Source: Immundisolibacter sp. (GTDB taxonomy: Bacteria; Pseudomonadota; Gammaproteobacteria; Immundisolibacterales; Immundisolibacteraceae). Taken from it: a stretch of 64,000 bases of DNA. The notes beneath the pieces were generated by a model. The model made no database searches and was not told where the DNA came from. It saw nothing but the letters and a program-made list of their open reading frames with translations. Shown here one piece after another: positions 1 through 64,000 of this stretch. The number at the start of each line of letters is the position of its first letter. The first letter of the stretch is position 1. The stretch lies in assembly GCF_014359565.1 (NCBI RefSeq), contig NZ_JACIZD010000002.1, positions 186,001 to 250,000 of the forward strand, read 5' to 3'. The position numbers and the translations under genes are program-made.

Positions 1-11
1 ATCGCATCCAT

Positions 12-35
12 CGCCCGGCATAGCCGGGCTCCTAC
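12..35. repeat. Palindromic repeat (CCCGGC..GCCGGG plus CTCCTAC)
   Basis: A short inverted repeat, CGCCCGGC-AT-AGCCGGGC followed by TCCTAC. The same element lies in the opposite orientation at 39136-39162 and 39194-39219. It overlaps the 3' end of the ornithine-cyclodeaminase-like gene, and the TAG stop codon of that gene (32-34) is part of the repeat. It is probably a REP-like extragenic element that can form an RNA hairpin. Confidence 0.7.
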
Positions 36-1069
36 ACGCGTTGCGTCATATCTGGACGGTCTGGGCTTTCTTGCCGGAGCCGGTCTTCGCCAGCCAGCAG
101 ATAGGCCGCCGTCAGGTTGTCGTACAGCGCGCAGCCGGTGCTGATGAACAGGCGCTGCTCGGCCACAACGGCAGACGCGGGCGGATCGGCCAGCAGCGCC
201 AGCAGGTCGGATGGCGGTGCATCGTCGATCAGCCCCCGCCGGCGCCAGGCCAGCAGGTCGCCGTAGTTCACGGCGTCGGCCGAATCAACCCACAGCCTCG
301 CCCGACCGGCCCAGGCATCGGTCAGTTCACGCTGCCCGGCGGCATCGGCGCCCAGGCTCACGACCACTGCGGGCGCCGCCGGCGGCGGTTCGCAAAACGG
401 CGCCTCGCTGGTGGTGGCCAGCAGCCAGGCATCGCAGCCCGCATCGGCCACCGGCACGGCGCGGCAGGGCAGGCCGTGCCGGACCAGGATTTCTGCGACA
501 TCACGTGCGCGGGCGTGGTCACGGTCGGCAATGTCGATGCGCTCGATTGTCCCCAAAGCTGCGCAGTACAGCGCCGTGTAGAAGCCCACCCGGCCGGCGC
601 CGATCACGGCAATGCGCCGTGCCCGCGGCGCCAGGCGAGCGAGCGCCAGCGCCGCCACCAGGCCGGTGCGGGCCGACGACAGCAGGCAGGCGTCGAAGCG
701 TTCGCGCACGAACTGTTCGGCAGCGTCCAGCACCAGTAGCTCGCCGACCGTGATCTGACCCGGCAATACGGTTTGGCGGCGGTTGGTGCCGATGATCTTG
801 ACCGTCTTGAGCGTGCCGCGCGGGCCGCGCAGCACGCAGGGCATGAGCCGGAAATCACCGCCGTCCGGGTCGTCCAGCACCTGCTTGGCCGGCATTTGCA
901 GCTGCGCCCTGCCGGACGTGAGGTCGGCCAGGTAGTCCGCGGCGAAGGCGAGATAGCCGGCCGGATCGGCGCACAGTCGGCGGTGCACGGTGGCCTCGTC
1001 CCAGTGCCGGCAGGGCACCGTCTGCGGCCACAGCGCAGCCGGCAGCGCTACGCCGCCGGCCGTCACCAT
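32..1069 (-). CDS. Ornithine cyclodeaminase / mu-crystallin family protein
   Basis: A 345-residue protein of the ornithine cyclodeaminase/mu-crystallin family, cytoplasmic NAD(P)-dependent enzymes acting on amino or imino acids. A Rossmann motif (IGAGRVGFYTA) lies near residue 155, after a substrate domain of about 130 residues, and the length fits the family. Family members include ornithine cyclodeaminase, alanine dehydrogenase and ketimine reductases, so the substrate cannot be assigned. It is the last gene of a three-gene minus-strand operon (methyltransferase, amidohydrolase, this gene), 6 bp after the amidohydrolase stop. The ATG has a GAGG Shine-Dalgarno a few bases upstream. The C-terminus MTQRV ends in a TAG contributed by a palindromic repeat. 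Confidence 0.8.
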   Translation of the reverse strand: MVTAGGVALPAALWPQTVPCRHWDEATVHRRLCADPAGYLAFAADYLADLTSGRAQLQMPAKQVLDDPDGGDFRLMPCVLRGPRGTLKTVKIIGTNRRQTVLPGQITVGELLVLDAAEQFVRERFDACLLSSARTGLVAALALARLAPRARRIAVIGAGRVGFYTALYCAALGTIERIDIADRDHARARDVAEILVRHGLPCRAVPVADAGCDAWLLATTSEAPFCEPPPAAPAVVVSLGADAAGQRELTDAWAGRARLWVDSADAVNYGDLLAWRRRGLIDDAPPSDLLALLADPPASAVVAEQRLFISTGCALYDNLTAAYLLAGEDRLRQESPDRPDMTQRV

Positions 1070-1075
1070 CGGACC

Positions 1076-2074
1076 TCAGGCATTCAGCTTCATCAGCCGG
1101 ATGGCGTTGCCGGACAGCATCTTTTGCTTCTCGGCCGGCGGCACCGCCAGCGCAGCGATGCTGAACAGTGTGTCGCGGGTGAAATCCTCGCCGCCGGTGC
1201 CGTCGAAGGGCGTGTCGGTGCCAAACAGTAGCCGGTCGGGGCCAAGGTAGCCATAGGCCGCGGCCAGGCCGCCGACGGCGCCCATCAGCGCCGTGTCGCC
1301 GTAGAACAGGCGGAAGTATTCGTTAGCCGGACGCGCCAGCTTGTCGGCCGCGGCGCGGATTTCGGGCATGGACGGCTTGCCGTAGATGGCGTCGATGCGC
1401 GCCTCGAAGGCCGGCGCCATGGCCCCGGCGTGGTGGGTGATGACCTTGATGTCCGGGTGGCGATCGAACAGGCCGTCGAACACCAGGCGCGTCATGGCGG
1501 CGGTGGTCTCGTAGGGCCAGCCGAAGACCTGCCAGATCCAGTATTTGGAATGGTCCTCGCCGCGATAGTCGGGCTGGCTGCCGCCGCGCGCCGGGTGCAG
1601 CCAGATCGGGTAGTCGTGCTCGGCCATCACGGCAAAAAAGTCGCGAAACTCCGACCGGTCGAGCGCCAGGCCGGCGGCCGAGGAATAGATCAGCACGCCT
1701 TTCATGCCCAGCTGCGTCAGGCAGCGCTCGGCCTCGCGCGCCATGTGGGCAGGATCGTTCATGGCCACCGTGCCGACCGGGATGAAACGACCCGGGTGCG
1801 TGGCGGCCATTTCGACGATTTCGTCGTTCGCCAGGCGCGCCAGATCGGCCGCCGTGGCCGGATCCGCAATGGCGATCTCGATCGGCGGTGAGGAGGCGGT
1901 GATGACCTGCGCGTCGATGCCGTGACGGTCCATCACCGCCAGTCGCGCCGGCAGATCGACCAGATGCGGCAGCGATTCGATCATGCCCGACAGGTAATCC
2001 GGGCCGGTCATCCTGGCCTTCATGGCGGCGTAGAAACGCGGCGGCATGACGTGCGTGAAGCAGTCGATCTTCAT
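1076..2074 (-). CDS. Amidohydrolase family 2 (ACMSD-like) protein
   Basis: A 332-residue TIM-barrel protein of the amidohydrolase 2 family, which includes aminocarboxymuconate-semialdehyde decarboxylase and related metal-dependent decarboxylases or hydrolases of ring-cleavage products. Visible motifs are the N-terminal DCFTHVMPP, HPARG near residue 160, HHAGAM near residue 215 and the C-terminal FGTDTPFD. The usual DxHxH metal motif reads D-C-F-T-H, so the first histidine is a phenylalanine. I believe DAFxH versions occur in a subgroup, but the metal site may differ from the second amidohydrolase at 7595-8587. Its ATG overlaps the stop of the upstream methyltransferase (ATGA), which suggests coupled translation. 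Substrate unknown. Confidence 0.82.
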   Translation of the reverse strand: MKIDCFTHVMPPRFYAAMKARMTGPDYLSGMIESLPHLVDLPARLAVMDRHGIDAQVITASSPPIEIAIADPATAADLARLANDEIVEMAATHPGRFIPVGTVAMNDPAHMAREAERCLTQLGMKGVLIYSSAAGLALDRSEFRDFFAVMAEHDYPIWLHPARGGSQPDYRGEDHSKYWIWQVFGWPYETTAAMTRLVFDGLFDRHPDIKVITHHAGAMAPAFEARIDAIYGKPSMPEIRAAADKLARPANEYFRLFYGDTALMGAVGGLAAAYGYLGPDRLLFGTDTPFDGTGGEDFTRDTLFSIAALAVPPAEKQKMLSGNAIRLMKLNA

Positions 2075-2703
2075 GGGGCATCCTCCTCATGGGGCTTGCG
2101 CCAGACCGTGGCCAGCCACGGCTGCAGGTGGCGCGGCTGGCCGGCTGGGCGGTAATAGTGTTCGATCTCGATAAAGCCGGCGGCCGTGACGTAGCGACGC
2201 CAGCCTTCCAGCGAATGGTAGGCGCCGTAGCGATCGCCCTGCCAGCCTTCCTGATCGTCACCGCGCGGATTGCTGACGAACAGCACCCCACCCGGCTTGA
2301 GTGTGCCAAAAAGCGCACGCAGCACCGCCGGCAAGTGGGCGCTTGGCACGTGAAACAGCGAGGCGTTGGCGAACACGCCGTCGAAATGCCCGCCCGGCAG
2401 CTCCAGCGCCAGGAAATCCTGGCGCCAGACCTCGCAGCCCGAGTGGGCGCGGGCCATCTCGCAGAACCGCGCCGAACCATCCAGGCCGACCGCCGTGTGG
2501 CCGAGCTCGCGAAAGGCGATCAGATCCCGCCCCGGCCCGCAGCCGAAATCGAGAATGCGCAGCGGCGCCGGCGCGGTGATGTGCCGCAGCAGCGCATCGC
2601 GGTTCTGGCTGACGTCATGATCGCGGGTGCCGTCCCAGAAGGACTGTGCCTGGCGATCGTAATGGCCGAGCGTGCGGCGGCTGGTCAGGGGCGGTGTTTC
2701 CAT
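2071..2703 (-). CDS. Class I SAM-dependent methyltransferase
   Basis: About 210 residues with a typical class I methyltransferase core: the SAM-binding motif ILDFGCGPGRDL near residue 50, the acidic VGLDGS loop, and LKPGGVLFVSNP near residue 140. The start is the ATG giving METPPL. A longer open frame runs upstream, but it is antisense to the hydroxylase gene at 2944 and does not look coding. It is the first gene of a minus-strand operon, overlaps the amidohydrolase start by 4 bp, and is divergent from the hydroxylase. The substrate is not evident; the context suggests modification of a catabolic intermediate or detoxification. Confidence 0.82.
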   Translation of the reverse strand: METPPLTSRRTLGHYDRQAQSFWDGTRDHDVSQNRDALLRHITAPAPLRILDFGCGPGRDLIAFRELGHTAVGLDGSARFCEMARAHSGCEVWRQDFLALELPGGHFDGVFANASLFHVPSAHLPAVLRALFGTLKPGGVLFVSNPRGDDQEGWQGDRYGAYHSLEGWRRYVTAAGFIEIEHYYRPAGQPRHLQPWLATVWRKPHEEDAP

Positions 2704-2943
2704 GGGCGGCAATGATGGCCGAATGTCGATGGGCAATGTAGCGTGCCGGTCCGGTGCCGATGGCCGGTTCGCTGTAACGCGCAACGGCTTGTGAATTTGG
2801 TGAACCCTGCGCCGTGCTACGCGCGCGCCAGGCGGGCCACAATCGCCGGTGCCGGCGTGCCCCGGCGCGGTTCGCGGCGGCGAATTCCGGATGGCACCCG
2901 CGTTGCTTTGAGGAAACGACCATAACGACAGGAGGAGCCGATC

Positions 2944-4479
2944 ATGACCAATCAAGTGCGCCCCTATACCGGCGCCGAGTATCTGGACAGCCTGCGCGAT
3001 GGGCGCGAGATCTGGATCTACGGTGAGCGCGTCAAGGATGTCACCGCGCATCCGGCGTTCCGCAACCCGGCGCGCATGCTGGCGCGCCAGTACGACGCCC
3101 TGCACGATCCGGCGCGGGCCATCGCCGTGCCGACCGACACCGGCAACGGTGGCTTCACGCATCCGTTCTTCAAGGCGTCCCGCACGCGCGAGGAACTCAT
3201 CGCCGCGCGCGATGCCATCGTCGCCTGGGCGCGCCTGACCTACGGCTGGATGGGGCGCTCGCCGGATTACAAGGCGAGCTTCATGGTCACGCTGGGCTTC
3301 AACCCGGATTACTACGCGCCCTACCAGGACAACGCCCGGCGCTGGTATGTGATGAACCAGGAGCGCTGCCCATTCCTGAACCATGCCATCGTCAACCCGC
3401 CGATCGACCGCCAGCGCCCCCCGGAGGAAGTCGCCGACGTCTACGTGCACTGCGAGCAGGAAACCGACGCCGGCATCATCGTCTCGGGCGCCAAGGTGGT
3501 GGCGACCGGCTCGGCGCTGACGCACTACAACTTCCTGGGCCAGTACGGGCCAACGCCGACCAACGACCCGCGCTACGCCATCTCCGGCATGGTCAAGATG
3601 GACGCGCCGGGGGTGAAGCTGATCTGCCGGCCGTCCTATGCCTACCAGGCGGAGGTGATGGGCAGTCCCTTCGACTACCCCCTGTCCAGTCGCCTGGACG
3701 AGAACGACGCCATCCTGGTGCTGGACAAGGTGCTGATCCCCTGGGAGGACCTGTTCATCTACGGCGACTGCGAGAAGGCGGCGCAGTTCCTGCCGGCGTC
3801 GGGCTGGGCCAACCGCTTTGCCTTTCACGGCTGCACGCGCCTGGCGGTGAAGTTCGACTTCATCACCGGGCTGCTGATGAAGGCGGTGGAGCTGACCGGA
3901 AGCCGCGACTACCGCGGCGTGCAGGTGGCCATCGGCGAGGCGCTGGCCTGGCGGCATCTGTTCTGGTCGCTGTCGGACGCCATGTGCGGCATGCCCGAGG
4001 ATGGCCCCAACGGCGCCATCCAGCCGAATGTGCAAGGCGCCCTGGCCTACCGGGTGATCGCCACCATGGCCTACCCGCGCCTGAAGGAACTGGTCGAGAA
4101 CGCCGTCGCCAGCGGGCTCATCTACCTCAACTCACACGCCGTCGACTTCAAGGTGCCGGAGCTGCGCGGCTACATCGACAAGTACATCCGCGGCTCCTAC
4201 GGCCACGACGCCGAGGACCGGGTCAAGACCATGCGCCTGCTGTGGGACGCCATCGGCACCGAGTTCGGCAGCCGCCATGAACTGTACGAGCGCAACTACG
4301 CCGGCAACCACGAGAACATCCGCCTGGAGAACCTGTGGATCGGCCAGGCGCGCGGACTGGACAAGGAACTGATGGCCTTCGCCGAGCGCTGCATGGGCGA
4401 GTACGACCTCGACGGCTGGACGGTGGGCGATCTCGTCAATCCGACCGACGTGAACCTGTTCATGGGCAAGCGGCCGTGA
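2944..4479 (+). CDS. 4-hydroxyphenylacetate 3-hydroxylase (HpaB) family oxygenase
   Basis: A 511-residue protein with the HpaB-family N-terminus ([20 protein letters not shown], then [12 protein letters not shown]) and the conserved [12 protein letters not shown] segment near residue 298. HpaB enzymes are the oxygenase half of two-component FADH2-dependent aromatic hydroxylases and need a separate flavin reductase, none of which lies nearby. The C-x3-C pattern expected of 4-hydroxybutyryl-CoA dehydratase, an alternative family member, is absent, so a hydroxylase is more likely. A strong AGGAGG lies before the ATG, and the gene is divergent from the methyltransferase operon. The following DUF1302/DUF1329 pair suggests a role in degrading a hydrophobic aromatic or cyclic compound. 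The exact phenol is unknown. Confidence 0.82.
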
Positions 4480-4543
4480 ACAGCGCGCCGCAGCCAATGT
4501 TGACCTGAGTCAGATTGACCCGCGGTCATTTGGCGTGCAATAA

Positions 4544-4557
4544 ACCGATCGATTGGT
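4544..4557. promoter_or_regulatory. Candidate operator palindrome before the DUF1302 gene
   Basis: ACCGATCGATTGGT is a 14-bp palindrome with one mismatched pair, 29 bp before the DUF1302 start, in the otherwise featureless 107-bp gap after the hydroxylase gene. Its size and position fit a TetR-type repressor site. No regulator is encoded next to it, and this is an inference from symmetry alone. Confidence 0.3.
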
Positions 4558-4586
4558 CACTTCCATCACCCTGGGGAGGGAAAACG

Positions 4587-6194
4587 ATGACTCAATGGAA
4601 GCCATGGATTCACCGCTTGGCCGGTGCGTCGGCAACGTTGCTTGCTGGCGGCGCCCCGGCGGTGCAATACGACATCGGCGACACACAAATCAACGTCGGC
4701 GGCTACCTGCGCCAGTACGTCTCGACCAACCTGAGCGACAACAAGGACCTGCGCGGCGACGACCAGTTCGATGTGTCGATGCTGCGCAGCGTGGTGCAGC
4801 TGAACGCCGACACGCAGGTCGGGCCGCTGTTTTTCAAGGCCATCGGCCGCATCGCACGCGAGCCGCTGACCCGCTACTCGGAGGACCTCGAAGACCAGCA
4901 CAACGCCCGCTTCGGCGGCGCGCCGTTCTTCGTGCCGCGGAAAACCGACTTCAACGATCAGTACAACGAGGATGAGTTGCGTGAGTTCTACGTCGCCTTC
5001 GACGCCGGCGATCGGTTCGGCTTCACGATCGGTCGCCAGCAGGTGGTGTGGGGCGAGTCGGACTTCTTCCAGGCCATGGACATCGTGCACGGTTACGACT
5101 TCCGCTGGCGCGCCTTCCTGGAGCCCGAGAACGAGGACACGCGCCGCCCGCTGGCCATGATCAACGGCCAGATCAAGGTACCGGAGTTCGACGGCACCCT
5201 GCAGGTGCTGCTGCGTCCGGGCGGCTGGGGCCGCGACCACGACATCGGTTCGCTGTACGACACCTTCGGCGGCCGCTGGGCACCACAAAAGGACCGCGGC
5301 ACCGACATCCCGGCCTTCCTGCGCTACAACTATCGGCACAGCGACGGCGACGTGCAGGACACCACCTGGGGCCTGCGCTGGTCGGGCCTGGCCGGGCCGG
5401 TGCAGTACACGCTGAACTATCTGCGCTGGTTCGGCACCGACCCGGTGATCGACTCGATCTGGAATCCCACCGCCAACATGGGCGATCTGAAAGGCGTGTG
5501 GGGCAGCCTGTACTTCCCCAAGCTGAGCACCTACGGCTTCACCGCCAGCGGCTACGTGGAGCCGGTGGACGCGGTGTTCAGCACCGAGATCGCCTACACC
5601 AAGGACAAGCCCTACAACATGCTCGGCTCGCCCGACAACTGCCCGTTCGGCGGAACGGGGTGCGGCGGAACTCTGGCCGGTCAACCGCTGCCAAGCCTGG
5701 GCGGCGTGACCGACCGCGACACCATCCGCGCCATGGTGCGCATGGACAAGCAGCTCAAGACCGAAGGCTGGCTGGGCACGGCGCGGCCGTCGTTGTTCTC
5801 GGTGCAGGTGTTCGACACTTGGCTGCTGGGTTATGACCCGCGCCACAACGGCGATCCGCTGGCCATCGTCGACGGCCCCGGGCATGCGGCGATCAAGAAG
5901 GAGCACTCGACGGTGGCCACGGCCATCCTGGCGATGAACTACCGCTACGACACCATCAACCCGACCCTGGCTGCCGGCTGGGATCCGTCCAACAACGGCG
6001 GCTTTTTCATCCCGAGCGTCGATCTGGTGTATGGCGAGCACTGGCGCATCCGTTTCGAAGCAGACCTGTTCTTCCACGACGGCGACAGCAAGTTCAACAG
6101 CGGCGACCCCTGGACGGCTTCGACCGACACCCACCTGTTCGGTTATTTCGCCAACAACAACCAGCTCCTGATGCGCGCCACGTATCAGTTCTGA
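4587..6194 (+). CDS. DUF1302 family outer-membrane protein
   Basis: A 535-residue protein of the DUF1302 family, beta-barrel-like envelope proteins often encoded beside DUF1329 proteins and RND transporters in steroid, terpene and PAH degradation clusters. A signal-peptide-like start (residues 1-25, ending GGAPAVQYD) is followed by many alternating aromatic/polar strands (INVGGYLRQYVS, FGFTIGRQQVVWGESDFF), and the chain ends in an aromatic residue (ATYQF), as outer-membrane barrels do. An in-frame start lies 72 bp upstream, but the ATG at 4587 has GGGGAGGG directly before it. It probably forms one transcript with the DUF1329 gene 27 bp downstream. Function is inferred: uptake or export of a hydrophobic substrate. 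Confidence 0.8.
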   Translation: MTQWKPWIHRLAGASATLLAGGAPAVQYDIGDTQINVGGYLRQYVSTNLSDNKDLRGDDQFDVSMLRSVVQLNADTQVGPLFFKAIGRIAREPLTRYSEDLEDQHNARFGGAPFFVPRKTDFNDQYNEDELREFYVAFDAGDRFGFTIGRQQVVWGESDFFQAMDIVHGYDFRWRAFLEPENEDTRRPLAMINGQIKVPEFDGTLQVLLRPGGWGRDHDIGSLYDTFGGRWAPQKDRGTDIPAFLRYNYRHSDGDVQDTTWGLRWSGLAGPVQYTLNYLRWFGTDPVIDSIWNPTANMGDLKGVWGSLYFPKLSTYGFTASGYVEPVDAVFSTEIAYTKDKPYNMLGSPDNCPFGGTGCGGTLAGQPLPSLGGVTDRDTIRAMVRMDKQLKTEGWLGTARPSLFSVQVFDTWLLGYDPRHNGDPLAIVDGPGHAAIKKEHSTVATAILAMNYRYDTINPTLAAGWDPSNNGGFFIPSVDLVYGEHWRIRFEADLFFHDGDSKFNSGDPWTASTDTHLFGYFANNNQLLMRATYQF

Positions 6195-6221
6195 GCACCG
6201 TATTCGCAAGGAAACAATCCA

Positions 6222-7496
6222 ATGTTCAAGCAAACCTTTTTTGCAGCGGCGCTGATCGGGGCAACCTCACTGGCATTTGCCGGCGAAATTGCGCCGGACA
6301 CCGTGCTCAATGCCGGCAATTACGAGAGCCTCAAAAACGAAACCCTGGGCGGGCGCAGCCTGGACAGCCTGCTCAGCGACACGCAGAAGTGGATGGTGCG
6401 CGAGAAAGGCCTGTCGATGCGCCTGCAGCCGCAATGGCAGGCTCCCGGCCTGCCAGCCGACCTGAAGGAAACCACCGACAAATACCGCGGCCAGACGCAG
6501 CTGGACGGCGCCAACAACCGCATCAGCAGCTATACGGCGGGTATTCCGTTCCCGGACATCGACGTCGCTGATCCGGATGCTGCCAAGAAGATCGTCTGGA
6601 ACAACTACCTGGCAAACCCGATCGGCTACACCTCGTCCTCCGACATGGGCTTTGCCCTGTTCAGCATGGATCGCGGCTTCGAGCGCAAGAACAATTGGTT
6701 CTACCGGCGTCTGTACATGTCCGGCCGATACGGCACCGTCGAAGCCACACTCGATGGCGGCAAGGAGCACTACCGGCAGATTCTTTACGCCTACTACCCG
6801 GAAGACATCCGTGGCCTGGGAACGGTGACTTACCGCTACATGGACGGCCGCCTGGACGACATCTTCGCCTACGTGAAATCGGTCCGTCGCATCCGCCGCC
6901 TATCCGGCGGCGCCTGGTTCGACCCGATCGGCGGCACCGATTTGCTGTCCGACGAACCGTGGATCCTGTCCGGGTATCCGGGCTGGTACAAAGACCAGAA
7001 GCTGACGGAAAAGCGCTGGCAACTGATGCCGGTGGGTGATCCAAAACACCCCGGCTGGGTCAAGGACGCCAGGACCAAGGCCGAGGAATACCCCTACATC
7101 GAAACAGAGCAGAAACCTTACGGCATGCCCAAATTGCAGTGGGCACCGCGCGAGGTGTACGTGATCGAAGTGGCGCCGCCCGCCGAGCACTACTACTCGC
7201 GCAAGACCTGGTACTGCGACGTCGAGTACCCGATCTTTCACATGGCCGACAACTACGACAAGGCCGGCAACTTGTGGAAGGTGCAGTTCCTGCCGCGGCT
7301 GTGGCAGGAACAGGACACGCCCGAGGGCAGCAAGACATTCGGCCCGATCCAGACCGACTACCTGATCAACTTCAAGGACAGCCACGTAACGGTCGTGAAC
7401 TTCGTCTTCGACAGCTGGAAGTTCAACGATCCCAAGGAGAAGCCGGCCGATTACGTGCCCAACATCCTGTCCGACATAGCCGCCGGCCGACGCTGA
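6222..7496 (+). CDS. DUF1329 family exported protein
   Basis: A 424-residue protein with a clear signal peptide (hydrophobic core AALIGATSLAFA, cleavage probably before GEI at residue 21), so periplasmic or outer-membrane attached. It matches DUF1329, whose members are large beta-rich envelope proteins resembling LolB/OutA-type lipid-binding folds, and which nearly always pair with DUF1302. Aromatic-rich strands such as WNNYLANPIGY and YYSRKTWYCDVEYPIFHMADNYD are visible. AAGGAA lies before the ATG. The gene ends about 25 bp before a strong terminator, so the hydroxylase-DUF1302-DUF1329 run closes here. Its role is probably handling a hydrophobic growth substrate; no RND pump gene is present in the window. 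Confidence 0.8.
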   Translation: MFKQTFFAAALIGATSLAFAGEIAPDTVLNAGNYESLKNETLGGRSLDSLLSDTQKWMVREKGLSMRLQPQWQAPGLPADLKETTDKYRGQTQLDGANNRISSYTAGIPFPDIDVADPDAAKKIVWNNYLANPIGYTSSSDMGFALFSMDRGFERKNNWFYRRLYMSGRYGTVEATLDGGKEHYRQILYAYYPEDIRGLGTVTYRYMDGRLDDIFAYVKSVRRIRRLSGGAWFDPIGGTDLLSDEPWILSGYPGWYKDQKLTEKRWQLMPVGDPKHPGWVKDARTKAEEYPYIETEQKPYGMPKLQWAPREVYVIEVAPPAEHYYSRKTWYCDVEYPIFHMADNYDKAGNLWKVQFLPRLWQEQDTPEGSKTFGPIQTDYLINFKDSHVTVVNFVFDSWKFNDPKEKPADYVPNILSDIAAGRR

Positions 7497-7522
7497 CCGG
7501 TCAGGTACACAGTGCCGAAAGA

Positions 7523-7548
7523 AGCCCCGGTCCGCCGGGGCTTTTTTT
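7523..7548 (+). terminator. Rho-independent terminator after the DUF1329 gene
   Basis: Perfect 8-bp stem AGCCCCGG / CCGGGGCT with a TCCG loop followed by seven T. It lies 26 bp after the DUF1329 stop, between convergent genes. Confidence 0.93.
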
Positions 7549-7594
7549 CGTCCCGCGTTCGGGCGCCCCGGACTGCGCCGGCGGTGGTCACCGG

Positions 7595-8587
7595 CTACAG
7601 CTTCAGATACCGCCCGGCATTGCCGCGCAGGATGGCGTCGCGCTGGGCGGCCGGCAGGTCCAGCCCGACGACACGCCGGCCGGGCGCCTTCTCGCGGATC
7701 AGGAACGGATAGTCGGAGCCGATCATCAGCTGCTCGGCGCCGTACAGATCGATCAGGTAACGCAGCGCCAGATCGTCGTAGACCAGCGTGTCGTAGTACA
7801 TGCGCCGGGCGTATTCCACCGGCGCTCGCGGCAGAAAGGCATTCTCGCCGCGGGTGGTTTCCCAGCCGGACTGCAGGCGCGGCAGCACCAGTCCGAAGCT
7901 GCCGCCGCCGTGGCTGAAACCGATGCGCAAACCCGGGAACTGCTCCAACAGGCCACCGGTGATCATGGACGCGACGGCGAACGCGTTCTCGTTCGGGAAG
8001 GCGATCAGCGCCTGCAGCAGCGGCGGCCCGATCACTCGATCCGCGCCGGCCGGGTGCAGGGCGTGCACGAACACGGCCAGGTCGTTCTCGACCGCGGCGG
8101 CAAAGAACGGCGCGTGATCCGGATGGCCGATCGGCTTGCCGTTGATGTTGCTGCCGACCTCCACGCCAACCAGACCGTAGTCGCGGCGCAGGGTTTGCAT
8201 CTGTTTGGCGGCCAGTTCCGGGTCCTGCAGCGGCACCATTCCAAGACCGGCGAAGTGCGCCGGGTCGGCCGCCACCATGGCGGCGATGGTGCCGTTCACG
8301 TGCCGCGCCATGGCCAGCGCATCGTCGGCATCGAACCAGTACGACAGCAGCTCCGGCATGGGCGAGAGCACCTGCATCTGCACGTCCTCGGCCAGCATCT
8401 GGTCCAGGCGGCGGGCCACGTCCCAGCTGTGGTCGCTGACGGTCCGAAACGGCTTGTCGCCGATCACCACGGTCTTGTGGCCGGGGTGATCGCAAGCCTG
8501 CATCTGCGGCCAGTGCTGCGCGCCGGCCCGCCCGGCATAGGCCGGAAAATCGGCTGGGACGATGTGGGTGTGTACGTCAATGGCCAT
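7595..8587 (-). CDS. Amidohydrolase family 2 (ACMSD-like) protein
   Basis: A 330-residue TIM-barrel enzyme of the amidohydrolase 2 family with an intact N-terminal metal motif (DVHTHIVP, the two His of HxH). Further family landmarks are FSHGGGS near residue 223, a candidate metal histidine, and IGSDYPF near residue 290, carrying the catalytic Asp. Relatives include aminocarboxymuconate-semialdehyde decarboxylase and 5-carboxyvanillate or gamma-resorcylate decarboxylases, so a role in aromatic ring-cleavage or decarboxylation is likely, with an unknown substrate. It stands alone on the minus strand between the DUF1329 terminator and metY. GGAGA precedes the start ATG. It is not a close copy of the 1076-2074 protein. 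Confidence 0.83.
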   Translation of the reverse strand: MAIDVHTHIVPADFPAYAGRAGAQHWPQMQACDHPGHKTVVIGDKPFRTVSDHSWDVARRLDQMLAEDVQMQVLSPMPELLSYWFDADDALAMARHVNGTIAAMVAADPAHFAGLGMVPLQDPELAAKQMQTLRRDYGLVGVEVGSNINGKPIGHPDHAPFFAAAVENDLAVFVHALHPAGADRVIGPPLLQALIAFPNENAFAVASMITGGLLEQFPGLRIGFSHGGGSFGLVLPRLQSGWETTRGENAFLPRAPVEYARRMYYDTLVYDDLALRYLIDLYGAEQLMIGSDYPFLIREKAPGRRVVGLDLPAAQRDAILRGNAGRYLKL

Positions 8588-8659
8588 GAGATCTCCGTCG
8601 GAAAAGACGTCCGGGGCGAGGATGGTACGCCGTCGATCCGGACCCTTCGGCGGTCAGCC

Positions 8660-9937
8660 TCAGGCGGCGCTGGCCGCCAGCGCCTGCTCGATGTCGGCCA
8701 GGATGTCGGCCACGTTCTCGATGCCGATCGACAGGCGCACCATGTCCGGTGCCACGCCGGCGGCGGCCAGTTCCTGCGCGTCGAGCTGGCGGTGGGTGGT
8801 GGAGGCCGGGTGCGTGGCCAGCGACTTGGCGTCGCCGATGTTGACCAGGCGCGTGACCAGTTGCAGCGCGTCCAGGAATTTCACGCCGGCATCGAAGCCG
8901 CCCTTGACGCCAAACGACAGGATGCCCGAGGCACGGCCGCCCAGGTATTTCTTTGCCTGCGCGTGGTCCGGGTGCTGCGGCAGGCCGGCGTAGCTGACCC
9001 AGCTCACCTGTGGGTGGCCTTGCAGGAACTCGGCGACTTTCTGCGTGTTCTCGCAGTGCCGCTCCATGCGCAGGGACAGGGTCTCGATGCCCTGCATGAT
9101 GAGGAACGCGTTCATCGGCGCCATCTGCGCGCCCATGTTGCGCAGCGGCACCACCCGCGCGCGGGCGATGAACGCGGCGGCGCCGAAGGCGTCGGTCATC
9201 ACCGTGCCGTGGTAGGACGGGTCCGGCGTGCTGAACTGCGGGAAGCGGTCCGCGTGCTGCGCCCACGGGAACTTGCCGGAATCGACGATGATGCCGCCCA
9301 GGCTCGTGCCGTGGCCGCCCATGTACTTGGTCAGCGAGTGAATGACCACGTCGGCGCCGTGCTCGATCGGCCGGCACAGGGCCGGCGTGGCGACCGTGCT
9401 GTCCACCACCAGCGGCACGCCGGCGGCGTGCGCGATGGCCGCCATGCCGGCCAGATCCGGCACGTGGCCGCCCGGGTTGCCGATGGTCTCGCAAAAGACC
9501 ATCTTGGTCTTGCCGTCGATGGCGGCGCGCAGCGCGTTCAGGTCGTCGTGATCCACGAAGCGCGTCTCGATGCCGAACTGCGGCAGCGTGTGGGCGAACA
9601 GGTTGTAGGTGCCACCGTAGAGTTTCTTGGTGGAAATGATGTTGTCGCCGGCTCGCGCCAGGTTCATCACCGTGTAGGTGATGGCCGCCGACCCGGAGGC
9701 CAGCGCCAGCGCCGCGATGCCGCCCTCGAGCGCCGCCACGCGCTGTTCGAGCACGTCGTTGGTCGGGTTCATGATGCGGGTGTAGATGTTGCCCGCGACC
9801 TTCAGGTTGAATAGGTCGGCGCCGTGCTGGGCACTGTCGAAGGCGTAGGCAACGGTCTGGTAGATCGGCACCGCGACGGACTTGGTGGTCGGATCGGGCT
9901 TGTAGCCGGCGTGGATGGCGAGGGTTTCGAGCTCCAT
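8660..9937 (-). CDS. metY: O-acetylhomoserine aminocarboxypropyltransferase (sulfhydrylase)
   Basis: A 425-residue PLP enzyme of the Cys/Met metabolism family. It makes homocysteine from O-acetylhomoserine and sulfide (direct sulfhydrylation route to methionine), in the cytoplasm. Recognisable are the N-terminal ETLAIHAGY, ASGSAAITY near residue 87, and the PLP-lysine motif SLTKYMGGHGTSLGG near residue 205. The length suits MetY, which is longer than MetB/MetC/MetZ. The start with METLAIHAG-type spacing has AGGAG upstream; a longer open frame extends over the divergent promoter and is rejected. Homocysteine made here would feed the methyl cycle whose other enzymes (ahcY, metF) lie at 39-42 kb. 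Strict separation from a cystathionine gamma-synthase needs comparison. Confidence 0.88.
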   Translation of the reverse strand: MELETLAIHAGYKPDPTTKSVAVPIYQTVAYAFDSAQHGADLFNLKVAGNIYTRIMNPTNDVLEQRVAALEGGIAALALASGSAAITYTVMNLARAGDNIISTKKLYGGTYNLFAHTLPQFGIETRFVDHDDLNALRAAIDGKTKMVFCETIGNPGGHVPDLAGMAAIAHAAGVPLVVDSTVATPALCRPIEHGADVVIHSLTKYMGGHGTSLGGIIVDSGKFPWAQHADRFPQFSTPDPSYHGTVMTDAFGAAAFIARARVVPLRNMGAQMAPMNAFLIMQGIETLSLRMERHCENTQKVAEFLQGHPQVSWVSYAGLPQHPDHAQAKKYLGGRASGILSFGVKGGFDAGVKFLDALQLVTRLVNIGDAKSLATHPASTTHRQLDAQELAAAGVAPDMVRLSIGIENVADILADIEQALAASAA

Positions 9938-10037
9938 CGGGGGCGACTCCTGGGCATGTTGCGGGCCGGCCGGGCTTGCCGGCCACGGGGGCGCCGGACT
10001 ATACCATCGGCCTTTTCGCAGCCAACGGAACCTTGCC

Positions 10038-11078
10038 ATGCAGTATTCGCCACTCGGCCGCAGCGGTTTGCAGGTCAGCCGGCTGTGCCTGGGCACCATG
10101 ACCTTTGGCGAGCAGAACACCGAGGCCGAAGCCCACGCGCAGCTGGATTACGCCACCGCCCAGGGCGTGAACTTCATCGACGCGGCCGAGATGTATCCGG
10201 TGCCGCCGCGGCGGGAAACCCAGGGCCGCACCGAGGCCTACATCGGCTCCTGGCTCAAGATGCGGGGCGGTCGGGACAAGCTGATCGTCGCCACCAAGGT
10301 GGCCGGTCGATCGACTGAATTGGCCTACGCCCGGCCGTTCGCCATCCACCCGGACCGGCGCAACATCGAGGCCGCCGTCGAGGCCAGCCTGCGGCGCCTG
10401 CAGACTGATTACATCGATCTTTACCAGGTGCACTGGCCGGACCGCAGCACCAACTTCTTCGGCCGGCTGGGCTATCAGCACCAGCCGATGGCGGACGAGG
10501 TGCCGATCGAGGAGACGCTGGAGGCGCTGGCTGATCTGGTGCGCGCCGGCAAGGTGCGCCACGTCGGCGTCAGCAACGAGACGCCGTGGGGCCTGATGCG
10601 CTACCTGGCGCTTGCCGAGCAGCGCGGGCTGCCGCGCGTGGTGTCCATCCAGAACCCATACAACCTGCTCAACCGCGTGTTCGAGATCGGCCTCGCCGAG
10701 ATCGCGCTGCGCGAGCAGGTCGGCCTGCTGGCCTACTCGCCGCTGGCCATGGGCGCGCTGAGCGGCAAATACCGGCACGGCGCCCGGCCGCCCGAGGGCC
10801 GGCTGACACGCTTCGATCGCTTCCAGCGCTACAGCACGCCGGGCGGCGCGGCGGCGGTGGAACAGTACGCGCAGATCGCCGAGGCGCACGGTCTTGACCC
10901 GGCGCAGATGGCGCTGGCCTTTGTGCTGCGCCAGCCGTTTCTGACCAGTGCCATCGTCGGCGCAACCACGCCGGAGCAGCTGCGGAGCAACCTGGCCAGC
11001 ATCGAGCTTGAGCTGCCCGATGCGGTGATCGAGGCCATCGAGGCCGTGCACAACGCGGATCCGAACCCATGCCCGTGA
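10038..11078 (+). CDS. Aldo/keto reductase (Tas-like)
   Basis: A 346-residue NADPH-dependent aldo/keto reductase of the Tas/YghZ type. It shows the N-terminal LGRSGLQVSRLCLGTMTFG, the active-site FIDAAEMYP (Asp and Tyr of the tetrad), VATKVAG (Lys) and YQVHWPDR (His), and a C-terminal cofactor-binding SAIVGATTPEQLRSN. The ATG giving MQYSPLG fits the family start; upstream in-frame sequence overlaps the metY promoter and is not conserved in character. It is divergent from metY and overlaps the downstream GST by 10 bp, so the two are co-transcribed. The natural substrate is unknown; a detoxifying carbonyl reductase is plausible. Confidence 0.87.
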   Translation: MQYSPLGRSGLQVSRLCLGTMTFGEQNTEAEAHAQLDYATAQGVNFIDAAEMYPVPPRRETQGRTEAYIGSWLKMRGGRDKLIVATKVAGRSTELAYARPFAIHPDRRNIEAAVEASLRRLQTDYIDLYQVHWPDRSTNFFGRLGYQHQPMADEVPIEETLEALADLVRAGKVRHVGVSNETPWGLMRYLALAEQRGLPRVVSIQNPYNLLNRVFEIGLAEIALREQVGLLAYSPLAMGALSGKYRHGARPPEGRLTRFDRFQRYSTPGGAAAVEQYAQIAEAHGLDPAQMALAFVLRQPFLTSAIVGATTPEQLRSNLASIELELPDAVIEAIEAVHNADPNPCP

Positions 11079-11695
11079 CGCTGGACCTGTACGGCCACCC
11101 CTGGTCGGCGCCCACGCGCGAGGTACGCATCCTGTGCGCGGAGCTTGGGGTCGAGCATCGCTTCATCGAGGTCAAGCAGGCCGAGGCCGGCGACTACCTG
11201 CCCGAGGCCCTGAATCCGGCCTGCAAGGTGCCGATGATCGACGAGGGCGGCTTCATCCTGGGCGAGGCGCACGCCATCCTGCGCTATCTGGCGGCACGCC
11301 ACGACGCGGCCGGCGCCTGGTACCCGGCGCAGATCGATGTGCGCGCAAAGGTCGATCAGTGGCTGGACTGGCAGGCCCTGCGCCTGGGGCGGCTGGCGGC
11401 GCAGCTGATGCGGGAGCGGCGCTTTCGGCCCGACGGGCCGGATGCGGCGGTGTGTGCCGAGGCCGAACGCCTGCTGGGGCTGATCTTGCCGGAGCTGGAC
11501 ATGGAGCTGAAGGCGGCACCGTTCGTGTGCGGGCAACATCCGACGCTGGCCGACATCGCGATCTTCACCAGTGCGGAGTATCTGCAGGTGGCCGGATTCG
11601 CGCTGAGCGGGTTCGACGCCTTGGCCGACTGGTACGCCCGCTGCGCCACACGCCCGGCCTGGGCCGCCGTACCGGTAGGGACATTGCCCGGATAG
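11069..11695 (+). CDS. Glutathione S-transferase family protein
   Basis: A 208-residue two-domain GST. The thioredoxin-fold half (about residues 1-80) has LDLYGHPWSAPTREVRIL at the N-terminus, NPACKVPMIDEGGFILGEAHAIL containing the cis-Pro and the glutathione-binding Glu-Ala, and a helical C-terminal half with HPTLADIAIF, the conserved N-capping box. Theta-like GSTs of this type conjugate or isomerise electrophiles and are common in aromatic degraders. The start overlaps the end of the aldo/keto reductase gene (ATG at 11069), indicating coupling. Specific substrate unknown. Confidence 0.85.
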   Translation: MPVTLDLYGHPWSAPTREVRILCAELGVEHRFIEVKQAEAGDYLPEALNPACKVPMIDEGGFILGEAHAILRYLAARHDAAGAWYPAQIDVRAKVDQWLDWQALRLGRLAAQLMRERRFRPDGPDAAVCAEAERLLGLILPELDMELKAAPFVCGQHPTLADIAIFTSAEYLQVAGFALSGFDALADWYARCATRPAWAAVPVGTLPG

Positions 11696-11707
11696 GGCGC
11701 GGGCCGA

Positions 11708-12301
11708 TCAAGCGCCGCTGGCATACCCGGTAGCGATTGCCGCCGACGGATAGCGCAGCAGCAGCGTATCCAGTTGCCGGTACAGCGCCGAGCGCCGGCC
11801 GGTGCCCAACACGTGCAGTTCGAACTGGCCGAAGGCGTGGGTCAGCGCGTCCTGCGCCACGTCATCCAGCACCTGGTCGGCAACGGCGAACACCACGTCC
11901 TGTTCCGCGGCGACATGCTGCTCTAGCAGCGCATGATAGGCCGTGGCGGCGGCACTGAAGCGGCCGCCGGCGCCAGCCTTGCCGGCCGCCCAGGCGGCCT
12001 GGGCCCGGGTCATGGCATCCATCAGCTGGCGGCCCTGCCGGCGTCCGGCCAGTTGTGCCGCCAACAGCCCGTCGTTGGGCGGAATTCCCCGGCGGACCAG
12101 GGCCGGGAACAGCAGTTCCTCTTCCTTGGCGTTGTGGCAACGTTCCGCGAACTCGCGCAGGAACTCCAACACCTGTCCGGCGCTGTGGGTGTGAATGTGG
12201 GCGGCGCCGGCGGCAGCCTGTTCGCACAGCCGGCCGAGCACGCCCACGGCCCGCTGGATGGCGGCGTGTTCGGCGGCCAGAATGGCGATGGCGCTACCCA
12301 T
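11708..12301 (-). CDS. Hemerythrin HHE cation-binding domain protein
   Basis: About 197 residues forming one four-helix hemerythrin-like bundle: EHAAIQ near the N-terminus, CHNAKEEELLFPAL (H-x3-E) near residue 55, and EQHVAAEQDVVFAVAD (H-x4-E/D) near residue 140. These are the usual di-iron ligand positions, so the protein may bind iron and sense or scavenge oxygen, NO or peroxide. The start is uncertain. I chose the ATG giving MGSAIAIL just before the domain; in-frame starts at about 12350 and a GTG at 12445 would add 16-48 residues of unconserved look, and none has a good Shine-Dalgarno. It is convergent with the GST gene. Confidence 0.72.
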   Translation of the reverse strand: MGSAIAILAAEHAAIQRAVGVLGRLCEQAAAGAAHIHTHSAGQVLEFLREFAERCHNAKEEELLFPALVRRGIPPNDGLLAAQLAGRRQGRQLMDAMTRAQAAWAAGKAGAGGRFSAAATAYHALLEQHVAAEQDVVFAVADQVLDDVAQDALTHAFGQFELHVLGTGRRSALYRQLDTLLLRYPSAAIATGYASGA

Positions 12302-12592
12302 GGCGGGATACCGGTGGCGGGAACTGGCAGGGACTGCAGACCACTCGCTGCCCATCGACACGGCGGGGCGCGAACTGACCAAGCGTTCAAAGGCGAGGTT
12401 CAATGATTCGCCATTTCGCCGCGGAAAACTGTGACTTGTTACCACTCAAGACGCCGACGACCGGCTTTGCAAGGCTGGCCGGCGGCTGCGGGCGAGGCCC
12501 GGCGCTGGCCCCGCTTGGGTTAGATTAAACGGCTATATGTTTAGTTTGTACCGGTCCATTGCCGGCCCGCACGCCAACCGGACTGCCCGCCC

Positions 12593-15457
12593 ATGCCTGC
12601 TTCAGACCCGGTGATCGACACCTCCCCCGTCGTCGCGGACGAAATCAAGACCACCACCTGCTACATGTGCGCCTGCCGCTGCGGCGTGCGCGTGCACCTG
12701 CGGGACGGCCGCATCCGCTACATCGACGGCAACCCGGATCACCCGGTCAACGGCGGCGTGATCTGCGGCAAGGGCAGCGCCGGCATCATGAAGCAGGAGT
12801 CGCCGGCCCGGCTGCGCAAGCCGCTGCTGCGCACCGGCGAGCGTGGTCGCGGCGAATTCCGGGAAATCGAGTGGGATGAGGCGCTCAGCCTGCTGGCCGA
12901 CCGCCTGGCCGGAATCCGCAACACCGACCCGCGCAAGCTGGCCTTCTTCACCGGCCGTGACCAGAGCCAGGCGCTGACCGGCTGGTGGGCGCAGCAGTTC
13001 GGCACTCCGAACTACGCCGCTCACGGTGGGTTTTGCTCGGTAAACATGGCCGCCGGCGGGCTATACAGCATCGGTGGCAGTTTCTGGGAATTCGGCGAGA
13101 TCGACTGGGAACACACCCGCTATCTGGTGATGTTCGGCGTGGCCGAAGACCACGACAGCAACCCGCTGAAGATCGGCCTGGCCAAGCTCAAGGCGCGCGG
13201 CGCCAAGTTCGTGTCGGTCAACCCGGTGCAGACCGGCTATTCGGCCATCGCCGACGAGTGGCTGGCGATCCGCCCCGGCACCGACGGGCTGCTGATCCTG
13301 GCCCTGGTGCACGAGTTGCTGCGCAGCGAACAGGTCGATTTCGACTATCTGGCCCGCTACACGAATGCGCCGTGGCTGGTGATCGACGATCCCGGGGCCG
13401 CCGACGATGGCCTGTTCGCCCGCGACGGCGACGGCAATCCGCTGCTCTTCGACCGCGCGCGTGGCCAGCTGGTAAATGCGCTGTCGGCGAACACGCAGCC
13501 GGTGTTGGCCGGCCGCCGCACGCTGGCGGACGGGCGCGGTGCCGTGCCGGCCTTCGAGCTGCTGGCCCGTCGTTATCTGGAGCCGGCCTATGCGCCCGAG
13601 GCAGTGGCCGAACAGACTGGCCTGTCCGCCGCCACCATCCGCGGACTTGCTGCAGAGATCGCCCAGGCCGCCTTCGAGCAGCCGGTGGTCATCGAGCAGC
13701 CATGGACCGACTGGGCCGGGCGTCGGCACGAGCAGATGATCGGCCGGCCGGTGGCGTTCTACGCCATGCGCGGCATCGCCGCGCACAGCAACGGCTTTCA
13801 TGCCTGCCGGGCGCTGCACATGCTGCAGATGCTGCTGGGCGCCATCGACACACCGGGCAGCTTTCGCTACAAGCCGCCCTTCCCGCGGCCGGCGCCGCCC
13901 CCCCAAAAGCCGACCGGCAAACCGGCGCAGGTGCGTCCCGGCGAGCCCATGCCGGGCCTGCCGCTCGGCTTCGTGACCGGCCCGGAAGACCTGCTGCTGG
14001 ACGCCGACGGCCAGCCGATGCGCATCGACAAGGCCTACTCCTGGGAAGCGCCGCTGGCCGCGCACGGCGCCATGCACAGCGTGATCCACAACGCCTGGAA
14101 GGGTGATCCCTACCCGATCGACACGCTGTTCCTGTTCATGTCGAACATGGCCTGGAACTCCAGCATGAACAGCGCCGGCACCATGGACATGCTGACCGAC
14201 CGGGATCCGGCCAGCGGCGAGTACCGCATCCCGTTCATCGTCTACTCGGATGCCTTTGCGTCCGAAATGGTGGCCTACAGCGACCTGGTGCTGCCCGACA
14301 CCACCTATCTGGAGCGCTGGGACGCCATTTCGCTGCTGGATCGGCCGATTTCCAGCGCCGACTGCCCCGCCGACGCCATCCGTCAGCCGATCATGCAGCC
14401 CGACCGCGACGTGCGCTGCTTCCAGAGCGTGCTGCTGGACCTGGGCGCCCGGCTGGGGCTGCCGGGCATGGTCACGCACGATGGCAGCCCGCGTTATCCA
14501 GGCGGCTATGCGGACTACATCGTCAATCACGAGCGCAAACCGGGCGTCGGCACGCTGGCCGGCTGGCGCGGCGCGCACGGCAACCAGCACGGCAGCGGCG
14601 CCGCCAACCCGAACCAGCTGCAGCGCTACATCGACAACGGCTGCTTCTGGCAGGACGGACTGCCGCCGCAGGCGCGCTACTTCAAGCACGCCAACCGGGA
14701 TTATCTGGACTACGCCGCGCGCATGGGCTTCATCGACGGCGCCGAGCCGATCATCCTGCAGATTTACAGCGAGGTGCTGCAGAAATTCCGCCTCGCCGCC
14801 CGCGGTCACGGGCCGGTGACGCCGCCGGTGGCGGAGCGCGCGCGCGTCGAAACCTACTTCGACCCGCTACCGATCTGGTACGCGCCGCTCGAAGAGGCCG
14901 CGCTGAACGGCGCCGACTTCCCGCTGCACGCCATCACCCAGCGGCCGATGATCATGTACCACGCCTGGGACTCGCAAAACGCCTGGCAGCGGCAGATCCT
15001 GGGCAGCAACCGGCTGTATCTGCACCCGCAAACCGCAGGGCGGCTTGGCGTGCCCGACGACGGCTGGGTGTGGGTCACCAGCCACCACGCGCGCATCAAG
15101 TGCCAGGTGCGCCTGATGGCCGGCGTGAATCCGGACACGGTGTGGACCTGGAATGCGGTCGGCAAGCGGGCTGGCGCGTGGAACCTCGATCCCGGCGCGG
15201 CGGAGGCGAAAAAGGCGTTTCTGCTGAACCACCTGATCGCCGATCTGCTGCCAGGCGGCGGGCACAGCAACAGCGATCCGGTGACCGGGCAGGCCGCCTG
15301 GTACGACCTTCGCGTGCGCATCGAGCCGGTGGCGGCGGCGGATCAGGAGCCGGTCAGCGCGCCGCAGTTCGCGGCCCTGCCGCGCCCGCCCGGCCTGGAC
15401 GCGGCGCCCGGGCGTCTGTCCCGCGGCGGGATGTTTCGCCGCCGGTCGGCATCCTGA
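12593..15457 (+). CDS. soeA: Molybdopterin oxidoreductase, probable sulfite dehydrogenase subunit A
   Basis: A 954-residue catalytic subunit of the DMSO reductase superfamily. A [4Fe-4S] site is formed by Cys23, Cys26, Cys30 and Cys58, and Cys148 in GGFCSVN is the expected molybdenum ligand, as in polysulfide/thiosulfate reductases and SoeA rather than Ser- or Asp-ligated enzymes. There is no Tat signal, so it should stay cytoplasmic, as is known for SoeA, which oxidises sulfite to sulfate and feeds the quinone pool. Matching FeS and membrane-anchor subunits lie at 16823 and 17599, but a minus-strand gene intervenes, which is unusual. Polysulfide or thiosulfate reductase is the alternative; the lack of a Tat signal favours SoeA. 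Confidence 0.78.
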   Translation: MPASDPVIDTSPVVADEIKTTTCYMCACRCGVRVHLRDGRIRYIDGNPDHPVNGGVICGKGSAGIMKQESPARLRKPLLRTGERGRGEFREIEWDEALSLLADRLAGIRNTDPRKLAFFTGRDQSQALTGWWAQQFGTPNYAAHGGFCSVNMAAGGLYSIGGSFWEFGEIDWEHTRYLVMFGVAEDHDSNPLKIGLAKLKARGAKFVSVNPVQTGYSAIADEWLAIRPGTDGLLILALVHELLRSEQVDFDYLARYTNAPWLVIDDPGAADDGLFARDGDGNPLLFDRARGQLVNALSANTQPVLAGRRTLADGRGAVPAFELLARRYLEPAYAPEAVAEQTGLSAATIRGLAAEIAQAAFEQPVVIEQPWTDWAGRRHEQMIGRPVAFYAMRGIAAHSNGFHACRALHMLQMLLGAIDTPGSFRYKPPFPRPAPPPQKPTGKPAQVRPGEPMPGLPLGFVTGPEDLLLDADGQPMRIDKAYSWEAPLAAHGAMHSVIHNAWKGDPYPIDTLFLFMSNMAWNSSMNSAGTMDMLTDRDPASGEYRIPFIVYSDAFASEMVAYSDLVLPDTTYLERWDAISLLDRPISSADCPADAIRQPIMQPDRDVRCFQSVLLDLGARLGLPGMVTHDGSPRYPGGYADYIVNHERKPGVGTLAGWRGAHGNQHGSGAANPNQLQRYIDNGCFWQDGLPPQARYFKHANRDYLDYAARMGFIDGAEPIILQIYSEVLQKFRLAARGHGPVTPPVAERARVETYFDPLPIWYAPLEEAALNGADFPLHAITQRPMIMYHAWDSQNAWQRQILGSNRLYLHPQTAGRLGVPDDGWVWVTSHHARIKCQVRLMAGVNPDTVWTWNAVGKRAGAWNLDPGAAEAKKAFLLNHLIADLLPGGGHSNSDPVTGQAAWYDLRVRIEPVAAADQEPVSAPQFAALPRPPGLDAAPGRLSRGGMFRRRSAS

Positions 15458-15479
15458 CCGGCGGCGAACGCGCATGCCC

Positions 15480-16658
15480 TTACAGCAGCGGGTGGCCGCC
15501 GAGGCCGTACTCGGCCCGGCCATAGGCCAGCATGTTGTCGTCGTAGAGCTGACCGACGTGGATCGACAGCATCAGCAGGTCGCGGGCGGCGATCTCCAGT
15601 ACGTCCCCGCGCGTGGTGGCGGCGCCGCCCAGCAGCTCGATGCCGCGGAAGGCCAGCGCGGAGGCCTCCTTGCACATCAGCGAGCGCCAGGCGTTGGGCC
15701 GATTGCGCGCGGCCTCGTCGACCACCGGCGTGTTGGCGGCGTCCCAGGCCTCGAGTTGCTGCACGTAGCGTTCCTGCAGCGCCTCGATGGTGTCGGCCTT
15801 GACCAGCATCTCGGCCACGTTGCGCTGGGCGATGGGCGACTCCCATTCCTTGACCCCGTACAGCACCCGCTGACGGTCGCGCACGCGCTGCTTGACCTCG
15901 GCCACCACCCGCTGGGTGACACCCACCGCGATGGCACCGAAGCCGACGCAGAACATCGGCATGAACGGGATGCGGTAAATCGGGGTCGTGTCGTCCCAGT
16001 CGCCGCCGATAGGCCGGCCGGTGGCCTTGATGTGCGCCAGCGGCAGCACGCGGTGCCAGGGTACGAACACCTGGTCGGCGCGCACCGTGTGGCTGCCGGT
16101 GCCACGCAGGCCAAACGGGTTCCATTCGCCGACGATCTCGATCTCGCGCGTATTGGCCGTCACCAGGCACGGCTGTGGCCCGCCGGCCATGCCGGGCACC
16201 TCGACCAAGGCGCCCAGGCCGATCCAGTCGTCCCACTTCACGCCGCTGCCCCAGTTCCACTGGCCGGACAGCTTCACGCCGCCATCGACGTAATCCACCT
16301 TGCCGATGGGAAAGAAGATGTCGGCCGTGAAGCCGTCGCTGTCATAGATTTCCTGCCGGCCCTTGGGGTCCAGGAAGGCCACCCACTGTTCGTGCAGCGC
16401 GGTGAAATAGACCAGCCAGGCTGCCGAGGCGTTGCGCTGGGCAACCACCCGCACCACCTCCGAGAAGGTGCGCGCGCCCATGCCAAAACCGCCGTAGCGC
16501 TTGGGACGCAGCAGCTTGTGGATCTGCGCCTTGTGCACCACGTCACGCAGCTTCAGGGAAAAGCCGCCCTTGAGCTCGGCTTCGGCGATCTCAGGGTCCG
16601 CCTGCTGGCCGATGTACTCGGCGCGGGCAACCATTTCCTCGTGCGTCATTTCGTTCAC
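15480..16658 (-). CDS. Acyl-CoA dehydrogenase-fold flavin monooxygenase (HsaA-like)
   Basis: A 392-residue protein of the class D flavoprotein monooxygenase type (acyl-CoA dehydrogenase fold), the group that includes HsaA, HpaH and pigment-production hydroxylases. Segments seen: an N-terminal helical domain with KLLRPKRYGGFGMGARTFSEVV, a middle domain with LSGQWNWGSGVKWDDWIGLGA and NPFGLRGTGSHTVRADQVFVPWHR, and a C-terminal helical domain with ASALAFRGIELLGGAAT. Such enzymes hydroxylate phenols with FADH2 from a partner reductase, which is not encoded next to it. The gene sits on the opposite strand between soeA and soeB, and its promoter region (16659-16822) is shared with soeBC. AGGAG precedes its ATG. 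Confidence 0.8.
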   Translation of the reverse strand: MNEMTHEEMVARAEYIGQQADPEIAEAELKGGFSLKLRDVVHKAQIHKLLRPKRYGGFGMGARTFSEVVRVVAQRNASAAWLVYFTALHEQWVAFLDPKGRQEIYDSDGFTADIFFPIGKVDYVDGGVKLSGQWNWGSGVKWDDWIGLGALVEVPGMAGGPQPCLVTANTREIEIVGEWNPFGLRGTGSHTVRADQVFVPWHRVLPLAHIKATGRPIGGDWDDTTPIYRIPFMPMFCVGFGAIAVGVTQRVVAEVKQRVRDRQRVLYGVKEWESPIAQRNVAEMLVKADTIEALQERYVQQLEAWDAANTPVVDEAARNRPNAWRSLMCKEASALAFRGIELLGGAATTRGDVLEIAARDLLMLSIHVGQLYDDNMLAYGRAEYGLGGHPLL

Positions 16659-16822
16659 TTCTCCTGCTCCTGCGGTCGGCGATCAAGAAAGGCACGCAGT
16701 CTAGCAAACGCCCGTTATCGCGCCGCATGGCGCGGCTTGACGCGCATCAATGGTCACGGACGCGTCCGATCGGACCGGCGCCAACCCGGGACGCATTCCC
16801 TTTCCACCGGATCCCCGAACCC

Positions 16823-17584
16823 ATGACCGCAATCGCACCCAACACCACCGGCCGCAAGCTTGGCCTGGTGATCGATCTGGACACCTGCGTCGGCTGCCAC
16901 GCCTGCGCGGTGGCCTGCAAGGAATGGAACGATGGCGGCCACATGGCGCCGCTGACCGACGAGGATCCTTACGGCAGGGAGCCATTTGGCGTGTGGTTCA
17001 ACCGCGTCCACGCCTTCGAGACCCAGCCCGAATCCGGCTGCGGCGGCGGGCCGGCCAGCACGCGCACCGTGCACTTCCCCCGCTCCTGCCTGCACTGCGA
17101 GCAGCCGGACTGCGTCACGGTCTGCCCGACCGGCGCCTCGTACAAGCGGGCCGAGGACGGCATCGTGCTGATCGACGAGGACCAGTGCATCGGCTGCAAG
17201 CTGTGTTCCTGGGCCTGCCCCTACGGCGCACGGGAATACGACTCCCACAGCGGCACCATGAAAAAATGCACCCTGTGCGTGGACCGCATCTACAACACGA
17301 ACCTGCCGCCGGCCGAGCGCCGGCCGGCCTGCGTCATGGTCTGCCCGACCTCGGCCCGCCTTTTCGGTGATCTGGGCGACCCCGGCTCGGACGTGTCGCG
17401 GCGGGTGGCCGCGCGCGGCGGGGTCGACCTGCTGCCGGACCTTGGCTACCGGCCGGTGAACAAATACCTGCCGCCGCGCGAGCGGCGCGCTGCCGCCGAC
17501 ACCGCGCCCCTGCCGGACGCCCCCGGCGGCGCCGACATCGGCCAGCGGCTGCTCGGCTGGGTCGATCGCCTGCTGTCCCGATAA
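16823..17584 (+). CDS. soeB: 4Fe-4S ferredoxin subunit of probable sulfite dehydrogenase
   Basis: A 253-residue electron-transfer subunit with four cysteine clusters: CVGCHACAVAC near residue 22, CLHCEQPDCVTVCPTGAS near residue 92, CIGCKLCSWACPYGA near residue 125, and the CTLC...CVMVCPTSA pair. This is the DmsB/PsrB/SoeB pattern of four [4Fe-4S] clusters. It would pass electrons from the molybdenum subunit (12593-15457) to the membrane anchor 14 bp downstream. An in-frame start about 96 bp upstream exists, but the ATG giving MTAIAPNT places the first cluster as expected. No Tat signal, matching a cytoplasmic enzyme. It is the first gene of a soeB-soeC transcript divergent from the flavin monooxygenase. 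Confidence 0.83.
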   Translation: MTAIAPNTTGRKLGLVIDLDTCVGCHACAVACKEWNDGGHMAPLTDEDPYGREPFGVWFNRVHAFETQPESGCGGGPASTRTVHFPRSCLHCEQPDCVTVCPTGASYKRAEDGIVLIDEDQCIGCKLCSWACPYGAREYDSHSGTMKKCTLCVDRIYNTNLPPAERRPACVMVCPTSARLFGDLGDPGSDVSRRVAARGGVDLLPDLGYRPVNKYLPPRERRAAADTAPLPDAPGGADIGQRLLGWVDRLLSR

Positions 17585-17598
17585 CAAGCCCGAACGCC

Positions 17599-18546
17599 AT
17601 GCATCCCGCCGCCTCGGTCATCCTGTTCACCGTCACCTCCGGCATGGGCTACGGCCTGCTGGCCCTGCTCGCCGTGCTGGGCAGCCTGGGCATGCTGCCA
17701 CCCGATCCAGGCCTGGGGCTGGCCGGCCTTGGCACGGCGCTGGCGCTGATCACGGTCGGCCTGCTCGCTTCCACCTTTCACCTCGGCCATCCGGAGCGGG
17801 CCTGGCGGGCACTGAGTCAGTGGCGCACGTCCTGGCTGTCGCGTGAAGGCGTGCTGGCAATCATGGCTTATCCGCCGGCTGTGCTGTTTGGCGGCGGCTG
17901 GGTGCTGGCCGGCCGCACCGACGGCGTCTTCGCGCTGGCCGGCTGGCTGACTGCGTTGCTCGCCGTGCTGACGGTGTGCTGCACGGCCATGATCTACGCC
18001 AGCCTCAAGCCGATTCCGCAGTGGCGAAACCGCTGGGTAATGCCCGGCTATCTGGCGATGGCGCTGGCCACCGGCGCGGCCTGGCTGGCGCTGCTGGCAA
18101 GTGTATTTGGCATCGGTCGCGGACTGACCGACATCATCGCCATACTTGGGCTGGGTCTGGCGGCGCTGGTCAAACTGGCCTACTGGCGGCATATCGACAG
18201 TGCCGCGCCAATCGCCACGGCGGCCGCTGCAACCGGCCTGGGCGGGCTCGGCCAGGCACGCCTGCTCGAGCGCCCGAACACGCAAGAAAACTACCTACAA
18301 AAGGAGATGGGCTTTCGCGTGGCACGCAAGCATGCCAATCGCTTGCGGCGCCTGGTGCTGATCGGTGGTTTTGGGCTGCCGCTGGTGCTGATACTGGCGG
18401 CGAGCTTTCTGCCGGCCGCAATGTCGATCTGGCTACTTGCGCTCGCGCTGGTCGGGGTCACGATCGGCGCGCTGGTCGAACGCTGGCTGTTCTTTGCCCA
18501 GGCGAAACATACGGTGACGCTGTACTACGGCGCGGCTACGGTCTGA
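17599..18546 (+). CDS. soeC: DmsC/SoeC-type membrane anchor subunit
   Basis: A 315-residue integral membrane protein with about eight hydrophobic helices and the family landmarks TSGMGYGLLALLAV, TFHLGHPERAWRALSQWRTSWLSREGV (near residue 55) and NRWVMPGYLAMALATGAAW. DmsC-like anchors hold the catalytic dimer to the inner membrane and exchange electrons with quinone. SoeC is the form paired with cytoplasmic sulfite dehydrogenase. It lies 14 bp after soeB and ends the transcript. A small minus-strand gene converges on it. No separate haem-binding motif is obvious. Confidence 0.82.
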   Translation: MHPAASVILFTVTSGMGYGLLALLAVLGSLGMLPPDPGLGLAGLGTALALITVGLLASTFHLGHPERAWRALSQWRTSWLSREGVLAIMAYPPAVLFGGGWVLAGRTDGVFALAGWLTALLAVLTVCCTAMIYASLKPIPQWRNRWVMPGYLAMALATGAAWLALLASVFGIGRGLTDIIAILGLGLAALVKLAYWRHIDSAAPIATAAAATGLGGLGQARLLERPNTQENYLQKEMGFRVARKHANRLRRLVLIGGFGLPLVLILAASFLPAAMSIWLLALALVGVTIGALVERWLFFAQAKHTVTLYYGAATV

Positions 18547-18650
18547 GCCGGCGATGGGAACGCCAGGGCCTGCCGGATAGAACGGCCGGCATGCGGCCGT
18601 TGAATGTCCCGTGGGCAGCGCCCGGTGCAGCGCTGCCGGGCGCCGATCGC

Positions 18651-19007
18651 CTATTCCAGGGGGCGTTCGACAGGCATTTCCTGTCGCGTCTTCACGCAGC
18701 CCAGACAACGGGTGAACAGGCCACGCGCCGGACCCACCACCAACTGACTGGCCGACTCATCCACGTTGCCACCCAGCGCCGAGAACGGCAGCGTGGCGAC
18801 GAATATGGCCATGCCGGCAGCGGTGGCGGCTGCATACAACGGCCTCGCGATCAGGGCATCACCCATCATGCGGGCAGCGGTCGGATCGTCGTTGGCGCCC
18901 GGACCGTACATGTCGGTTTCGAGGCTGGCACCCAATGCGGTGAAAGGCTGCGTCAGCGCCAGGGCCAGGGCCAGGGTCGCCGAGACGACAAACTTGAACG
19001 CGGACAT
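18651..19007 (-). CDS. Small exported protein of unknown function
   Basis: A 118-residue protein beginning MSAFKFVVSATLALALALTQ, a clear signal peptide or anchor probably cleaved after FTALGA. The mature part has a second hydrophobic stretch (AAATAAGMAIFVATLPFSALGGN) inside the pattern RPLYAAATAAG...LPFSALGGN, which I recall from small uncharacterised gammaproteobacterial proteins. Near the C-terminus is a CLGC pair. The ATG has GGAG upstream. It is oriented toward soeC and lies upstream of, but divergent in function from, the MFS gene on the same strand. I assign no function; it may be an inner-membrane or periplasmic accessory protein. Confidence 0.65.
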   Translation of the reverse strand: MSAFKFVVSATLALALALTQPFTALGASLETDMYGPGANDDPTAARMMGDALIARPLYAAATAAGMAIFVATLPFSALGGNVDESASQLVVGPARGLFTRCLGCVKTRQEMPVERPLE

Positions 19008-19078
19008 ACGAGCTCCGTGGGCGGCATCCGCGACAAAGGGGCGGACGGCGGCAAGGTTAGGCGCCGTTGGGCGACCGG

Positions 19079-20266
19079 TCAATGCGCGGGACTGTGCCGC
19101 CCACCGGCGTGGCGCAACATCAGAGCGCAGGTCACCAGGCCCAGCAGGGCTGTGCCCAGCGACAGTACCGGCCAGAGCCAGCTGCCGGTTTTCTCGAGCA
19201 GGGTTCCGACCAACGGCGGCCCGACGAGAATCCCCAGGCCCTGCCCGGACAGCGCAAGGCCGAGTATGGGCCCGGTGGCCGGCGGCCGTGGCGCCAGCAG
19301 CGGTGCCTGCGTGAAGATGCCGGTCGGGATGATGCCCAGCAGGAAGCCATAGGACGCCAGCAGCAGATACGTCCAGCCCAGAGAGTGCGCAAACAACATC
19401 ATCGCCGGCAGGACGACCAGCAGCGGCAGTGCCGGCAGCACCAGCAGCGTCGACGGCCGCCAGCCGCGATGCACCAGAACGCCGCCGAGCAGGTTGCCGG
19501 GAATGATCGCCGCCGGCACCAGCGCGCTGGCCAGCGTCGCCGTCGCGGTGTCCAGGCCGAGCGTGTGCATCAGGTGCGTGGGCAGAAACGTGAACACGCT
19601 GAAGAACTGGCTGCTGAAACAGAAAAACGCCAGCGCCAGCCACCACGGCCCGCTGCTGCGCAGCACAGACAGATCGAGCCGACCGCCGGAGGGCAAGCCA
19701 ACATCCCGCGGCAACCCCGGCAGCATCGCCAGCACGGCCAGCGCCGCCACGGCGCTCACCGACCACAGCCCGCGCCAGCCGAAGGCGCCCAGCAGCAGCG
19801 GCGCCAGCGCCAGCATCAGCATGCTGCCGACCGGCATCCACAGCGCCCACACGCCCATCGCAAGGCCGATGTCCTGACGCCGGGTGAGGCTGGCGATCAG
19901 CGTCGGCGCGGCGACCGTGATCAGCACCACGCCCACACCCTCCAGACCGCGCCCGGCCAGCAGCCAGGCGGTGGCCGGCGCCAGCGCACTGAGCGCGCCG
20001 GCCACCACCAGCACCAGCAGCCCGTCACGCAGCAGCCCGCGCGAGCCACGCCAGTGACCGAGCTGGCCGGAGACGACTCCCAGAGCAAAGGTGGCGATGG
20101 TGCCGGCCGACATCACCCAGCCGATCTGCGCCAGCGTCAGATGCAGTGCACTGCGCAGGTCGAGCGCGGCCGGGCTGGCCTTGGCCAGCGCCGTGGCCGC
20201 CGCGACACCGGCCAGAAAGGCGACGCCTACGCCCCGCCAGTGGGTCTGCGCGGGGTCCTGCATCAC
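19079..20266 (-). CDS. MFS transporter
   Basis: A 395-residue, 12-helix major facilitator family permease. The loop after helix 2 reads GQLGHWRGSRGLL, a degenerate form of the MFS signature, and the protein has a typical central cytoplasmic loop and two six-helix halves. CynX/NimT-like or YfmO-like subfamilies are possible; the substrate is not deducible. The start lies only 3 bp after the gcvPA stop on the same strand, so it is the last gene of the gcvT-gcvH-gcvPA operon, in the position where gcvPB is often found. Transport of glycine, a C1 donor or an unrelated amine could be imagined, but this is only context. Confidence 0.82.
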   Translation of the reverse strand: MMQDPAQTHWRGVGVAFLAGVAAATALAKASPAALDLRSALHLTLAQIGWVMSAGTIATFALGVVSGQLGHWRGSRGLLRDGLLVLVVAGALSALAPATAWLLAGRGLEGVGVVLITVAAPTLIASLTRRQDIGLAMGVWALWMPVGSMLMLALAPLLLGAFGWRGLWSVSAVAALAVLAMLPGLPRDVGLPSGGRLDLSVLRSSGPWWLALAFFCFSSQFFSVFTFLPTHLMHTLGLDTATATLASALVPAAIIPGNLLGGVLVHRGWRPSTLLVLPALPLLVVLPAMMLFAHSLGWTYLLLASYGFLLGIIPTGIFTQAPLLAPRPPATGPILGLALSGQGLGILVGPPLVGTLLEKTGSWLWPVLSLGTALLGLVTCALMLRHAGGRHSPAH

Positions 20267-20269
20267 GGC

Positions 20270-21613
20270 TCAGAGCAATTCGGCCAGCGCCGCCGCGTAG
20301 CGCGCGCAGGCGGCCGGCGACGTCAGTTCCGTGGTGCAGACCAGCAAGCCGTCGGCCAGTTCCGGATAGTGTTCCGCCAGCGGCAGGCCGCCCAGGATGT
20401 CACGCTCCAGCAGGCCGTCCAGCAGGCGCGACAGATCGCCCGGCAGGCGCAAGACCGTCTCGTTGAAGGTCGGCCCGCTGAACGCGGGTCTCACGCCCGG
20501 CAGCGCGCACAGGCGCTCGCGCAGCAGATTCAGGTTGGCGTGGCTTTGGCGCGCCACGGTGGTGAGCCCGGCCGGCCCCATCAGGCTCATGTACAGCGTC
20601 GCCGCGGTCGCCAGCAGACCCTGATTGGTGCAGATGTTGGACGTCGCCTTGGCGCGGCGGATGTGCTGCTCGCGCGCCTGCAGCGTCAGAGTGAAACCGT
20701 CCTTGCCGTCCAGGTCCACCGTGCGGCCGGCAATGCGGCCCGGCAGCTGACGCACCAGTCCCTCGCGACAGGCCATGAACCCCAGATACGGCCCGCCACC
20801 GGCCAGCGGAATGCCCAGCGGCTGGCCTTCGCCGCAGGCGATGTCCGCGCCGCGCGCGCCCCACTGGCCGGGCGGTTTCAGGATCGCCAGGGCCAGCGGG
20901 TTGACCACGCCGATGACCAGCGCGCCGGCAGCATGGGCGGCATCCGTCAGCGCGTCGACGTCCTCCAGCACGCCAAAGAAATTCGGCTGCGGCACGGCCA
21001 GGGCCGCCACGCCGATCCAGTCGATGCCATCCAGGACGGTGCGACCGGTCTGTGCATCGAAACCCGGCTCGACCAGCTCGATACCCTGGCGGGCGACGAT
21101 GCCGCGCACGGCCGCCCGATAGGCCGGATGCAGCGCGCGCGGCAGTAGCACGCGCCGGCCGGCCTGGCCATTGGCACGCACCGCCATCAGCACCGCCTCG
21201 GCCAGCGCGGACGCGCCGTCGTACAGCGAGGCATTGGCGACGTCCAGCGCGCACAGCCCGGCGATCATGCTCTGGAACTCGTACAGCACCTGCAGCGTGC
21301 CCTGGCTGGCCTCGGCCTGATACGGCGTGTAGGCCGAATAGAACTCGCCGCGACTGACCAGTTGCCACACTGCAGCGGGGATGTGGTGCTGATAGGCGCC
21401 GGCGCCCAGGAAACAGGTCGGATTGCGATCGCCGGCGGTCCGCTCGGCGAGCAGCGCGCCGACTTCCCACTCCGGCAGGCCGTCCGGCACGCCAGGCAGG
21501 CCGTCGATGCGCAGGCCGGGCGGAATCTCGTCGAACAGCGCGGCAATGTCGGCCACGCCGACGGTGCGCAGCATGGCGCTGACTTCGTCCGCCGTGTGCG
21601 GAATGAACGGCAT
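20270..21613 (-). CDS. gcvPA: Glycine dehydrogenase (decarboxylating) subunit 1
   Basis: A 447-residue N-terminal half of the glycine cleavage P-protein. Its start [15 protein letters not shown], the [14 protein letters not shown] segment near residue 130 and [24 protein letters not shown] near residue 330 are typical of GcvPA. With GcvPB, which carries the PLP lysine, it decarboxylates glycine and loads the aminomethyl group on GcvH. It overlaps the gcvH stop by one base (TGATG). No gcvPB gene is found in this window, and the next gene is an MFS transporter, so the partner must be encoded elsewhere for this protein to work. Confidence 0.9.
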
Positions 21614-21993
21614 CAGGCGGACTCGGTCAGGGCGCGATAGGCGGCGGCGTCCAGCGTGTCCGGCGGCAGCGCGCCGGCCACGCGCAGCAGCCAGCCTGCG
21701 CCGTAGGGATCCTGGTTCACGAGCTCCGGCGCGCTGGCGAGCGCATCGTTGAAGGCCAGCACGGTGCCGGTCAGCGGCGCGTACACGTCCGCGGCGGCCT
21801 TGACCGACTCCACCACCGCGCAGGCATCGCCCGCCGTGAGCGCCTTGCCGACCGCCGGCAGTTCCACGTAGACCAGGTCACCCAACTGCGCCTGGGCATG
21901 GTCGGTGATACCCACGGTGATGCTGCCGTCGGCTTCCTGGCGCAGCCATTCGTGGGTGGGGGTGTAGCGCAGCGTGTCCGGCACCTGGCTCAA
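21613..21993 (-). CDS. gcvH: Glycine cleavage system H protein
   Basis: A 126-residue lipoyl carrier. The start [34 protein letters not shown] and the lipoylated-lysine loop [17 protein letters not shown] (Lys near residue 65) are diagnostic. It shuttles the aminomethyl group from the P-protein to GcvT. It lies between gcvT (about 34 bp gap) and gcvPA (1-bp overlap) on the minus strand. AGGGAGA lies just upstream of the ATG. Confidence 0.94.
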
Positions 21994-22027
21994 GGCAAGT
22001 CTCCCTTAGGCAAGAAAACGGCAGCGA

Positions 22028-23146
22028 TCAGACCTCGACCAGCGGCGGCAGATCGACGCGCAGCGCGCCGTCGCGCACGAACGGCGGATTCACGAATCGT
22101 GCCGGCAGCTCGCGATCGCGGATGCGTATGGTACAGGCGCCGCCGGCGCCGGCTTCGACCCGCGCCAGACCGATCCCGCGCCCGACGGTCGGCCCGAAAC
22201 CGCCCGATGTCAGGTGGCCGATCTGCCGCCCGTCCTGAAGCACGGGCGCGCCATCGCGCAGCACGCCGCGGCAGACCAGCACCACGCCGGCCCGCTGCCG
22301 GCCGGGGCCGGCGGCGCGCTGGGCGGCCAGCGCCGCGCGGCCGATGAAATCCCGCTGCGCCGGTTCCCAGTGCACGGTCCAGCCCAGGCCGCATTCGAGC
22401 GGCGTGACGGTGTCGTCCATGTCGTGGCCGTACAAGGACAGGCCGGCTTCCAGCCGCAGCGTGTCGCGCGCGCCAAGCCCCGCCGGGCGCACGCCGGCTT
22501 GCAGCAGCGCCTGCCACAGCGCCGGTGCGGCGGCCGCCGGCAGCATGATTTCGTAGCCATCCTCGCCGGTATAGCCGGTGCGACCGACCAGCCAGTCACC
22601 CTCCTCGGCAGCAGCAAAGCGGGCCAGGCCCGCCACACCCGCACGCAGGGCGGCCGGCAACAGCGGATCGGCCAGCGTGCGCGCCTGCGGTCCCTGCACC
22701 GCCAGCATGGCCAGCTCGTCGCGCGGGGTGAGCACCACGTCGAAGCCGGCCTGCCCTGCGCGCAGCCAGGCCAGATCGGCCTCCCGGCGGGCGGCATTGA
22801 GCACCAGCCGAAACCGGTCGGCGCCGAGGCGGTAGACCAGCAGGTCATCGATGATGCCGGCCTGTTCGTTCAACAGGCAGGTATACAGCGCCTTGCCGCT
22901 GGCGATGCGCGCGACATCGCCGCACAGCACCCGGCGCAGGTAGTGGTCGGCCTGCGGGCCACTCAGGTCCGCCTGCGCCATGTGCGACACGTCGAACACG
23001 CCGGCGCCGGCGCGCACCGCGTGGTGTTCGTCCAGCTGCGAGCCGTAATGCAGCGGCATGTCCCAGCCGGCGAACGGCGCCATGCGGGCACCGGCAGCCA
23101 GGTGCAGGGCATGCAGGGGCGTTTTCAGGAGCAGGTCGGCGGGCAT
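22028..23146 (-). CDS. gcvT: Aminomethyltransferase (glycine cleavage T protein)
   Basis: A 372-residue folate-dependent aminomethyltransferase that releases ammonia from the GcvH-bound group and forms 5,10-methylene-tetrahydrofolate, which links to metF in this window. It shows LKTPLHALHLAAGARMAPFAGWDMPLHY at the start, FDVSHMAQ near residue 55, GYTGEDGYEIMLP near residue 190 and the C-terminal GCVT_C barrel. I take the ATG giving MPADLLLKTPLH; a longer open frame would run into the argB promoter. It is the first gene of the operon, divergent from argB with an 85-bp gap in which I see no glycine riboswitch. Confidence 0.92.
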   Translation of the reverse strand: MPADLLLKTPLHALHLAAGARMAPFAGWDMPLHYGSQLDEHHAVRAGAGVFDVSHMAQADLSGPQADHYLRRVLCGDVARIASGKALYTCLLNEQAGIIDDLLVYRLGADRFRLVLNAARREADLAWLRAGQAGFDVVLTPRDELAMLAVQGPQARTLADPLLPAALRAGVAGLARFAAAEEGDWLVGRTGYTGEDGYEIMLPAAAAPALWQALLQAGVRPAGLGARDTLRLEAGLSLYGHDMDDTVTPLECGLGWTVHWEPAQRDFIGRAALAAQRAAGPGRQRAGVVLVCRGVLRDGAPVLQDGRQIGHLTSGGFGPTVGRGIGLARVEAGAGGACTIRIRDRELPARFVNPPFVRDGALRVDLPPLVEV

Positions 23147-23180
23147 GGCAGGGTCCGGGCAGCGATGGCCGGCATGATAA

Positions 23181-24155
<975 letters not shown>

Positions 24156-24187
24156 ACGGGGCGGTGGCGCTATCAGGAGGAGCTTTC

Positions 24188-25498
24188 GTGGAGGCGAGCA
24201 GCCTGGTCGACGATCGTCCCGAAGCGGGCGTGTTTCGTGTACATCGGACCGCGTTTACCGACCCGCAGGTGTTCGAGCTCGAAATGGCGCGCATCTTCGA
24301 GGCGACCTGGGTCTTCATCGCGCTCGAAAGCGAGATCGAACAGCCGCACGACTTCGTCACCCGCCAGATCGGCCGCCAGCCGATCATCCTGACGCGCGAC
24401 GGCGCCGGCACGCTGCGCGCGTTCCTGAACAGCTGCCGCCACAAGGGCACGTTGCTGTGCCCGTTTCGCGCCGGCAACCGCAAGTTCCACACCTGCCCGT
24501 ACCACGGCTGGGTCTATGACAGTGCCGGGCACTGCATCGGCATCACCGATCAAAAAGACGGTCACTACCCGCCGGCTTTCGATGACGAAAGCCACGACCT
24601 TGCCCCGGTAGCACGGGTGGGCAGCTATCGCGGCTTCGTGTTCGCGAGCCTCTCGGCGAGCGTGCCAAGCCTCGAAGATCACCTGGGCGAGGCGCGCAAG
24701 CTGCTCGATCTGGTCGCCGACCAGGCGCCGGACGGCCTCGAATACATCCCCGGCGAGGCCAGCTACACCTACGACGGCAACTGGAAGCTGCAGTTCGAGA
24801 ACGGCCTCGACGCCTACCACTTCGCGAGCACGCACGCCGCCTTCGTGGACATCGTGCGCCAACGGCCGCGCGCCCACCCGGCCCCGCTGCCAGCCGGACC
24901 GATCATTGCCGGCACCATCAGCACGGCCCGCGGCCACGCCATGTCGTGGTCGGTCGGCGCGCCCGGCCAGGGACCGGAAAGCCGTCCGCTGGTGCGCGAC
25001 ACGGAATTGCTGGAGGTGGTCAGGCAGCGGGTCGGCGAAGCCCGACTGGACTGGATGCTGCGCCAGCGCAACCTGACCATCTTTCCGAACCTGCAGATCA
25101 TCGACATCCAGTCGCTGCAGCTGCGCACCTGGCAACCGCTGGCGGTCGACAAGACACGCATGAGCTCGCACTGCCTCGCCCCGCGCGGCGAGAATCCGCA
25201 GGCGCGCCGCTTTCGCATCCGCCAGTACGAGGAATTCTTCAATGCCGGCGGTCTGGCCACCTCCGACGACAACGTCATGTACGCCCTGAGCCAGGACGGC
25301 TTCGCTGCGCAAGCGGCCGGCGACACGCAGGGCTATTCGCGCGGCATGGCAGCGCCGCCGTCCTTGCCGCATGCCTTCGCGCCGCTCGGACTCACGCAAG
25401 CCCGCTGCAACGCGAGCTCGGCCGGCCTGGCCTTTGGCGACGAGACCGCCATCCATGCCGGCTACCGGGAGTGGCGCCGGTTGATGCAAGGCGGTTGA
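24188..25498 (+). CDS. Rieske aromatic-ring hydroxylating dioxygenase, alpha subunit
   Basis: A 436-residue terminal-oxygenase large subunit. The Rieske [2Fe-2S] cluster is bound by Cys83, His85, Cys103 and His106 (C-x-H-x17-C-x2-H), and the mononuclear iron site shows the NGLDAYHFASTH motif near residue 215. Sequence style (ARIFEATWVFIALESEIEQP) and the following beta subunit place it near benzoate/toluate/anthranilate dioxygenases (BenA-like). These form cis-dihydrodiols using electrons from a reductase, which is not encoded nearby. I choose the GTG at 24188 because AGGAGGA lies 7 bp before it; a GTG 24 bp upstream lacks that support. The substrate is unproven. Confidence 0.86.
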   Translation: MEASSLVDDRPEAGVFRVHRTAFTDPQVFELEMARIFEATWVFIALESEIEQPHDFVTRQIGRQPIILTRDGAGTLRAFLNSCRHKGTLLCPFRAGNRKFHTCPYHGWVYDSAGHCIGITDQKDGHYPPAFDDESHDLAPVARVGSYRGFVFASLSASVPSLEDHLGEARKLLDLVADQAPDGLEYIPGEASYTYDGNWKLQFENGLDAYHFASTHAAFVDIVRQRPRAHPAPLPAGPIIAGTISTARGHAMSWSVGAPGQGPESRPLVRDTELLEVVRQRVGEARLDWMLRQRNLTIFPNLQIIDIQSLQLRTWQPLAVDKTRMSSHCLAPRGENPQARRFRIRQYEEFFNAGGLATSDDNVMYALSQDGFAAQAAGDTQGYSRGMAAPPSLPHAFAPLGLTQARCNASSAGLAFGDETAIHAGYREWRRLMQGG

Positions 25499-25529
25499 TC
25501 GGCGCCCGCTTGCAACGCAGGAGACCCCG

Positions 25530-26030
25530 ATGCCCGACCCCATTGCCACTTCCATAACCACCGACCTGCTGCACGCCGAATGCCGGTATCTGGACGACCG
25601 CGACTGGGCCGCCTGGCTGGAGCTGTACACACCGGACGCCGTCTACTGGGTGCCGTCCTGGCGCGATGAATACGCGCAAACCTCCGATCCGGACACCGAG
25701 ATTTCACAGATCCATCACGACAGCCGCCGCGGCCTTGAAGAACGCGTGATGCGCGTACAGTCCGGCAAGTCGGTGACCGCCATGCCGCTGCCGCGCACCA
25801 CGCATTTCGTGAGCAACATCGAAGCGAGCTTCGAGTCGGCCGACGCGATTACCGCACGGGCCAACTGGATGGTCCTGGTCTACAACCCGCGGACCGAAAA
25901 ACAACACAGCAACTTCGGCCGCTACGAACTGGGGCTGCTGAAAACCGGTCCGCGCTGGCTGTTCGCCCGCAAGACAATCCGCCTGCAGAACGACCGGGTG
26001 CCGGCTTTGATCGATTTCTACACGCTATAG
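25530..26030 (+). CDS. Aromatic-ring hydroxylating dioxygenase, beta subunit
   Basis: A 166-residue small subunit with the NTF2-like cone fold. Seen: LLHAECRYLDDRDWAAWLELYTPDAVYWVPSW, typical of BenB/XylY, and the C-terminal RKTIRLQNDRVPALIDFYTL. Beta subunits are structural partners in the alpha3beta3 oxygenase. It follows the alpha gene by 31 bp with AGGAGA before its ATG, so the two are co-translated. The benzoate-type reductase (BenC) and diol dehydrogenase (BenD) do not follow; the next gene is a minus-strand SDR. Confidence 0.88.
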   Translation: MPDPIATSITTDLLHAECRYLDDRDWAAWLELYTPDAVYWVPSWRDEYAQTSDPDTEISQIHHDSRRGLEERVMRVQSGKSVTAMPLPRTTHFVSNIEASFESADAITARANWMVLVYNPRTEKQHSNFGRYELGLLKTGPRWLFARKTIRLQNDRVPALIDFYTL

Positions 26031-26051
26031 GCAGGCCGCGGGCAGATCCGC

Positions 26052-26879
26052 TCAGGCCACCAGACCCACCATGCGTTCCGTTTGCTGCCACAGGCGCGCG
26101 CGCACCGCGCGGTCGTGCGACTCGGCCGACGATTTGGCGGGCTTGCAGCCGCTGAAATACTGCCCGGTGACATCGGCCACCTCGGGCGCCGTGGCCAGGT
26201 AAAGCGACGTGCGGGCACCCTTGTCCGCCTTGGGCAACAGTTTCTTGATGAAGCCGGGCATACCGCCAAGGTTGGTATCGATCACGCCCGGATGCAGGCA
26301 GTTCACCGTGATACCCAGCGCCTGCCAGCGTTCGGCAAGGTCGTAGGTGGCCATGACGCAGGCCAGTTTCGAGCGCCCATAGGCGGCGAACATCTTGTAC
26401 TTGCGCGTACTTTGCAGGTCGTCGAAATCGATGTGCCCCATGCTGTGCACGCGCGAGCTGACGTTGACCACGCGCGATGGCGCGCCGGCAGCCAGCGCCG
26501 GCTCCAGCAGCCGGGTGAGCAGGAACGGCGCCAGGTGATTGACCGCAAACTGCAACTCGAAACCATCGGCCGACATCTGGCGCCTTTCCACCATCACGCC
26601 GGCATTGTTGATCAACACGTGGATCACCGGATGGGCGGCCAGAAGCTCGGTCGCCAGGCGCCGTACATCGGCCAACGAAGCCAGATCGGCCTGCCACAGC
26701 TCCACCGCCGCATTGCCGGTGGCAACGCGGATTTCCTGCTCGGCCGCGGCGCCGCGAGCGCGGTCCCGGCACACCATCACCACCGTGGCGCCAGCGGCGG
26801 CCAATCCCTGCGCGGTCGCCTTGCCGATGCCTGAATTGGCGCCGGTGACTACGCACACCTTGCCCTGCATGTCTGCCAT
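26052..26879 (-). CDS. SDR family oxidoreductase (retinol-dehydrogenase-like)
   Basis: A 275-residue classical short-chain dehydrogenase. NAD(P) motif VTGANSGIGKATA near residue 11, NNAG near residue 90, the Ser of NVSSRVHS and the YGRSKLA (Tyr-x3-Lys) active site near residue 165 are all present. The HPGVIDTNLGGMPG segment and C-terminal YFSGCKPAKSS are typical of WW-domain/retinol dehydrogenase-like SDRs. The ATG giving MADMQGKV is preceded by AGGAGGA; an in-frame ATG 24 bp upstream is less well placed. It converges on the dioxygenase beta gene. It might oxidise a diol or alcohol intermediate, but its separate strand gives no firm link. Confidence 0.82.
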   Translation of the reverse strand: MADMQGKVCVVTGANSGIGKATAQGLAAAGATVVMVCRDRARGAAAEQEIRVATGNAAVELWQADLASLADVRRLATELLAAHPVIHVLINNAGVMVERRQMSADGFELQFAVNHLAPFLLTRLLEPALAAGAPSRVVNVSSRVHSMGHIDFDDLQSTRKYKMFAAYGRSKLACVMATYDLAERWQALGITVNCLHPGVIDTNLGGMPGFIKKLLPKADKGARTSLYLATAPEVADVTGQYFSGCKPAKSSAESHDRAVRARLWQQTERMVGLVA

Positions 26880-27013
26880 GTCCAGCCTCCTCCTGCCCTG
26901 CAAGTCGTGTTATGCGTCAGGGCCGTGCCCGACACCGCAAGGATCGCACACCGCCGGTAGCTCGGACTCGATTGCAAACACGGCACGCCTTTTACCGGAA
27001 AACCCGGCCCAAA

Positions 27014-27040
27014 AAAAAGCCCGGAAAATCCGGGCTTTTT
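27014..27040 (-). terminator. Rho-independent terminator after the RRM gene
   Basis: Stem AAAAAGCCCGG / CCGGGCTTTTT around a short AAAAT loop, with flanking A and T runs that make it usable from both strands. It lies 18 bp downstream of the minus-strand RNA-binding protein gene. Confidence 0.92.
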
Positions 27041-27057
27041 AAAAGCGAAATGTTCGC

Positions 27058-27381
27058 TCAGTAACGCGGGCCGCGGCCGGCACCACCGCCGCCGTAGCCA
27101 CCGCCGCCGCCCGGACGCGGGCCACGGCTGGCGTCACGCTCCATGGCCATGTTGACCTTCAGCGGGCGACCGCCCAGATCACGGCCATTCTGTTCCAGCG
27201 CCTTCTCGGCCGCCTGCTGGGAAGCGAAGGTGATGAAGGCGAAGCCCTTCGGACGACCGGTCTCGCGGTCCATGATCATGGCCAGATCGGTGATCTGCCC
27301 ATACTCCGAGAACAACCCCCGCAGCTGGTCTTCGGTGACCGAGTAGGGGAAATTTCCAACGTACAGTTTATTTTGCTGCAT
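27058..27381 (-). CDS. RRM-domain RNA-binding protein with glycine-rich tail
   Basis: A 107-residue protein: one RNA recognition motif (residues 3-80; RNP2 LYVGNF, RNP1 KGFAFITF) followed by a Gly/Arg-rich tail (GGGGGYGGGGAG). This is the small bacterial/cyanobacterial Rbp type, often cold-induced, thought to bind mRNA as a chaperone. The ATG (MQQNKLYVGNFPY) is the natural start; the long open frame upstream is the antisense of another frame, not an extension. A small gene lies 19 bp upstream on the same strand, and a strong terminator follows. The 340-bp region further upstream may be a leader, as in cold-shock mRNAs. Confidence 0.92.
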   Translation of the reverse strand: MQQNKLYVGNFPYSVTEDQLRGLFSEYGQITDLAMIMDRETGRPKGFAFITFASQQAAEKALEQNGRDLGGRPLKVNMAMERDASRGPRPGGGGGYGGGGAGRGPRY

Positions 27382-27400
27382 ATACAAGCACTCCAGGGTT

Positions 27401-27580
27401 TCAAGGATTCCCGGCGGGGACGCCGGGGTCGGCGGATGCCGATTCATCAGACGGCGACTGCGCCGACACATCCCCTTGCGCGGAACTCTTGGCGAGCTTG
27501 CGCAGGTTCTTTTCTTCTTTTTTCTTGCTCTTCGCCAGCTCGCGCTGACGTTTCTCGAACGAGTAGTTTGGCTTGGCCAC
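27401..27580 (-). CDS. Small lysine/glutamate-rich protein upstream of the RRM gene
   Basis: A 59-residue frame from GTG (27578-27580) to TGA (27401-27403). It starts MAKPNYSFEKRQRELAKSKK and continues through a highly charged KKKEEKNLRKLAK helix into a Ser/Pro/Asp tail. MAKPNYSFEKRQRELAKKKK-type small proteins are, from memory, common in gamma- and betaproteobacteria, often near RNA-binding protein genes, and have no known role. It ends 19 bp before the RRM gene on the same strand, so co-expression is likely. No clear Shine-Dalgarno precedes the GTG. The composition suggests a nucleic-acid or ribosome-associated peptide, which is inference. Confidence 0.7.
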   Translation of the reverse strand: MAKPNYSFEKRQRELAKSKKKEEKNLRKLAKSSAQGDVSAQSPSDESASADPGVPAGNP

Positions 27581-27920
27581 GGGGCACTCTGGACGGCAGG
27601 CGGGCGACAGACGGTACGGACTACAGGTCCGTGGAAAGGGGTCGTCGGGAGGCGACAGAATGCCGGGCGCAGCAGGCGCCAGGCACGCAAGGCAGGGTTT
27701 TGTTCAGACACGCGCCTTTTCGAACGCCGGACAGGCGAACCGCGGCGGGTTCGTTGGCGAGAAAAGCGGCCACTGGGCAGGTAGCCCGGGAACAATCAAG
27801 AAGCAAACGCACACTCACTGACCAGACAAGCAATCAAACATTGCGGGCTGCAGCATACAGGTTTTTTCGGCGCGGTGCGCGCCCGGGCGGCGACGCGCCT
27901 GACCACGCGGCCTCGCCGCC
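27581..27920. other. 340-bp gap between the RRM leader and the P450 gene
   Basis: No convincing gene. The open frames here have no family signature. On the minus strand this is downstream of the P450 and upstream of the small GTG gene, so it should hold the P450 transcript end and the promoter and leader of the small protein/RRM pair. A T6 run (about 27861-27866) follows no clear stem. Confidence 0.5.
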
Positions 27921-29177
27921 TCACCACGGGTGAACCTGCACCTGCATGCTGCGGTAGCCGCGGATGATGTTGGACTTGGCCCGCACCGGGCCGCCGACGA
28001 CCTCGACCATGCGGAAGCGCTTCATGATTTCTTCCCAGGACACGCGCAGCTGCATTTCCGCCAGGCGGTTGCCCATGCAGCGGTGGATGCCGAAGCCGAA
28101 GGACAAGTGGTGCCGGGCGTTCTCGCGGTCGATCTTGAAGCGCATCGGGTCGGCGATCACCTCGTCGTCGCGGTTGCCGGACACGTACCACATCATGACC
28201 TTGTCGTGCTTGCGGACCTGCTTGCCAAACAGTTCGGTGTCCTGCGTGGCGCGGCGGCGCATGCCAAGGATCGGCGTCTGCCAGCGGATGATCTCGGACA
28301 CCATGTTCGGGATCAGCGTGGTGTCGCGGCGCAGCTTGTCGTACTCGGCCGGGTTCTGGTTCAGCGCCAGCACGCCGCCGGTGATCGAATTGCGCGTGGT
28401 GTCGTTGCCGCCGATGATCAGCAGGATGATGTTGCCCAGGTATTCCATGGGCGAGTCGATCATGTTTCGGGTGCGCTCGGAATGCGCCAGCATGGAGATC
28501 AGGTCGTTACCCGGCTTGCTGACCCGCTGGTGCCACAGCCGCACGAAATGTTCGGCGCAGTCGGCCAGCGCCACGTCGCGGTCCTCGGGGGTGATGAAGT
28601 CGCCGCCGCTGATGTCGGGCGCGCCGGTGGTCGCGTCCGACCAGAAGGTGAGCTTGCGCCGTTCCTCGAAGGGAAAATCGAACAGGGTCGCCAGCATTTG
28701 GGTCGTCAGTTCGATCGACACCCGCTCCACCCAGTCGAAGGTTTCGCCGACCGGCAGCTCGTCCAGGATCTTGCCGACCCGTTCGCGGATGATCGGCTCG
28801 AGCTTGGCCAGGTTGGCTGGCGCCACCACCGGCTGCACCGCCGCGCGGTGCACGTCATGCTTGGGCGGGTCCATCTGGATGAAGCTCTGGAAGGGGATTG
28901 CTTCCGGCAGGTCGGCGATGGTGATGGTCGGCTCGGACGAGAACAGCTGGTGGTTTTTCTCGACGTGGGCGATGTCGTTGAACTTGGTCACCGACCAGAA
29001 CGGGCCGTACTCGCTGTCGGCGCAGTAGTGCATCGGCGCTTCCCGGCGCAGGCGCTCGAAAAAGCCCCATTGCGCGTCGTGCTCGTAAAGGTCGGCCTGA
29101 CTGACGTCGATTTCTTCCAGCGGGATGTCGTATGGATCGACATCGATCATTCTGAGGCGATTTACCGAATCCAACAT
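27921..29177 (-). CDS. Cytochrome P450, CYP153-like
   Basis: A 418-residue soluble P450. The I-helix oxygen motif is GGNDTTRNS near residue 255, ExxR is EIIR, and the haem loop is FGFGIHRCMGN with Cys near residue 367. The surrounding text (MMWYVSGNRDDEV, NARHHLSFGFGIHRC, IIRGYRSMQVQV) closely resembles what I know of CYP153 alkane/terminal hydroxylases. Those enzymes hydroxylate medium-chain alkanes, terpenes or fatty acids with electrons from a ferredoxin. The ferredoxin gene lies 45 bp upstream on the same strand; no ferredoxin reductase gene is adjacent. AGGAGAG precedes the ATG. CYP family assignment needs alignment. Confidence 0.88.
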   Translation of the reverse strand: MLDSVNRLRMIDVDPYDIPLEEIDVSQADLYEHDAQWGFFERLRREAPMHYCADSEYGPFWSVTKFNDIAHVEKNHQLFSSEPTITIADLPEAIPFQSFIQMDPPKHDVHRAAVQPVVAPANLAKLEPIIRERVGKILDELPVGETFDWVERVSIELTTQMLATLFDFPFEERRKLTFWSDATTGAPDISGGDFITPEDRDVALADCAEHFVRLWHQRVSKPGNDLISMLAHSERTRNMIDSPMEYLGNIILLIIGGNDTTRNSITGGVLALNQNPAEYDKLRRDTTLIPNMVSEIIRWQTPILGMRRRATQDTELFGKQVRKHDKVMMWYVSGNRDDEVIADPMRFKIDRENARHHLSFGFGIHRCMGNRLAEMQLRVSWEEIMKRFRMVEVVGGPVRAKSNIIRGYRSMQVQVHPW

Positions 29178-29222
29178 GGCTCTCTCCTCCGTGAGTGAGT
29201 ATCGGCAGGCGGCTGGCTTTGC

Positions 29223-29543
29223 CTACATCTGGAAGGCGGGCAGCTGCACGACGAGGCCTTCGAGCGCGTCGGAGACCTGAATCTGGCAGGACAGGCGCGA
29301 GGTCGGCGTGCGCTCGGGCGTCGGGTTCAGCATTTCCTGCTCTTGCGGGTTCGGTCCGCCGAGTCGCGCGTACCAGTCCGGTGGCAGGATGACGTGACAG
29401 GTGGCGCACAGACACTTGCCACCGCAGTCGGCATCGATTCCGGGCACGGCGTTTTGCACCGCCGCCTGCATCAGTGAGCGGCCGTCGCGGGCCTGCACCT
29501 CGTGCCGCGCGCCGTTTGCCTCTACGAAAACCACCTTCGTCAT
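29223..29543 (-). CDS. [2Fe-2S] ferredoxin (adrenodoxin/putidaredoxin type)
   Basis: A 106-residue ferredoxin with the vertebrate-type cluster pattern C-x5-C-x2-C in DCGGKCLCATC near residue 40 and the fourth Cys in RLSCQI near residue 86. An extra Cys sits inside the first loop. It should donate electrons to the P450 encoded 45 bp downstream, forming a class I P450 system with a reductase from elsewhere. Its ATG has AGGAGG upstream. A CYP153-type operon commonly has this P450-ferredoxin pairing. Confidence 0.88.
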   Translation of the reverse strand: MTKVVFVEANGARHEVQARDGRSLMQAAVQNAVPGIDADCGGKCLCATCHVILPPDWYARLGGPNPQEQEMLNPTPERTPTSRLSCQIQVSDALEGLVVQLPAFQM

Positions 29544-29723
29544 GGTTGCGCCTCCTTGCGCTGCGGGGTATGCCTTGCCGTGAATTCGAGTATACGCAGG
29601 ATTGCGCCTTTAGCAATCGTTCGTTCAGCTCGTCGGGCCGGCGGACGAGCCGGCGGGTAGGCGCGCCGATCCCGCAAACGGCAGCGTTATCATGCCGCGC
29701 CCTGCTGCCACCACAGCCCGTCC

Positions 29724-31271
29724 GTGAACCCACCCGCCCCTGCCCTGAACTGGACCGCGCCAGCCACCGTGTCGACGCGCGGTCTGCTGGTCCTGGCCGG
29801 GTTTTTCATCGGCCTGCGGCTGGTGTTCTTTCCGCTGCTCGATCCGATCGTCGACGAAGCCTATTACTGGCTCTACTCGCAGCGGATGGAGCTGGCCTTT
29901 CTGGATCACCCGCCGCTGGTGGCGTGGCTGAACTGGCTCGGCACGCACCTGCTGGGCAACACGCCGGCCGGCGTGCGGCTGGGCGCGATCGGCTGCGGAC
30001 TGATTGCGCTGGTCTACATCTACCGCCTGACGCGGGAGGTCGGCGGGCACGAACAGGCGCTGGCGGCGGTGCTGCTCGGCTGCGCCCTGCCCGGCTTTTT
30101 CCTGTCCGGTTTTCTGATGACGCCGGACGCGCCGCTGGTGGCGGCCTGGTCGGCCGGGGTGTTTTATCTGCACCGGGCACTGGTGCGAGACCAGCGCGGC
30201 GCCTGGCTGGGCGTCGGCCTGGCGATGGGCCTTGGCCTGCTTGGCAAGTATCCGATCGTGCTGCTGGCGGCCGGCGCCGCCGGCTTCGTGCTGAGCGACC
30301 CGCTGGCCCGGCGCTGGCTGGCCCGCCCGCAGCCCTATCTGGCCGCGCTGTTGGCGCTGGCGCTGTTCTGGCCGGTGTTGGCGTGGAACGCGGCTCACGA
30401 CTGGGCTTCGTTTGCCTTCCAGAGCACCCGGCGCGTGCAGCAGAACTACGAGTTCTCCACCCATTTGTTGGTGGCGCACGTCCTGCTGCTGCTGTTCCCG
30501 ACCGGAGCACTGGCCGCCTGGGGCGTCGCCACCCGTCCTGCGTGGCGGGCCCAGGCGGTGGCAGACGCGCGCAGCCGGCGCCTTTTGCTGTGGACGGCGG
30601 CGGTGCCGTTTGGCGTTTTTTTCGCGTTCAGCCTGTTCAACTACCCGCACTTTCACTGGACCGGGCCGGCCTACATCGGCCTGCTGCCGTTTCTGGCCAC
30701 CACGCTGGTGCTGCCGGCGGCGCCCGCTGACCGGCTGGGGCGTTTCCTCGCGCGCGCCTGGCGACCCACGCTGTACCTGCTGGGCGCGATCTACGCGACC
30801 ACGGCGGTGTACATCGTGTTCGGCCTGCCGGGCGTGCCGTACCCGAGCCGCAACGTCGATTACCTGGCCTGGCGCGAGGCGGCTGCGGCGGTGCACCAGC
30901 TCGAACAACAGGTGGAACGCGACACCGGCCAGCGACCGCTGGTGGCCGGCATGAGCAAGTGGTCGATCGCGGCGGGTCTGGCCTTTTACGACACCGACGG
31001 CCGGCGCGACAACATCACCTCGCGCAACATCGTCGGGCGCGGCGGGGCGATGTTCGAGTACTGGTTCGACGATCAAAGCAATGGCAGACGGCCAGTGCTG
31101 CTGGTCGATTTCGAGCGCAAGGATCTGGAAGACCCTTCGGTCGAGGCGGCGCTGGTCGATGTCGGCCCGATCCAGGAACAGATCATCCACTGGCGCGGGC
31201 AAGTGATTCGCCACCTCTACTACCGCGTTGCCGCCGGCTACCGGCCGGCGGCGGTGCAAAGGACACGCTGA
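29724..31271 (+). CDS. GT39-type (PMT/ArnT-like) membrane glycosyltransferase
   Basis: A 515-residue GT-C protein with roughly 10-12 membrane helices. The first periplasmic loop holds the catalytic-type acidic motif DPIVDEAYYW near residue 40, followed by HPPLVAWL, as in ArnT and other PMT_2 family enzymes. These move a sugar from a polyprenyl-phosphate carrier onto lipid A, protein or glycan in the periplasm. A hydrophilic C-terminal domain (from about residue 390) may bind the acceptor. It is followed after 3 bp by an ABC exporter gene and then an LpxL-like acyltransferase, so a role in building an outer-membrane glycolipid is likely. The acceptor is unknown. Confidence 0.82.
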   Translation: MNPPAPALNWTAPATVSTRGLLVLAGFFIGLRLVFFPLLDPIVDEAYYWLYSQRMELAFLDHPPLVAWLNWLGTHLLGNTPAGVRLGAIGCGLIALVYIYRLTREVGGHEQALAAVLLGCALPGFFLSGFLMTPDAPLVAAWSAGVFYLHRALVRDQRGAWLGVGLAMGLGLLGKYPIVLLAAGAAGFVLSDPLARRWLARPQPYLAALLALALFWPVLAWNAAHDWASFAFQSTRRVQQNYEFSTHLLVAHVLLLLFPTGALAAWGVATRPAWRAQAVADARSRRLLLWTAAVPFGVFFAFSLFNYPHFHWTGPAYIGLLPFLATTLVLPAAPADRLGRFLARAWRPTLYLLGAIYATTAVYIVFGLPGVPYPSRNVDYLAWREAAAAVHQLEQQVERDTGQRPLVAGMSKWSIAAGLAFYDTDGRRDNITSRNIVGRGGAMFEYWFDDQSNGRRPVLLVDFERKDLEDPSVEAALVDVGPIQEQIIHWRGQVIRHLYYRVAAGYRPAAVQRTR

Positions 31272-31274
31272 GCC

Positions 31275-32972
31275 ATGCGCCTGCTGCTGCACTTGGCCCG
31301 CGCCTATCCTGGCCGCAGCCTGCTGACGCTGCTGTCGCTGTTGCTGGCCGGGCTGCTGGACGGACTGGGCCTGTCCTCGCTGCTGACCATGCTGGTGACG
31401 GTGGCGGATGACGGTGCCGGTCAGCCGCTGCCGGCGCAGCAGGTGACGCGGTTTCTGGCCATGTTGGGTATCCCGCCGCGGCTCGGACCGCTGCTGGCCC
31501 TGATGGTGATTGCCATGGTGGTAAAGGCGGTGATGACCCTGGCCGCCAACGCCCAGGTGGGCTACACCATGGCACGCGTGGCGACCGACCTGCGCCAACG
31601 CCTGTTGCGCGCGGCGCTGTCGAGCCGCTGGGAGTACTACCTGCACACGCCGATCGGCGCGCTGTCGAACGCCATATCCGGCGAGGCGAACCAGGCGGCC
31701 AACGCCTATTTCTGCGCGGCGCAGATGATGGCCGTACTGGTGCAGGCGCTCATCTACTCGGCGCTGGCGATGATGGTGTCCTGGCAGGCGACGCTGGCGG
31801 CGCTGCTGCTGGGCGGCCTGCTGATGGGCGCCATGGGCGGACTGGTACGCCGCGCGCGCCGCGCCTCCAGACGCCAGCATAAGCTCACCGCGCAGCTGGT
31901 GATCTACCTCACGGACGTGCTGCAGTCGGTCAAGCCGCTGAAGGCCATGGGGCGCGAGGATCTCGCCGACGGCATCCTGGCCGCCCAGACGCGGCAGATC
32001 GACAAGGCCCTGCGCCGGCAAGTGATCGCCAAGGAGGCCCTGCCGGCGGTGCAGGACCCGTTGTTTGCCTCGCTGACGGCCGGCGGGCTGTATCTGGCCA
32101 TCCAGCATCTGGGCCTGTCGCTGGCCTCGGTGATGGTGGTGATCTTTCTGCTGGCGCGGGTGCTCGGCTATTTCAGCAAGACGCAGCGCCAGTACCAGGC
32201 CATGGTGGCCTCCGGCACCGCCTACTGGCGCATGCTCGCGGCGATCGAGCGGGCGCAGTCGGCGGCGGAGCCGCCGGCCGGCGGCGCAACGCCGCGCCTG
32301 GAACGCGGCATCGAGTTGCGCGGGGTGCGCTTCGCCTACGGCGAGCGGGCCGTGCTGGACGGCGTCGACCTGAACATCCCGGCCCGGCAACTGACCACCC
32401 TGATCGGTCCGTCCGGCGCCGGCAAGACCACGCTGGTGGACATCGTCATCGGCCTGCTGCAGCCGCAGTCCGGGCAGGTGCTGATCGACGGCGTGCCGCT
32501 GGAGACGCTGGACCGGCGCGCCTGGCGGCGCATGATCGGCTACGTGCCGCAGGACACGCTGCTGCTGCACGACAGTGTGTTGGTGAACGTGACGCTGGGC
32601 GATCCGGCGCTCGGCCGTGAAGACGCCGAACGCGCGCTGCGCCAGGCCGGCGCCTGGGACTTCGTGGCGACCCTGGAACAGGGCCTGGACACGCCGGTCG
32701 GCGAACGCGGCGGCAAGCTGTCCGGCGGGCAGCGCCAGCGCATCGCCATCGCCCGCGCGCTGATCCACCAGCCGGCGCTGCTGATCCTGGACGAGCCGAC
32801 CTCGGCGCTGGACGCCGCCGCCGAGATGGCCGTGCGCGACACGCTGCGCGAATTGAAGGGCCGCTATACGCTGCTGGCCATCACCCACCGGCCGGCGCTG
32901 CTGGACGTTTCCGACCACGTCTTCCATATCGCCAAAGGCACCCTGCACCCGGCCGGCGAGCCGGTCAGCTGA
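31275..32972 (+). CDS. MsbA-like ABC exporter (fused permease-ATPase)
   Basis: A 565-residue half-transporter: six membrane helices (residues 1-310) and an ATPase domain with Walker A GPSGAGKTTL near residue 380, Q-loop YVPQDT, signature LSGGQRQRIAIARAL and Walker B LLILDEPTSALD. Such homodimeric exporters flip lipids, peptides or drugs; MsbA flips lipid A core. The gene lies 3 bp after the GT39 gene and its stop overlaps the start of the acyltransferase gene (TGATG), so the three are translationally linked. Lipid substrate is an inference from that context. Confidence 0.88.
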   Translation: MRLLLHLARAYPGRSLLTLLSLLLAGLLDGLGLSSLLTMLVTVADDGAGQPLPAQQVTRFLAMLGIPPRLGPLLALMVIAMVVKAVMTLAANAQVGYTMARVATDLRQRLLRAALSSRWEYYLHTPIGALSNAISGEANQAANAYFCAAQMMAVLVQALIYSALAMMVSWQATLAALLLGGLLMGAMGGLVRRARRASRRQHKLTAQLVIYLTDVLQSVKPLKAMGREDLADGILAAQTRQIDKALRRQVIAKEALPAVQDPLFASLTAGGLYLAIQHLGLSLASVMVVIFLLARVLGYFSKTQRQYQAMVASGTAYWRMLAAIERAQSAAEPPAGGATPRLERGIELRGVRFAYGERAVLDGVDLNIPARQLTTLIGPSGAGKTTLVDIVIGLLQPQSGQVLIDGVPLETLDRRAWRRMIGYVPQDTLLLHDSVLVNVTLGDPALGREDAERALRQAGAWDFVATLEQGLDTPVGERGGKLSGGQRQRIAIARALIHQPALLILDEPTSALDAAAEMAVRDTLRELKGRYTLLAITHRPALLDVSDHVFHIAKGTLHPAGEPVS

Positions 32973-33880
32973 TGGCCACGCTGCGCAAGCGCGTGTGGCT
33001 GCCGCTGCGGCGCGTCTGGCGGCGCGGCGTGTTTCGCCTGCTGCGCGCCGTGGCGCGTGCACTGGCCAGCCGTCCGCTGACCACGCGCCGGGTCGGGCGC
33101 TTCGTTGGCGGGCTCAACTACGCCCTGCGCCCGGCCCAGCGGCGACGCGATCTTGCCAATCTGCGTCTGGCCCTGCCGGGGCGGCCGGCGGCGGAACTGC
33201 CCGCCATCGCCCGCGAATCGCTGTGCGACGCCAGCGTCGGCGCGCTCGAGTTCCTGCAGATGGTCGACGGCAGGCTCGAGCTGGCGCAGTTCCTGGGGCC
33301 GATCACGGCCCACGGCCGCGAGCATCTGGATCGGGCCCTGGCCGGCGGGCGCGGCGTGCTGGGCGTGGGCCTGCACCTGGGACATTTCAGCAAGGTGCCG
33401 CTGTGGTTGGCGCAGGCCGGCTACCCGGTCACCATCGTCATCCGCGAGGCGCGCCAGGTGCCGCCGGGCTACTACATCGGAGCGCTGCAGCGCTTGGGGA
33501 TAGAAGCGATCCGCATCGAGCGCGACCAGGCTGCCGCGCCGCGCGTGCTCGACGCCCTGCGCCGCGGCCGGTTGGTAATGATCTACCTGGACCAGGGCGT
33601 CAAGAACGACGGCGGCATCCAGATCGAGTTCCTGGGCAAGCGCGTGCCGATGCCGGCCGGGCCGCTGGTGCTGGCGCGCCGGGCGCGGGCGCCGATCGTG
33701 CCGGTGTTCCTGCATCCGGAACTGCACGAAGTGGTGATCCACCCGCCGCTGCCGGCGCCGGCCGGCACACTGCGCGAGGACGACCCGACCCTGCAGACCC
33801 TGTATCGCCTGGCGGAGGCCGAAATCCGCGCCCATCCCGCCTTTTGGCAGTGGCGCTACCGGCGCTGGGGACGCAGCTGA
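32972..33880 (+). CDS. LpxL/HtrB-like lysophospholipid acyltransferase
   Basis: A 302-residue protein of the lipid A biosynthesis acyltransferase family: N-terminal basic helix, RRRDLANLRLALPG, the GVGLHLGHFSKVPL block, YIGALQRLGIEAIRI, IYLDQGVKNDGGIQIEFLGKRVPMPAGPLVLA and the C-terminal FWQWRYRRWG. In LpxL the H-x4-E/D catalytic motif reads HFGNWE; here it reads HLGHFS, so the acidic residue is replaced by Ser. It may use another residue, act on a different acceptor, or be inactive. Its ATG overlaps the ABC exporter stop. Probable job: acylating the lipid handled by the GT39/ABC cassette. Confidence 0.8.
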   Translation: MATLRKRVWLPLRRVWRRGVFRLLRAVARALASRPLTTRRVGRFVGGLNYALRPAQRRRDLANLRLALPGRPAAELPAIARESLCDASVGALEFLQMVDGRLELAQFLGPITAHGREHLDRALAGGRGVLGVGLHLGHFSKVPLWLAQAGYPVTIVIREARQVPPGYYIGALQRLGIEAIRIERDQAAAPRVLDALRRGRLVMIYLDQGVKNDGGIQIEFLGKRVPMPAGPLVLARRARAPIVPVFLHPELHEVVIHPPLPAPAGTLREDDPTLQTLYRLAEAEIRAHPAFWQWRYRRWGRS

Positions 33881-33898
33881 GCGGCGCGCCGCGGCGCC

Positions 33899-34690
33899 TC
33901 AGAACGGATTGCGCACGATGCCGCCATCGACCCGCAGCGCGGCGCCGGTGGTGGCAGAGGCCAGCGGACTGACCACGTAGGTGACCAGCGCCGCCACCTC
34001 GGCCGGCTCGGCAAAACGCCGGATCAGCGAGCTCGGCCGGGCACGGTTGAAGAACTCGCGCTCGATGTCGGCCACCGGCTGGCCGGCCTCGGCGGCCATC
34101 TTTTCGAGGAAGCCCACCACGCCGCGCGAGCGGGTCGGCCCCGGCAGCACGCTGTTGACGGTGATGCCGGTGCCGGCCAGCGACTCGGCCAGGCCGCGCG
34201 AGACGGCCAGCTGGGCGGTCTTGGTCATGCCGTAGTGCACCATCTCGGCCGGAATGTTGATGGCGCTCTCGCTCGAAACGAACACGATGCGCCCCCAGTC
34301 GCGCCGCCGCATGGCCGGCAGGCAGGCCCGCGCCAGGCGCACGCCGGCCATCACGTTGACCTCGAAAAAACGCAGCCAGTCGGCGTCCGGAATGTCCTCG
34401 AAGGGTTTGGCATCGAAGATGCCGAGGTTGTTGACCAGGATGTCCACGTCCGGGTAAGCCGCCGCCAGCGCCGTGCACACCGCCGCCTCGCCCAGATCGC
34501 CGGCAAAGCCCAGCCCCGACACGCCGGTATCGGCCAGCAGGCTGCCCAGCGCCGCGTCCACGCCGGCCTGTGTGCGGCCGGTGATGATGACCTGCGCGCC
34601 CTCGCGCGCCAGGCTGACGGCGATGGCGTAACCGATGCCGGCGGTGCTGCCGGTGACCAGCGCGCGCTTGCCGGTGAGTTGCAGATCCAT
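33899..34690 (-). CDS. SDR family oxidoreductase (FabG-like)
   Basis: A 263-residue classical SDR with VTGSTAGIGYAIA near residue 11, NNLGIF near residue 87, the Ser of FVSSESA and the YGMTKTA active site (Tyr-x3-Lys) near residue 155. The C-terminus has ATTGAALRVDGGIV, as in 3-oxoacyl-ACP reductase-type SDRs. The ATG giving MDLQLTGKRA is preceded by AAGGAGG; a much longer open frame upstream lies antisense to the flavin monooxygenase gene and is discarded. It lies 64 bp downstream of the Baeyer-Villiger-like monooxygenase on the same strand, so an alcohol-to-ketone-to-ester sequence for cyclic substrates is conceivable. Confidence 0.85.
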   Translation of the reverse strand: MDLQLTGKRALVTGSTAGIGYAIAVSLAREGAQVIITGRTQAGVDAALGSLLADTGVSGLGFAGDLGEAAVCTALAAAYPDVDILVNNLGIFDAKPFEDIPDADWLRFFEVNVMAGVRLARACLPAMRRRDWGRIVFVSSESAINIPAEMVHYGMTKTAQLAVSRGLAESLAGTGITVNSVLPGPTRSRGVVGFLEKMAAEAGQPVADIEREFFNRARPSSLIRRFAEPAEVAALVTYVVSPLASATTGAALRVDGGIVRNPF

Positions 34691-34754
34691 GGCGCCTCCT
34701 TGGTCGCGGGACGTGTCGAGAAGGACGGCAAGAATGCCCGTTTTCAGCCGCTCA

Positions 34755-36401
<1,647 letters not shown>

Positions 36402-36485
36402 GGGTCTCTCCTCGTCCTCGTTTTATGTGTCCTTCGGGTCGCCGCGCCAAGATACACCCCGCGCGGCGCCCGCCACCGTCAGTGG

Positions 36486-37241
36486 CTACGGGTTGATTTC
36501 CGCGTCCTGATCGGTCGGCGCCAGCCGCTCCCAGCGCCCGTGCTGGTAGGCGTGCAGCGGCTGGTAGCGACTCTTGTAGGCCATTTTTTCCGAATCGGCG
36601 ATCCAGTAGCCCAGATACAGCCAGGGCAGGTTGCGCTTACGGCATTCCTCGATCAGCCGCAGCACGCCGAAGGTGCCCAGGCTGCGGCGGGCCAGCGCCG
36701 CGTCGTCCGCCTCATAGAAGGTGTACACCGCCGATAGGCCCTGCGGCATCTGGTCGATGACGCTGACCATCACCAGCCGACCGTCGAGCCGGTACTCCAG
36801 GCTGGAGGTGTCGATGAAGCGGCTGCGCAGGAATTCGAGCTGCTCGCGCGCGTCGCGCACGCCCGCCCGGCCGTCGTGGCGCGCCACCTGATAGCGGTGG
36901 TAGAGGTCCAGATGCTCGGGGCCGAATTCGGTGCGCGCGCGGCTGACGGTCAGGTCCTGATTGCGCTGCCAGGCGCGGCGCTGGGCGCGGTCGGGCAGAA
37001 AATCCGCCACCGGAATGCGCACCGGCACGCAGGCGGTGCAACCGCGGCAGTGCGGTCGGTAGACGTTGTCGCCGCTGCGGCGAAAGCCGTAATCGATCAG
37101 GCGGGCGTAGGTCTCGGTGTCGATGACCTTGTTCGGGTCGGCGAACAGCATCACCGCCTCGCGGTCCGGCAGGTAGCTGCAGGTCTGCGGTTCGGTGGAG
37201 AAGAAAAACAGCCGTCCGAAGCGGGTGTTAAAGATCATCAT
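36486..37241 (-). CDS. bpt: Aspartate/glutamate leucyltransferase (arginyltransferase family)
   Basis: A 251-residue N-end rule transferase of the ATE/Bpt family. The N-terminal TCSYLPDREAVMLFAD and the CRGCTACVPVRI cysteine cluster near residue 66 are diagnostic, as is YLGYWIADSEKMAYKSRYQP near residue 210. The enzyme adds Leu to proteins starting with Asp or Glu, marking them for ClpS-ClpAP degradation. Two consecutive ATG codons are available as start. It overlaps the end of aat by 14 bp, so the two aminoacyl transferases are one operon. Confidence 0.93.
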   Translation of the reverse strand: MMIFNTRFGRLFFFSTEPQTCSYLPDREAVMLFADPNKVIDTETYARLIDYGFRRSGDNVYRPHCRGCTACVPVRIPVADFLPDRAQRRAWQRNQDLTVSRARTEFGPEHLDLYHRYQVARHDGRAGVRDAREQLEFLRSRFIDTSSLEYRLDGRLVMVSVIDQMPQGLSAVYTFYEADDAALARRSLGTFGVLRLIEECRKRNLPWLYLGYWIADSEKMAYKSRYQPLHAYQHGRWERLAPTDQDAEINP

Positions 37242-37937
37242 CGACGTGCCAGGGTCCGCGTGGGTCCGGTGGTCGGGCGAGCCGGTCGAGCCATGTTAAG
37301 AACTCGGCCCGCGGCATGTCCACGGCGCCCAGGCTTGCCAGATGGCCCGAACTGACCTGACAGTCGATCAGCCGGCAGTCATGGTTTAGCAAATACCGCA
37401 CCAGATGCGCAAACGCCACCTTGGACGCATCGGTGCACCGGCTGAACATGGACTCGCCAAAAAACACCTGCCCCAGCACCACGCCATACAGGCCGCCGAC
37501 CAGCTCGCCGTCCTGCCAGGCCTCGACGCTGTGCGCGTAACCCAGCCGGTGCAGCGCGCCATACGCGCTGCCTATGGCCGGTGTGATCCAGGTACCGCTG
37601 GCGCCCGGCCGCGGCGCGGCGCAGGCGGCGACCACGGCGTCGAAGGCGGTATCGAAACTGACCCGATAGTCGCCCCGCGTCAGGCGCCGGCGCAGACTGC
37701 GCGAAGGCGCGAAATCCTGCGGCCACAGCACGGCGCGCGGCTGCGGCGACCACCACAGGATCGGGTCACCCTCGCTGAACCAGGGAAAGATGCCGCGCCG
37801 ATAGGCGTCGATCAGCGTCGCCGGTTGCAAATCGCCGCCCGCCGCGAGCAGGCCGTTGGGTTCCTCACAGGCCTGTTCCGGTGGCGGCCAGCCGACCCGC
37901 CAGCGAGCCTCGCGCACCCAGTACAGGCGCGGTCCGC

Positions 37938-37941
<4 letters not shown>
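37228..37941 (-). CDS. aat: Leucyl/phenylalanyl-tRNA--protein transferase
   Basis: A 237-residue GNAT-fold enzyme that adds Leu or Phe to N-terminal Lys/Arg of substrate proteins. Motifs GLLAAGGDLQPATLIDAYRRGIFPWF, ILWWSPQPRAVL and VVLGQVFFGESMFSRCTDASKVAFAHL are characteristic. The most likely start is TTG at 37939-37941, whose last bases form the TGA stop of the upstream acetyltransferase gene (TTGA), because no ATG lies near the family start (LSGPRLYWV). An upstream-extended frame is antisense-like. It is coupled to the GNAT gene before it and to bpt after it, forming an N-degron operon. Confidence 0.9.
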
Positions 37942-39110
<1,169 letters not shown>

Positions 39111-39135
39111 TGAGGGGGCACGCCACCGAAAAACC

Positions 39136-39162
39136 GTAGGAGCCCGGCTACGCCGGGCGATG
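39136..39162. repeat. Palindromic repeat GTAGGAGCCCGGC..GCCGGGCGATG
   Basis: A hairpin-forming element (GCCCGGC-TAC-GCCGGGC) in inverse orientation to the copy at 12-35. A second copy begins 58 bp downstream. It lies between the acetyltransferase gene start and the SAH riboswitch. Confidence 0.75.
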
Positions 39163-39193
39163 CCCCAGCGACACACAACGGTGGCGATCAATT

Positions 39194-39219
39194 GTAGGAG
39201 CCCGGCTACGCCGGGCGAT
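39194..39219. repeat. Palindromic repeat, second copy
   Basis: Same GTAGGAGCCCGGCTACGCCG unit as at 39136-39162, in the same orientation, followed by a GCGCAGCTGCGC palindrome. Together the two copies form a small repeat cluster in the gap between the minus-strand acetyltransferase and the plus-strand ahcY leader. Confidence 0.75.
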
Positions 39220-39310
39220 CATCGCGCAGCGCAGCTGCGCTCCTGCATGCAAGGGTAACAGCGGCACCCGGCTTGCCGCGCCACCGGCGCGCCCGGTTAG
39301 AATGCCGCCC

Positions 39311-39370
39311 ACCTGAGGAGCGCTGCAACGGGATTCCCGCCAGGCTCAGGCCGTCCAACCGCGCTCGCTA
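39311..39370 (+). ncRNA. SAH riboswitch
   Basis: The leader of ahcY matches the S-adenosylhomocysteine riboswitch consensus: stem P1 CCTGAG (39312-39317) pairs with CTCAGG (39345-39350), the conserved GAGGAGCGCTGCAACGG core and GCCAGGCTCAGG follow, and GAGCGC (about 39318-39324) can pair with GCGCTC (39361-39366) as the pseudoknot. In this class, SAH binding turns on downstream genes that remove SAH. It lies 76 bp before the ahcY GTG and should control ahcY and metF together. Confidence 0.9.
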
Positions 39371-39445
39371 CCCCGTGACCCGCGGCGGGAGCGAGCTGTC
39401 AGCAACCAGCCCCCCGCCCGGTCGTCCGAATCAAGGAGTGACCGC

Positions 39446-40849
<1,404 letters not shown>

Positions 40850-40858
40850 GGCCCGGCC

Positions 40859-41719
40859 GTGAGCAGCGCGCCCAGCTTCAGCTTCGAGTTCTTCCCGCCG
40901 CGCAGCGACGAGGCGGCGGCGCGCCTGGCGGAGGCGCGCCGCGCCCTGCTGCCGCTGCGGCCCGGTTACGTGTCGGTCACCTTCGGCGCCGGCGGCAGCA
41001 CGCGGGATCTGACGCTGGACACCGTCGCCACCCTGCAGCGGCAGGACGGCGTGCCGGTGGCGCCGCACATCTCCTGCGTCGGCGCCACCGCGGCCAGTCT
41101 CAGCGAACTGCTGGACGCCTACCGGGCGCTGGGCATCCGCCGACTGGTGGCGCTGCGCGGCGATCTGCCGTCCGGCATGGGCGACACGCCGGGCGAATTC
41201 CGCTACGCCAGCGACTTGGTGGCCTTCATCCGCCGCCAGACCGGCGACTGGTTTCACCTGGAAGTGGCCGCCTACCCGGAAGTCCACCCGCAGGCCAGGA
41301 GCGCCCGCGCGGACCTGGAGGCCTTCGTGCGCAAGGTGCAGGCCGGCGCCGACGGGGCCATCACGCAGTATTTCTTCAACGCCGACGCCTATTTCCGCTT
41401 CTGCGATGCGGCCGCCGCGGCTGGCGTCACGGTGCCGATCGTGCCCGGCGTGATGCCGATCACCAACTACACGCAACTGGCGCGCTTCTCGGCCGCCTGC
41501 GGGGCGGAAATCCCGCGCTGGCTGGCGCGCCGGCTGGAGGACTACGGCGACGACCTCGACGGCCTGCGCGCCTTCGGGCTGGACGTGACCCTGGCGCTGT
41601 GCCGCCGCCTGCTGGAAGGCGGCGCGCCCGGCATCCACTTCTACACCCTGAACCGCGCCGAACCGACCGCCACCCTGTGGCAGGCCCTGGGCCTGGGCCA
41701 GCCGACCGAGTCCTGCTGA
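40859..41719 (+). CDS. metF: Methylenetetrahydrofolate reductase
   Basis: A 286-residue FAD-dependent TIM-barrel enzyme reducing 5,10-methylene-THF to 5-methyl-THF, the methyl donor for homocysteine. Typical blocks are SFEFFPPRSDEAAARL at the start, VSVTFGAGGSTRD near residue 42, RRLVALRGDLP near residue 98 and AITQYFFNADAYFRFCD near residue 170. GTG start, 9 bp after ahcY, so it belongs to the riboswitch-controlled unit. The SAH riboswitch thereby couples SAH hydrolysis to remethylation. A repeat array starts 38 bp after its stop. Confidence 0.95.
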   Translation: MSSAPSFSFEFFPPRSDEAAARLAEARRALLPLRPGYVSVTFGAGGSTRDLTLDTVATLQRQDGVPVAPHISCVGATAASLSELLDAYRALGIRRLVALRGDLPSGMGDTPGEFRYASDLVAFIRRQTGDWFHLEVAAYPEVHPQARSARADLEAFVRKVQAGADGAITQYFFNADAYFRFCDAAAAAGVTVPIVPGVMPITNYTQLARFSAACGAEIPRWLARRLEDYGDDLDGLRAFGLDVTLALCRRLLEGGAPGIHFYTLNRAEPTATLWQALGLGQPTESC

Positions 41720-41757
41720 CACGCGCGGCGGTGCGCCGCTCCCGCAGATCCACCACC

Positions 41758-42116
41758 GTGGGAGGCCCGCCCTCGGGCCGAATGCCGGTGGGAAGATTCG
41801 CGGCGAGGGCGCCGCTCCCACAGCTGCTCCACTCCCACAGATCCACGACCGTGGGAGACCCGCCCCCGGGCCGAATGCCTGAGCCCGGACCTGTGGGAGG
41901 CCCGCCCCCGGGCCGAATGCCGGTGGGAAGATTCGCGGCGAGGGCGCCGCTCCCACAGCTGCTCCACTCCCACAGACTCACGACCGTGGGAGGCCCGCCT
42001 CGGGCCGAATGCCTGAGCCCGGACCTGTGGGAGGCCCGCCCCCGGGCCGAATGCCGGTGGGAAGATTCGCGGCGAGGGCGCCGCTCCCACAAACCCACCT
42101 CGGGCCGAATGCCTGA
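41758..42116 (+). repeat. Hairpin repeat array A1 (downstream of metF)
   Basis: Several copies of two modules in one orientation: module a, GTGGGAGGCCCGCC(C)(C/T)CGGGCCGAATGCC, and module b, a 34-bp palindrome GTGGGAAGATTCGCGGCGAG...GCCGCTCCCAC. Module-b copies lie at about 41788-41821, 41923-41956 and 42057-42090. Shorter copies of module a are followed by TGAGCCCGGACCT. Each module can fold as a hairpin. The same modules recur at 42870-43205, 46291-46576 and 49787-49851. No protein is encoded. Confidence 0.85.
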
Positions 42117-42205
42117 GCCCACTGGGCTTGCCGCGTCAGCCAACCGATAACGAGCTTGAACGGGTGCTATTGTCGGCCCTGTCTACAGGACCTGAGGATC
42201 CCGGC

Positions 42206-42475
42206 ATGGGCACCAAGTTCTCCGAGGATGTGATCCCGCTGGCCGACCTGAAGGTCAACCCCGGCCGCGTCGTCAAGCATGCGACAGACGCGCACCGGCC
42301 TGTGCTGCTGACCAGCCGCGGGCGCGGCGTGGCCGTGGTGCAATCGCTGAACGACTACGAGGCGGCCGAGGAGGAACGCGCATTCATGCGGGCGGTCGTT
42401 GCCGGTCTGGCCGACCTCGAGGCGGGCCGAGAGCTGTCGCTTGCACAGGCCAAGGCGCGGCTCGGTCTGAAGTAG
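42206..42475 (+). CDS. YefM/Phd-type antitoxin
   Basis: An 89-residue antitoxin-like protein: an N-terminal DNA-binding Phd/YefM fold (DVIPLADLKVNPGRVVKHA, RPVLLTSRGRGVAVVQSLNDYEAAEE) and a C-terminal charged helix (LEAGRELSLAQAKARLGL) that would wrap the toxin. The ATG giving MGTKFSEDV fits the family; an in-frame start 78 bp upstream is less likely. A ParE-type toxin gene starts 4 bp after its stop. The pair sits between repeat arrays A1 and A2, as a small stand-alone module in otherwise housekeeping sequence. Autorepression by the complex is usual for the family. Confidence 0.85.
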   Translation: MGTKFSEDVIPLADLKVNPGRVVKHATDAHRPVLLTSRGRGVAVVQSLNDYEAAEEERAFMRAVVAGLADLEAGRELSLAQAKARLGLK

Positions 42476-42479
42476 CCGC

Positions 42480-42791
42480 GTGGCCAAGGCCGCCATCCGG
42501 CTCGCCGAATCCGCGCTGGCCGATCTGGAGTCGATACGGGCGTGGTACGCCGGACAGGGCGTGCCCGAGGTGGGCGAGCGCTTGCTTGGCCAAATCGTTG
42601 CGAGCATCGAGGCACTCGCCGATCATCCGGACATGGGGCGTATCGTCCCCGAGTTCGACCAGCCTTTTCTGCGCGAGCTGATCCGGCCACCGTTTCGCAT
42701 CGTCTATCGGCGTGACCCGAAGCACGTGCGTGTCGTTCGGGTCTGGCGCAGTGAGCGCCTGCTCGACGTGCCGGACCAAGACGCGCCCTGA
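42480..42791 (+). CDS. RelE/ParE-type toxin
   Basis: A 103-residue ParE/RelE superfamily protein: LAESALADLESIRAWYAGQG at the N-terminus, ADHPDMGRIVPEF in the middle and the C-terminal RPPFRIVYRRDPKHVRVVRVWRSERLL sheet. This layout is closer to ParE (gyrase inhibitors) than to RelE ribosome-dependent RNases, but the class cannot be decided by eye. GTG start 4 bp after the antitoxin stop, so the pair is translated together. The frame looks complete. It is immediately followed by repeat array A2. Confidence 0.86.
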   Translation: MAKAAIRLAESALADLESIRAWYAGQGVPEVGERLLGQIVASIEALADHPDMGRIVPEFDQPFLRELIRPPFRIVYRRDPKHVRVVRVWRSERLLDVPDQDAP

Positions 42792-42869
42792 CGCGCCGAA
42801 TCTGCGAATCAATACGCCATCAATGACTCACCCGCCGCTCGAAGGCGCGTTTCCCGCAGATCCACGACC

Positions 42870-43205
42870 GTGGGAGGCCCGTCGCCGGGCCGAATGCCTG
42901 CGCCCAGCCTTGTGGGAGGCCCGCCTCGGGCCGAATGTCGGTTGAAAGATTCGCGGCGAGGGCGCCGCTCCCACAAGGGTGACCCCGGCCGAATGCCTGC
43001 GCCCAGCCTTGTGGGAGGCCCGCCTCGGGCCGAATGTCGGGTTGGAAGATTCGCGGCGAGGGCGCCGCTCCCACAAGGGTGCCGCTCCCGCAAGCCCGCC
43101 GCCGGGCCGAATGCCTGCGCCCAGCCTTGTGGGAGGCCCGCCTCGGGCCGAATGTCGGTTGGAAGATTCGCGGCGAGGGCGCCGCTCCCACAAGGGTGCC
43201 GCTCC
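42870..43205 (+). repeat. Hairpin repeat array A2 (downstream of the toxin gene)
   Basis: Three repeats of the module a / module b type seen in A1, here with GAATGTCGG(GT)TGGAAGATTCGCGG and separated by GAATGCCTGCGCCCAGCCTT spacers, period about 105-120 bp. The orientation is the same as in A1. It fills the first half of the 813-bp gap between the toxin gene and pilA; the remainder holds the pilA regulatory region. Confidence 0.85.
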
Positions 43206-43221
43206 AAGAATCGGGCAATTT

Positions 43222-43238
43222 TTGTCATATTTTGACAA
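43222..43238. promoter_or_regulatory. TTGTCA-N5-TGACAA inverted repeat upstream of pilA
   Basis: A perfect 6-bp inverted repeat in a short AT-rich island (CAATTTTTGTCATATTTTGA), about 220 bp upstream of the sigma-54 promoter. It contains TGTC/GACA motifs of the sort recognised by the pilin activator PilR in Pseudomonas. It could be an enhancer site, but the distance is large and the assignment is inference. Confidence 0.35.
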
Positions 43239-43460
43239 TCTGCGTCCGGCGGTGCCGTCGCGGTCGGCGGTGTGGGCGATGCCATGCAAACACACGGCGC
43301 GCCGGCCCGGTCGGTCCCGGCACCTGCCGGGCGCCGCCACAATGCCGGCGTCATCCAATACTTCATATTTATATCAATCAGTTGTACATCACCCGGCGGA
43401 CCGGGCAAGCCTCCGATGCGGCGCTCGCCAAGGCACCCCGTCCGACCGCCGCCCCGGCGC

Positions 43461-43476
43461 TGGCACGTGAATTGCT
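43461..43476 (+). promoter_or_regulatory. Sigma-54 promoter of the pilin gene
   Basis: TGGCAC-GTGAA-TTGCT matches the RpoN -24/-12 consensus TGGCAC-N5-TTGCW exactly. It ends 128 bp before the pilin ATG, giving a leader of roughly 115 nt. Pilin genes in Pseudomonas and relatives are transcribed by RpoN under PilS/PilR, so this fits the gene it precedes. Confidence 0.82.
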
Positions 43477-43604
43477 CTACTACATCCGCGCGCCGGCTCA
43501 AGGTCGCCCGCATCGGGTCGTTGACTATTCGGCCACGGTGGCAGGGGGCGGATTGCCGCCGACGCCGACTGGCAATCATTCATCCTTCAATGGGAGATAC
43601 GCAG

Positions 43605-44048
43605 ATGCAGAAACTTCAACAGGGCTTCACGCTCATCGAACTGATGATCGTGGTGGCCATCATCGGCATCCTGGCCGCGCTGGCCGTGCCGGCGTACCAG
43701 GACTACACCATCCGGTCGAAGGTGGCGGAAGCGGCCTCGCTGGCCTCGGCGGTGCGCACGGCGATTGACGTTGCCTTTAGCGAATCCGGCACGCTGGCCG
43801 GCTTGCCGACGACCCATGCGTCGTTGGGGCTTTCCCTGGCCACGTCTTATAAGGCGAAATACGTCTCGACGGTTGCGGTTGGAACTGGCGGTACGGTCAC
43901 TGTGACGATGACGAACGTGAGTGATTTTCCCACGGCTGTTGCGGGTAAGACGGTTATCTACGAGCCGATTAATCGGGGCGGCAACCTCGAATGGGTGGTC
44001 AGCGCCGGCCCATCAACCGTACCCGATAAATACCTGCCGCGTCGTTAA
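43605..44048 (+). CDS. pilA: Type IV major pilin
   Basis: A 147-residue type IVa pilin. The 7-residue leader MQKLQQG is cut by PilD before Phe, and the mature N-terminus [27 protein letters not shown] (Glu5 present) is the standard assembly helix. The globular part is Thr/Val/Gly-rich ([15 protein letters not shown]). The C-terminus [10 protein letters not shown]...DKYLPRR resembles the usual disulfide-bounded D region, but both cysteines are missing, and the protein contains no Cys. Expression is likely RpoN-dependent (promoter at 43461). A strong terminator follows, then two GT-C proteins and a GT2, probably glycosylating it. GGGAGA lies before the ATG. Confidence 0.93.
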
Positions 44049-44065
44049 GCCGGTCAGGTTGGTTA

Positions 44066-44094
44066 AAAAGGGCGGCTTCGGCCGCCCTTTTTTA
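44066..44094 (+). terminator. Rho-independent terminator after pilA
   Basis: Stem AAAAAGGGCGGC / GCCGCCCTTTTT with a TTCG tetraloop and a T-run, 17 bp after the pilA stop and 20 bp before the next gene. It should keep most pilin transcription from entering the glycosyltransferase genes, allowing high pilin and low enzyme levels. Confidence 0.93.
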
Positions 44095-44114
44095 TCTGCA
44101 ACAGTGGTCGGCGG

Positions 44115-46250
44115 ATGAACCCTCGGCATCGCACGCTCGCCCTGGCCGGGTTGCTGGTTCTGGTCGGGCTGGTCTACTGGCCCGGCCTGTCCGGCCCCTG
44201 GTTGTTCGACGATTTCTCCAATATCCGCGACAACGCCTTCCTGCGCGTGACGGCGCTGGACTGGCAGTCCCTGAGCGGCGCCGCAAGCTCGCTGGCGGCG
44301 GGGCCGCTCGGCCGGCCGATTGCTTATCTCAGTTTCGCGCTCGACCACTATTTGCACGGCGACGCCAGCCCGTACGCCTACAAGCTGACCAACCTCGCCA
44401 TCCACGGCCTGAACACGCTGCTGGTGGCGGCGCTGCTGGGCGCCGTGTTGGGCCGTCTGGCGGCGCGGCAGGTGTTGCCGGTGCGACTGGCCGCGCCCGC
44501 GGCGCTGGTGCTCACGGCGCTGTGGGCGCTGCACCCGATCCAGATTTCCAGCGTGCTGTACGTGGTGCAGCGCATGACCAGTCTTTCGGCCACCTTCGGG
44601 CTGGCGGCGCTGCTGTGCTGGCTGCGCGCGCGCGCGCATATTCTCGTAGGAGCGGGCCATGCCCGCGACCGGGACGCTGGACCTGGCCACGACGCCGCCA
44701 ATCCTGAAACCGTCGCGGTCGCGGCCATGGGCCGCTCCTACACCCCGGACCTGACGCAACCGCCTGTCGGAGCGGGCCATGCCCGCGACCGGGGCGCCGT
44801 GCCCGGGCATGACGATGCGCATTTACCCGCCACTGCGGTCGCGGGCATGGCCCGCCCCTACAGCGTCGGCACGGGACGTGGTCTGCCGGGCTGGCTCGCG
44901 CCACTGGGCTGGCTGCTGGCCGGCGTGGCGTTTGCCCTGCTCGGCGCCTTCACCAAGGAAACCGCCGTCCTGCTGCCGCTGTACGCGCTGCTGCTGAACC
45001 GGGTGCTGTACCCGCAGGCGCCGTACTGGCAACGCTGGCTGCGCGTGCCCGCCGGGCTGCGGCTGGCGCTGCTGGTGGCGGCGCTGACGGTGGTGTTCGG
45101 CCTCGCCGCCTGGTATTGCGCGTCGGGCTACGCCGGCCGGCCCTTCACGCTGACCGAGCGCGTGCTGACGCAGGCGCGGGTGCTGTGGTTCTACATCGGC
45201 CTGGTGGCGCTGCCGCGCATCGATGCATTTGGCCTGCACCACGACGACATTGCGCTGTCCATCGGGCTGCTGGCGCCGTGGACCACGCTGCCGGCCTTGC
45301 TGGGGCTGGCCGGGCTGGCACTGCTCGGCTGGCGGTGCCTGGACCGCCGGCCGCTGGTGGGCCTGGGCCTGCTGTGGTTCCTGGCCGGGCATGTGCTGGA
45401 ATCCACCGTGGTGCCGCTGGAAATCGCCCACGAGCACCGCAACTACCTGCCGAGTCTGGGCCTGCTGCTGGCCGGCGCGGGCGTGCTGCTGCCGCTGGTC
45501 GAACACTGGCGGCGGCGGGCGACGGTGGCGCTGGTGGCGACCCTCGGCGCCCTGCTGGCCGCCACCACGGCGCTGCGGGCCGATCAGTGGGGCGATGAGC
45601 TGGGCATGAGCCGCTACGAGGTTCGCCACCACCCCGGTTCGGCCCAGGCTCGCAACAATCTGGCCGCCGATCTGGTGTGGCGCGGCCACTACGCAGAGGC
45701 CCGTGAACACCTCGAGGCGGCGATCGAACTGGCGCCGTGGGAAGTGGGCTACCCGATGAACCTGGTCGGCGCCTATCGGGTGCAGAAACTGGACCCCCCA
45801 CCGGCGCTGAGCGCGGAAATCCTGGAGCGCATTCGCACCCAGCCGCTGAGCGCCTTCGGCAGCTCGACCCTGAAACGCTACAGCGAGTGCCTGCCGAAGG
45901 CTTGCACGTACATGACCGACGACGTCACCGGCTGGCTGGAGGCCTACCTGGCCGGCGGCCAGCCGACCTTCGATCGCTCCTACGTGCAGTTCCTGCTTGG
46001 CCGCGCCTACCGCGAGCAGGGGCGCATCCAGGACGCGCTGAACGCCTTCCAGCGCGCCCACGACCTGGACCCGCGCTACCTGCACCCGCTGTTCGAGCAG
46101 GCCAACATCCTGCTGAGCCTGCGCCAGTGGGACACCGCGGCGCTGGTGCTGGACAGCATCCGCGCCGCCAACGAAAACGCATATCAGCGCCTGGACCGGC
46201 AGATTGCGGAACTCGATGCAGCGATTGCCAAGGGGCGGGGCGGCAAATGA
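44115..46250 (+). CDS. TMTC-like GT-C membrane glycosyltransferase with TPR domain (paralogue 1)
   Basis: A 711-residue protein: about ten membrane helices, then a soluble TPR-like C-terminus (from about residue 490; AQARNNLAADLVWRGHYAEAREHLEAAI and AYREQGRIQDALNAFQRAHDLDP). The first external loop carries FDDFSNIRDN, then GRPIAYLSFALDHYLHG, matching the acidic GT-C site of TMTC/PMT-type O-mannosyltransferases. HPIQISSVLYVVQRMTSLSATF and STVVPLEIAHEHRNYLPS are shared with the paralogue at 46678. Residues 178-249 are encoded by two tandem 120-bp palindromic repeats and read as two related 40-residue units (VGAGHARDR...). Position after pilA suggests pilin O-glycosylation. Confidence 0.8.
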   Translation: MNPRHRTLALAGLLVLVGLVYWPGLSGPWLFDDFSNIRDNAFLRVTALDWQSLSGAASSLAAGPLGRPIAYLSFALDHYLHGDASPYAYKLTNLAIHGLNTLLVAALLGAVLGRLAARQVLPVRLAAPAALVLTALWALHPIQISSVLYVVQRMTSLSATFGLAALLCWLRARAHILVGAGHARDRDAGPGHDAANPETVAVAAMGRSYTPDLTQPPVGAGHARDRGAVPGHDDAHLPATAVAGMARPYSVGTGRGLPGWLAPLGWLLAGVAFALLGAFTKETAVLLPLYALLLNRVLYPQAPYWQRWLRVPAGLRLALLVAALTVVFGLAAWYCASGYAGRPFTLTERVLTQARVLWFYIGLVALPRIDAFGLHHDDIALSIGLLAPWTTLPALLGLAGLALLGWRCLDRRPLVGLGLLWFLAGHVLESTVVPLEIAHEHRNYLPSLGLLLAGAGVLLPLVEHWRRRATVALVATLGALLAATTALRADQWGDELGMSRYEVRHHPGSAQARNNLAADLVWRGHYAEAREHLEAAIELAPWEVGYPMNLVGAYRVQKLDPPPALSAEILERIRTQPLSAFGSSTLKRYSECLPKACTYMTDDVTGWLEAYLAGGQPTFDRSYVQFLLGRAYREQGRIQDALNAFQRAHDLDPRYLHPLFEQANILLSLRQWDTAALVLDSIRAANENAYQRLDRQIAELDAAIAKGRGGK
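44646..44861. repeat. Two tandem 120-bp palindromic repeats inside a coding region
   Basis: Each unit has GTAGGAGCGGGCCATGCCCG..CGACC and its inverse GGTCGCGG(G/C)CATGG..CCGCTCCTAC about 70 bp apart (44646-44670 with 44717-44741; 44766-44790 with 44837-44861). The second unit starts exactly 120 bp after the first, so both are read in the same frame and add 40 residues each to the membrane protein. The element looks like a mobile extragenic repeat that landed in a coding sequence. Confidence 0.88.
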
Positions 46251-46290
46251 GCTGGCGTGTCCCCGCCACCGGACTGCGTGGCCTCTGGCC

Positions 46291-46576
46291 GTGGGAGGCC
46301 CGCCCCCGGGCCGAATTGGGCCGGTGGGGGTGTGTGGATTCGGTGCCGGCGGCTTCGCGGCGAGGGCGCCGCTCCCACATGCCCGCCCGGGCCGAATGCC
46401 TGAGCCCGGGTTTGTGGGAGGCCCGCCCTCGGGCCGAATGCCTGAGCCCGAGCCGTGGGAGGCCCGCCCCCGGGCCGAATGTCTGAGCCACGACCGTGGG
46501 AGCCCGCCCCCGGGCCGAATGTCGGTGGGAAGATTCGCGGCGAGGGCGCCGCTCCCACAGGGGCGGTGCTCCCACG
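46291..46576 (+). repeat. Hairpin repeat array A3 (between the two GT-C genes)
   Basis: Copies of GTGGGAGGCCCGCCCCCGGGCCGAAT and of the TTCGCGGCGAGGGCGCCGCTCCCAC module in the same orientation as A1/A2, with spacers TGCCTGAGCCCGGGTTTGTG and related. It fills most of the 427-bp gap between the paralogous GT-C genes; the last 100 bp before the second gene contain its AT-richer putative promoter (ATGAAAATCCATATACCCAA). Confidence 0.85.
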
Positions 46577-46677
46577 GGGGCGACGCCCCAGCAAGCGCCG
46601 CTGTCGCGAATGAAAATCCATATACCCAAAATTGATGGCGCTGAGGCCGGACGCCGGCTGGTGACGCAACAGCAACT

Positions 46678-48723
46678 ATGAAACTGCCCCGCAAATTGCA
46701 GGCGGCCGCCCTGCTGGCCACGCTGGCGCTGGTGGTGCTGGCCTATCTGCCGGGCCTGCGCGGGCCGTTCGTGTTCGACGATTACCCGAACATCCTGAAC
46801 AACCCGGCGGTGGCGGTGACCGAATTCACGCCGCAGGCGCTGGGCGCGGCGGCGCTTTCCAACACCAGCGGGCCGCTGGGCCGGCCGCTGGCGGCGCTGT
46901 CGTTCGGTATCGACCATTACCGGGCCGGGGGGTTCTATCCACTGGCCTTCAAGCTGAGCAATCTGGCCATCCACCTGCTGAACGTGCTGCTGGTGTATGC
47001 GCTGGCCGGGCGCCTGGCGCGCCGGCTGGGTGCGGGAGAGATGGCGCCGACGGTAGGGCTGTTCTGCGCCCTGCTGTGGGGCCTGCATCCGCTGCAACTG
47101 ACCAGCGTGCTGTACGTGGTGCAGCGCATGACCAGCCTGGCGGCGACCTTCACGCTGGCGGCGATGCTGTGCTGGCTGCAGGCGCGGGAGCTATGGGCGG
47201 GTTCGGGCGCGGGCGGTGCCGGCGATACGGCCAACGTGGGCCCGGTTGGCCCCACGGGCACAAGCCGACGCGCGTCGACCGGTGAAGGGCAGACGTCGGG
47301 TTACGCTGCGCTAACCCGACCTACGGGCTGGCTGCTGGCCTGCGGGGTGTTGTTCGTGCTCGGGATGCTGAGCAAGGAAAACGCCATCCTGCTGCCGCTG
47401 TATCTGGGGGTGATCGAGCTGTGCCTGTGGCGCTGGCACGACACCGCCGACGCCGACCACGGCCGTCGGGCGGCGACGTGGTTTTTTGCCGTGACGCTGC
47501 TGGCGCCGCTGCTGGTCGGCCTGGCGCTGTTCGTCTGGCAGCCGGGGCTGCTTCTGGATGGCTACGCCAGCCGGCCGTTCACGCTGGGCGAGCGGCTGCT
47601 GACCGAGGCGCGGGTGCTGTGGTTTTACGTGGGCCTGGTGCTGCTGCCGACGCCGGCGCGGCTGGGTCTGTATCACGACGACATTGCGACCTCGACCGGG
47701 CTGCTGGAGCCGTGGACCACGCTGCTGGCCCTCGACGGCTGGCTGGTGGTGCTGATGGCGGCGCTGCTGCTGCGCCGACGGGCCCCGGCCTTCACCTTCG
47801 GCGTGCTGTGGTTCCTGGCCGGGCATGTGCTGGAATCGACCGTGGTGCCGCTGGAGATTGCCCACGAGCACCGCAATTACCTGCCCAGTTTCGGGCTGCT
47901 GTTCGCCGCCGTGTATGGCGTGGCCCGCTTTGCCCGACATACCGGCAACCGGCGTGTCTACGCCGTGCTGGGTCTTGCCACCGCGCTGGCGCTGGGCTTT
48001 GGCACCTTCGGCCGGGCGGCGTCCTGGCACAGCGAGGAGACCATCATCGAGGCGCTGTATCGCCATCATCCGCAGTCGGCTTCGGCGCAGCAGATGATGG
48101 GCGAGCTGATGCTCAAGCGCTATGGCCAGCCGGCGCAGGCGGTGGCGCATTACCGGCGCGCCTACGAACTGGCGCCGTGGGAGACCGGCTATGCGATCCG
48201 GGCCGCCTGGGCGGATCGCGCCGCCGGCGAGCCGGTGCCAACGCTGGCCGAGCAGGACGTGATCGCCAAGGCGCTGCGCGAACGCCCGCTGCCGCCGACC
48301 ACGCTGATCGCGCTGCAGAGCCTGAGCGACTGCGCGCTGGCCGGCGAGGCGCCGTGCCGGGATCTGACGCCGGCGCTGCTGGCCTGGCTGGCGGCGGCCG
48401 CCGAGAACCCGCGCATCAACGCCGTCAGCCTGACGCAGGTGACGATCAACTACGGCCAGATCTGCCTGCAGACCGACCGTTTCGACCAAGGCCTGGCCTG
48501 GGTGCAGTCGGCCTACCGGCGCTCGTCGCAGCCGGTGTTTCGACTGATGGAAGCCAATTTCCGGATGCTGCAGGGCGACCTGGACGGCGCCTCGGCGGTG
48601 CTGGACGAGGTCCGCCGCGTGCCGGAATTGAGCGCCACCGACGCCGGCCACCTGGCCGTGCTGCGGGACGCGATCGCAAACCGCCGCGCCGGCGCGGTGG
48701 CCGGCGATGGTCCGCCACGCTGA
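46678..48723 (+). CDS. TMTC-like GT-C membrane glycosyltransferase with TPR-like C-terminus (paralogue 2)
   Basis: A 681-residue paralogue of the 44115 protein with the same order of motifs: FDDYPNILNNPAVAV near residue 37, GRPLAALSFGIDHYRAGG, ALLWGLHPLQLTSVLYVVQRMTSLAATF near residue 140, GMLSKENAILLPLYLG, and STVVPLEIAHEHRNYLPSFGLLFA near residue 390. The C-terminal third is helical and TPR-like (QPAQAVAHYRRAYELAPWETGYAIR). Residues about 187-216 lie in the same loop as the repeat insert of paralogue 1 and are encoded by two different palindromes. GT-C fold and O-mannosyl-type transfer are inferred from TMTC similarity. Probably acts on pilin or another exported protein. Confidence 0.8.
   Translation: MKLPRKLQAAALLATLALVVLAYLPGLRGPFVFDDYPNILNNPAVAVTEFTPQALGAAALSNTSGPLGRPLAALSFGIDHYRAGGFYPLAFKLSNLAIHLLNVLLVYALAGRLARRLGAGEMAPTVGLFCALLWGLHPLQLTSVLYVVQRMTSLAATFTLAAMLCWLQARELWAGSGAGGAGDTANVGPVGPTGTSRRASTGEGQTSGYAALTRPTGWLLACGVLFVLGMLSKENAILLPLYLGVIELCLWRWHDTADADHGRRAATWFFAVTLLAPLLVGLALFVWQPGLLLDGYASRPFTLGERLLTEARVLWFYVGLVLLPTPARLGLYHDDIATSTGLLEPWTTLLALDGWLVVLMAALLLRRRAPAFTFGVLWFLAGHVLESTVVPLEIAHEHRNYLPSFGLLFAAVYGVARFARHTGNRRVYAVLGLATALALGFGTFGRAASWHSEETIIEALYRHHPQSASAQQMMGELMLKRYGQPAQAVAHYRRAYELAPWETGYAIRAAWADRAAGEPVPTLAEQDVIAKALRERPLPPTTLIALQSLSDCALAGEAPCRDLTPALLAWLAAAAENPRINAVSLTQVTINYGQICLQTDRFDQGLAWVQSAYRRSSQPVFRLMEANFRMLQGDLDGASAVLDEVRRVPELSATDAGHLAVLRDAIANRRAGAVAGDGPPR
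47236..47324. repeat. Two palindromic elements inside the second GT-C gene
   Basis: GTGGGCCCGGTTGGCCCCAC (47236-47255) and GTCGGGTTACGCTGCGCTAACCCGAC followed by CTAC (47295-47324). The second is a widespread-looking gammaproteobacterial extragenic palindrome. Both are read as protein (NVGPVGPTG and TSGYAALTRPT) within the loop that in paralogue 1 carries a different repeat. Confidence 0.8.
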
Positions 48724-48846
48724 GTGTGGCCGGCGCCGGTCAATCCGGCAGGCTGAGGGTGTCCTGAATCACCTGCACCGCGCGCTGCTACGCTGTAGGC
48801 GGCGCCGCCCTTCTTTTCCTCACCGCCACATTGCCCGAGCATCCCC

Positions 48847-49734
48847 ATGACCGACACCCCGCCCGAGCTGTCCATCGTCCTGCCGGCGCGCAACGAGGCA
48901 GCGGCGCTCGAAAAGCTGCTGCCGGTGCTGCGCGGGCAGTTTCCGCAGGCGCAGATCATCGTCGTCAACGACGGCTCGACCGACGACACCAGCGCCCTGT
49001 GCGCCCGCCACGGCGTGCAGGAAGTGCGCCACCGCTACAGCATCGGCAACGGTGGGGCCGTCAAGTCCGGTGCCCGCGCGGCGCGCGGCGAGCTGATCGT
49101 GTTCATGGACGCGGACGGCCAGCACGACCCGGCCGACATCCCGCGCCTGCTGGCGCGGCTGGGCGAGGGCTACGACATGGTGGTCGGCGCCCGCGACGGC
49201 AGCTCGCAGGCCAGCGTCGGCCGCTCGCTGGCCAACCGCCTGTACAACCGCGTGGCCAACTACATGACCGGCCAGCACATCGCCGACCTGACCTCCGGCT
49301 TTCGCGCCGTGCGGGCGGACAAGTTCCGCGAGTTCCTGTTCCTGCTGCCGAACGGCTTTTCCTACCCGACCAGCATCACCATGGCATTTTTCCGCGCCGG
49401 CTATGGGGTTGCCTACGAGCCGATCGTGGCCGCGCGGCGCACCGGCCGCAGCCACATCCGCCCGCTGCACGACGGGGCGCGGTTCCTGCTGATCATCTTC
49501 CGGGTGGCGACGCTGTACTCGCCGCTGAAGATCTTCGCGCCGGTGTCGGGCCTGAGTTTCCTGGCCGGTCTGGCGAACTATCTGTACACCTACGCCAGCA
49601 ATGGGCGCTTCACCAATGCCAGTTCGGTCCTGTTCACCACCGCCGTGGTGGTGTTCCTGATGGGCCTGATCTCGGAGCAGATCACCACCCTGCTGTATGC
49701 GACGGCGGCGCGCGAGCGGCGCGACGAGGACTGA
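48847..49734 (+). CDS. GT2 family glycosyltransferase (polyprenyl-phosphate type)
   Basis: A 295-residue enzyme: GT-A domain with LSIVLPARNEAAALEKLLP, VVNDGSTDDTS near residue 40 and the DADGQHDP metal motif near residue 90, then two C-terminal membrane helices (LSFLAGLANYLYTYA and FTTAVVVFLMGLISEQITTLL). This is the DPM1/GtrB layout, where a sugar nucleotide is used to load polyprenyl phosphate at the inner membrane. It would supply the lipid-linked sugar to the upstream GT-C enzymes. It starts 123 bp after paralogue 2, likely in one transcript, and closes the cassette; repeat array A4 follows. Confidence 0.88.
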   Translation: MTDTPPELSIVLPARNEAAALEKLLPVLRGQFPQAQIIVVNDGSTDDTSALCARHGVQEVRHRYSIGNGGAVKSGARAARGELIVFMDADGQHDPADIPRLLARLGEGYDMVVGARDGSSQASVGRSLANRLYNRVANYMTGQHIADLTSGFRAVRADKFREFLFLLPNGFSYPTSITMAFFRAGYGVAYEPIVAARRTGRSHIRPLHDGARFLLIIFRVATLYSPLKIFAPVSGLSFLAGLANYLYTYASNGRFTNASSVLFTTAVVVFLMGLISEQITTLLYATAARERRDED

Positions 49735-49786
49735 CCGGCCGCAAGCCGCGGGACCCACCCGAGGCCGAATGCCCGAGCCACAGGCT

Positions 49787-49851
49787 GTGGAAGGCCCGCC
49801 CCCGGGCCGAATGTCGGGTTGGAAGATTCGCGGCGAGGGCGCCGCTCCCAC
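49787..49851 (+). repeat. Hairpin repeat A4 (downstream of the GT2 gene)
   Basis: One composite unit of the A1-A3 family: GTGGAAGGCCCGCCCCCGGG, then GAATGTCGGGTTGGAAGATT and the GCGGCG/CGCCGC hairpin ending CTCCCAC. Same orientation as the other arrays. It lies between the convergent GT2 and methyltransferase genes and may act as a transcript end. Confidence 0.82.
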
Positions 49852-49893
49852 AGGTGCTCCACTCTCACAGGCGGCGCCGGCCTGCCGGGGCGC

Positions 49894-50907
49894 TCACGGC
49901 CGGCGGGCGATGGTCACGCTGACCAGACCCGGCGGCGGCACCGACTGGGCATCCACGCGCAGGCCGGCGGCCTCGATCAGCGCTTTCTGCTGCGACAGCG
50001 ACAGCAGCTCGTTGCCCCAGAAGCGCTCGATGAACTGCGTCATGGCGCAGCTTTGCGCCGCGCGCAGGCCCTCCACCGTTTCCGGGTAGGGCTCGTCCAC
50101 CACCAGCAGTACGCCGCCGGGCTTCAGCGCGGCAAAGGCCCCGGCCAGGATGTCGGCGCGCACCGCCGGCAGCGTCTCGTGCAGCACCTGGATCAGTGTC
50201 ACCAGGTCGAAGCTCGCGGCCAGGTCCACGCTCTCGGCCGATGCCAGGCGTGCCTGGGCACGCTCACCGACACCCGCCTCGGCCAGTCGCGCGTTGGCCA
50301 GTTCGACCGAGCGCGGCTCCACGTCCAGCCCCAGCAGCCGGCCGTTTGGATAGGCGCGCGCCAGCGCCAGCAGCGTGCCGCCCATGCCGCAGCCCAGATC
50401 CAGCACGGCCAGATCATCACGGCCGGCGAATTCCGGCAGGCCGGGCAGGATGCTGGCGGCGACGAACCCGGCGATGCCGGCGGTGACATCGGCCACGCCG
50501 GCGATGAAATCGGCCTCGTGCTGCTGGAAGGTGTAGGTGCCGCCGGTTTTGAGCAGCGCCGGCATGCGCTCGAAATCGCGCCCGCTGATGTGGTGAAAGC
50601 CGGCCAGGGCACCCAGATAGCTGTTGTGCTCCGGGCGCGCCAGCAGCGGCGCCATGTGCTCGGCCAGGCGGTAGCGGTCGCCGGCCAGGTCCAGCAGCTC
50701 GAGCGCGTAGCCGGTTTGCAGGAAATGGCGCGTGTACTCGGCATCCAGGGCCTGCGCGGCGGCCAGATCCTGCGGCGTCAGGCCGTCGGGCGCGGCGGCC
50801 AGCGCCCGAAACAGGCCGGTTTCGACGCCCAGCGCGATGAAACGGGTGGCGTTGTAGCCCAGGAAATACTGGGTCAGTTTCTGCATCTGCGAGACGCGAT
50901 CGGCCAT
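49894..50907 (-). CDS. SAM-dependent O-methyltransferase (ASMT/small-molecule type)
   Basis: A 337-residue methyltransferase with an N-terminal winged-helix dimerisation domain (KLTQYFLGYNATRFIALGVETGLFRAL, LDAEYTRHFLQTGYALELL) and a C-terminal SAM domain (VLDLGCGMGGTLLALARAYP near residue 175, LLGLDVEPRSVE, ALKPGGVLLVVDEPYP). This arrangement is that of acetylserotonin/hydroxyneurosporene O-methyltransferases and polyketide tailoring enzymes. Start ATG (MADRVSQMQKL) has GGGGGAG upstream; an in-frame upstream ATG is less well placed. The gene stands alone between a repeat and the GGDEF-EAL gene; substrate unknown. Confidence 0.83.
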   Translation of the reverse strand: MADRVSQMQKLTQYFLGYNATRFIALGVETGLFRALAAAPDGLTPQDLAAAQALDAEYTRHFLQTGYALELLDLAGDRYRLAEHMAPLLARPEHNSYLGALAGFHHISGRDFERMPALLKTGGTYTFQQHEADFIAGVADVTAGIAGFVAASILPGLPEFAGRDDLAVLDLGCGMGGTLLALARAYPNGRLLGLDVEPRSVELANARLAEAGVGERAQARLASAESVDLAASFDLVTLIQVLHETLPAVRADILAGAFAALKPGGVLLVVDEPYPETVEGLRAAQSCAMTQFIERFWGNELLSLSQQKALIEAAGLRVDAQSVPPPGLVSVTIARRP

Positions 50908-50960
50908 GACTCCCCCGGTGTCGTGTGCGCGGCGCACGCCGGCACACCGGTCGCTGCGGC

Positions 50961-52799
50961 TCAGGCCGGCTGGCGATGCTCCCGGCGCAGGCGTTCGGTC
51001 AGCTGTGCGGCCGGCATGGGCCGGGCGAAATGGTAGCCCTGCATCAGGCGGCAGCCGAATTCCTGCAGGATTTGCGACTGCGCCGGCGTCTCGACGCCCT
51101 CGGCCACCACGCCCACGCCAAAGGCCTTGGCGACGGCCAGAATGGCCTGCACCACGGCGCGGTCGCCGCTCGCGCCGGGCAAGCCGGCCACGAACGCGCC
51201 GTCGATCTTCAGGCGATCGACCGGCAGTTCGCGTAGATTCGCCAGGGATGCGTGACCGGCGCCGAAGTCGTCGATGGCAAAGCGCACGCCCAGCGCCCGG
51301 CAGGACTGCATCACCGCCCGCGCACGCGGCAGGTCTTCCAGGGCCGCGGTTTCGGTGATTTCCAGCACCAGCCGTTCACGCGGCAGGTCCGGGTGCTCGG
51401 CCAGCAGCTCGATCAGTCCGGACAGGAAGCCCTCCTCCAGAAACTCGCGCGCCGACACGTTGACCGCCACCGCCAGCTCGTACCCGTCGCGGTGCCAGGC
51501 GGCCGCCTGGGCCAGGGCACTCGTGAGCACATAGCGGCCCAGCGCCAGCATCAGGCGCCGGCTGTGGCGCTCCACGTCCGGGATGAAGGTGCCCGGCGGG
51601 CGCAGGCTGCCGTCCGGCTGCGGCCAGCGCAGCAGCGCCTCGACGGCTATGGTGTTGCCACTTGGCAGATCGACGATCGGCTGGTAATGCAGCACGAAGT
51701 GGCCTTCGGCCAGTGCCTGCTCGACCTGTTCGAGCAGCAGTTCGCGCTGGCGCACGGCCTGCGCGATGCTCTGGTTGAAGAAACAGATCTGCCGCCCGCC
51801 GCGCCGGCGCTTGGCCTCGTACATGGCCAGGTCCGCATTGGCCAGCAGGGTGCCGGCTTCCTCGCCGTCGTCCGGAAAGGCGGCAATGCCGATGCTGGGC
51901 GCCACCGCGGTGGTGCCGCCGGCCACGGACACGCGCAGGCTCAGACGCGCCAGCACCCGCGTCGCCACTGTGGCGGGCTCCTCCGGCCAGCGCCGGTATT
52001 CCATCAACAGCACGAACTCGTCGCCGCCCAGACGGCCGATCACGTCGCCGCCGCGCACGACCTCGCGCAGGCCCTCGGCCACCTCGCGCAGCAGGCTGTC
52101 GCCGGCGGCGTGACCGGCGCGGTCGTTGACCGCCTTGAAGCCGTCCAGATCGATCACCATCAGCGCGTAACGACGCCCGTAGCGCTTGCCGTCGGCCACC
52201 GCCTGGCGCAGGCGCTCCAGAAAATGGCCGCGGTTCGGCAATCCGGTGAGGTCGTCGTGATTGGCGCGGTGCTGCAGGCGCTGTTCCAGCCGCCAGCGCT
52301 GGTGCGCCACGCCCAGCTGTGCGGCGATGGTGGCCAGCAGCGCCAGCAATGGCTCGTCGGGCGCATGCACAGGGTTCTTGAACCACGACACCACCAACAG
52401 CCCGATCGGCTCGCCGGCACTGTGCAGCGGCAGGGCCAGATTGGCGCGCAGGCCACTGGCGACGAACTCGGCCATGGCGCCCGGATGCGCCGGGTAGTCG
52501 GGCACGAACACCGGTTGGCGGGTGGCCAGCGCCTGGCCGGCGACACCACTGTGCCGATCGAAACAGTAGCCGAGGAACTGGTCGCGGTAGGCGTCCGGCA
52601 CGCCCAGAAAAAATTGGTACTCCAGCAGGTCATCGGCGTTCAGCAGGATCAGCGCCGCGGCATCGGCGCCGACCAGATCCGCCGCCGCCCCCGCTGCCTT
52701 GCGGAAAAAAGCCTCGAAATCGGCCTCGAGCGACAGTGCCTCGATCACCTGACGCAGAGTCTGGATGGCAGTGGAGGCGGATGACTGACTTGAAGGCAT
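50961..52799 (-). CDS. GAF-GGDEF-EAL cyclic-di-GMP protein
   Basis: A 612-residue cytoplasmic signalling protein without membrane helices. Residues about 15-170 are a GAF sensor domain, 180-345 a GGDEF domain with intact RLGGDEFV, and 355-605 an EAL domain with AVEALLRW, NVSAREF, EITETA, DDFGAGHASL, LKID and AEGVETPAQ. All main EAL metal/catalytic motifs look intact, so it may both make and degrade c-di-GMP. Type IV pili and surface behaviour are common targets, and the pilin cassette is nearby, but no direct link is visible. The ATG start has no strong Shine-Dalgarno. Confidence 0.92.
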   Translation of the reverse strand: MPSSQSSASTAIQTLRQVIEALSLEADFEAFFRKAAGAAADLVGADAAALILLNADDLLEYQFFLGVPDAYRDQFLGYCFDRHSGVAGQALATRQPVFVPDYPAHPGAMAEFVASGLRANLALPLHSAGEPIGLLVVSWFKNPVHAPDEPLLALLATIAAQLGVAHQRWRLEQRLQHRANHDDLTGLPNRGHFLERLRQAVADGKRYGRRYALMVIDLDGFKAVNDRAGHAAGDSLLREVAEGLREVVRGGDVIGRLGGDEFVLLMEYRRWPEEPATVATRVLARLSLRVSVAGGTTAVAPSIGIAAFPDDGEEAGTLLANADLAMYEAKRRRGGRQICFFNQSIAQAVRQRELLLEQVEQALAEGHFVLHYQPIVDLPSGNTIAVEALLRWPQPDGSLRPPGTFIPDVERHSRRLMLALGRYVLTSALAQAAAWHRDGYELAVAVNVSAREFLEEGFLSGLIELLAEHPDLPRERLVLEITETAALEDLPRARAVMQSCRALGVRFAIDDFGAGHASLANLRELPVDRLKIDGAFVAGLPGASGDRAVVQAILAVAKAFGVGVVAEGVETPAQSQILQEFGCRLMQGYHFARPMPAAQLTERLRREHRQPA

Positions 52800-53139
52800 G
52801 TTGCAGACCGGACACCGAAGGACGCGTGATTTCAGCAGGCCGCCACGCAGGATGCATCAGCAAGACCTGGGCACGATGGGGACGACCGTTTCCCCGCGCT
52901 GTCGCCACCGGCGCGATGGGACGGCCCTTCGCGGAAACTGCCGAAGCAATATTGGCGCCAACGCCAGCGCCGGCAACGCTTCGCAACCGTGTTTGAAATG
53001 CGCGCAAAATTGGCCCTGCGGTACCGACATCGCACCTTAACAGTGCGCCCGATCCCGCCACGGCGAGCGGTACGCGTCGGCCAGCTTGCCAGCATTACAA
53101 CGGCCCTTCGCCGGCCGATCTTTATAGAGAGGAGTGACC
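52800..53139. other. 340-bp divergent intergenic region
   Basis: Between the minus-strand GGDEF-EAL gene and the plus-strand Rieske gene. The short frames seen here lack family signatures. It must hold both promoters, and the right-hand end contains the TATAGAGAGGAG ribosome-binding region of the Rieske gene. I see no further structured element. Confidence 0.5.
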
Positions 53140-54360
53140 ATGAACGCGCCCGCTTGCGACCTCGAAACGCGCATCACCACCGACCTGCCGGCCATGATCG
53201 AGGGTCCGATCCCGGTCGAACCCTACGTGTCGGCCGAGTTCTTCGAGCGCGAGCGCGAACGCATCTTCAAGCGCGTCTGGCTGAACCTGTGCCGGGCCGA
53301 GGACCTGCCCGAGGTCGGCGACTTCAAGGTGTTCGAGGTCGCAGTCTGGAAGGCCTCGATCCTGCTGGTGCACGGCAAGGACGGCACGATCCGCGCCTTT
53401 CACAACACCTGTACCCATCGTGGCAACCAGGTGGCCGCCCGCTACGGCTGCGCAGGCAACACGCGCACCTTCGTGTGCGGCTACCACGGCTGGACCTTCG
53501 AGCTGGACGGCAGCCTGCGCACGCTGCCGGCGCAGGAGTATTTCCCGGGCGTCGACAAGGCCAAACTCGGCCTGCTGCCGGTTGCCTGCGATGTATGGAA
53601 CGGCTTCGTGTTCGTGAACTGGAATGCCCAGCCCGAGTGGCCGCTGGCCGAATTCCTGGGTGGACTTGGCCGGCAGATCGATGGCTACCCGTTCGCGCAG
53701 ATGGAGCGCGTGGCCCGCTACAGCGCGCGCGTGGCGGTGAACTGGAAGACCTTCGTCGACGCCTTCCACGAGACCTACCACGTGGGCATGGTGCATGCCC
53801 GCTCGCTGCCGGGCTGCTCGATCCCGACCGACCTGCGCCACGAGTTCGACACGCTGGCCTCGGCCCGCTTCTACCCGCCGCACCACTCGGCCAGCAACCG
53901 CATGGTCAGCCGCGTGGACGTGACGCCGGTCAGCGCCGCCGCCTGGCAGCTTGGCCCGAGCTTCGCCGCCAACGAGGCCGCGCCGCGCCTGCCGGGCACC
54001 AACCCGAGCGACGATCCGCGCTGGTATTTCGACATCAACGTGTTCTTTCCGAACTTCTTCGTCGATGTCGGGCCGGGCTGGTATTTCACCTACAACTTCT
54101 GGCCAATCAGCGTCGACGAGACCGAATGGACCATGGACATCTACCAGTACGCCGCCGCCGACGTCGGCCAGCGCATCGCCCAGGAACACACCAAGGTGCT
54201 GCTGCGCGACCTGCTGTACGAGGACCTGAGCACCATGGAGACCACCCACCGGGCGCTCAAGTCCGGCGCCCTGAAACACATGACGGTGGGTCCGGTGATG
54301 GAGGTGGCCGTGCGCCACCAGTACACGAACGTCATGCTCTGGGTAAACGGGGAGGTGTGA
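53140..54360 (+). CDS. Rieske non-haem iron oxygenase, alpha-type subunit
   Basis: A 406-residue oxygenase. The Rieske cluster is bound by Cys91, His93, Cys113 and His116 (CTHRG ... CGYHGW), and the mononuclear iron site shows NWKTFVDAFHETYHVGMVH with His214 and His219. It is a different subgroup from the benzoate-type enzyme at 24 kb and has no beta subunit; sequence style is nearer to phenylpropionate/choline-monooxygenase-like Rieske proteins. It likely hydroxylates or demethylates an aromatic or cyclic acid using a reductase encoded elsewhere. ATG at 53140 with GAGAGGAG upstream; a GTG 6 bp before is inside the Shine-Dalgarno. A small frame continues directly after its TGA. Confidence 0.88.
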   Translation: MNAPACDLETRITTDLPAMIEGPIPVEPYVSAEFFERERERIFKRVWLNLCRAEDLPEVGDFKVFEVAVWKASILLVHGKDGTIRAFHNTCTHRGNQVAARYGCAGNTRTFVCGYHGWTFELDGSLRTLPAQEYFPGVDKAKLGLLPVACDVWNGFVFVNWNAQPEWPLAEFLGGLGRQIDGYPFAQMERVARYSARVAVNWKTFVDAFHETYHVGMVHARSLPGCSIPTDLRHEFDTLASARFYPPHHSASNRMVSRVDVTPVSAAAWQLGPSFAANEAAPRLPGTNPSDDPRWYFDINVFFPNFFVDVGPGWYFTYNFWPISVDETEWTMDIYQYAAADVGQRIAQEHTKVLLRDLLYEDLSTMETTHRALKSGALKHMTVGPVMEVAVRHQYTNVMLWVNGEV

Positions 54361-54363
54361 GCG

Positions 54364-54687
54364 ACGGCCCATCCCCTGCCCGCCGCCTTTGCCGACCTGC
54401 AGTCACTGGCGGACCGCTATGCGCTGCCGACCGAACGGGAACGCCATGCCGAGCGCCTGAAAGGACCGTTTGCGGACCTCAAGGCCCTGTACGACGCCGT
54501 GTTGCCGCGCCTGGACGCCATCCATGCACACCTGAAGCAGTACCCGTGGCCGGAGCTGCCGCCGGCCGAACGGTCACTGCTGAATCTGGCGCTGGCGCTG
54601 ATGGAAGTGTCGCTGGCGGTGGAATCGCACGGCCAGCCGATGGTGCCGTTCGGCTTCGATCACACGCGCTTTCGGGTGCATTTCTGA
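54364..54687 (+). CDS. Small helical protein after the Rieske gene, no standard start codon
   Basis: Immediately after the Rieske TGA (54358-54360), in the same frame, 108 sense codons run to the stop at 54685-54687. The product looks like real protein (HPLPAAFADLQSLADRYALP, TERERHAERLKGPFADLKAL, PPAERSLLNLALALMEVSLA, ending GFDHTRFRVHF), and I recall small companions of similar character beside Rieske genes. No ATG, GTG or TTG occurs before 54499. GGGGAGG at 54349-54355 lies 8 bp before an ACG codon (54364), where a start would be expected. ACG start, TGA read-through, or a mutated start are the options. Internal GTG at 54499 would give only 62 residues. Function unknown. Confidence 0.55.
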   Translation, partial: TAHPLPAAFADLQSLADRYALPTERERHAERLKGPFADLKALYDAVLPRLDAIHAHLKQYPWPELPPAERSLLNLALALMEVSLAVESHGQPMVPFGFDHTRFRVHF

Positions 54688-54707
54688 ACCGAGGGCATTT
54701 GTGAACC

Positions 54708-54727
54708 GAGCGCGGCCGGCCGCGCTC
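54708..54727. repeat. Perfect 20-bp palindrome between convergent genes
   Basis: GAGCGCGGCCGGCCGCGCTC lies between the small Rieske-associated frame and bfr, which converge. A GC hairpin without a T-run; it may help end transcription from both sides. Confidence 0.6.
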
Positions 54728-54743
54728 GCCAGGAGCGCGCTGC

Positions 54744-55214
54744 TTACTCGCCCATCATGGTCTGCAGGAAGTTCTGCTCGCCGACCTTGTCGAACAGCGC
54801 CAGGTGCGTCTCCAGCCAGTCGACGTGTTCTTCCTCGCCTTCCAGGATGTCCTCCAGCAGCTCGCGGGTGACGTAGTCGCCGCACTGCTCGCAGTGCGCG
54901 ATGGCTTCGCGCAGCAGCGGAATGGCTTCGTGCTCCAGGCGCAGGTCGCATTCGAGCACCTCGCGCACGTGCTCGCCGATGTACAGCTTGCCCAGGTCCT
55001 GCAGATTCGGCAGACCCTCCAGGAACAGCACGCGCTTGATCAGCCGGTCGGCGTGCTTCATCTCGTCGATGGATTCCTCGTATTCCTTCTTGTAGAGCTT
55101 CTTCAGGCCCCAGTTGTCGGCCATGCGGGCGTGCAGGAAGTACTGGTTGATGGCCGTCAGCTCGTTCTTGAGCACGCGGTTGAGGAATTCGATGACCTTG
55201 GCGTCACCTTTCAT
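54744..55214 (-). CDS. bfr: Bacterioferritin
   Basis: A 156-residue iron-storage subunit that forms a 24-mer shell. [31 protein letters not shown] and [31 protein letters not shown] match Bfr, including Met52 as the haem ligand, and the ferroxidase ligands Glu18, Glu51, His54, Glu94, Glu127 and His130 appear to be in place (EEEHVDWLE). The ATG giving MKGDAKV is the natural start; an open extension upstream is not conserved in character. bfd lies upstream on the same strand, 85 bp away, supplying the ferredoxin that releases iron. Confidence 0.95.
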
Positions 55215-55299
55215 GGCAGATCTCCGGCAAATGCGGGGGCGAAGTCGATTATAGGGGCCCGTACCCTCCGTCCAGCCCGCGCAGGCCGATCGGGAAGTT

Positions 55300-55503
55300 T
55301 CAGCCGACGCTGGCCAGGCGCGCCGCCGGCACGGCCCCCGCATGATCGGCCGCTTCCAGCAGGGTCGTGGCGAGTTGGGCGCACTTGCCGCAGCAGGTGG
55401 CCACGCGCAGCGTCTGCGCCAGCTCGGTGAGGCTGCGCGCCCCGGCCTGGGCCGCCTGTCGAATGGCCCTGTCGGTCACGCCGTGACACACGCATACGTA
55501 CAT
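55300..55503 (-). CDS. bfd: Bacterioferritin-associated ferredoxin
   Basis: A 67-residue Bfd with the BFD-like [2Fe-2S] pattern: [18 protein letters not shown] (C-x-C) and [11 protein letters not shown] (C-x2-C). It binds bacterioferritin and passes electrons to its haem to mobilise iron. The gene precedes bfr on the same strand, which is a known arrangement. A Fur-box-like site lies 42 bp upstream of the ATG, as expected for a gene induced under iron starvation. Confidence 0.94.
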
Positions 55504-55544
55504 GGGACTGGCACCGGTTTGAATTCCGTTGCGGTGATTCGATT

Positions 55545-55563
55545 ACAAATGCGAATGATTGTC
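55545..55563. promoter_or_regulatory. Fur-box-like site upstream of bfd
   Basis: ACAAATGCGAATGATTGTC matches the 19-bp Fur consensus GATAATGATAATCATTATC at 13 of 19 positions with correct spacing, in an AT-richer island directly upstream of bfd. Position and gene function support Fur control; the score itself is moderate. Confidence 0.6.
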
Positions 55564-55608
55564 AACGACGCGCCCGGACGGCCGCGCGCCGGCCCTGCCG
55601 CCCGGCAA

Positions 55609-56202
55609 TCAATCGCCCGCGACGAGCGCCTCACGCACGTGCTGCATGCGCTGACCGACGGTGTACAGCGAAAGCACCGCGATCAACACGACGGCCGGCC
55701 CCAGCAACCCCAGCAGCAGGCCGGCGATCAGCAACACCAGGCGCTCGGCGCGGCTCATCAGACCCACCTTGCAGTCGATGCCCAGCCCCTCGGCGCGGGC
55801 ACGCGCGTAGCTGACCAGCAGCGAGCCGAGCAGCGCCAGTACCACCAGCGCCACCAGCAGCGGCCGGCCGTCGCTGGCGAAGCGGTACGCCACCGCGGCC
55901 AGCACGGTGCCCTCGGATATCCGATCGAGCGTGGAGTCGAAAAACGCACCAAACGGACTGGTCTGGTCGGTGGCCCGCGCCAGCATGCCGTCCACCAGAT
56001 CGCCCAGCCCGGCCACGATCAGCACCAGCGCCCCCAGGCGCAGCCAGCCGGCGCCGATGCACAGCGCCGCCAGAACGCTCAATGCCAGCGCCGCCAGCGT
56101 GACCTGGTTGGGCGTCACCTGACGCATGGCGAGCCACTCGACCACCGGTTCGAGGCGCGCACGCAGCGGACCCTCGAAACGCTCGCGCAAGTTCTCCAGC
56201 AT
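55609..56202 (-). CDS. CDP-alcohol phosphatidyltransferase family protein
   Basis: A 197-residue membrane enzyme with about six helices and the signature D-G-x2-A-R-x8-G-x3-D-x3-D, read here as DGMLARATDQTSPFGAFFDSTLD near residue 70. Such enzymes transfer a phosphatidyl group from CDP-diacylglycerol to an alcohol (glycerol-phosphate, inositol, serine) or make archaetidyl- and inositol-type lipids; the acceptor is not predictable. It ends upstream of the Fur-site region and lies 18 bp downstream of pyrC on the same strand, so the two may be co-transcribed. Confidence 0.88.
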   Translation of the reverse strand: MLENLRERFEGPLRARLEPVVEWLAMRQVTPNQVTLAALALSVLAALCIGAGWLRLGALVLIVAGLGDLVDGMLARATDQTSPFGAFFDSTLDRISEGTVLAAVAYRFASDGRPLLVALVVLALLGSLLVSYARARAEGLGIDCKVGLMSRAERLVLLIAGLLLGLLGPAVVLIAVLSLYTVGQRMQHVREALVAGD

Positions 56203-56220
56203 GGCTTCGGTGCTCCGGGT

Positions 56221-57261
56221 TCAGGACTGTGAATCGACAAGTTGCCAGGCGACCTGCCCGCCGGCGCGCAGCGGCACCAGCCGGTCGTCGCCAAAGGGCA
56301 GGCTGTCGGGCACGGCGGTGGGCGCGCGGCGCAGGGTGAGCGTGCCGGTGTTGCGCGCCAGGCGGTAGAAGTCGGCCCCGTGATGGCTGGCGAAGGCTTC
56401 GAGCCGCTGCAGCGCGCCGGCCGCCTCGAAGACTTCCGCATACAGTTCGATGCCGGCGTGGGCGCTGTAGATGCCGGCGCAGCCGCAGGCGCTCTGCTTC
56501 TGGCCTCGCGGGTGCGGCGCGCTGTCGGTGCCCAGGAAAAACCGCGCATCGCCCGAAACGGCCGCCTGCAGCACGGCGGCCCGGTGCTCCTCGCGCTTGA
56601 GAATCGGCAGGCAGTAGTGGTGCGGGCGCAGGCCGCCTTCGAGCAGCGCACCGCGGTTCATCGACAGGTGCTGCGGGGTGATGCTGGCCGCCACGCCGGG
56701 CCGGGCGGCGCGCACGAAATCGACACCCTCGCGCGTGGTGACGTGCTCGAGCACCACGCGCAGGGCCGGGAAGCGCGCCACCAGCGGCGCCAGGTGGCGG
56801 TCGATGAACACCGCCTCGCGGTCGAACACGTCCACCGCCGGATCGGTCACCTCACCGTGCACCAGCAGCGGCAGGTCCAGCGCCTGCATGACCTCCAGCG
56901 CCGGGTAGATGGCCTCCACCCGCCGCACGCCGGCATCCGAATGCGTGGTGGCGCCGGCCGGATACAGCTTGACGCCGACGATGCCGGCCGCCTTGGCGGC
57001 GGTCAGTTCCTGCGCCGAGGTGGTTTCGGTCAGGTACAGCGTCAGCAGGGGCGTGAAATCCAGCCCCGCCGGCAGGGCGGCCAGGATGCGCTGCCGATAG
57101 GCCAGCGCCGCCTCGACCGTGCTCAGCGGCGGGCGCAGGTTGGGCATCACCACCGCGCGCGCGAAGCGCCGCGCCGTATCACCGAGCACCGCCGCCAGCG
57201 CCGGCCCGTCGCGCAGGTGCAGGTGGCAGTCGTCGGGGCGGGTCAGGGTCAGCGTGTCCAT
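56221..57261 (-). CDS. pyrC: Dihydroorotase
   Basis: A 346-residue class II dihydroorotase, third step of pyrimidine synthesis, matching the E. coli PyrC length. DDCHLHLRDG (two zinc His) near residue 10, VVMPNLRPP, GVKLYPAGATTHSD with the carboxylated Lys near residue 97, LVHGE, LEHVTT and FLGTDSAPH near residue 245 are all present. The start giving MDTLTLTRPDD fits the family; a 10-residue longer ATG form is possible. It is divergent from aceE with a 220-bp gap. Confidence 0.95.
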   Translation of the reverse strand: MDTLTLTRPDDCHLHLRDGPALAAVLGDTARRFARAVVMPNLRPPLSTVEAALAYRQRILAALPAGLDFTPLLTLYLTETTSAQELTAAKAAGIVGVKLYPAGATTHSDAGVRRVEAIYPALEVMQALDLPLLVHGEVTDPAVDVFDREAVFIDRHLAPLVARFPALRVVLEHVTTREGVDFVRAARPGVAASITPQHLSMNRGALLEGGLRPHHYCLPILKREEHRAAVLQAAVSGDARFFLGTDSAPHPRGQKQSACGCAGIYSAHAGIELYAEVFEAAGALQRLEAFASHHGADFYRLARNTGTLTLRRAPTAVPDSLPFGDDRLVPLRAGGQVAWQLVDSQS

Positions 57262-57482
57262 GGCGCGGCGGGTGATGAAACGGCGCGCCATTATCCGGCC
57301 AGCCGGCGCCGGCTGCGCGCCGGTGGTGACGCGTGCGGGGCCCGCGGCAGGCAGGTCAGCGGCCCGCCATGGGCTGCTAAACTCAGCTCCCGGCGGGGCC
57401 ACCCCCCGACCGGCGTTCGGGCCGCGGCAAACACAGGGCCGCCGGCCTGCTCCGGTTTCACCCAAACACGCGGAGATCCTGC

Positions 57483-60194
57483 ATGAACAAACCGGAAGGC
57501 GGCCTGCCTGCGGTAGGCGGCCAGCTTGCGCACGATGAAGACCCGCTGGAAACCCGCGACTGGCTCGACGCCCTGCGCTCGCTGGCGCAGGTGGAAGGTG
57601 AGCCGCGCGCCCGCTTCATCCTGGAAACCCTGCAGGACGAGGCGCAGCGACTGGGCCTGAACCTGCCGCAGGGCCTGACCACGGCGTACCTGAATACCAT
57701 CCCGACCGCGCACCAGCCGGCCTACCCGGGCGATCAGGAACTGGAAGGCCGCATCCGCGCCGCGCTGCGCTGGAACGCCATGGCCATGGTGACGCGCGCC
57801 AACCGCGAATCGACCGAGCTGGGCGGCCACATCGCCAGCTACGCCTCGCTGGCCACCATCTACGAGGTCGGCTTCAATCATTTCTTTCACGCGCCCGGCG
57901 AGGCCGGCGCCGGCGACCTGGTGTTCTTCCAGGGCCACACGTCGCCGGGCATGTACGCGCGGGCTTTCCTCGAAGGCCGCCTGAGCGAGCGCGACCTGGA
58001 TCACTTCCGCCAGGAGCTGGCCGACGGCGGCGGCCTGTCGTCCTACCCGCACCCGTGGCTGATGCCGGAGTTCTGGAGCCTGCCGACGGTATCGATGGGC
58101 CTGGCATCCATGATGGCCATCTACCAGGCCCGCTTCATGGCCTATCTGGACGCCCGCGGCCTGGCGCCGATGGACGGCCGCAAGGTCTACGCCTTCCTGG
58201 GCGACGGCGAGATGGACGAGCCCGAATCCCGCGGCGCGTTGGCGGTGGCCGGGCGCGAGAAGCTCGACAACCTGATCTTCATCGTCAACTGCAACCTGCA
58301 GCGCCTGGACGGCCCGGTACGCGGCAACGGCAAGATCATCCAGGAGCTGGAAGGCGAGTTCCGCGGCAACGGCTGGAACGTGATCAAGGTGATCTGGGGC
58401 TCGGAGTGGGACGACCTGCTCGGCCGCGACCGCAGTGGCCTGCTGCGCCAACGCATGGAGGAAGCCCTCGACGGTGAGTACCAGGCCTACAAGGCCCGCG
58501 GCGGCAAGTACACGCGCGAGCGCTTCTTCGGCAAGTACCCGGAGCTGCTGCGCCTGGTCGAGCATCTGTCGGACGACGACATCTACCGCCTGCGCCGCGG
58601 CGGCAACGACCCGCTGAAGATCTACGCCGCCTTCGACGCCGCCGTGCGCCACCGCGGCCAGCCGACGGTGATCCTGTTCAAGACCGTCAAGGGCTACGGC
58701 ATGGGCACCGCCGGCGAAGGTCAGAACATCACCCACCAGCAGAAGAAGATGACCGACGAGCAGGTGCGCGCCTTTCGCGACCGCTTCCGGGTGCCGATTC
58801 CGGACGACCAGCTGGCGTCCATCCCCTACTACAAGCCGGCCGAAGACAGCCCCGAAATGCAGTACCTGCGCGCCCGGCGCGAGGCGCTGGGCGGCTACCT
58901 GCCGGCGCGCCGCGCGCAGGCGCCGCGCCTGACCATCCCCGGCCTGCCCGCCTTCGAGAAACTGCTGGAAGGCACCGGCGAGCGCGAAATCTCGACCACC
59001 ATGGCCTTCGTGCGCATCCTGACGCAGCTGACCAAGGACCCGAACATCGGCCAGCACCTGGTGCCGATCGTGCCGGACGAGGCGCGCACCTTCGGCATGG
59101 AGGGCCTGTTCCGCCAGCTGGGCATCTATTCCCCGGAAGGCCAGCTGTACGAACCCGAAGACGCCGGCCACTTCATGTTCTATCGCGAAGACAAGAAGGG
59201 CCAGATCCTGGAGGAAGGCATCAACGAGGCCGGCGCCTTCTGCTCCTGGATCGCCGCCGGCACCTCCTACGCCATGCACGGCGTGTCGATGATCCCCTTC
59301 TACATCTTCTATTCGATGTTCGGCTTCCAGCGCGTCGGCGATTTCGCCTGGGCGGCCGGCGACATGCGCACGCGCGGCTTCCTGATCGGCGGCACGGCCG
59401 GGCGCACCACGCTGGCTGGCGAGGGCCTGCAGCACCAGGACGGCCACAGCCACCTGCTGGCGGCCACCATCCCCAACTGCGTGGCCTACGACCCGGCCTA
59501 CATGTACGAACTGGCGGTCATCATCCAGGACGGCATGCGGCGCATGTACGAGGCCGACGAGAGCGTCTACTACTACATCACCGTCGAGAACGAGAACTAC
59601 GCCCACCCGCCGATGCCCGATGGCGTGACCGAGGGCATCCTGCGCGGCCTGTATCGCCTGCCGGGGACTGCGGCCAAGAAAACCCGCGCCAAGGCCACGC
59701 CGCGCGTGCAGCTGCTCAGCAGCGGCGCCATCCTGCGCGAGGCCCTGGCGGCCGCCGACATCCTGAGCAAGGACTTTGGCGTGCAGGCCGACGTATGGAG
59801 CGCCACCAGCTTCAACGAGCTGCGCCGCGACGGCCTGTCGGTGCAGCGCTGGAACCGCCTGCATCCCACCGCCAAGCCGCGCAAGAGCTACGTCGAGCAG
59901 TGCCTGGACGGCAGCGACGGGCCGGTCATCGCCGCCACCGACTACATGCAGGCCTACGCCGACCAGATCCGGCCCTGGGTGCGTGGCCGCTACGAGGTGC
60001 TGGGCACCGACGGCTTCGGGCGCAGCGACACGCGCCGGCGACTGCGCCAGTTCTTCGAGGTCAGCCGCGAGCACATCGCCTACGCGGCGCTCAAGGCCCT
60101 GGCCGACGAGGGCACGCTCCCGGTCAAAACCGTGGCCGACGCTGCCGGCAAGCTGGGCATCGACCCCGAGCGGCCCGACCCGGCCACCGTCTGA
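57483..60194 (+). CDS. aceE: Pyruvate dehydrogenase E1 component (homodimeric)
   Basis: A 903-residue thiamine-diphosphate enzyme that decarboxylates pyruvate and acetylates the E2 lipoyl groups. Landmarks: ETRDWLDALRSL at the start, HIASYASLATIYEVGFNHFF near residue 120, the ThDP motif GDGEMDEPES near residue 240 with NLQRLDGPVRGNGKIIQELE, and DGHSHLLAATIPNCVAYDPAY near residue 655. Length and single-chain form match gammaproteobacterial AceE. It starts the aceE-aceF-lpdA operon; no pdhR is encoded nearby. Confidence 0.97.
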   Translation: MNKPEGGLPAVGGQLAHDEDPLETRDWLDALRSLAQVEGEPRARFILETLQDEAQRLGLNLPQGLTTAYLNTIPTAHQPAYPGDQELEGRIRAALRWNAMAMVTRANRESTELGGHIASYASLATIYEVGFNHFFHAPGEAGAGDLVFFQGHTSPGMYARAFLEGRLSERDLDHFRQELADGGGLSSYPHPWLMPEFWSLPTVSMGLASMMAIYQARFMAYLDARGLAPMDGRKVYAFLGDGEMDEPESRGALAVAGREKLDNLIFIVNCNLQRLDGPVRGNGKIIQELEGEFRGNGWNVIKVIWGSEWDDLLGRDRSGLLRQRMEEALDGEYQAYKARGGKYTRERFFGKYPELLRLVEHLSDDDIYRLRRGGNDPLKIYAAFDAAVRHRGQPTVILFKTVKGYGMGTAGEGQNITHQQKKMTDEQVRAFRDRFRVPIPDDQLASIPYYKPAEDSPEMQYLRARREALGGYLPARRAQAPRLTIPGLPAFEKLLEGTGEREISTTMAFVRILTQLTKDPNIGQHLVPIVPDEARTFGMEGLFRQLGIYSPEGQLYEPEDAGHFMFYREDKKGQILEEGINEAGAFCSWIAAGTSYAMHGVSMIPFYIFYSMFGFQRVGDFAWAAGDMRTRGFLIGGTAGRTTLAGEGLQHQDGHSHLLAATIPNCVAYDPAYMYELAVIIQDGMRRMYEADESVYYYITVENENYAHPPMPDGVTEGILRGLYRLPGTAAKKTRAKATPRVQLLSSGAILREALAAADILSKDFGVQADVWSATSFNELRRDGLSVQRWNRLHPTAKPRKSYVEQCLDGSDGPVIAATDYMQAYADQIRPWVRGRYEVLGTDGFGRSDTRRRLRQFFEVSREHIAYAALKALADEGTLPVKTVADAAGKLGIDPERPDPATV

Positions 60195-60216
60195 GACGCA
60201 CGGAGCACAACAACAA

Positions 60217-61866
60217 ATGCAACAGAACCTCATCGTGCCGGGACTGGCCGAGAACGTGCACGAGGCCGACGTGGCCGAGGTGTCCGTCAAGCCCGGCGAC
60301 ACGATCCGCGAAGGCGACATCATCCTGACGCTGGAAACCGACAAGGCGGCCATGGAACTGCCGGCCGAGTTCGGCGGCAAGGTGACCGCCGTGCGCGTGA
60401 AGGCCGGCGACCGGGTCAAGGAAGGCGATGTCATCGCCGTGCTGGAAACCACAGCCAGCGCCACGCCGCCGCCAAAGGAAGCCGCCGCCCCCGAACCGGC
60501 ATCGGCGCCCAAAGCCGCCTCCGCCCCTGCCGCCGAAGCGTCACCCGAGCCAGCAGCCGCTGCGGCGCCCGCGGCTGCGCCGGCGTCTCCAGCGGCCAGC
60601 ACGCCCACCGTGCAACCGGTCACCTGCCCGGACCTTGGCGACGGCAAGGCCGCCGACGTGATCGAGCTGGCCGTGAAACCCGGCGACACGGTGGCCGAGG
60701 GCGACGCCCTCCTCACGGTGGAGACCGAGAAGGCCGCCACCGAACTGCCGGCGCCGTTCGCCGGCACGGTGCGCGAACTGAAGGTCAAGGTCGGCGACAA
60801 ACTGAAAACCGGCGACCTGGTGGCCATGATCGAAACGGCGGCGCAGGCACCCGCCGCGGCACCGGAACCCGTACCGGAGGCGGCATCACCGCCGGGCGCT
60901 GCACCTGCGCCCCTGGCGGCCAGTCCGGCGCCGCAGATCACTGCTGCGCCCCCACCCTCCGGCCAGCTGCCCCACGCCACGCCATCGGTACGCCGCTTCG
61001 CACGCGAACTGGGTGTCGATCTGGCCCAGGTCACCGGCAGCGGGCGCAAGGGCCGCATCACACAGGAAGACGTGCAGGCTTACGTCAAGTCCGTCCTGCA
61101 GGGCGGGGCGGCGGGAACTGCGAGCGGCGCCGGCCTGGCGCCGCTGCCGGCAATCGATTTTGCCCAGTGGGGCGAGGTCGAGACGGTGGCGCTCAGCCGC
61201 ATCCGCCAGCTGACCGGCGAGAATCTGGGCCGTTCCTGGCCGCAGGTGCCGCAGGTCACGCAGCACGACGAGGCCGACATCACGGACCTGGAAGCCTTCC
61301 GCAAGGCGCGCGGCAAGGACGCCGAGGCCCGCGGCACCAAGCTGACCGTGGTGGCGCTGCTGCTGAAGGCCTGTGCGGGGGCGCTGAAAGTCTTCCCGGA
61401 CTTCAACGCCAGCCTGGCGGCCGACGGCAAGTCGCTGATCGTCAAGCGCTACGTCCACATCGGCGTGGCCGTGGACACGCCCAATGGCCTGGTGGTGCCG
61501 GTGATTCGCGACGTGGACCGCAAGGGCATCATCGACCTGGCGGCGGAACTCGCGGACCTGAGCGCCCGCGCCCGCGAGCGCAAGCTCAAATCCGACGAGA
61601 TGCGCGGCGGCAGCTTCACCATCTCCAGCCTGGGCGGCATCGGCGGCACCGCCTTCACGCCGATCGTCAACTGGCCGGAAGTGGCCATCCTGGGCGTGTC
61701 GCGTTCGTCCATGAAACCAGTCTGGGACGGCACCGCCTTCGTGCCGCGCCTGATGCTGCCGCTGTCGCTGTCCTACGACCACCGCGTCATCGACGGCGCC
61801 GCCGGGGCACGCTTCACCCGCCATCTGGCCGGCCTGCTGGAAGACCTGCGTGGCCTTCTGCTCTGA
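60217..61866 (+). CDS. aceF: Dihydrolipoamide acetyltransferase (pyruvate dehydrogenase E2)
   Basis: A 549-residue E2 core protein. Two lipoyl domains (lipoyl Lys in ETDKAAMEL near residue 44 and ETEKAATEL near residue 171) are separated by an Ala/Pro-rich linker. A peripheral subunit-binding domain (HATPSVRRFARELGVDL) lies near residue 255, and the catalytic domain ends with YDHRVIDGAAGARF, containing the His and Asp of the active site. E. coli has three lipoyl domains; two are common elsewhere. It starts 22 bp after aceE; the ATG giving MQQNLIVPGL has GGAG upstream, and the longer frame overlapping aceE is discarded. Confidence 0.96.
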   Translation: MQQNLIVPGLAENVHEADVAEVSVKPGDTIREGDIILTLETDKAAMELPAEFGGKVTAVRVKAGDRVKEGDVIAVLETTASATPPPKEAAAPEPASAPKAASAPAAEASPEPAAAAAPAAAPASPAASTPTVQPVTCPDLGDGKAADVIELAVKPGDTVAEGDALLTVETEKAATELPAPFAGTVRELKVKVGDKLKTGDLVAMIETAAQAPAAAPEPVPEAASPPGAAPAPLAASPAPQITAAPPPSGQLPHATPSVRRFARELGVDLAQVTGSGRKGRITQEDVQAYVKSVLQGGAAGTASGAGLAPLPAIDFAQWGEVETVALSRIRQLTGENLGRSWPQVPQVTQHDEADITDLEAFRKARGKDAEARGTKLTVVALLLKACAGALKVFPDFNASLAADGKSLIVKRYVHIGVAVDTPNGLVVPVIRDVDRKGIIDLAAELADLSARARERKLKSDEMRGGSFTISSLGGIGGTAFTPIVNWPEVAILGVSRSSMKPVWDGTAFVPRLMLPLSLSYDHRVIDGAAGARFTRHLAGLLEDLRGLLL

Positions 61867-61893
61867 GATCCAACCCGCGCGGAGCGCCCATTC

Positions 61894-63300
61894 ATGAGTA
61901 ATTCCATCCGCACCCAACTGGTGGTGCTCGGTGCCGGTCCCGGCGGCTACAGCGCCGCCTTCCGGGCGGCCGATCTTGGCCTGCAGGTGGTACTGGTCGA
62001 GCGCGAGCAGCGCCTGGGCGGCGTGTGCCTGAACGTCGGCTGCATCCCGTCGAAGGCCCTGCTGCACGTGGCCAAGGTGATCGACGAGGCGGCCCACACG
62101 CCCGGCGTCGCCTTCGGCAAGCCCAAGATCGACCTGGACGGCGTTCGTGGCCAGAAGGACAAGGTCGTCAAGCGCCTGACCGATGGCCTCAGCGGCCTGG
62201 CGCGCCAGCGCAAGGTGCAGGTGGTGCGTGGCGCGGCGAAATTCACGGCCGCCCATACCCTGCGCGTCGAAGGCCCGGACGGGCCGGTCGACGTCCAATT
62301 CGAGCACGCCATTGTCGCCACCGGCTCGACGCCGGTGCGCATCCCCGGCCTGCCGGACGACCCGCGCGTCATGGACTCCACCGGCGCGCTGGCGCTGGCG
62401 GACATCCCCGGCAAGCTGCTGGTGATCGGCGGCGGTTACATCGGCCTCGAGATGGCTACCGTGTACCGGGCGCTGGGCAGTGCGGTCAGCGTGGTCGAGT
62501 TCATGGACACGCTGCTGCCGGGCGCCGATGCGGACCTGGTCAAGCCGCTGGCCAAAAAGCTGGCCGGGGAGTTCGCCGACATTCGCCTCAAGACCAAGGT
62601 CACTGGCATCGAGGCCAAGAAAGACGGCCTGCATGTGAGCTTCGAAGGCCCGGACGGCAAGGAGGTCAAGACCTACGACCGCGCCCTGGTGGCCGTCGGC
62701 CGGCGCCCGAACGGCAAGGAGCTGGGCCTGGAGGCGCTGGGCGTGGCGGTGACCGAGCGCGGCTTCATCGAGGTCGATGCCCAGCGCCGCACCGGCGTGG
62801 CGCACATTTTTGCCATTGGTGACGTGGCCGGCGAGCCAATGCTGGCGCACAAGGCCGCCCACGAGGGCAAGGTGGCGGCGGAAGTCATCGCCGGCCACAA
62901 GGCGGCGTTTGCGCCGCTGGCGATCCCGGCGGTGGTGTTCACCGATCCGGAGATCGCCTGGGCCGGCCTGACCGAACAGCAGGCCAAGAAGGACGGTATC
63001 GCCTATGAGAAGGCGGTGTTTCCGTGGGCCGCCAACGGCCGCAGCCTGACACTCGGCCGCGACGAAGGATTGACCAAGATCCTGTTCGACCCGACCAGCC
63101 GCCGGGTGCTGGGCGTCGGCATCGTCGGCCCCGGCGCCGGTGACCTGATCGCCGAAGGCGTGCTGGCCATCGAAATGGGCGCCGATGCCCAGGACCTTGC
63201 CCTGACCATCCACGCCCATCCGACGCTGTCGGAAACCGTCGGCATGGCGGCCGAGGTCTTCGACGGCAGCGTCACGGACATCATCGCGCCCAAGCGCTGA
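61894..63300 (+). CDS. lpdA: Dihydrolipoyl dehydrogenase (E3)
   Basis: A 468-residue FAD enzyme reoxidising lipoyl groups for the pyruvate complex, and also usable by the glycine cleavage system whose genes lie at 20-23 kb. VVLGAGPGGYSAAFRAADLG, the redox pair CLNVGC near residue 46, the NAD motif VIGGGYIGLEMATVY near residue 178 and the active-site HAHPTLSE near residue 444 are present. It lies 27 bp after aceF. GC-rich hairpin sequence overlaps its stop codon. Confidence 0.96.
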   Translation: MSNSIRTQLVVLGAGPGGYSAAFRAADLGLQVVLVEREQRLGGVCLNVGCIPSKALLHVAKVIDEAAHTPGVAFGKPKIDLDGVRGQKDKVVKRLTDGLSGLARQRKVQVVRGAAKFTAAHTLRVEGPDGPVDVQFEHAIVATGSTPVRIPGLPDDPRVMDSTGALALADIPGKLLVIGGGYIGLEMATVYRALGSAVSVVEFMDTLLPGADADLVKPLAKKLAGEFADIRLKTKVTGIEAKKDGLHVSFEGPDGKEVKTYDRALVAVGRRPNGKELGLEALGVAVTERGFIEVDAQRRTGVAHIFAIGDVAGEPMLAHKAAHEGKVAAEVIAGHKAAFAPLAIPAVVFTDPEIAWAGLTEQQAKKDGIAYEKAVFPWAANGRSLTLGRDEGLTKILFDPTSRRVLGVGIVGPGAGDLIAEGVLAIEMGADAQDLALTIHAHPTLSETVGMAAEVFDGSVTDIIAPKR

Positions 63301-63323
63301 GGTGCGCCTTTGCGGCGCACCTC
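63299..63323 (+). terminator. Probable terminator hairpin after lpdA
   Basis: GAGGTGCGCC / GGCGCACCTC with a TTTGC loop, overlapping the lpdA stop. The stem is strong but there is no following T-run, so it may act with Rho or serve as a 3' stabiliser between convergent lpdA and hsp20. Confidence 0.5.
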
Positions 63324-63356
63324 GGGCGAAACCACAACGCGATCAAGCCGCCCCGC

Positions 63357-63863
63357 TCACTGCACGTCGATGGTCACGCTGCGCGCCGGCCCGGGCTCGA
63401 CCTTGGGCAGTTCCACCCGCAGCACGCCATTGCGGTAGCTGGCCTTGGCCTGATCGGCCCTGACCGGCGCCGGTAGCGGCACGACCCGGCGAAACGCACC
63501 GTAGGCGCACTGAATGGTGCGCCAGCGACCGTCGCTGCTGTCGCGCTCGAAGCGCTTCTCGCCGCTGACGACCAGCGCGTCGTCCACCACCTCGATCTTG
63601 AAGTCGTCCTTGTCGAGGCCGGGAATTTCCAGGCGCGCCACCAGGCGCCTGTCGTCTTCCAGCAGGTCGACACCGAGCATGGACCAGGACAGGCCCGGCA
63701 CCCACAGCTCGTCATCGATGCTGGACGATTCCGGCAGATTGGTCGTGTCGCCGGGTTTGAAGCGGGTCAACGCCCCGGACGCCGAACGGCGCAATTGCCG
63801 CCAGCCTTCGGAAACGTTGGACCACCACGACTCGACGTTTTCCTTCAGGTTGTTGATGTCCAT
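63357..63863 (-). CDS. Hsp20/alpha-crystallin family small heat-shock protein
   Basis: A 168-residue small heat-shock chaperone. The alpha-crystallin domain (about residues 58-155) has LVARLEIPGLDKDDFKIEVVDDALVVSGEKRFE and the end motif ASYRNGVLRVELPKVE (GVLxVxLPK); the N-terminal 55 residues are variable and Trp/Ser-rich. It binds unfolding proteins in oligomers. ATG with AGGAGA upstream. An 11-bp inverted repeat sits 26 bp upstream of the start. Confidence 0.92.
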   Translation of the reverse strand: MDINNLKENVESWWSNVSEGWRQLRRSASGALTRFKPGDTTNLPESSSIDDELWVPGLSWSMLGVDLLEDDRRLVARLEIPGLDKDDFKIEVVDDALVVSGEKRFERDSSDGRWRTIQCAYGAFRRVVPLPAPVRADQAKASYRNGVLRVELPKVEPGPARSVTIDVQ

Positions 63864-63888
63864 CGTTGGGTCTCCTGATCACGCCAGC

Positions 63889-63921
63889 GGCGAGCGGCCG
63901 ACCTCGTGCCGGCCGCTCGCC
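63889..63921. repeat. Inverted repeat in the hsp20 leader
   Basis: GGCGAGCGGCC and GGCCGCTCGCC with an 11-bp spacer, just upstream of the small heat-shock gene. It may form an RNA hairpin in the leader or be an operator. No ROSE-type thermometer pairing with the Shine-Dalgarno is visible. Confidence 0.5.
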
Positions 63922-64000
63922 AGAACCCGACCGCCGGCCTGCGGCGCCGGGTGATGTTTGCCCGAACCGTCGAAAAGCGCTCTCAACGGCCCGAGCCGGC

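Follow-up and report, generated by a model that had tools for sequence, protein, structure and literature searches.

P1, a gene for a membrane protein, carries within its open frame two tandem units of a palindromic repeat, which raises the question of where this DNA came from and whether the peptide encoded by it serves the protein or is simply carried along. The preliminary description regarded the array as extragenic palindromic DNA domesticated as protein sequence in a membrane glycosyltransferase. The locus was considered within the window (the whole 64-kb stretch of DNA analysed), within the genome to which the window belongs (3.09 Mb, a draft of 27 contigs) and in comparison with a sister species, G002 (3.24 Mb, one contig). 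The features discussed are collected in Table 1.

Table 1. Positions of the genes and palindromic elements in the window.
Feature	Coordinates	Strand	Description
Type IV pilin gene	43605..44048	+	Immediately upstream of P1; PF00114 and PF07963
P1, TMTC-like membrane protein with C-terminal TPRs	44115..46250	+	711 aa ORF, TPR domains, invariant motifs
REPIN unit 1	44646..44741	+	96 bp, two inverted GTAG REPs, 32 codons, residues 178-209
REP copy 1	44646..44668	+	GTAG end outward, stem GCGGGC-CAT-GCCCGC
REP copy 2	44719..44741	-	Stem variant, 2 mismatches
Linker between REPIN units	44742..44765	+	24 bp, 8 codons
REPIN unit 2	44766..44861	+	96 bp
REP copy 3	44766..44788	+	GTCG in place of GTAG
REP copy 4	44839..44861	-	1 mismatch
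P2, paralogue of P1	46678..48723	+	681 aa, 43% identical to P1
GTAG palindrome GTAGGTCGGGTTAGCGCAGCGTAACCCGAC in the P2 loop	47295..47324	-	Read as SGYAALTRPT

The P1 gene contains the GTAG-tagged REP GTAGGAGCGGGCCATGCCCGCGA four times; the copies pair up in inverted orientation into two doublets of 96 bp (REPIN/BIME), spaced at 120 bp. With up to three mismatches allowed, these four copies are the only matches to GTAGGAGCGGGCCATGCCCGCGA in the window, and none was obtained in 100 dinucleotide shuffles. The repeat is an imperfect palindrome with the layout GTAG-GA-GCGGGC-CAT-GCCCGC-GA, the tag being GTCG in one of the four copies; the stem variant of REP copy 2 is also present at intergenic sites. 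Repeat detection conducted independently of the GTAGGAGCGGGCCATGCCCGCGA search found inverted arms of 31 nt (90% identity) and 28 nt (93%), as well as direct repeats with a period of exactly 120 bp, which results from the 96-bp pair and the 24-bp linker. The exact tandem period and the head-to-head palindrome in each unit, both noticed in the preliminary description, are thus borne out, and the unit can be refined to 96 bp plus linker. The linker does not clearly match the sequences flanking either unit, and an Rfam search with the repeat returned no match.

The insert spans 216 nt, or 72 codons (residues 178-249), and the frame of P1 is open throughout its 711 codons, REP units included, in accordance with the earlier reading of an in-frame array without stops. 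The units differ at 25 of 96 nucleotide positions, and their translations, VGAGHARDRDAGPGHDAANPETVAVAAMGRSY and VGAGHARDRGAVPGHDDAHLPATAVAGMARPY, are identical at 21 of 32 residues, so the two segments are related as had been described. The segment is presumably translated, DAGPGHDAANPETVAVAAMGR being an example of a peptide from the predicted product.

Pattern searches, together with an inspection of the 3-kb loci surrounding the hits, revealed 13 REP matches at seven places in the window's genome and none for the reversed pattern. P1 is the only one of these places where a coding-like ORF holds the REP; the other six lie outside such frames, and several are flanked by convergent genes. The normally extragenic location of the unit and its recurrence in the genome, which the preliminary description had supposed, were therefore confirmed. 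G002 contains 34 REP copies (reversed-pattern control, 0), and among the 15 places examined there, REPs lie within a coding-like ORF only in the P1 orthologue. The exact 23-mer occurs in 8 of 369 genomes of the class. A RAYT gene (Y1_Tnp) of G002, located at C1:1794834-1795298, is surrounded by seven REP copies within ~950 bp, an arrangement that matches the REPtron, as a RAYT transposase gene among its REPs has been named (PMC3733652). No orthologue of this RAYT was found in the window's genome, where the best match, 53% identical (C4:560-976), sits among two other REP families; the mobilising enzyme is accordingly deduced from the sister species, and a protein of the G002 type would have inserted the units. 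By its tag, inverted doublet, dispersal and RAYT link, the last by way of G002, the P1 repeat is a GTAG REP/REPIN, although REPs and REPINs are defined by an extragenic location and the P1 copies sit in a coding frame; GTAG REPs inside genes are nonetheless counted as members of the superfamily (PMC3733652).

The protein encoded by P1 has a TMTC-like pattern: a DD motif comes behind the first membrane helix, in the first external loop, and a KE motif behind the next helix downstream of the insert, ahead of the following external loop. Residues D32/D33 and K281 are invariant in nine homologues, H140/P141 and Y444 are likewise invariant across homologues, and E282 is present in P1 and P2. P1 had no Pfam match to DUF1736 (PF08409) at 1e-3, and a Foldseek search with the P1 model found mostly TPR structures and no GT-C enzyme among the matches listed. 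Judging by the TMTC-like motifs, from which the activity is deduced, P1 is likely the membrane glycosyltransferase of the preliminary description. In the AlphaFold 2 model (mean pLDDT 77, pTM 0.74), two confidently modelled helices, 150-186 and 261-280, enclose residues 191-255, where pLDDT falls below 50; the insert loop is accordingly predicted to be disordered. A simple hydropathy count and an arginine-rich border suggest that it is cytoplasmic.

The interval from QRMTSL to KE, which contains this loop, measures 47-54 residues in 52 of 56 proteins, and the exceptions are P1 (131), its G002 orthologue (87), P2 (86) and the G002 orthologue of P2 (69). The gain in one loop of P1, previously noticed, amounts to ~72-79 residues. 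The REP segment is absent from every homologue examined from outside the genus, as would be expected of the insertion proposed in the preliminary description. A search for related loci found distant homologues only, all without the insert; since protein identity is well under 50% even for the closest homologues without the insert, the exact empty site is unreadable in DNA. The G002 orthologue of P1 contains a single 96-bp in-frame unit at the same site, identical to unit 2 of P1 at 91 of 96 nucleotides. The spacer of unit 1 is 64% identical to that of unit 2, near the 99.5% point of shuffles (66%), and 70% identical to that of the G002 unit, and as unrelated intergenic REPINs reach 63-67%, duplication, independent insertion and loss in G002 are inseparable by these values. 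Unit 1 and the G002 unit agree at every one of their first 32 nt, and the remainder of the G002 unit closely resembles unit 2; recombination between units would fit this pattern of identities.

The divergence of P1 from its G002 orthologue bears on the condition of the gene. The dN/dS ratio is ~0.3 both before and after the insert, and purifying selection on the flanks indicates that P1 is alive. Within the insert, 32 aligned codons contain three nucleotide differences (3.1%; dN 0.029, dS 0.040), too few to judge selection. Divergence along P1 is uneven, the ends often having dS ~0.5-1.6 and the middle ~0.04-0.3, so the low value of the insert is not special. The pilin gene has dS ~1.1 and P2 0.14 overall, and the mosaic divergence at 43605-46250 suggests recombination at the pilin locus.

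A comparison of window positions 40859-48723 with the G002 regions C1:2504500-2509500 and C1:3159000-3167500 indicated that the block comprising the pilin gene and P1 has moved between the two genomes. In the window, this block stands between a methylenetetrahydrofolate reductase-like gene and P2; in G002, the P2 orthologue directly follows the reductase-like gene, and the pilin gene and P1 lie ~656 kb away. Just upstream of the pilin gene, two small adjacent ORFs (42128-42791), judged by eye, resemble an antitoxin and a RelE/ParE-type toxin, and a similar small toxin-like ORF is found near P1 in G002 (L015, ~650-940). The surroundings also contain arrays of the palindromic repeats GTGGGAGGCCCGCCCCCGGGCCGAAT and GTGGGAGCGGCGCCCTCGCCGCGAA in alternating orientation, outside identified genes (41758-42090, 42870-43191, 46291-46558 and 49787-49851); copies of both flank the Y1_Tnp gene at C4:560-976 as well.

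The homologous loop of the paralogue P2 is also extended (86 residues against a median of 52) and contains a different GTAG palindrome, GTAGGTCGGGTTAGCGCAGCGTAACCCGAC, which the preliminary description had missed. The idea that this extension is a decayed copy of the P1 REP was rejected, since the palindrome is a different one. The exact GTAGGTCGGGTTAGCGCAGCGTAACCCGAC element is present in a single copy in the window's genome; as a dispersed repeat, the element was recovered from 27 of the 369 genomes of the class, against 0 for the control. A search of G002 for exact GTAGGTCGGGTTAGCGCAGCGTAACCCGAC found none, so it is missing from the P2 orthologue there (L089), the loop of which, after QRMTSL, is 17 residues above the family median and gave no hit in the search for the GTAG palindrome. 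Compared with this orthologue, the segment of P2 looks replaced, without a clean insertion, which leaves the number of events uncertain. GTAGGTCGGGTTAGCGCAGCGTAACCCGAC shares the GTAG end and the GCGCAGCG loop with another palindrome, GTAGGGCGGAATAGCGCAGCGTATTCCGCC, found at the edges of two Y1_Tnp genes in the window's genome. These near-identical genes (L092, C2:6649-7287, and L093, C4:182579-183220) have inverted GTAGGGCGGAATAGCGCAGCGTATTCCGCC copies on both sides, ~0.6 kb apart, and together with them look like complete transposase-plus-REP elements; similar pairs are present in G002.

Taken together, these data are very probably explained by REP passengers tolerated in a permissive loop, the copy number of which shifts in frame-preserving steps. 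A RAYT-type REP doublet (REPIN) would have entered the TMTC-like gene in an ancestor common to G002; its frame and 96-bp length would have left the ORF open, and the presumably cytoplasmic loop would have tolerated the extra residues. The lineage of the window may then have gained a second unit, or G002 may have lost one, giving the present two units with a 120-bp period and the frame kept. Independently, and in the window's lineage only, a GTAG palindrome of another family would have entered the same loop of P2. Intergenic doublets of the same genus are 97, 104, 114 or 142 bp long, and the length is divisible by three in one of the nine intergenic REPINs measured, compared with all three in-gene units. 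Once the length fits, an open insertion is not improbable, because about half of the frames through intergenic REPINs (26 of 54) are free of stops. Under the simplest reading, the P1 peptide would be a near-neutral passenger that adds no function; no signs of usefulness were found in selection, structure, copy number or homologues.

An alternative is that the element acts at the RNA level, hairpins in the mRNA slowing translation between two transmembrane helices or affecting stability, with the peptide as a by-product. Each 96-bp unit folds at ~-65 kcal/mol as RNA, and when folded as single-stranded DNA both units are far more stable than shuffled sequences (z -8.1 and -5.2); a role as RNA elements has been supposed for transcribed REPs (PMC3733652). 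Such folding is, however, inherent to any REPIN and gives no evidence of function, and the hairpin of the P2 element is far weaker (-9.6 kcal/mol as DNA), which makes this explanation unlikely. True domestication, where selection would maintain the peptide for a present use, e.g., as a part of the membrane enzyme that serves regulation or interaction, appears quite unlikely. The frame is kept in two species, the loops of both paralogues are long in this genus, and the nucleotide divergence of the insert is low; but this low divergence equals that of the neighbouring central part of P1 in several windows (dS ~0.04 in places), the few substitutions have dN close to dS, the segment is predicted to be disordered, and the number of units varies between species. 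The preliminary description is therefore supported as far as REP DNA in a coding frame is concerned, but "domesticated", in the sense of a useful segment, gains no support, the segment also being absent outside the genus. A bolder suggestion, that the cytoplasmic loop of this pilin-linked TMTC-like family has repeatedly received insertions from several RAYT/REP families in the genus and that the peptides were recruited to tune the enzyme, loop length varying by the number of translated REPINs, is distinctly improbable. It is very improbable that P1 is a pseudogene, or two genes with a normal intergenic REPIN between them: GC-rich DNA may leave a frame open by chance, given the stop-free proportion mentioned above, but the lengths divisible by three are exceptional among intergenic REPINs, homologues are continuous across the site with conserved motifs on both sides, codon use is coding-like and dN/dS low on either side, and the same intact gene exists in G002. 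The two-unit array is just as improbable as an artefact of repeat collapse or expansion in a draft assembly, being only 216 bp long and composed of clearly differing units, and the independent one-contig G002 genome having the same insertion with one unit.

The interpretation of the repeats as tolerated passengers can be compared with several known systems. P1 shares the DD motif, the KE motif and the C-terminal TPRs with TMTC O-mannosyltransferases and their bacterial homologues (PMC7801869); unlike them, it has no DUF1736 Pfam match and adjoins a pilin gene, and its TMTC-like activity is putative. In human TMTCs, the cytoplasmic TM6-TM7 loop preceding the KE-bearing region is overly long relative to templates (PMC7801869), and the insert loop of P1 probably corresponds to it.

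In-frame palindromic repeats as such are already known. The RPEs of Rickettsia (Ogata and Claverie, cited in PMC3733652), known before the GTAG REPs were catalogued in 2013, are likewise palindromic repeats lying in frame in protein genes and tolerated there, but RPE-4 and RPE-6 of R. conorii are assigned to the CGTC superfamily, which lacks a dedicated transposase (PMC3733652), whereas the tag here is GTAG, with a RAYT. The P1 repeat, without the CGTC tag and family sequence, works like an in-frame RPE and yet is no member of that group. It resembles REPINs (Bertels and Rainey 2011, PMC3116915) in being an inverted REP doublet with hairpin potential, dispersed and RAYT-linked; REPINs were defined in extragenic space, whereas the P1 units are coding, and the copy number is low (13 and 34 REP matches).

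The closest parallel is the 2013 catalogue of intragenic GTAG REPs by Di Nocera et al. (PMC3733652), which includes ORFs containing one REP, a pair or a cluster, with 20-82 residues encoded, a report of two dimers in one ORF and a comparable same-site case, recB in two Xanthomonas species; the tolerance of flexible loops to insertions was proposed there for intragenic REPs in general. The GTAG tag, GA extra bases, 6-bp stem, CAT loop and short tail of the P1 repeat correspond to the GTAG-1 type, and head-to-head dimers or clusters in ORFs are common to both, but the host gene family is different (PMC3733652). The turning of mobile palindromic DNA into protein sequence is therefore not a new phenomenon, and P1 is a further case of it, with a same-loop replicate in P2. 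What this locus adds to the known kind is the loop found empty in more than 50 homologues, the one-unit and two-unit states of sister species and the two paralogues hit in one loop by different elements. The empty, one-unit and two-unit states all exist among living relatives, which makes this a well-documented route from mobile DNA to protein, and P2 is a separate replicate with a different element; together they make the question of neutral filler or new function directly testable.

Follow-up and report, generated by a model that had tools for sequence, protein, structure and literature searches.

GTAG-tagged REPs of different stem families within the same loop of tandem GT-C/TPR paralogues in Immundisolibacter sp.

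Introduction

The tandem paralogues P1 and P2 of Immundisolibacter sp. each carry palindromic sequence inside an open reading frame, and in both proteins the palindrome-bearing loop falls between a conserved RMTSL...CWL(Q/R)AR segment and a K-E-N/T motif. This common position had been pointed out in a sequence-only reading of the locus and is confirmed here. It raises the question of what the palindromes are, how they came to lie at one place in two neighbouring genes, and why they have persisted there. The analysis was centred on a window of 64,000 nucleotides (G000:C2:186001-250000) of the home genome, G000, an assembly of 3.09 Mb in 27 contigs; coordinates below are those of the window unless a genome is named. 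P1 (44115-46250, plus strand) encodes a GT-C and TPR protein of 711 residues, and P2, the second of the two genes (46678-48723, plus strand, an uninterrupted ORF), encodes a protein of 681 residues with a GT-C (TMTC/PMT-like) membrane domain and a TPR domain. Two congeneric genomes, G001 and G002, were used for comparison.

Small palindromes within protein genes are known from the Rickettsia palindromic elements (RPE), which resemble the elements described here in lying within coding genes and differ from them in sequence class. In R. conorii, RPE-4 and RPE-6 have been placed within the CGTC or GTAG survey, and no transposase dedicated to the CGTC repeats was found (PMC3733652). The same study treats the GTAG-tagged REPs, of which 24 families have been published, together with the RAYT transposases, and describes units that lie inside ORFs and encode residues (Di Nocera et al. 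2013, PMC3733652). The movement of REPs is attributed to RAYTs that act on the element in single-stranded form (PMC3733652). The same paper already documents intragenic REPs and REP-coded residues, and for the recB genes of Xanthomonas campestris and X. oryzae it records different REPs at about the same site (PMC3733652). A literature search on intragenic or in-frame REPs returned this as the one directly relevant paper and yielded no report of the P1-P2 locus, and a search for the letters of the P2 element, of a kind that could miss a consensus printed in figures, found nothing related. The REPs of the P1 and P2 loops are a new, well-resolved case of the published phenomenon.

A solitary GTAG-tagged REP in P2

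The P2 loop had been described as holding two palindromes. Both strings are present, at 47236-47255 and 47295-47314, and only the second of them belongs to a repeat element. This second string, GTCGGGTTACGCTGCGCTAA, is only a part of a solitary GTAG-tagged REP that was located by exact pattern on the minus strand at 47295-47324. Read on that strand, the element is GTAG[GTCGGGTTA]GCGCAGCG[TAACCCGAC], where the brackets enclose perfect arms. The palindrome occupies 47295-47320, and the unpaired tag (CTAC on the plus strand, GTAG on the minus strand) follows at 47321-47324. The whole is 30 nt long, with 9-bp arms of stem GTCGGGTTA and an 8-nt loop, GCGCAGCG; its size and stem are those of the GTAG class, as is the unpaired GTAG at one end, and the element is a GTAG-tagged REP unit. 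Its first 20 letters occur once in the window at up to three mismatches and were matched in none of 100 shuffles. The REP is translated in frame as residues 206-216 of P2, its 30 nt preserve the reading frame of the gene, and its 30 bp are stop-free in two of the six reading frames.

A REP of a resident population would be present in many copies; the P2 REP has one copy in the home genome and was not found at up to three mismatches in the whole genomes of G001 and G002. It is dispersed among the Gammaproteobacteria, where 29 of the 369 genomes searched hold copies at up to two mismatches, with a maximum of 31 copies per genome, and a reversed-pattern control gave no match in any of the 369. 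The CCTAC end is retained in most of the family copies shown.

The first string, the imperfect palindrome GTGGGCCCGGTTGGCCCCAC (47236-47255, no strand assigned), is ordinary GC-rich sequence that belongs to no repeat family. It is single-copy in the home genome and absent from the two congeners. Equal or greater fold stability was found for 222 of the 4808 20-mers sampled from other coding sequence in the window, and when coding sequence was taken in stretches of 100 nt, 211 of 364 included a 20-mer of this kind. With a single copy and a fold stability no better than chance in GC-rich DNA, GTGGGCCCGGTTGGCCCCAC was rejected as a mobile or repeat element.

REPs of another stem family in P1

The loop of P1 holds four copies of another GTAG-tagged REP, GTAGGAGCGGGCCATGCCCGCGAC (REP-B), arranged as two pairs with their tags outward: copy 1 at 44646-44669 (plus strand; G000:C2:230646-230669), copy 2 at 44718-44741 (minus strand, two mismatches), copy 3 at 44766-44789 (plus strand, one mismatch) and copy 4 at 44838-44861 (minus strand). 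REP-B is present in 14 copies in G000 and 35 in G002, with none in G001. The P1 of G002 carries one REP-B pair at the same place, for which copies 3 and 4 are the best counterpart, and is without a 40-residue block there. Since a pair is common to the P1 genes of both genomes, the P1 insertion predates the species split, and the second pair was either gained in G000 or lost in G002. The stems of the P1 and P2 elements differ, and the congener shares the P1 insertion but not that of P2, which supports two independent arrivals, as had been proposed from the sequence. The accompanying description of the repeat families as unrelated holds for the stems and not for the elements as a whole, both being GTAG-tagged REPs of one superfamily.

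A codon-usage test applied to all 14 copies of G000 found none of the 10 outside P1 to be read through by a gene, and the same was true of the 24 copies tested among the 35 of G002, a sample that lies apart from the two P1 copies of that genome. At its threshold, the test flagged only two of the four known P1 copies; neighbouring REPs dilute the flanks, so that the test under-flags and an intragenic REP-B copy could be missed.

A RAYT locus of G002 (G002:C1:1793700-1796500) is surrounded by seven REP-B copies. The RAYT encoded there is probably the mobiliser of the P1 REPs; no REP-B-flanked RAYT was noticed in G000.

The protein and its TM4-TM5 loop

An AlphaFold2 model of P2 (pLDDT 90.3, pTM 0.90) matches the GT-C folds of yeast OST (Z 19.6, rmsd 4.4, 318 aligned), Pmt4 (Z 18.7, rmsd 4.5, 348 aligned) and ArnT (5ezm; Z 17.2, rmsd 4.0, 297 aligned), with Z values taken from a structural aligner's second look at the Foldseek list. 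By itself, Foldseek put TPR chains at the top of its ranking and returned nothing at E <=0.001, and no solved structure was retrieved when the membrane part was used on its own as a sequence query. The GT-C assignment is made because of this second look together with the motifs. D34 and D35 (DD after TM1) and K233 and E234 (KE after TM5) are invariant in all 43 rows of an alignment of P2 with 42 of 79 qualifying homologues (45 of the 79 were listed and three left out, and one truncated P1 copy was swapped for the P1 of the window). The C-terminal TPR domain was recognised by TPR_14 in P2 (E 4.9e-06) and by TPR_2 in P1 (E 3e-13). P1 and P2 are like TMTC, PMT and ArnT in having the GT-C fold, the DD in the first outer loop and the KE after TM5, and like the TMTCs in their C-terminal TPRs, as these proteins are described in a TMTC analysis (PMC7801869); unlike that group, they are bacterial and adjoin a type IV pilin gene. 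The same analysis places the KE motif of TMTCs in the outer loop after TM5, and the motif or its lysine in the outer loop C-terminal to TM5 for TMTCs and ArnT (PMC7801869), so that the loop carrying the REP would, by homology, be the cytoplasmic TM4-TM5 connection, on the side opposite the periplasmic catalytic residues.

The extended TM4-TM5 loop, predicted to be cytoplasmic, and the start of TM5 together cover codons 171-216 (47188-47325, plus strand), as delimited by spacing and pLDDT. In the P2 model, the helices at 147-173 and 208-232 are joined by a segment in which residues 177-191 and 196-199 have pLDDT below 50, and residues 177-199 are the sole long internal stretch of low confidence. 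In the model, the residues coded by the REP complete the loop and form the initial turns of the TM5 helix, which starts at 208.

Among 115 distinct homologues (136 minus 21 that were identical or contained), 111 have loops that are 31-46 residues shorter than that of P2 and tightly clustered in length; an extended loop is confined to the four Immundisolibacter proteins. For all 39 outgroup proteins of the 43-row alignment, the spacing between the invariant residues R170 and K233 is 24-31 residues (median 29); for the four proteins of the genus it is 64 (P2), 47, 65 and 109, and their other anchor spacings all lie within two residues of the outgroup range. Comparison of the sequences thus indicates that loop length is nearly fixed in the family and that the expansion is a feature of the genus, coinciding with the REPs. 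The proposal that the loop tolerates insertions freely fails at the scale of the family, and a loop freely variable across the family was rejected on both measures; among homologues free of the palindromes, it is the length of the loop that is conserved and not its sequence.

The loop stretch of P2 is 136 nt in the home genome and 85 nt, or 51 nt shorter, in G002, and its distal half can hardly be aligned between the two. A search of the G002 loop for a tagged palindrome found one GTAG and no stem of at least 5 bp. In the third congeneric genome, the match to P2 starts after the loop. Outside the loop, P2 is identical to its G002 counterpart at 603 of 635 residues with a dN/dS of 0.20, and P1 has a dN/dS of 0.29 against the congener; by these ratios, both genes are under purifying selection.

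REP families and RAYT transposases

The home genome carries RAYT-type transposase genes (PF01797), two of which are flanked by inverted REPs that have the GTAG tag and the GCGCAGCG loop of the P2 element but the stem GGCGGAATA. RAYTs of G002 are also flanked by REPs with this tag and loop and with a stem other than GTCGGGTTA. When tag and loop were searched for with the stem left free, six sites were found in G000, namely five of the native stem and the P2 REP, and 15 in G002; the reversed control gave none in either genome. REPs with the GTCGGGTTA stem flank RAYTs in five of 33 loci examined, all of them in other genomes, three of the five having been chosen for holding a P2-type REP (the figure among the 30 loci not so chosen is two). 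The RAYTs in question are 54-60% identical to the home RAYT. Tagged palindromes were present in the flanks of 29 of the 33 RAYT loci, compared to five of 29 control stretches situated 600 nt further out, with about 0.55 expected at the 33 loci from shuffling. The REP/RAYT clade was found in 99 of 369 genomes of the class, and the P2 REP belongs to this clade and not to the resident REP population of the home genome.

Discussion

The P2 REP resembles the GTAG-tagged REPs treated in PMC3733652 in its unpaired GTAG, 9-bp stem, short loop, association with flanked RAYTs and encoding of residues within an ORF, and differs from them in being single-copy in its home genome, where the resident RAYT is flanked by REPs of another stem. 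In recB of Xanthomonas, too, homologous proteins carry different REPs at one position (PMC3733652); there two species are involved, whereas here the genes are tandem paralogues of one genome and one of the insertions is absent from the congener. The locus illustrates clearly how small mobile palindromes lengthen an enzyme loop whose length is near-fixed in relatives, here in both sister genes.

It is highly probable that REPs were inserted in frame, independently in P1 and P2, and were tolerated in a disordered cytoplasmic loop. One GTAG-class REP would have landed in the TM4-TM5 loop of P2, a working GT-C/TPR membrane protein, in what was by chance one of the two stop-free frames of the element. 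A REP pair of the other stem family would have entered the P1 loop independently and before the species split, with two pairs now in the home genome. Most insertions within genes would be lost, and those in a disordered loop on the inner side of the membrane, opposite the catalytic side, would survive; the P2 REP would have persisted because the loop is disordered and cytoplasmic and the element lies in an open frame. We infer that the P2 REP was inserted by a RAYT and that the insertions were neutral. Several observations count against this account. Some of the REP-coded residues are modelled as the start of TM5, so that the stretch is not purely disordered filler. The G002 loop exceeds the outgroup median by about 18 residues with no recognisable REP, and since a clean 30-bp insertion does not account for the whole difference between the two P2 loops, an empty site was not seen. 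The P2 REP is also single-copy at home, with no evident source there.

Other readings of the loop were weighed against tolerated insertion. If the loop DNA were a hot spot, with a target sequence or a single-stranded structure preferred by RAYTs, the presence of two REP families in the homologous loop of neighbouring paralogues would be expected, as would the failure to find the 10 other REP-B copies of G000 in coding sequence. However, the P1 and P2 insertion sites revealed no target sequence in common, and their flanks share 77-79% identity, over 150 nt on one side and 78 nt on the other, so that a shared target would be indistinguishable from plain homology. The loop is empty in 111 of the 115 homologues (counted irrespective of the REP content of their genomes), and survival bias yields the same pattern; a hot spot is considered improbable. 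Slightly less probable still is that selection keeps the insertions, either because a longer loop makes a new contact or because an mRNA hairpin slows translation before TM5, which would aid membrane insertion, the two variants being judged jointly. Such selection could account for an expansion that is limited to one genus, yet occurs in both paralogues and both readable species, and for a REP hairpin directly before and within the start of TM5. Nevertheless, the congeners do not share a conserved loop sequence, although the rest of P2 is 95% identical between them, and the hairpin is ordinary for GC-rich DNA, 156 of 4808 sampled coding 30-mers being equally stable. Bulky, repeat-rich insertions in both paralogues might also suggest that P2 is a decaying gene and the insertion junk in a pseudogene, but the 681-codon frame is open, the invariant residues are kept and the dN/dS against the congener is that of a constrained gene outside the loop, on which ground this barely credible reading was rejected.

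Within the preferred account of tolerated insertion, the origin of the P2 REP can be seen in two ways. It is a fair possibility, though somewhat short of an even chance, that the element is the remnant of an otherwise lost foreign REPtron (a RAYT with its REPs) and not the product of a resident RAYT. Apart from the P2 copy, the three congeneric genomes lack the GTCGGGTTA stem, which is common and accompanied by its own RAYT in other Gammaproteobacteria. Where RAYTs and REPs occur in isolation, horizontal transfer has been put forward as their origin (PMC3686654). On the other hand, no remnant RAYT of that type was seen, and the resident relatives examined, a set that excludes two more divergent RAYTs of G002 and a third match in G000, carry REPs with the GGCGGAATA stem. 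A rather unlikely alternative is that a resident Immundisolibacter RAYT, which normally serves the GGCGGAATA-stem REPs, inserted the P2 REP in trans. If so, RAYTs of this clade would read the tag and loop and not the letters of the stem, REPs could cross between RAYT systems, and the copy within P2 would be a natural record of cross-mobilisation. A REP/RAYT pair with matched tag and loop and mismatched stems makes the question of RAYT recognition directly testable.

Genomic context

P1 is preceded by a type IV pilin gene (43605-44048, plus strand; Pilin PF00114 E 4.4e-14, N_methyl E 4.9e-10), and P2 is followed by a family 2 glycosyltransferase gene (48847-49734, plus strand; PF00535 E 8.6e-30). 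A pilin-type motif lies nearby, within the fetched flank, at 54 of 62 named homologue loci. Given these neighbours and the recurrence of the motif, a role for P1 and P2 in pilin glycosylation is plausible. The stretch from 43605 to 49734, with the pilin gene, the two GT-C/TPR paralogues and the glycosyltransferase gene, has the appearance of a possible pilin glycosylation cluster.

The window also holds nine exact copies of TTCGCGGCGAGGGCGCCGCTCCCAC (repeat A), all in one orientation, at 41797-43191, 46354-46558 and 49827-49851; these arrays flank P1 on either side and recur downstream of the glycosyltransferase gene. Amid the repeat A arrays, at 42206-42791, is a gene pair for a Phd/YefM antitoxin (PF02604) and a ParE toxin (PF05016). 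Elsewhere in the home genome, a RAYT at G000:C4:605-823 stands beside sequence that resembles repeat A by eye, and repeat A may be a third REP system.
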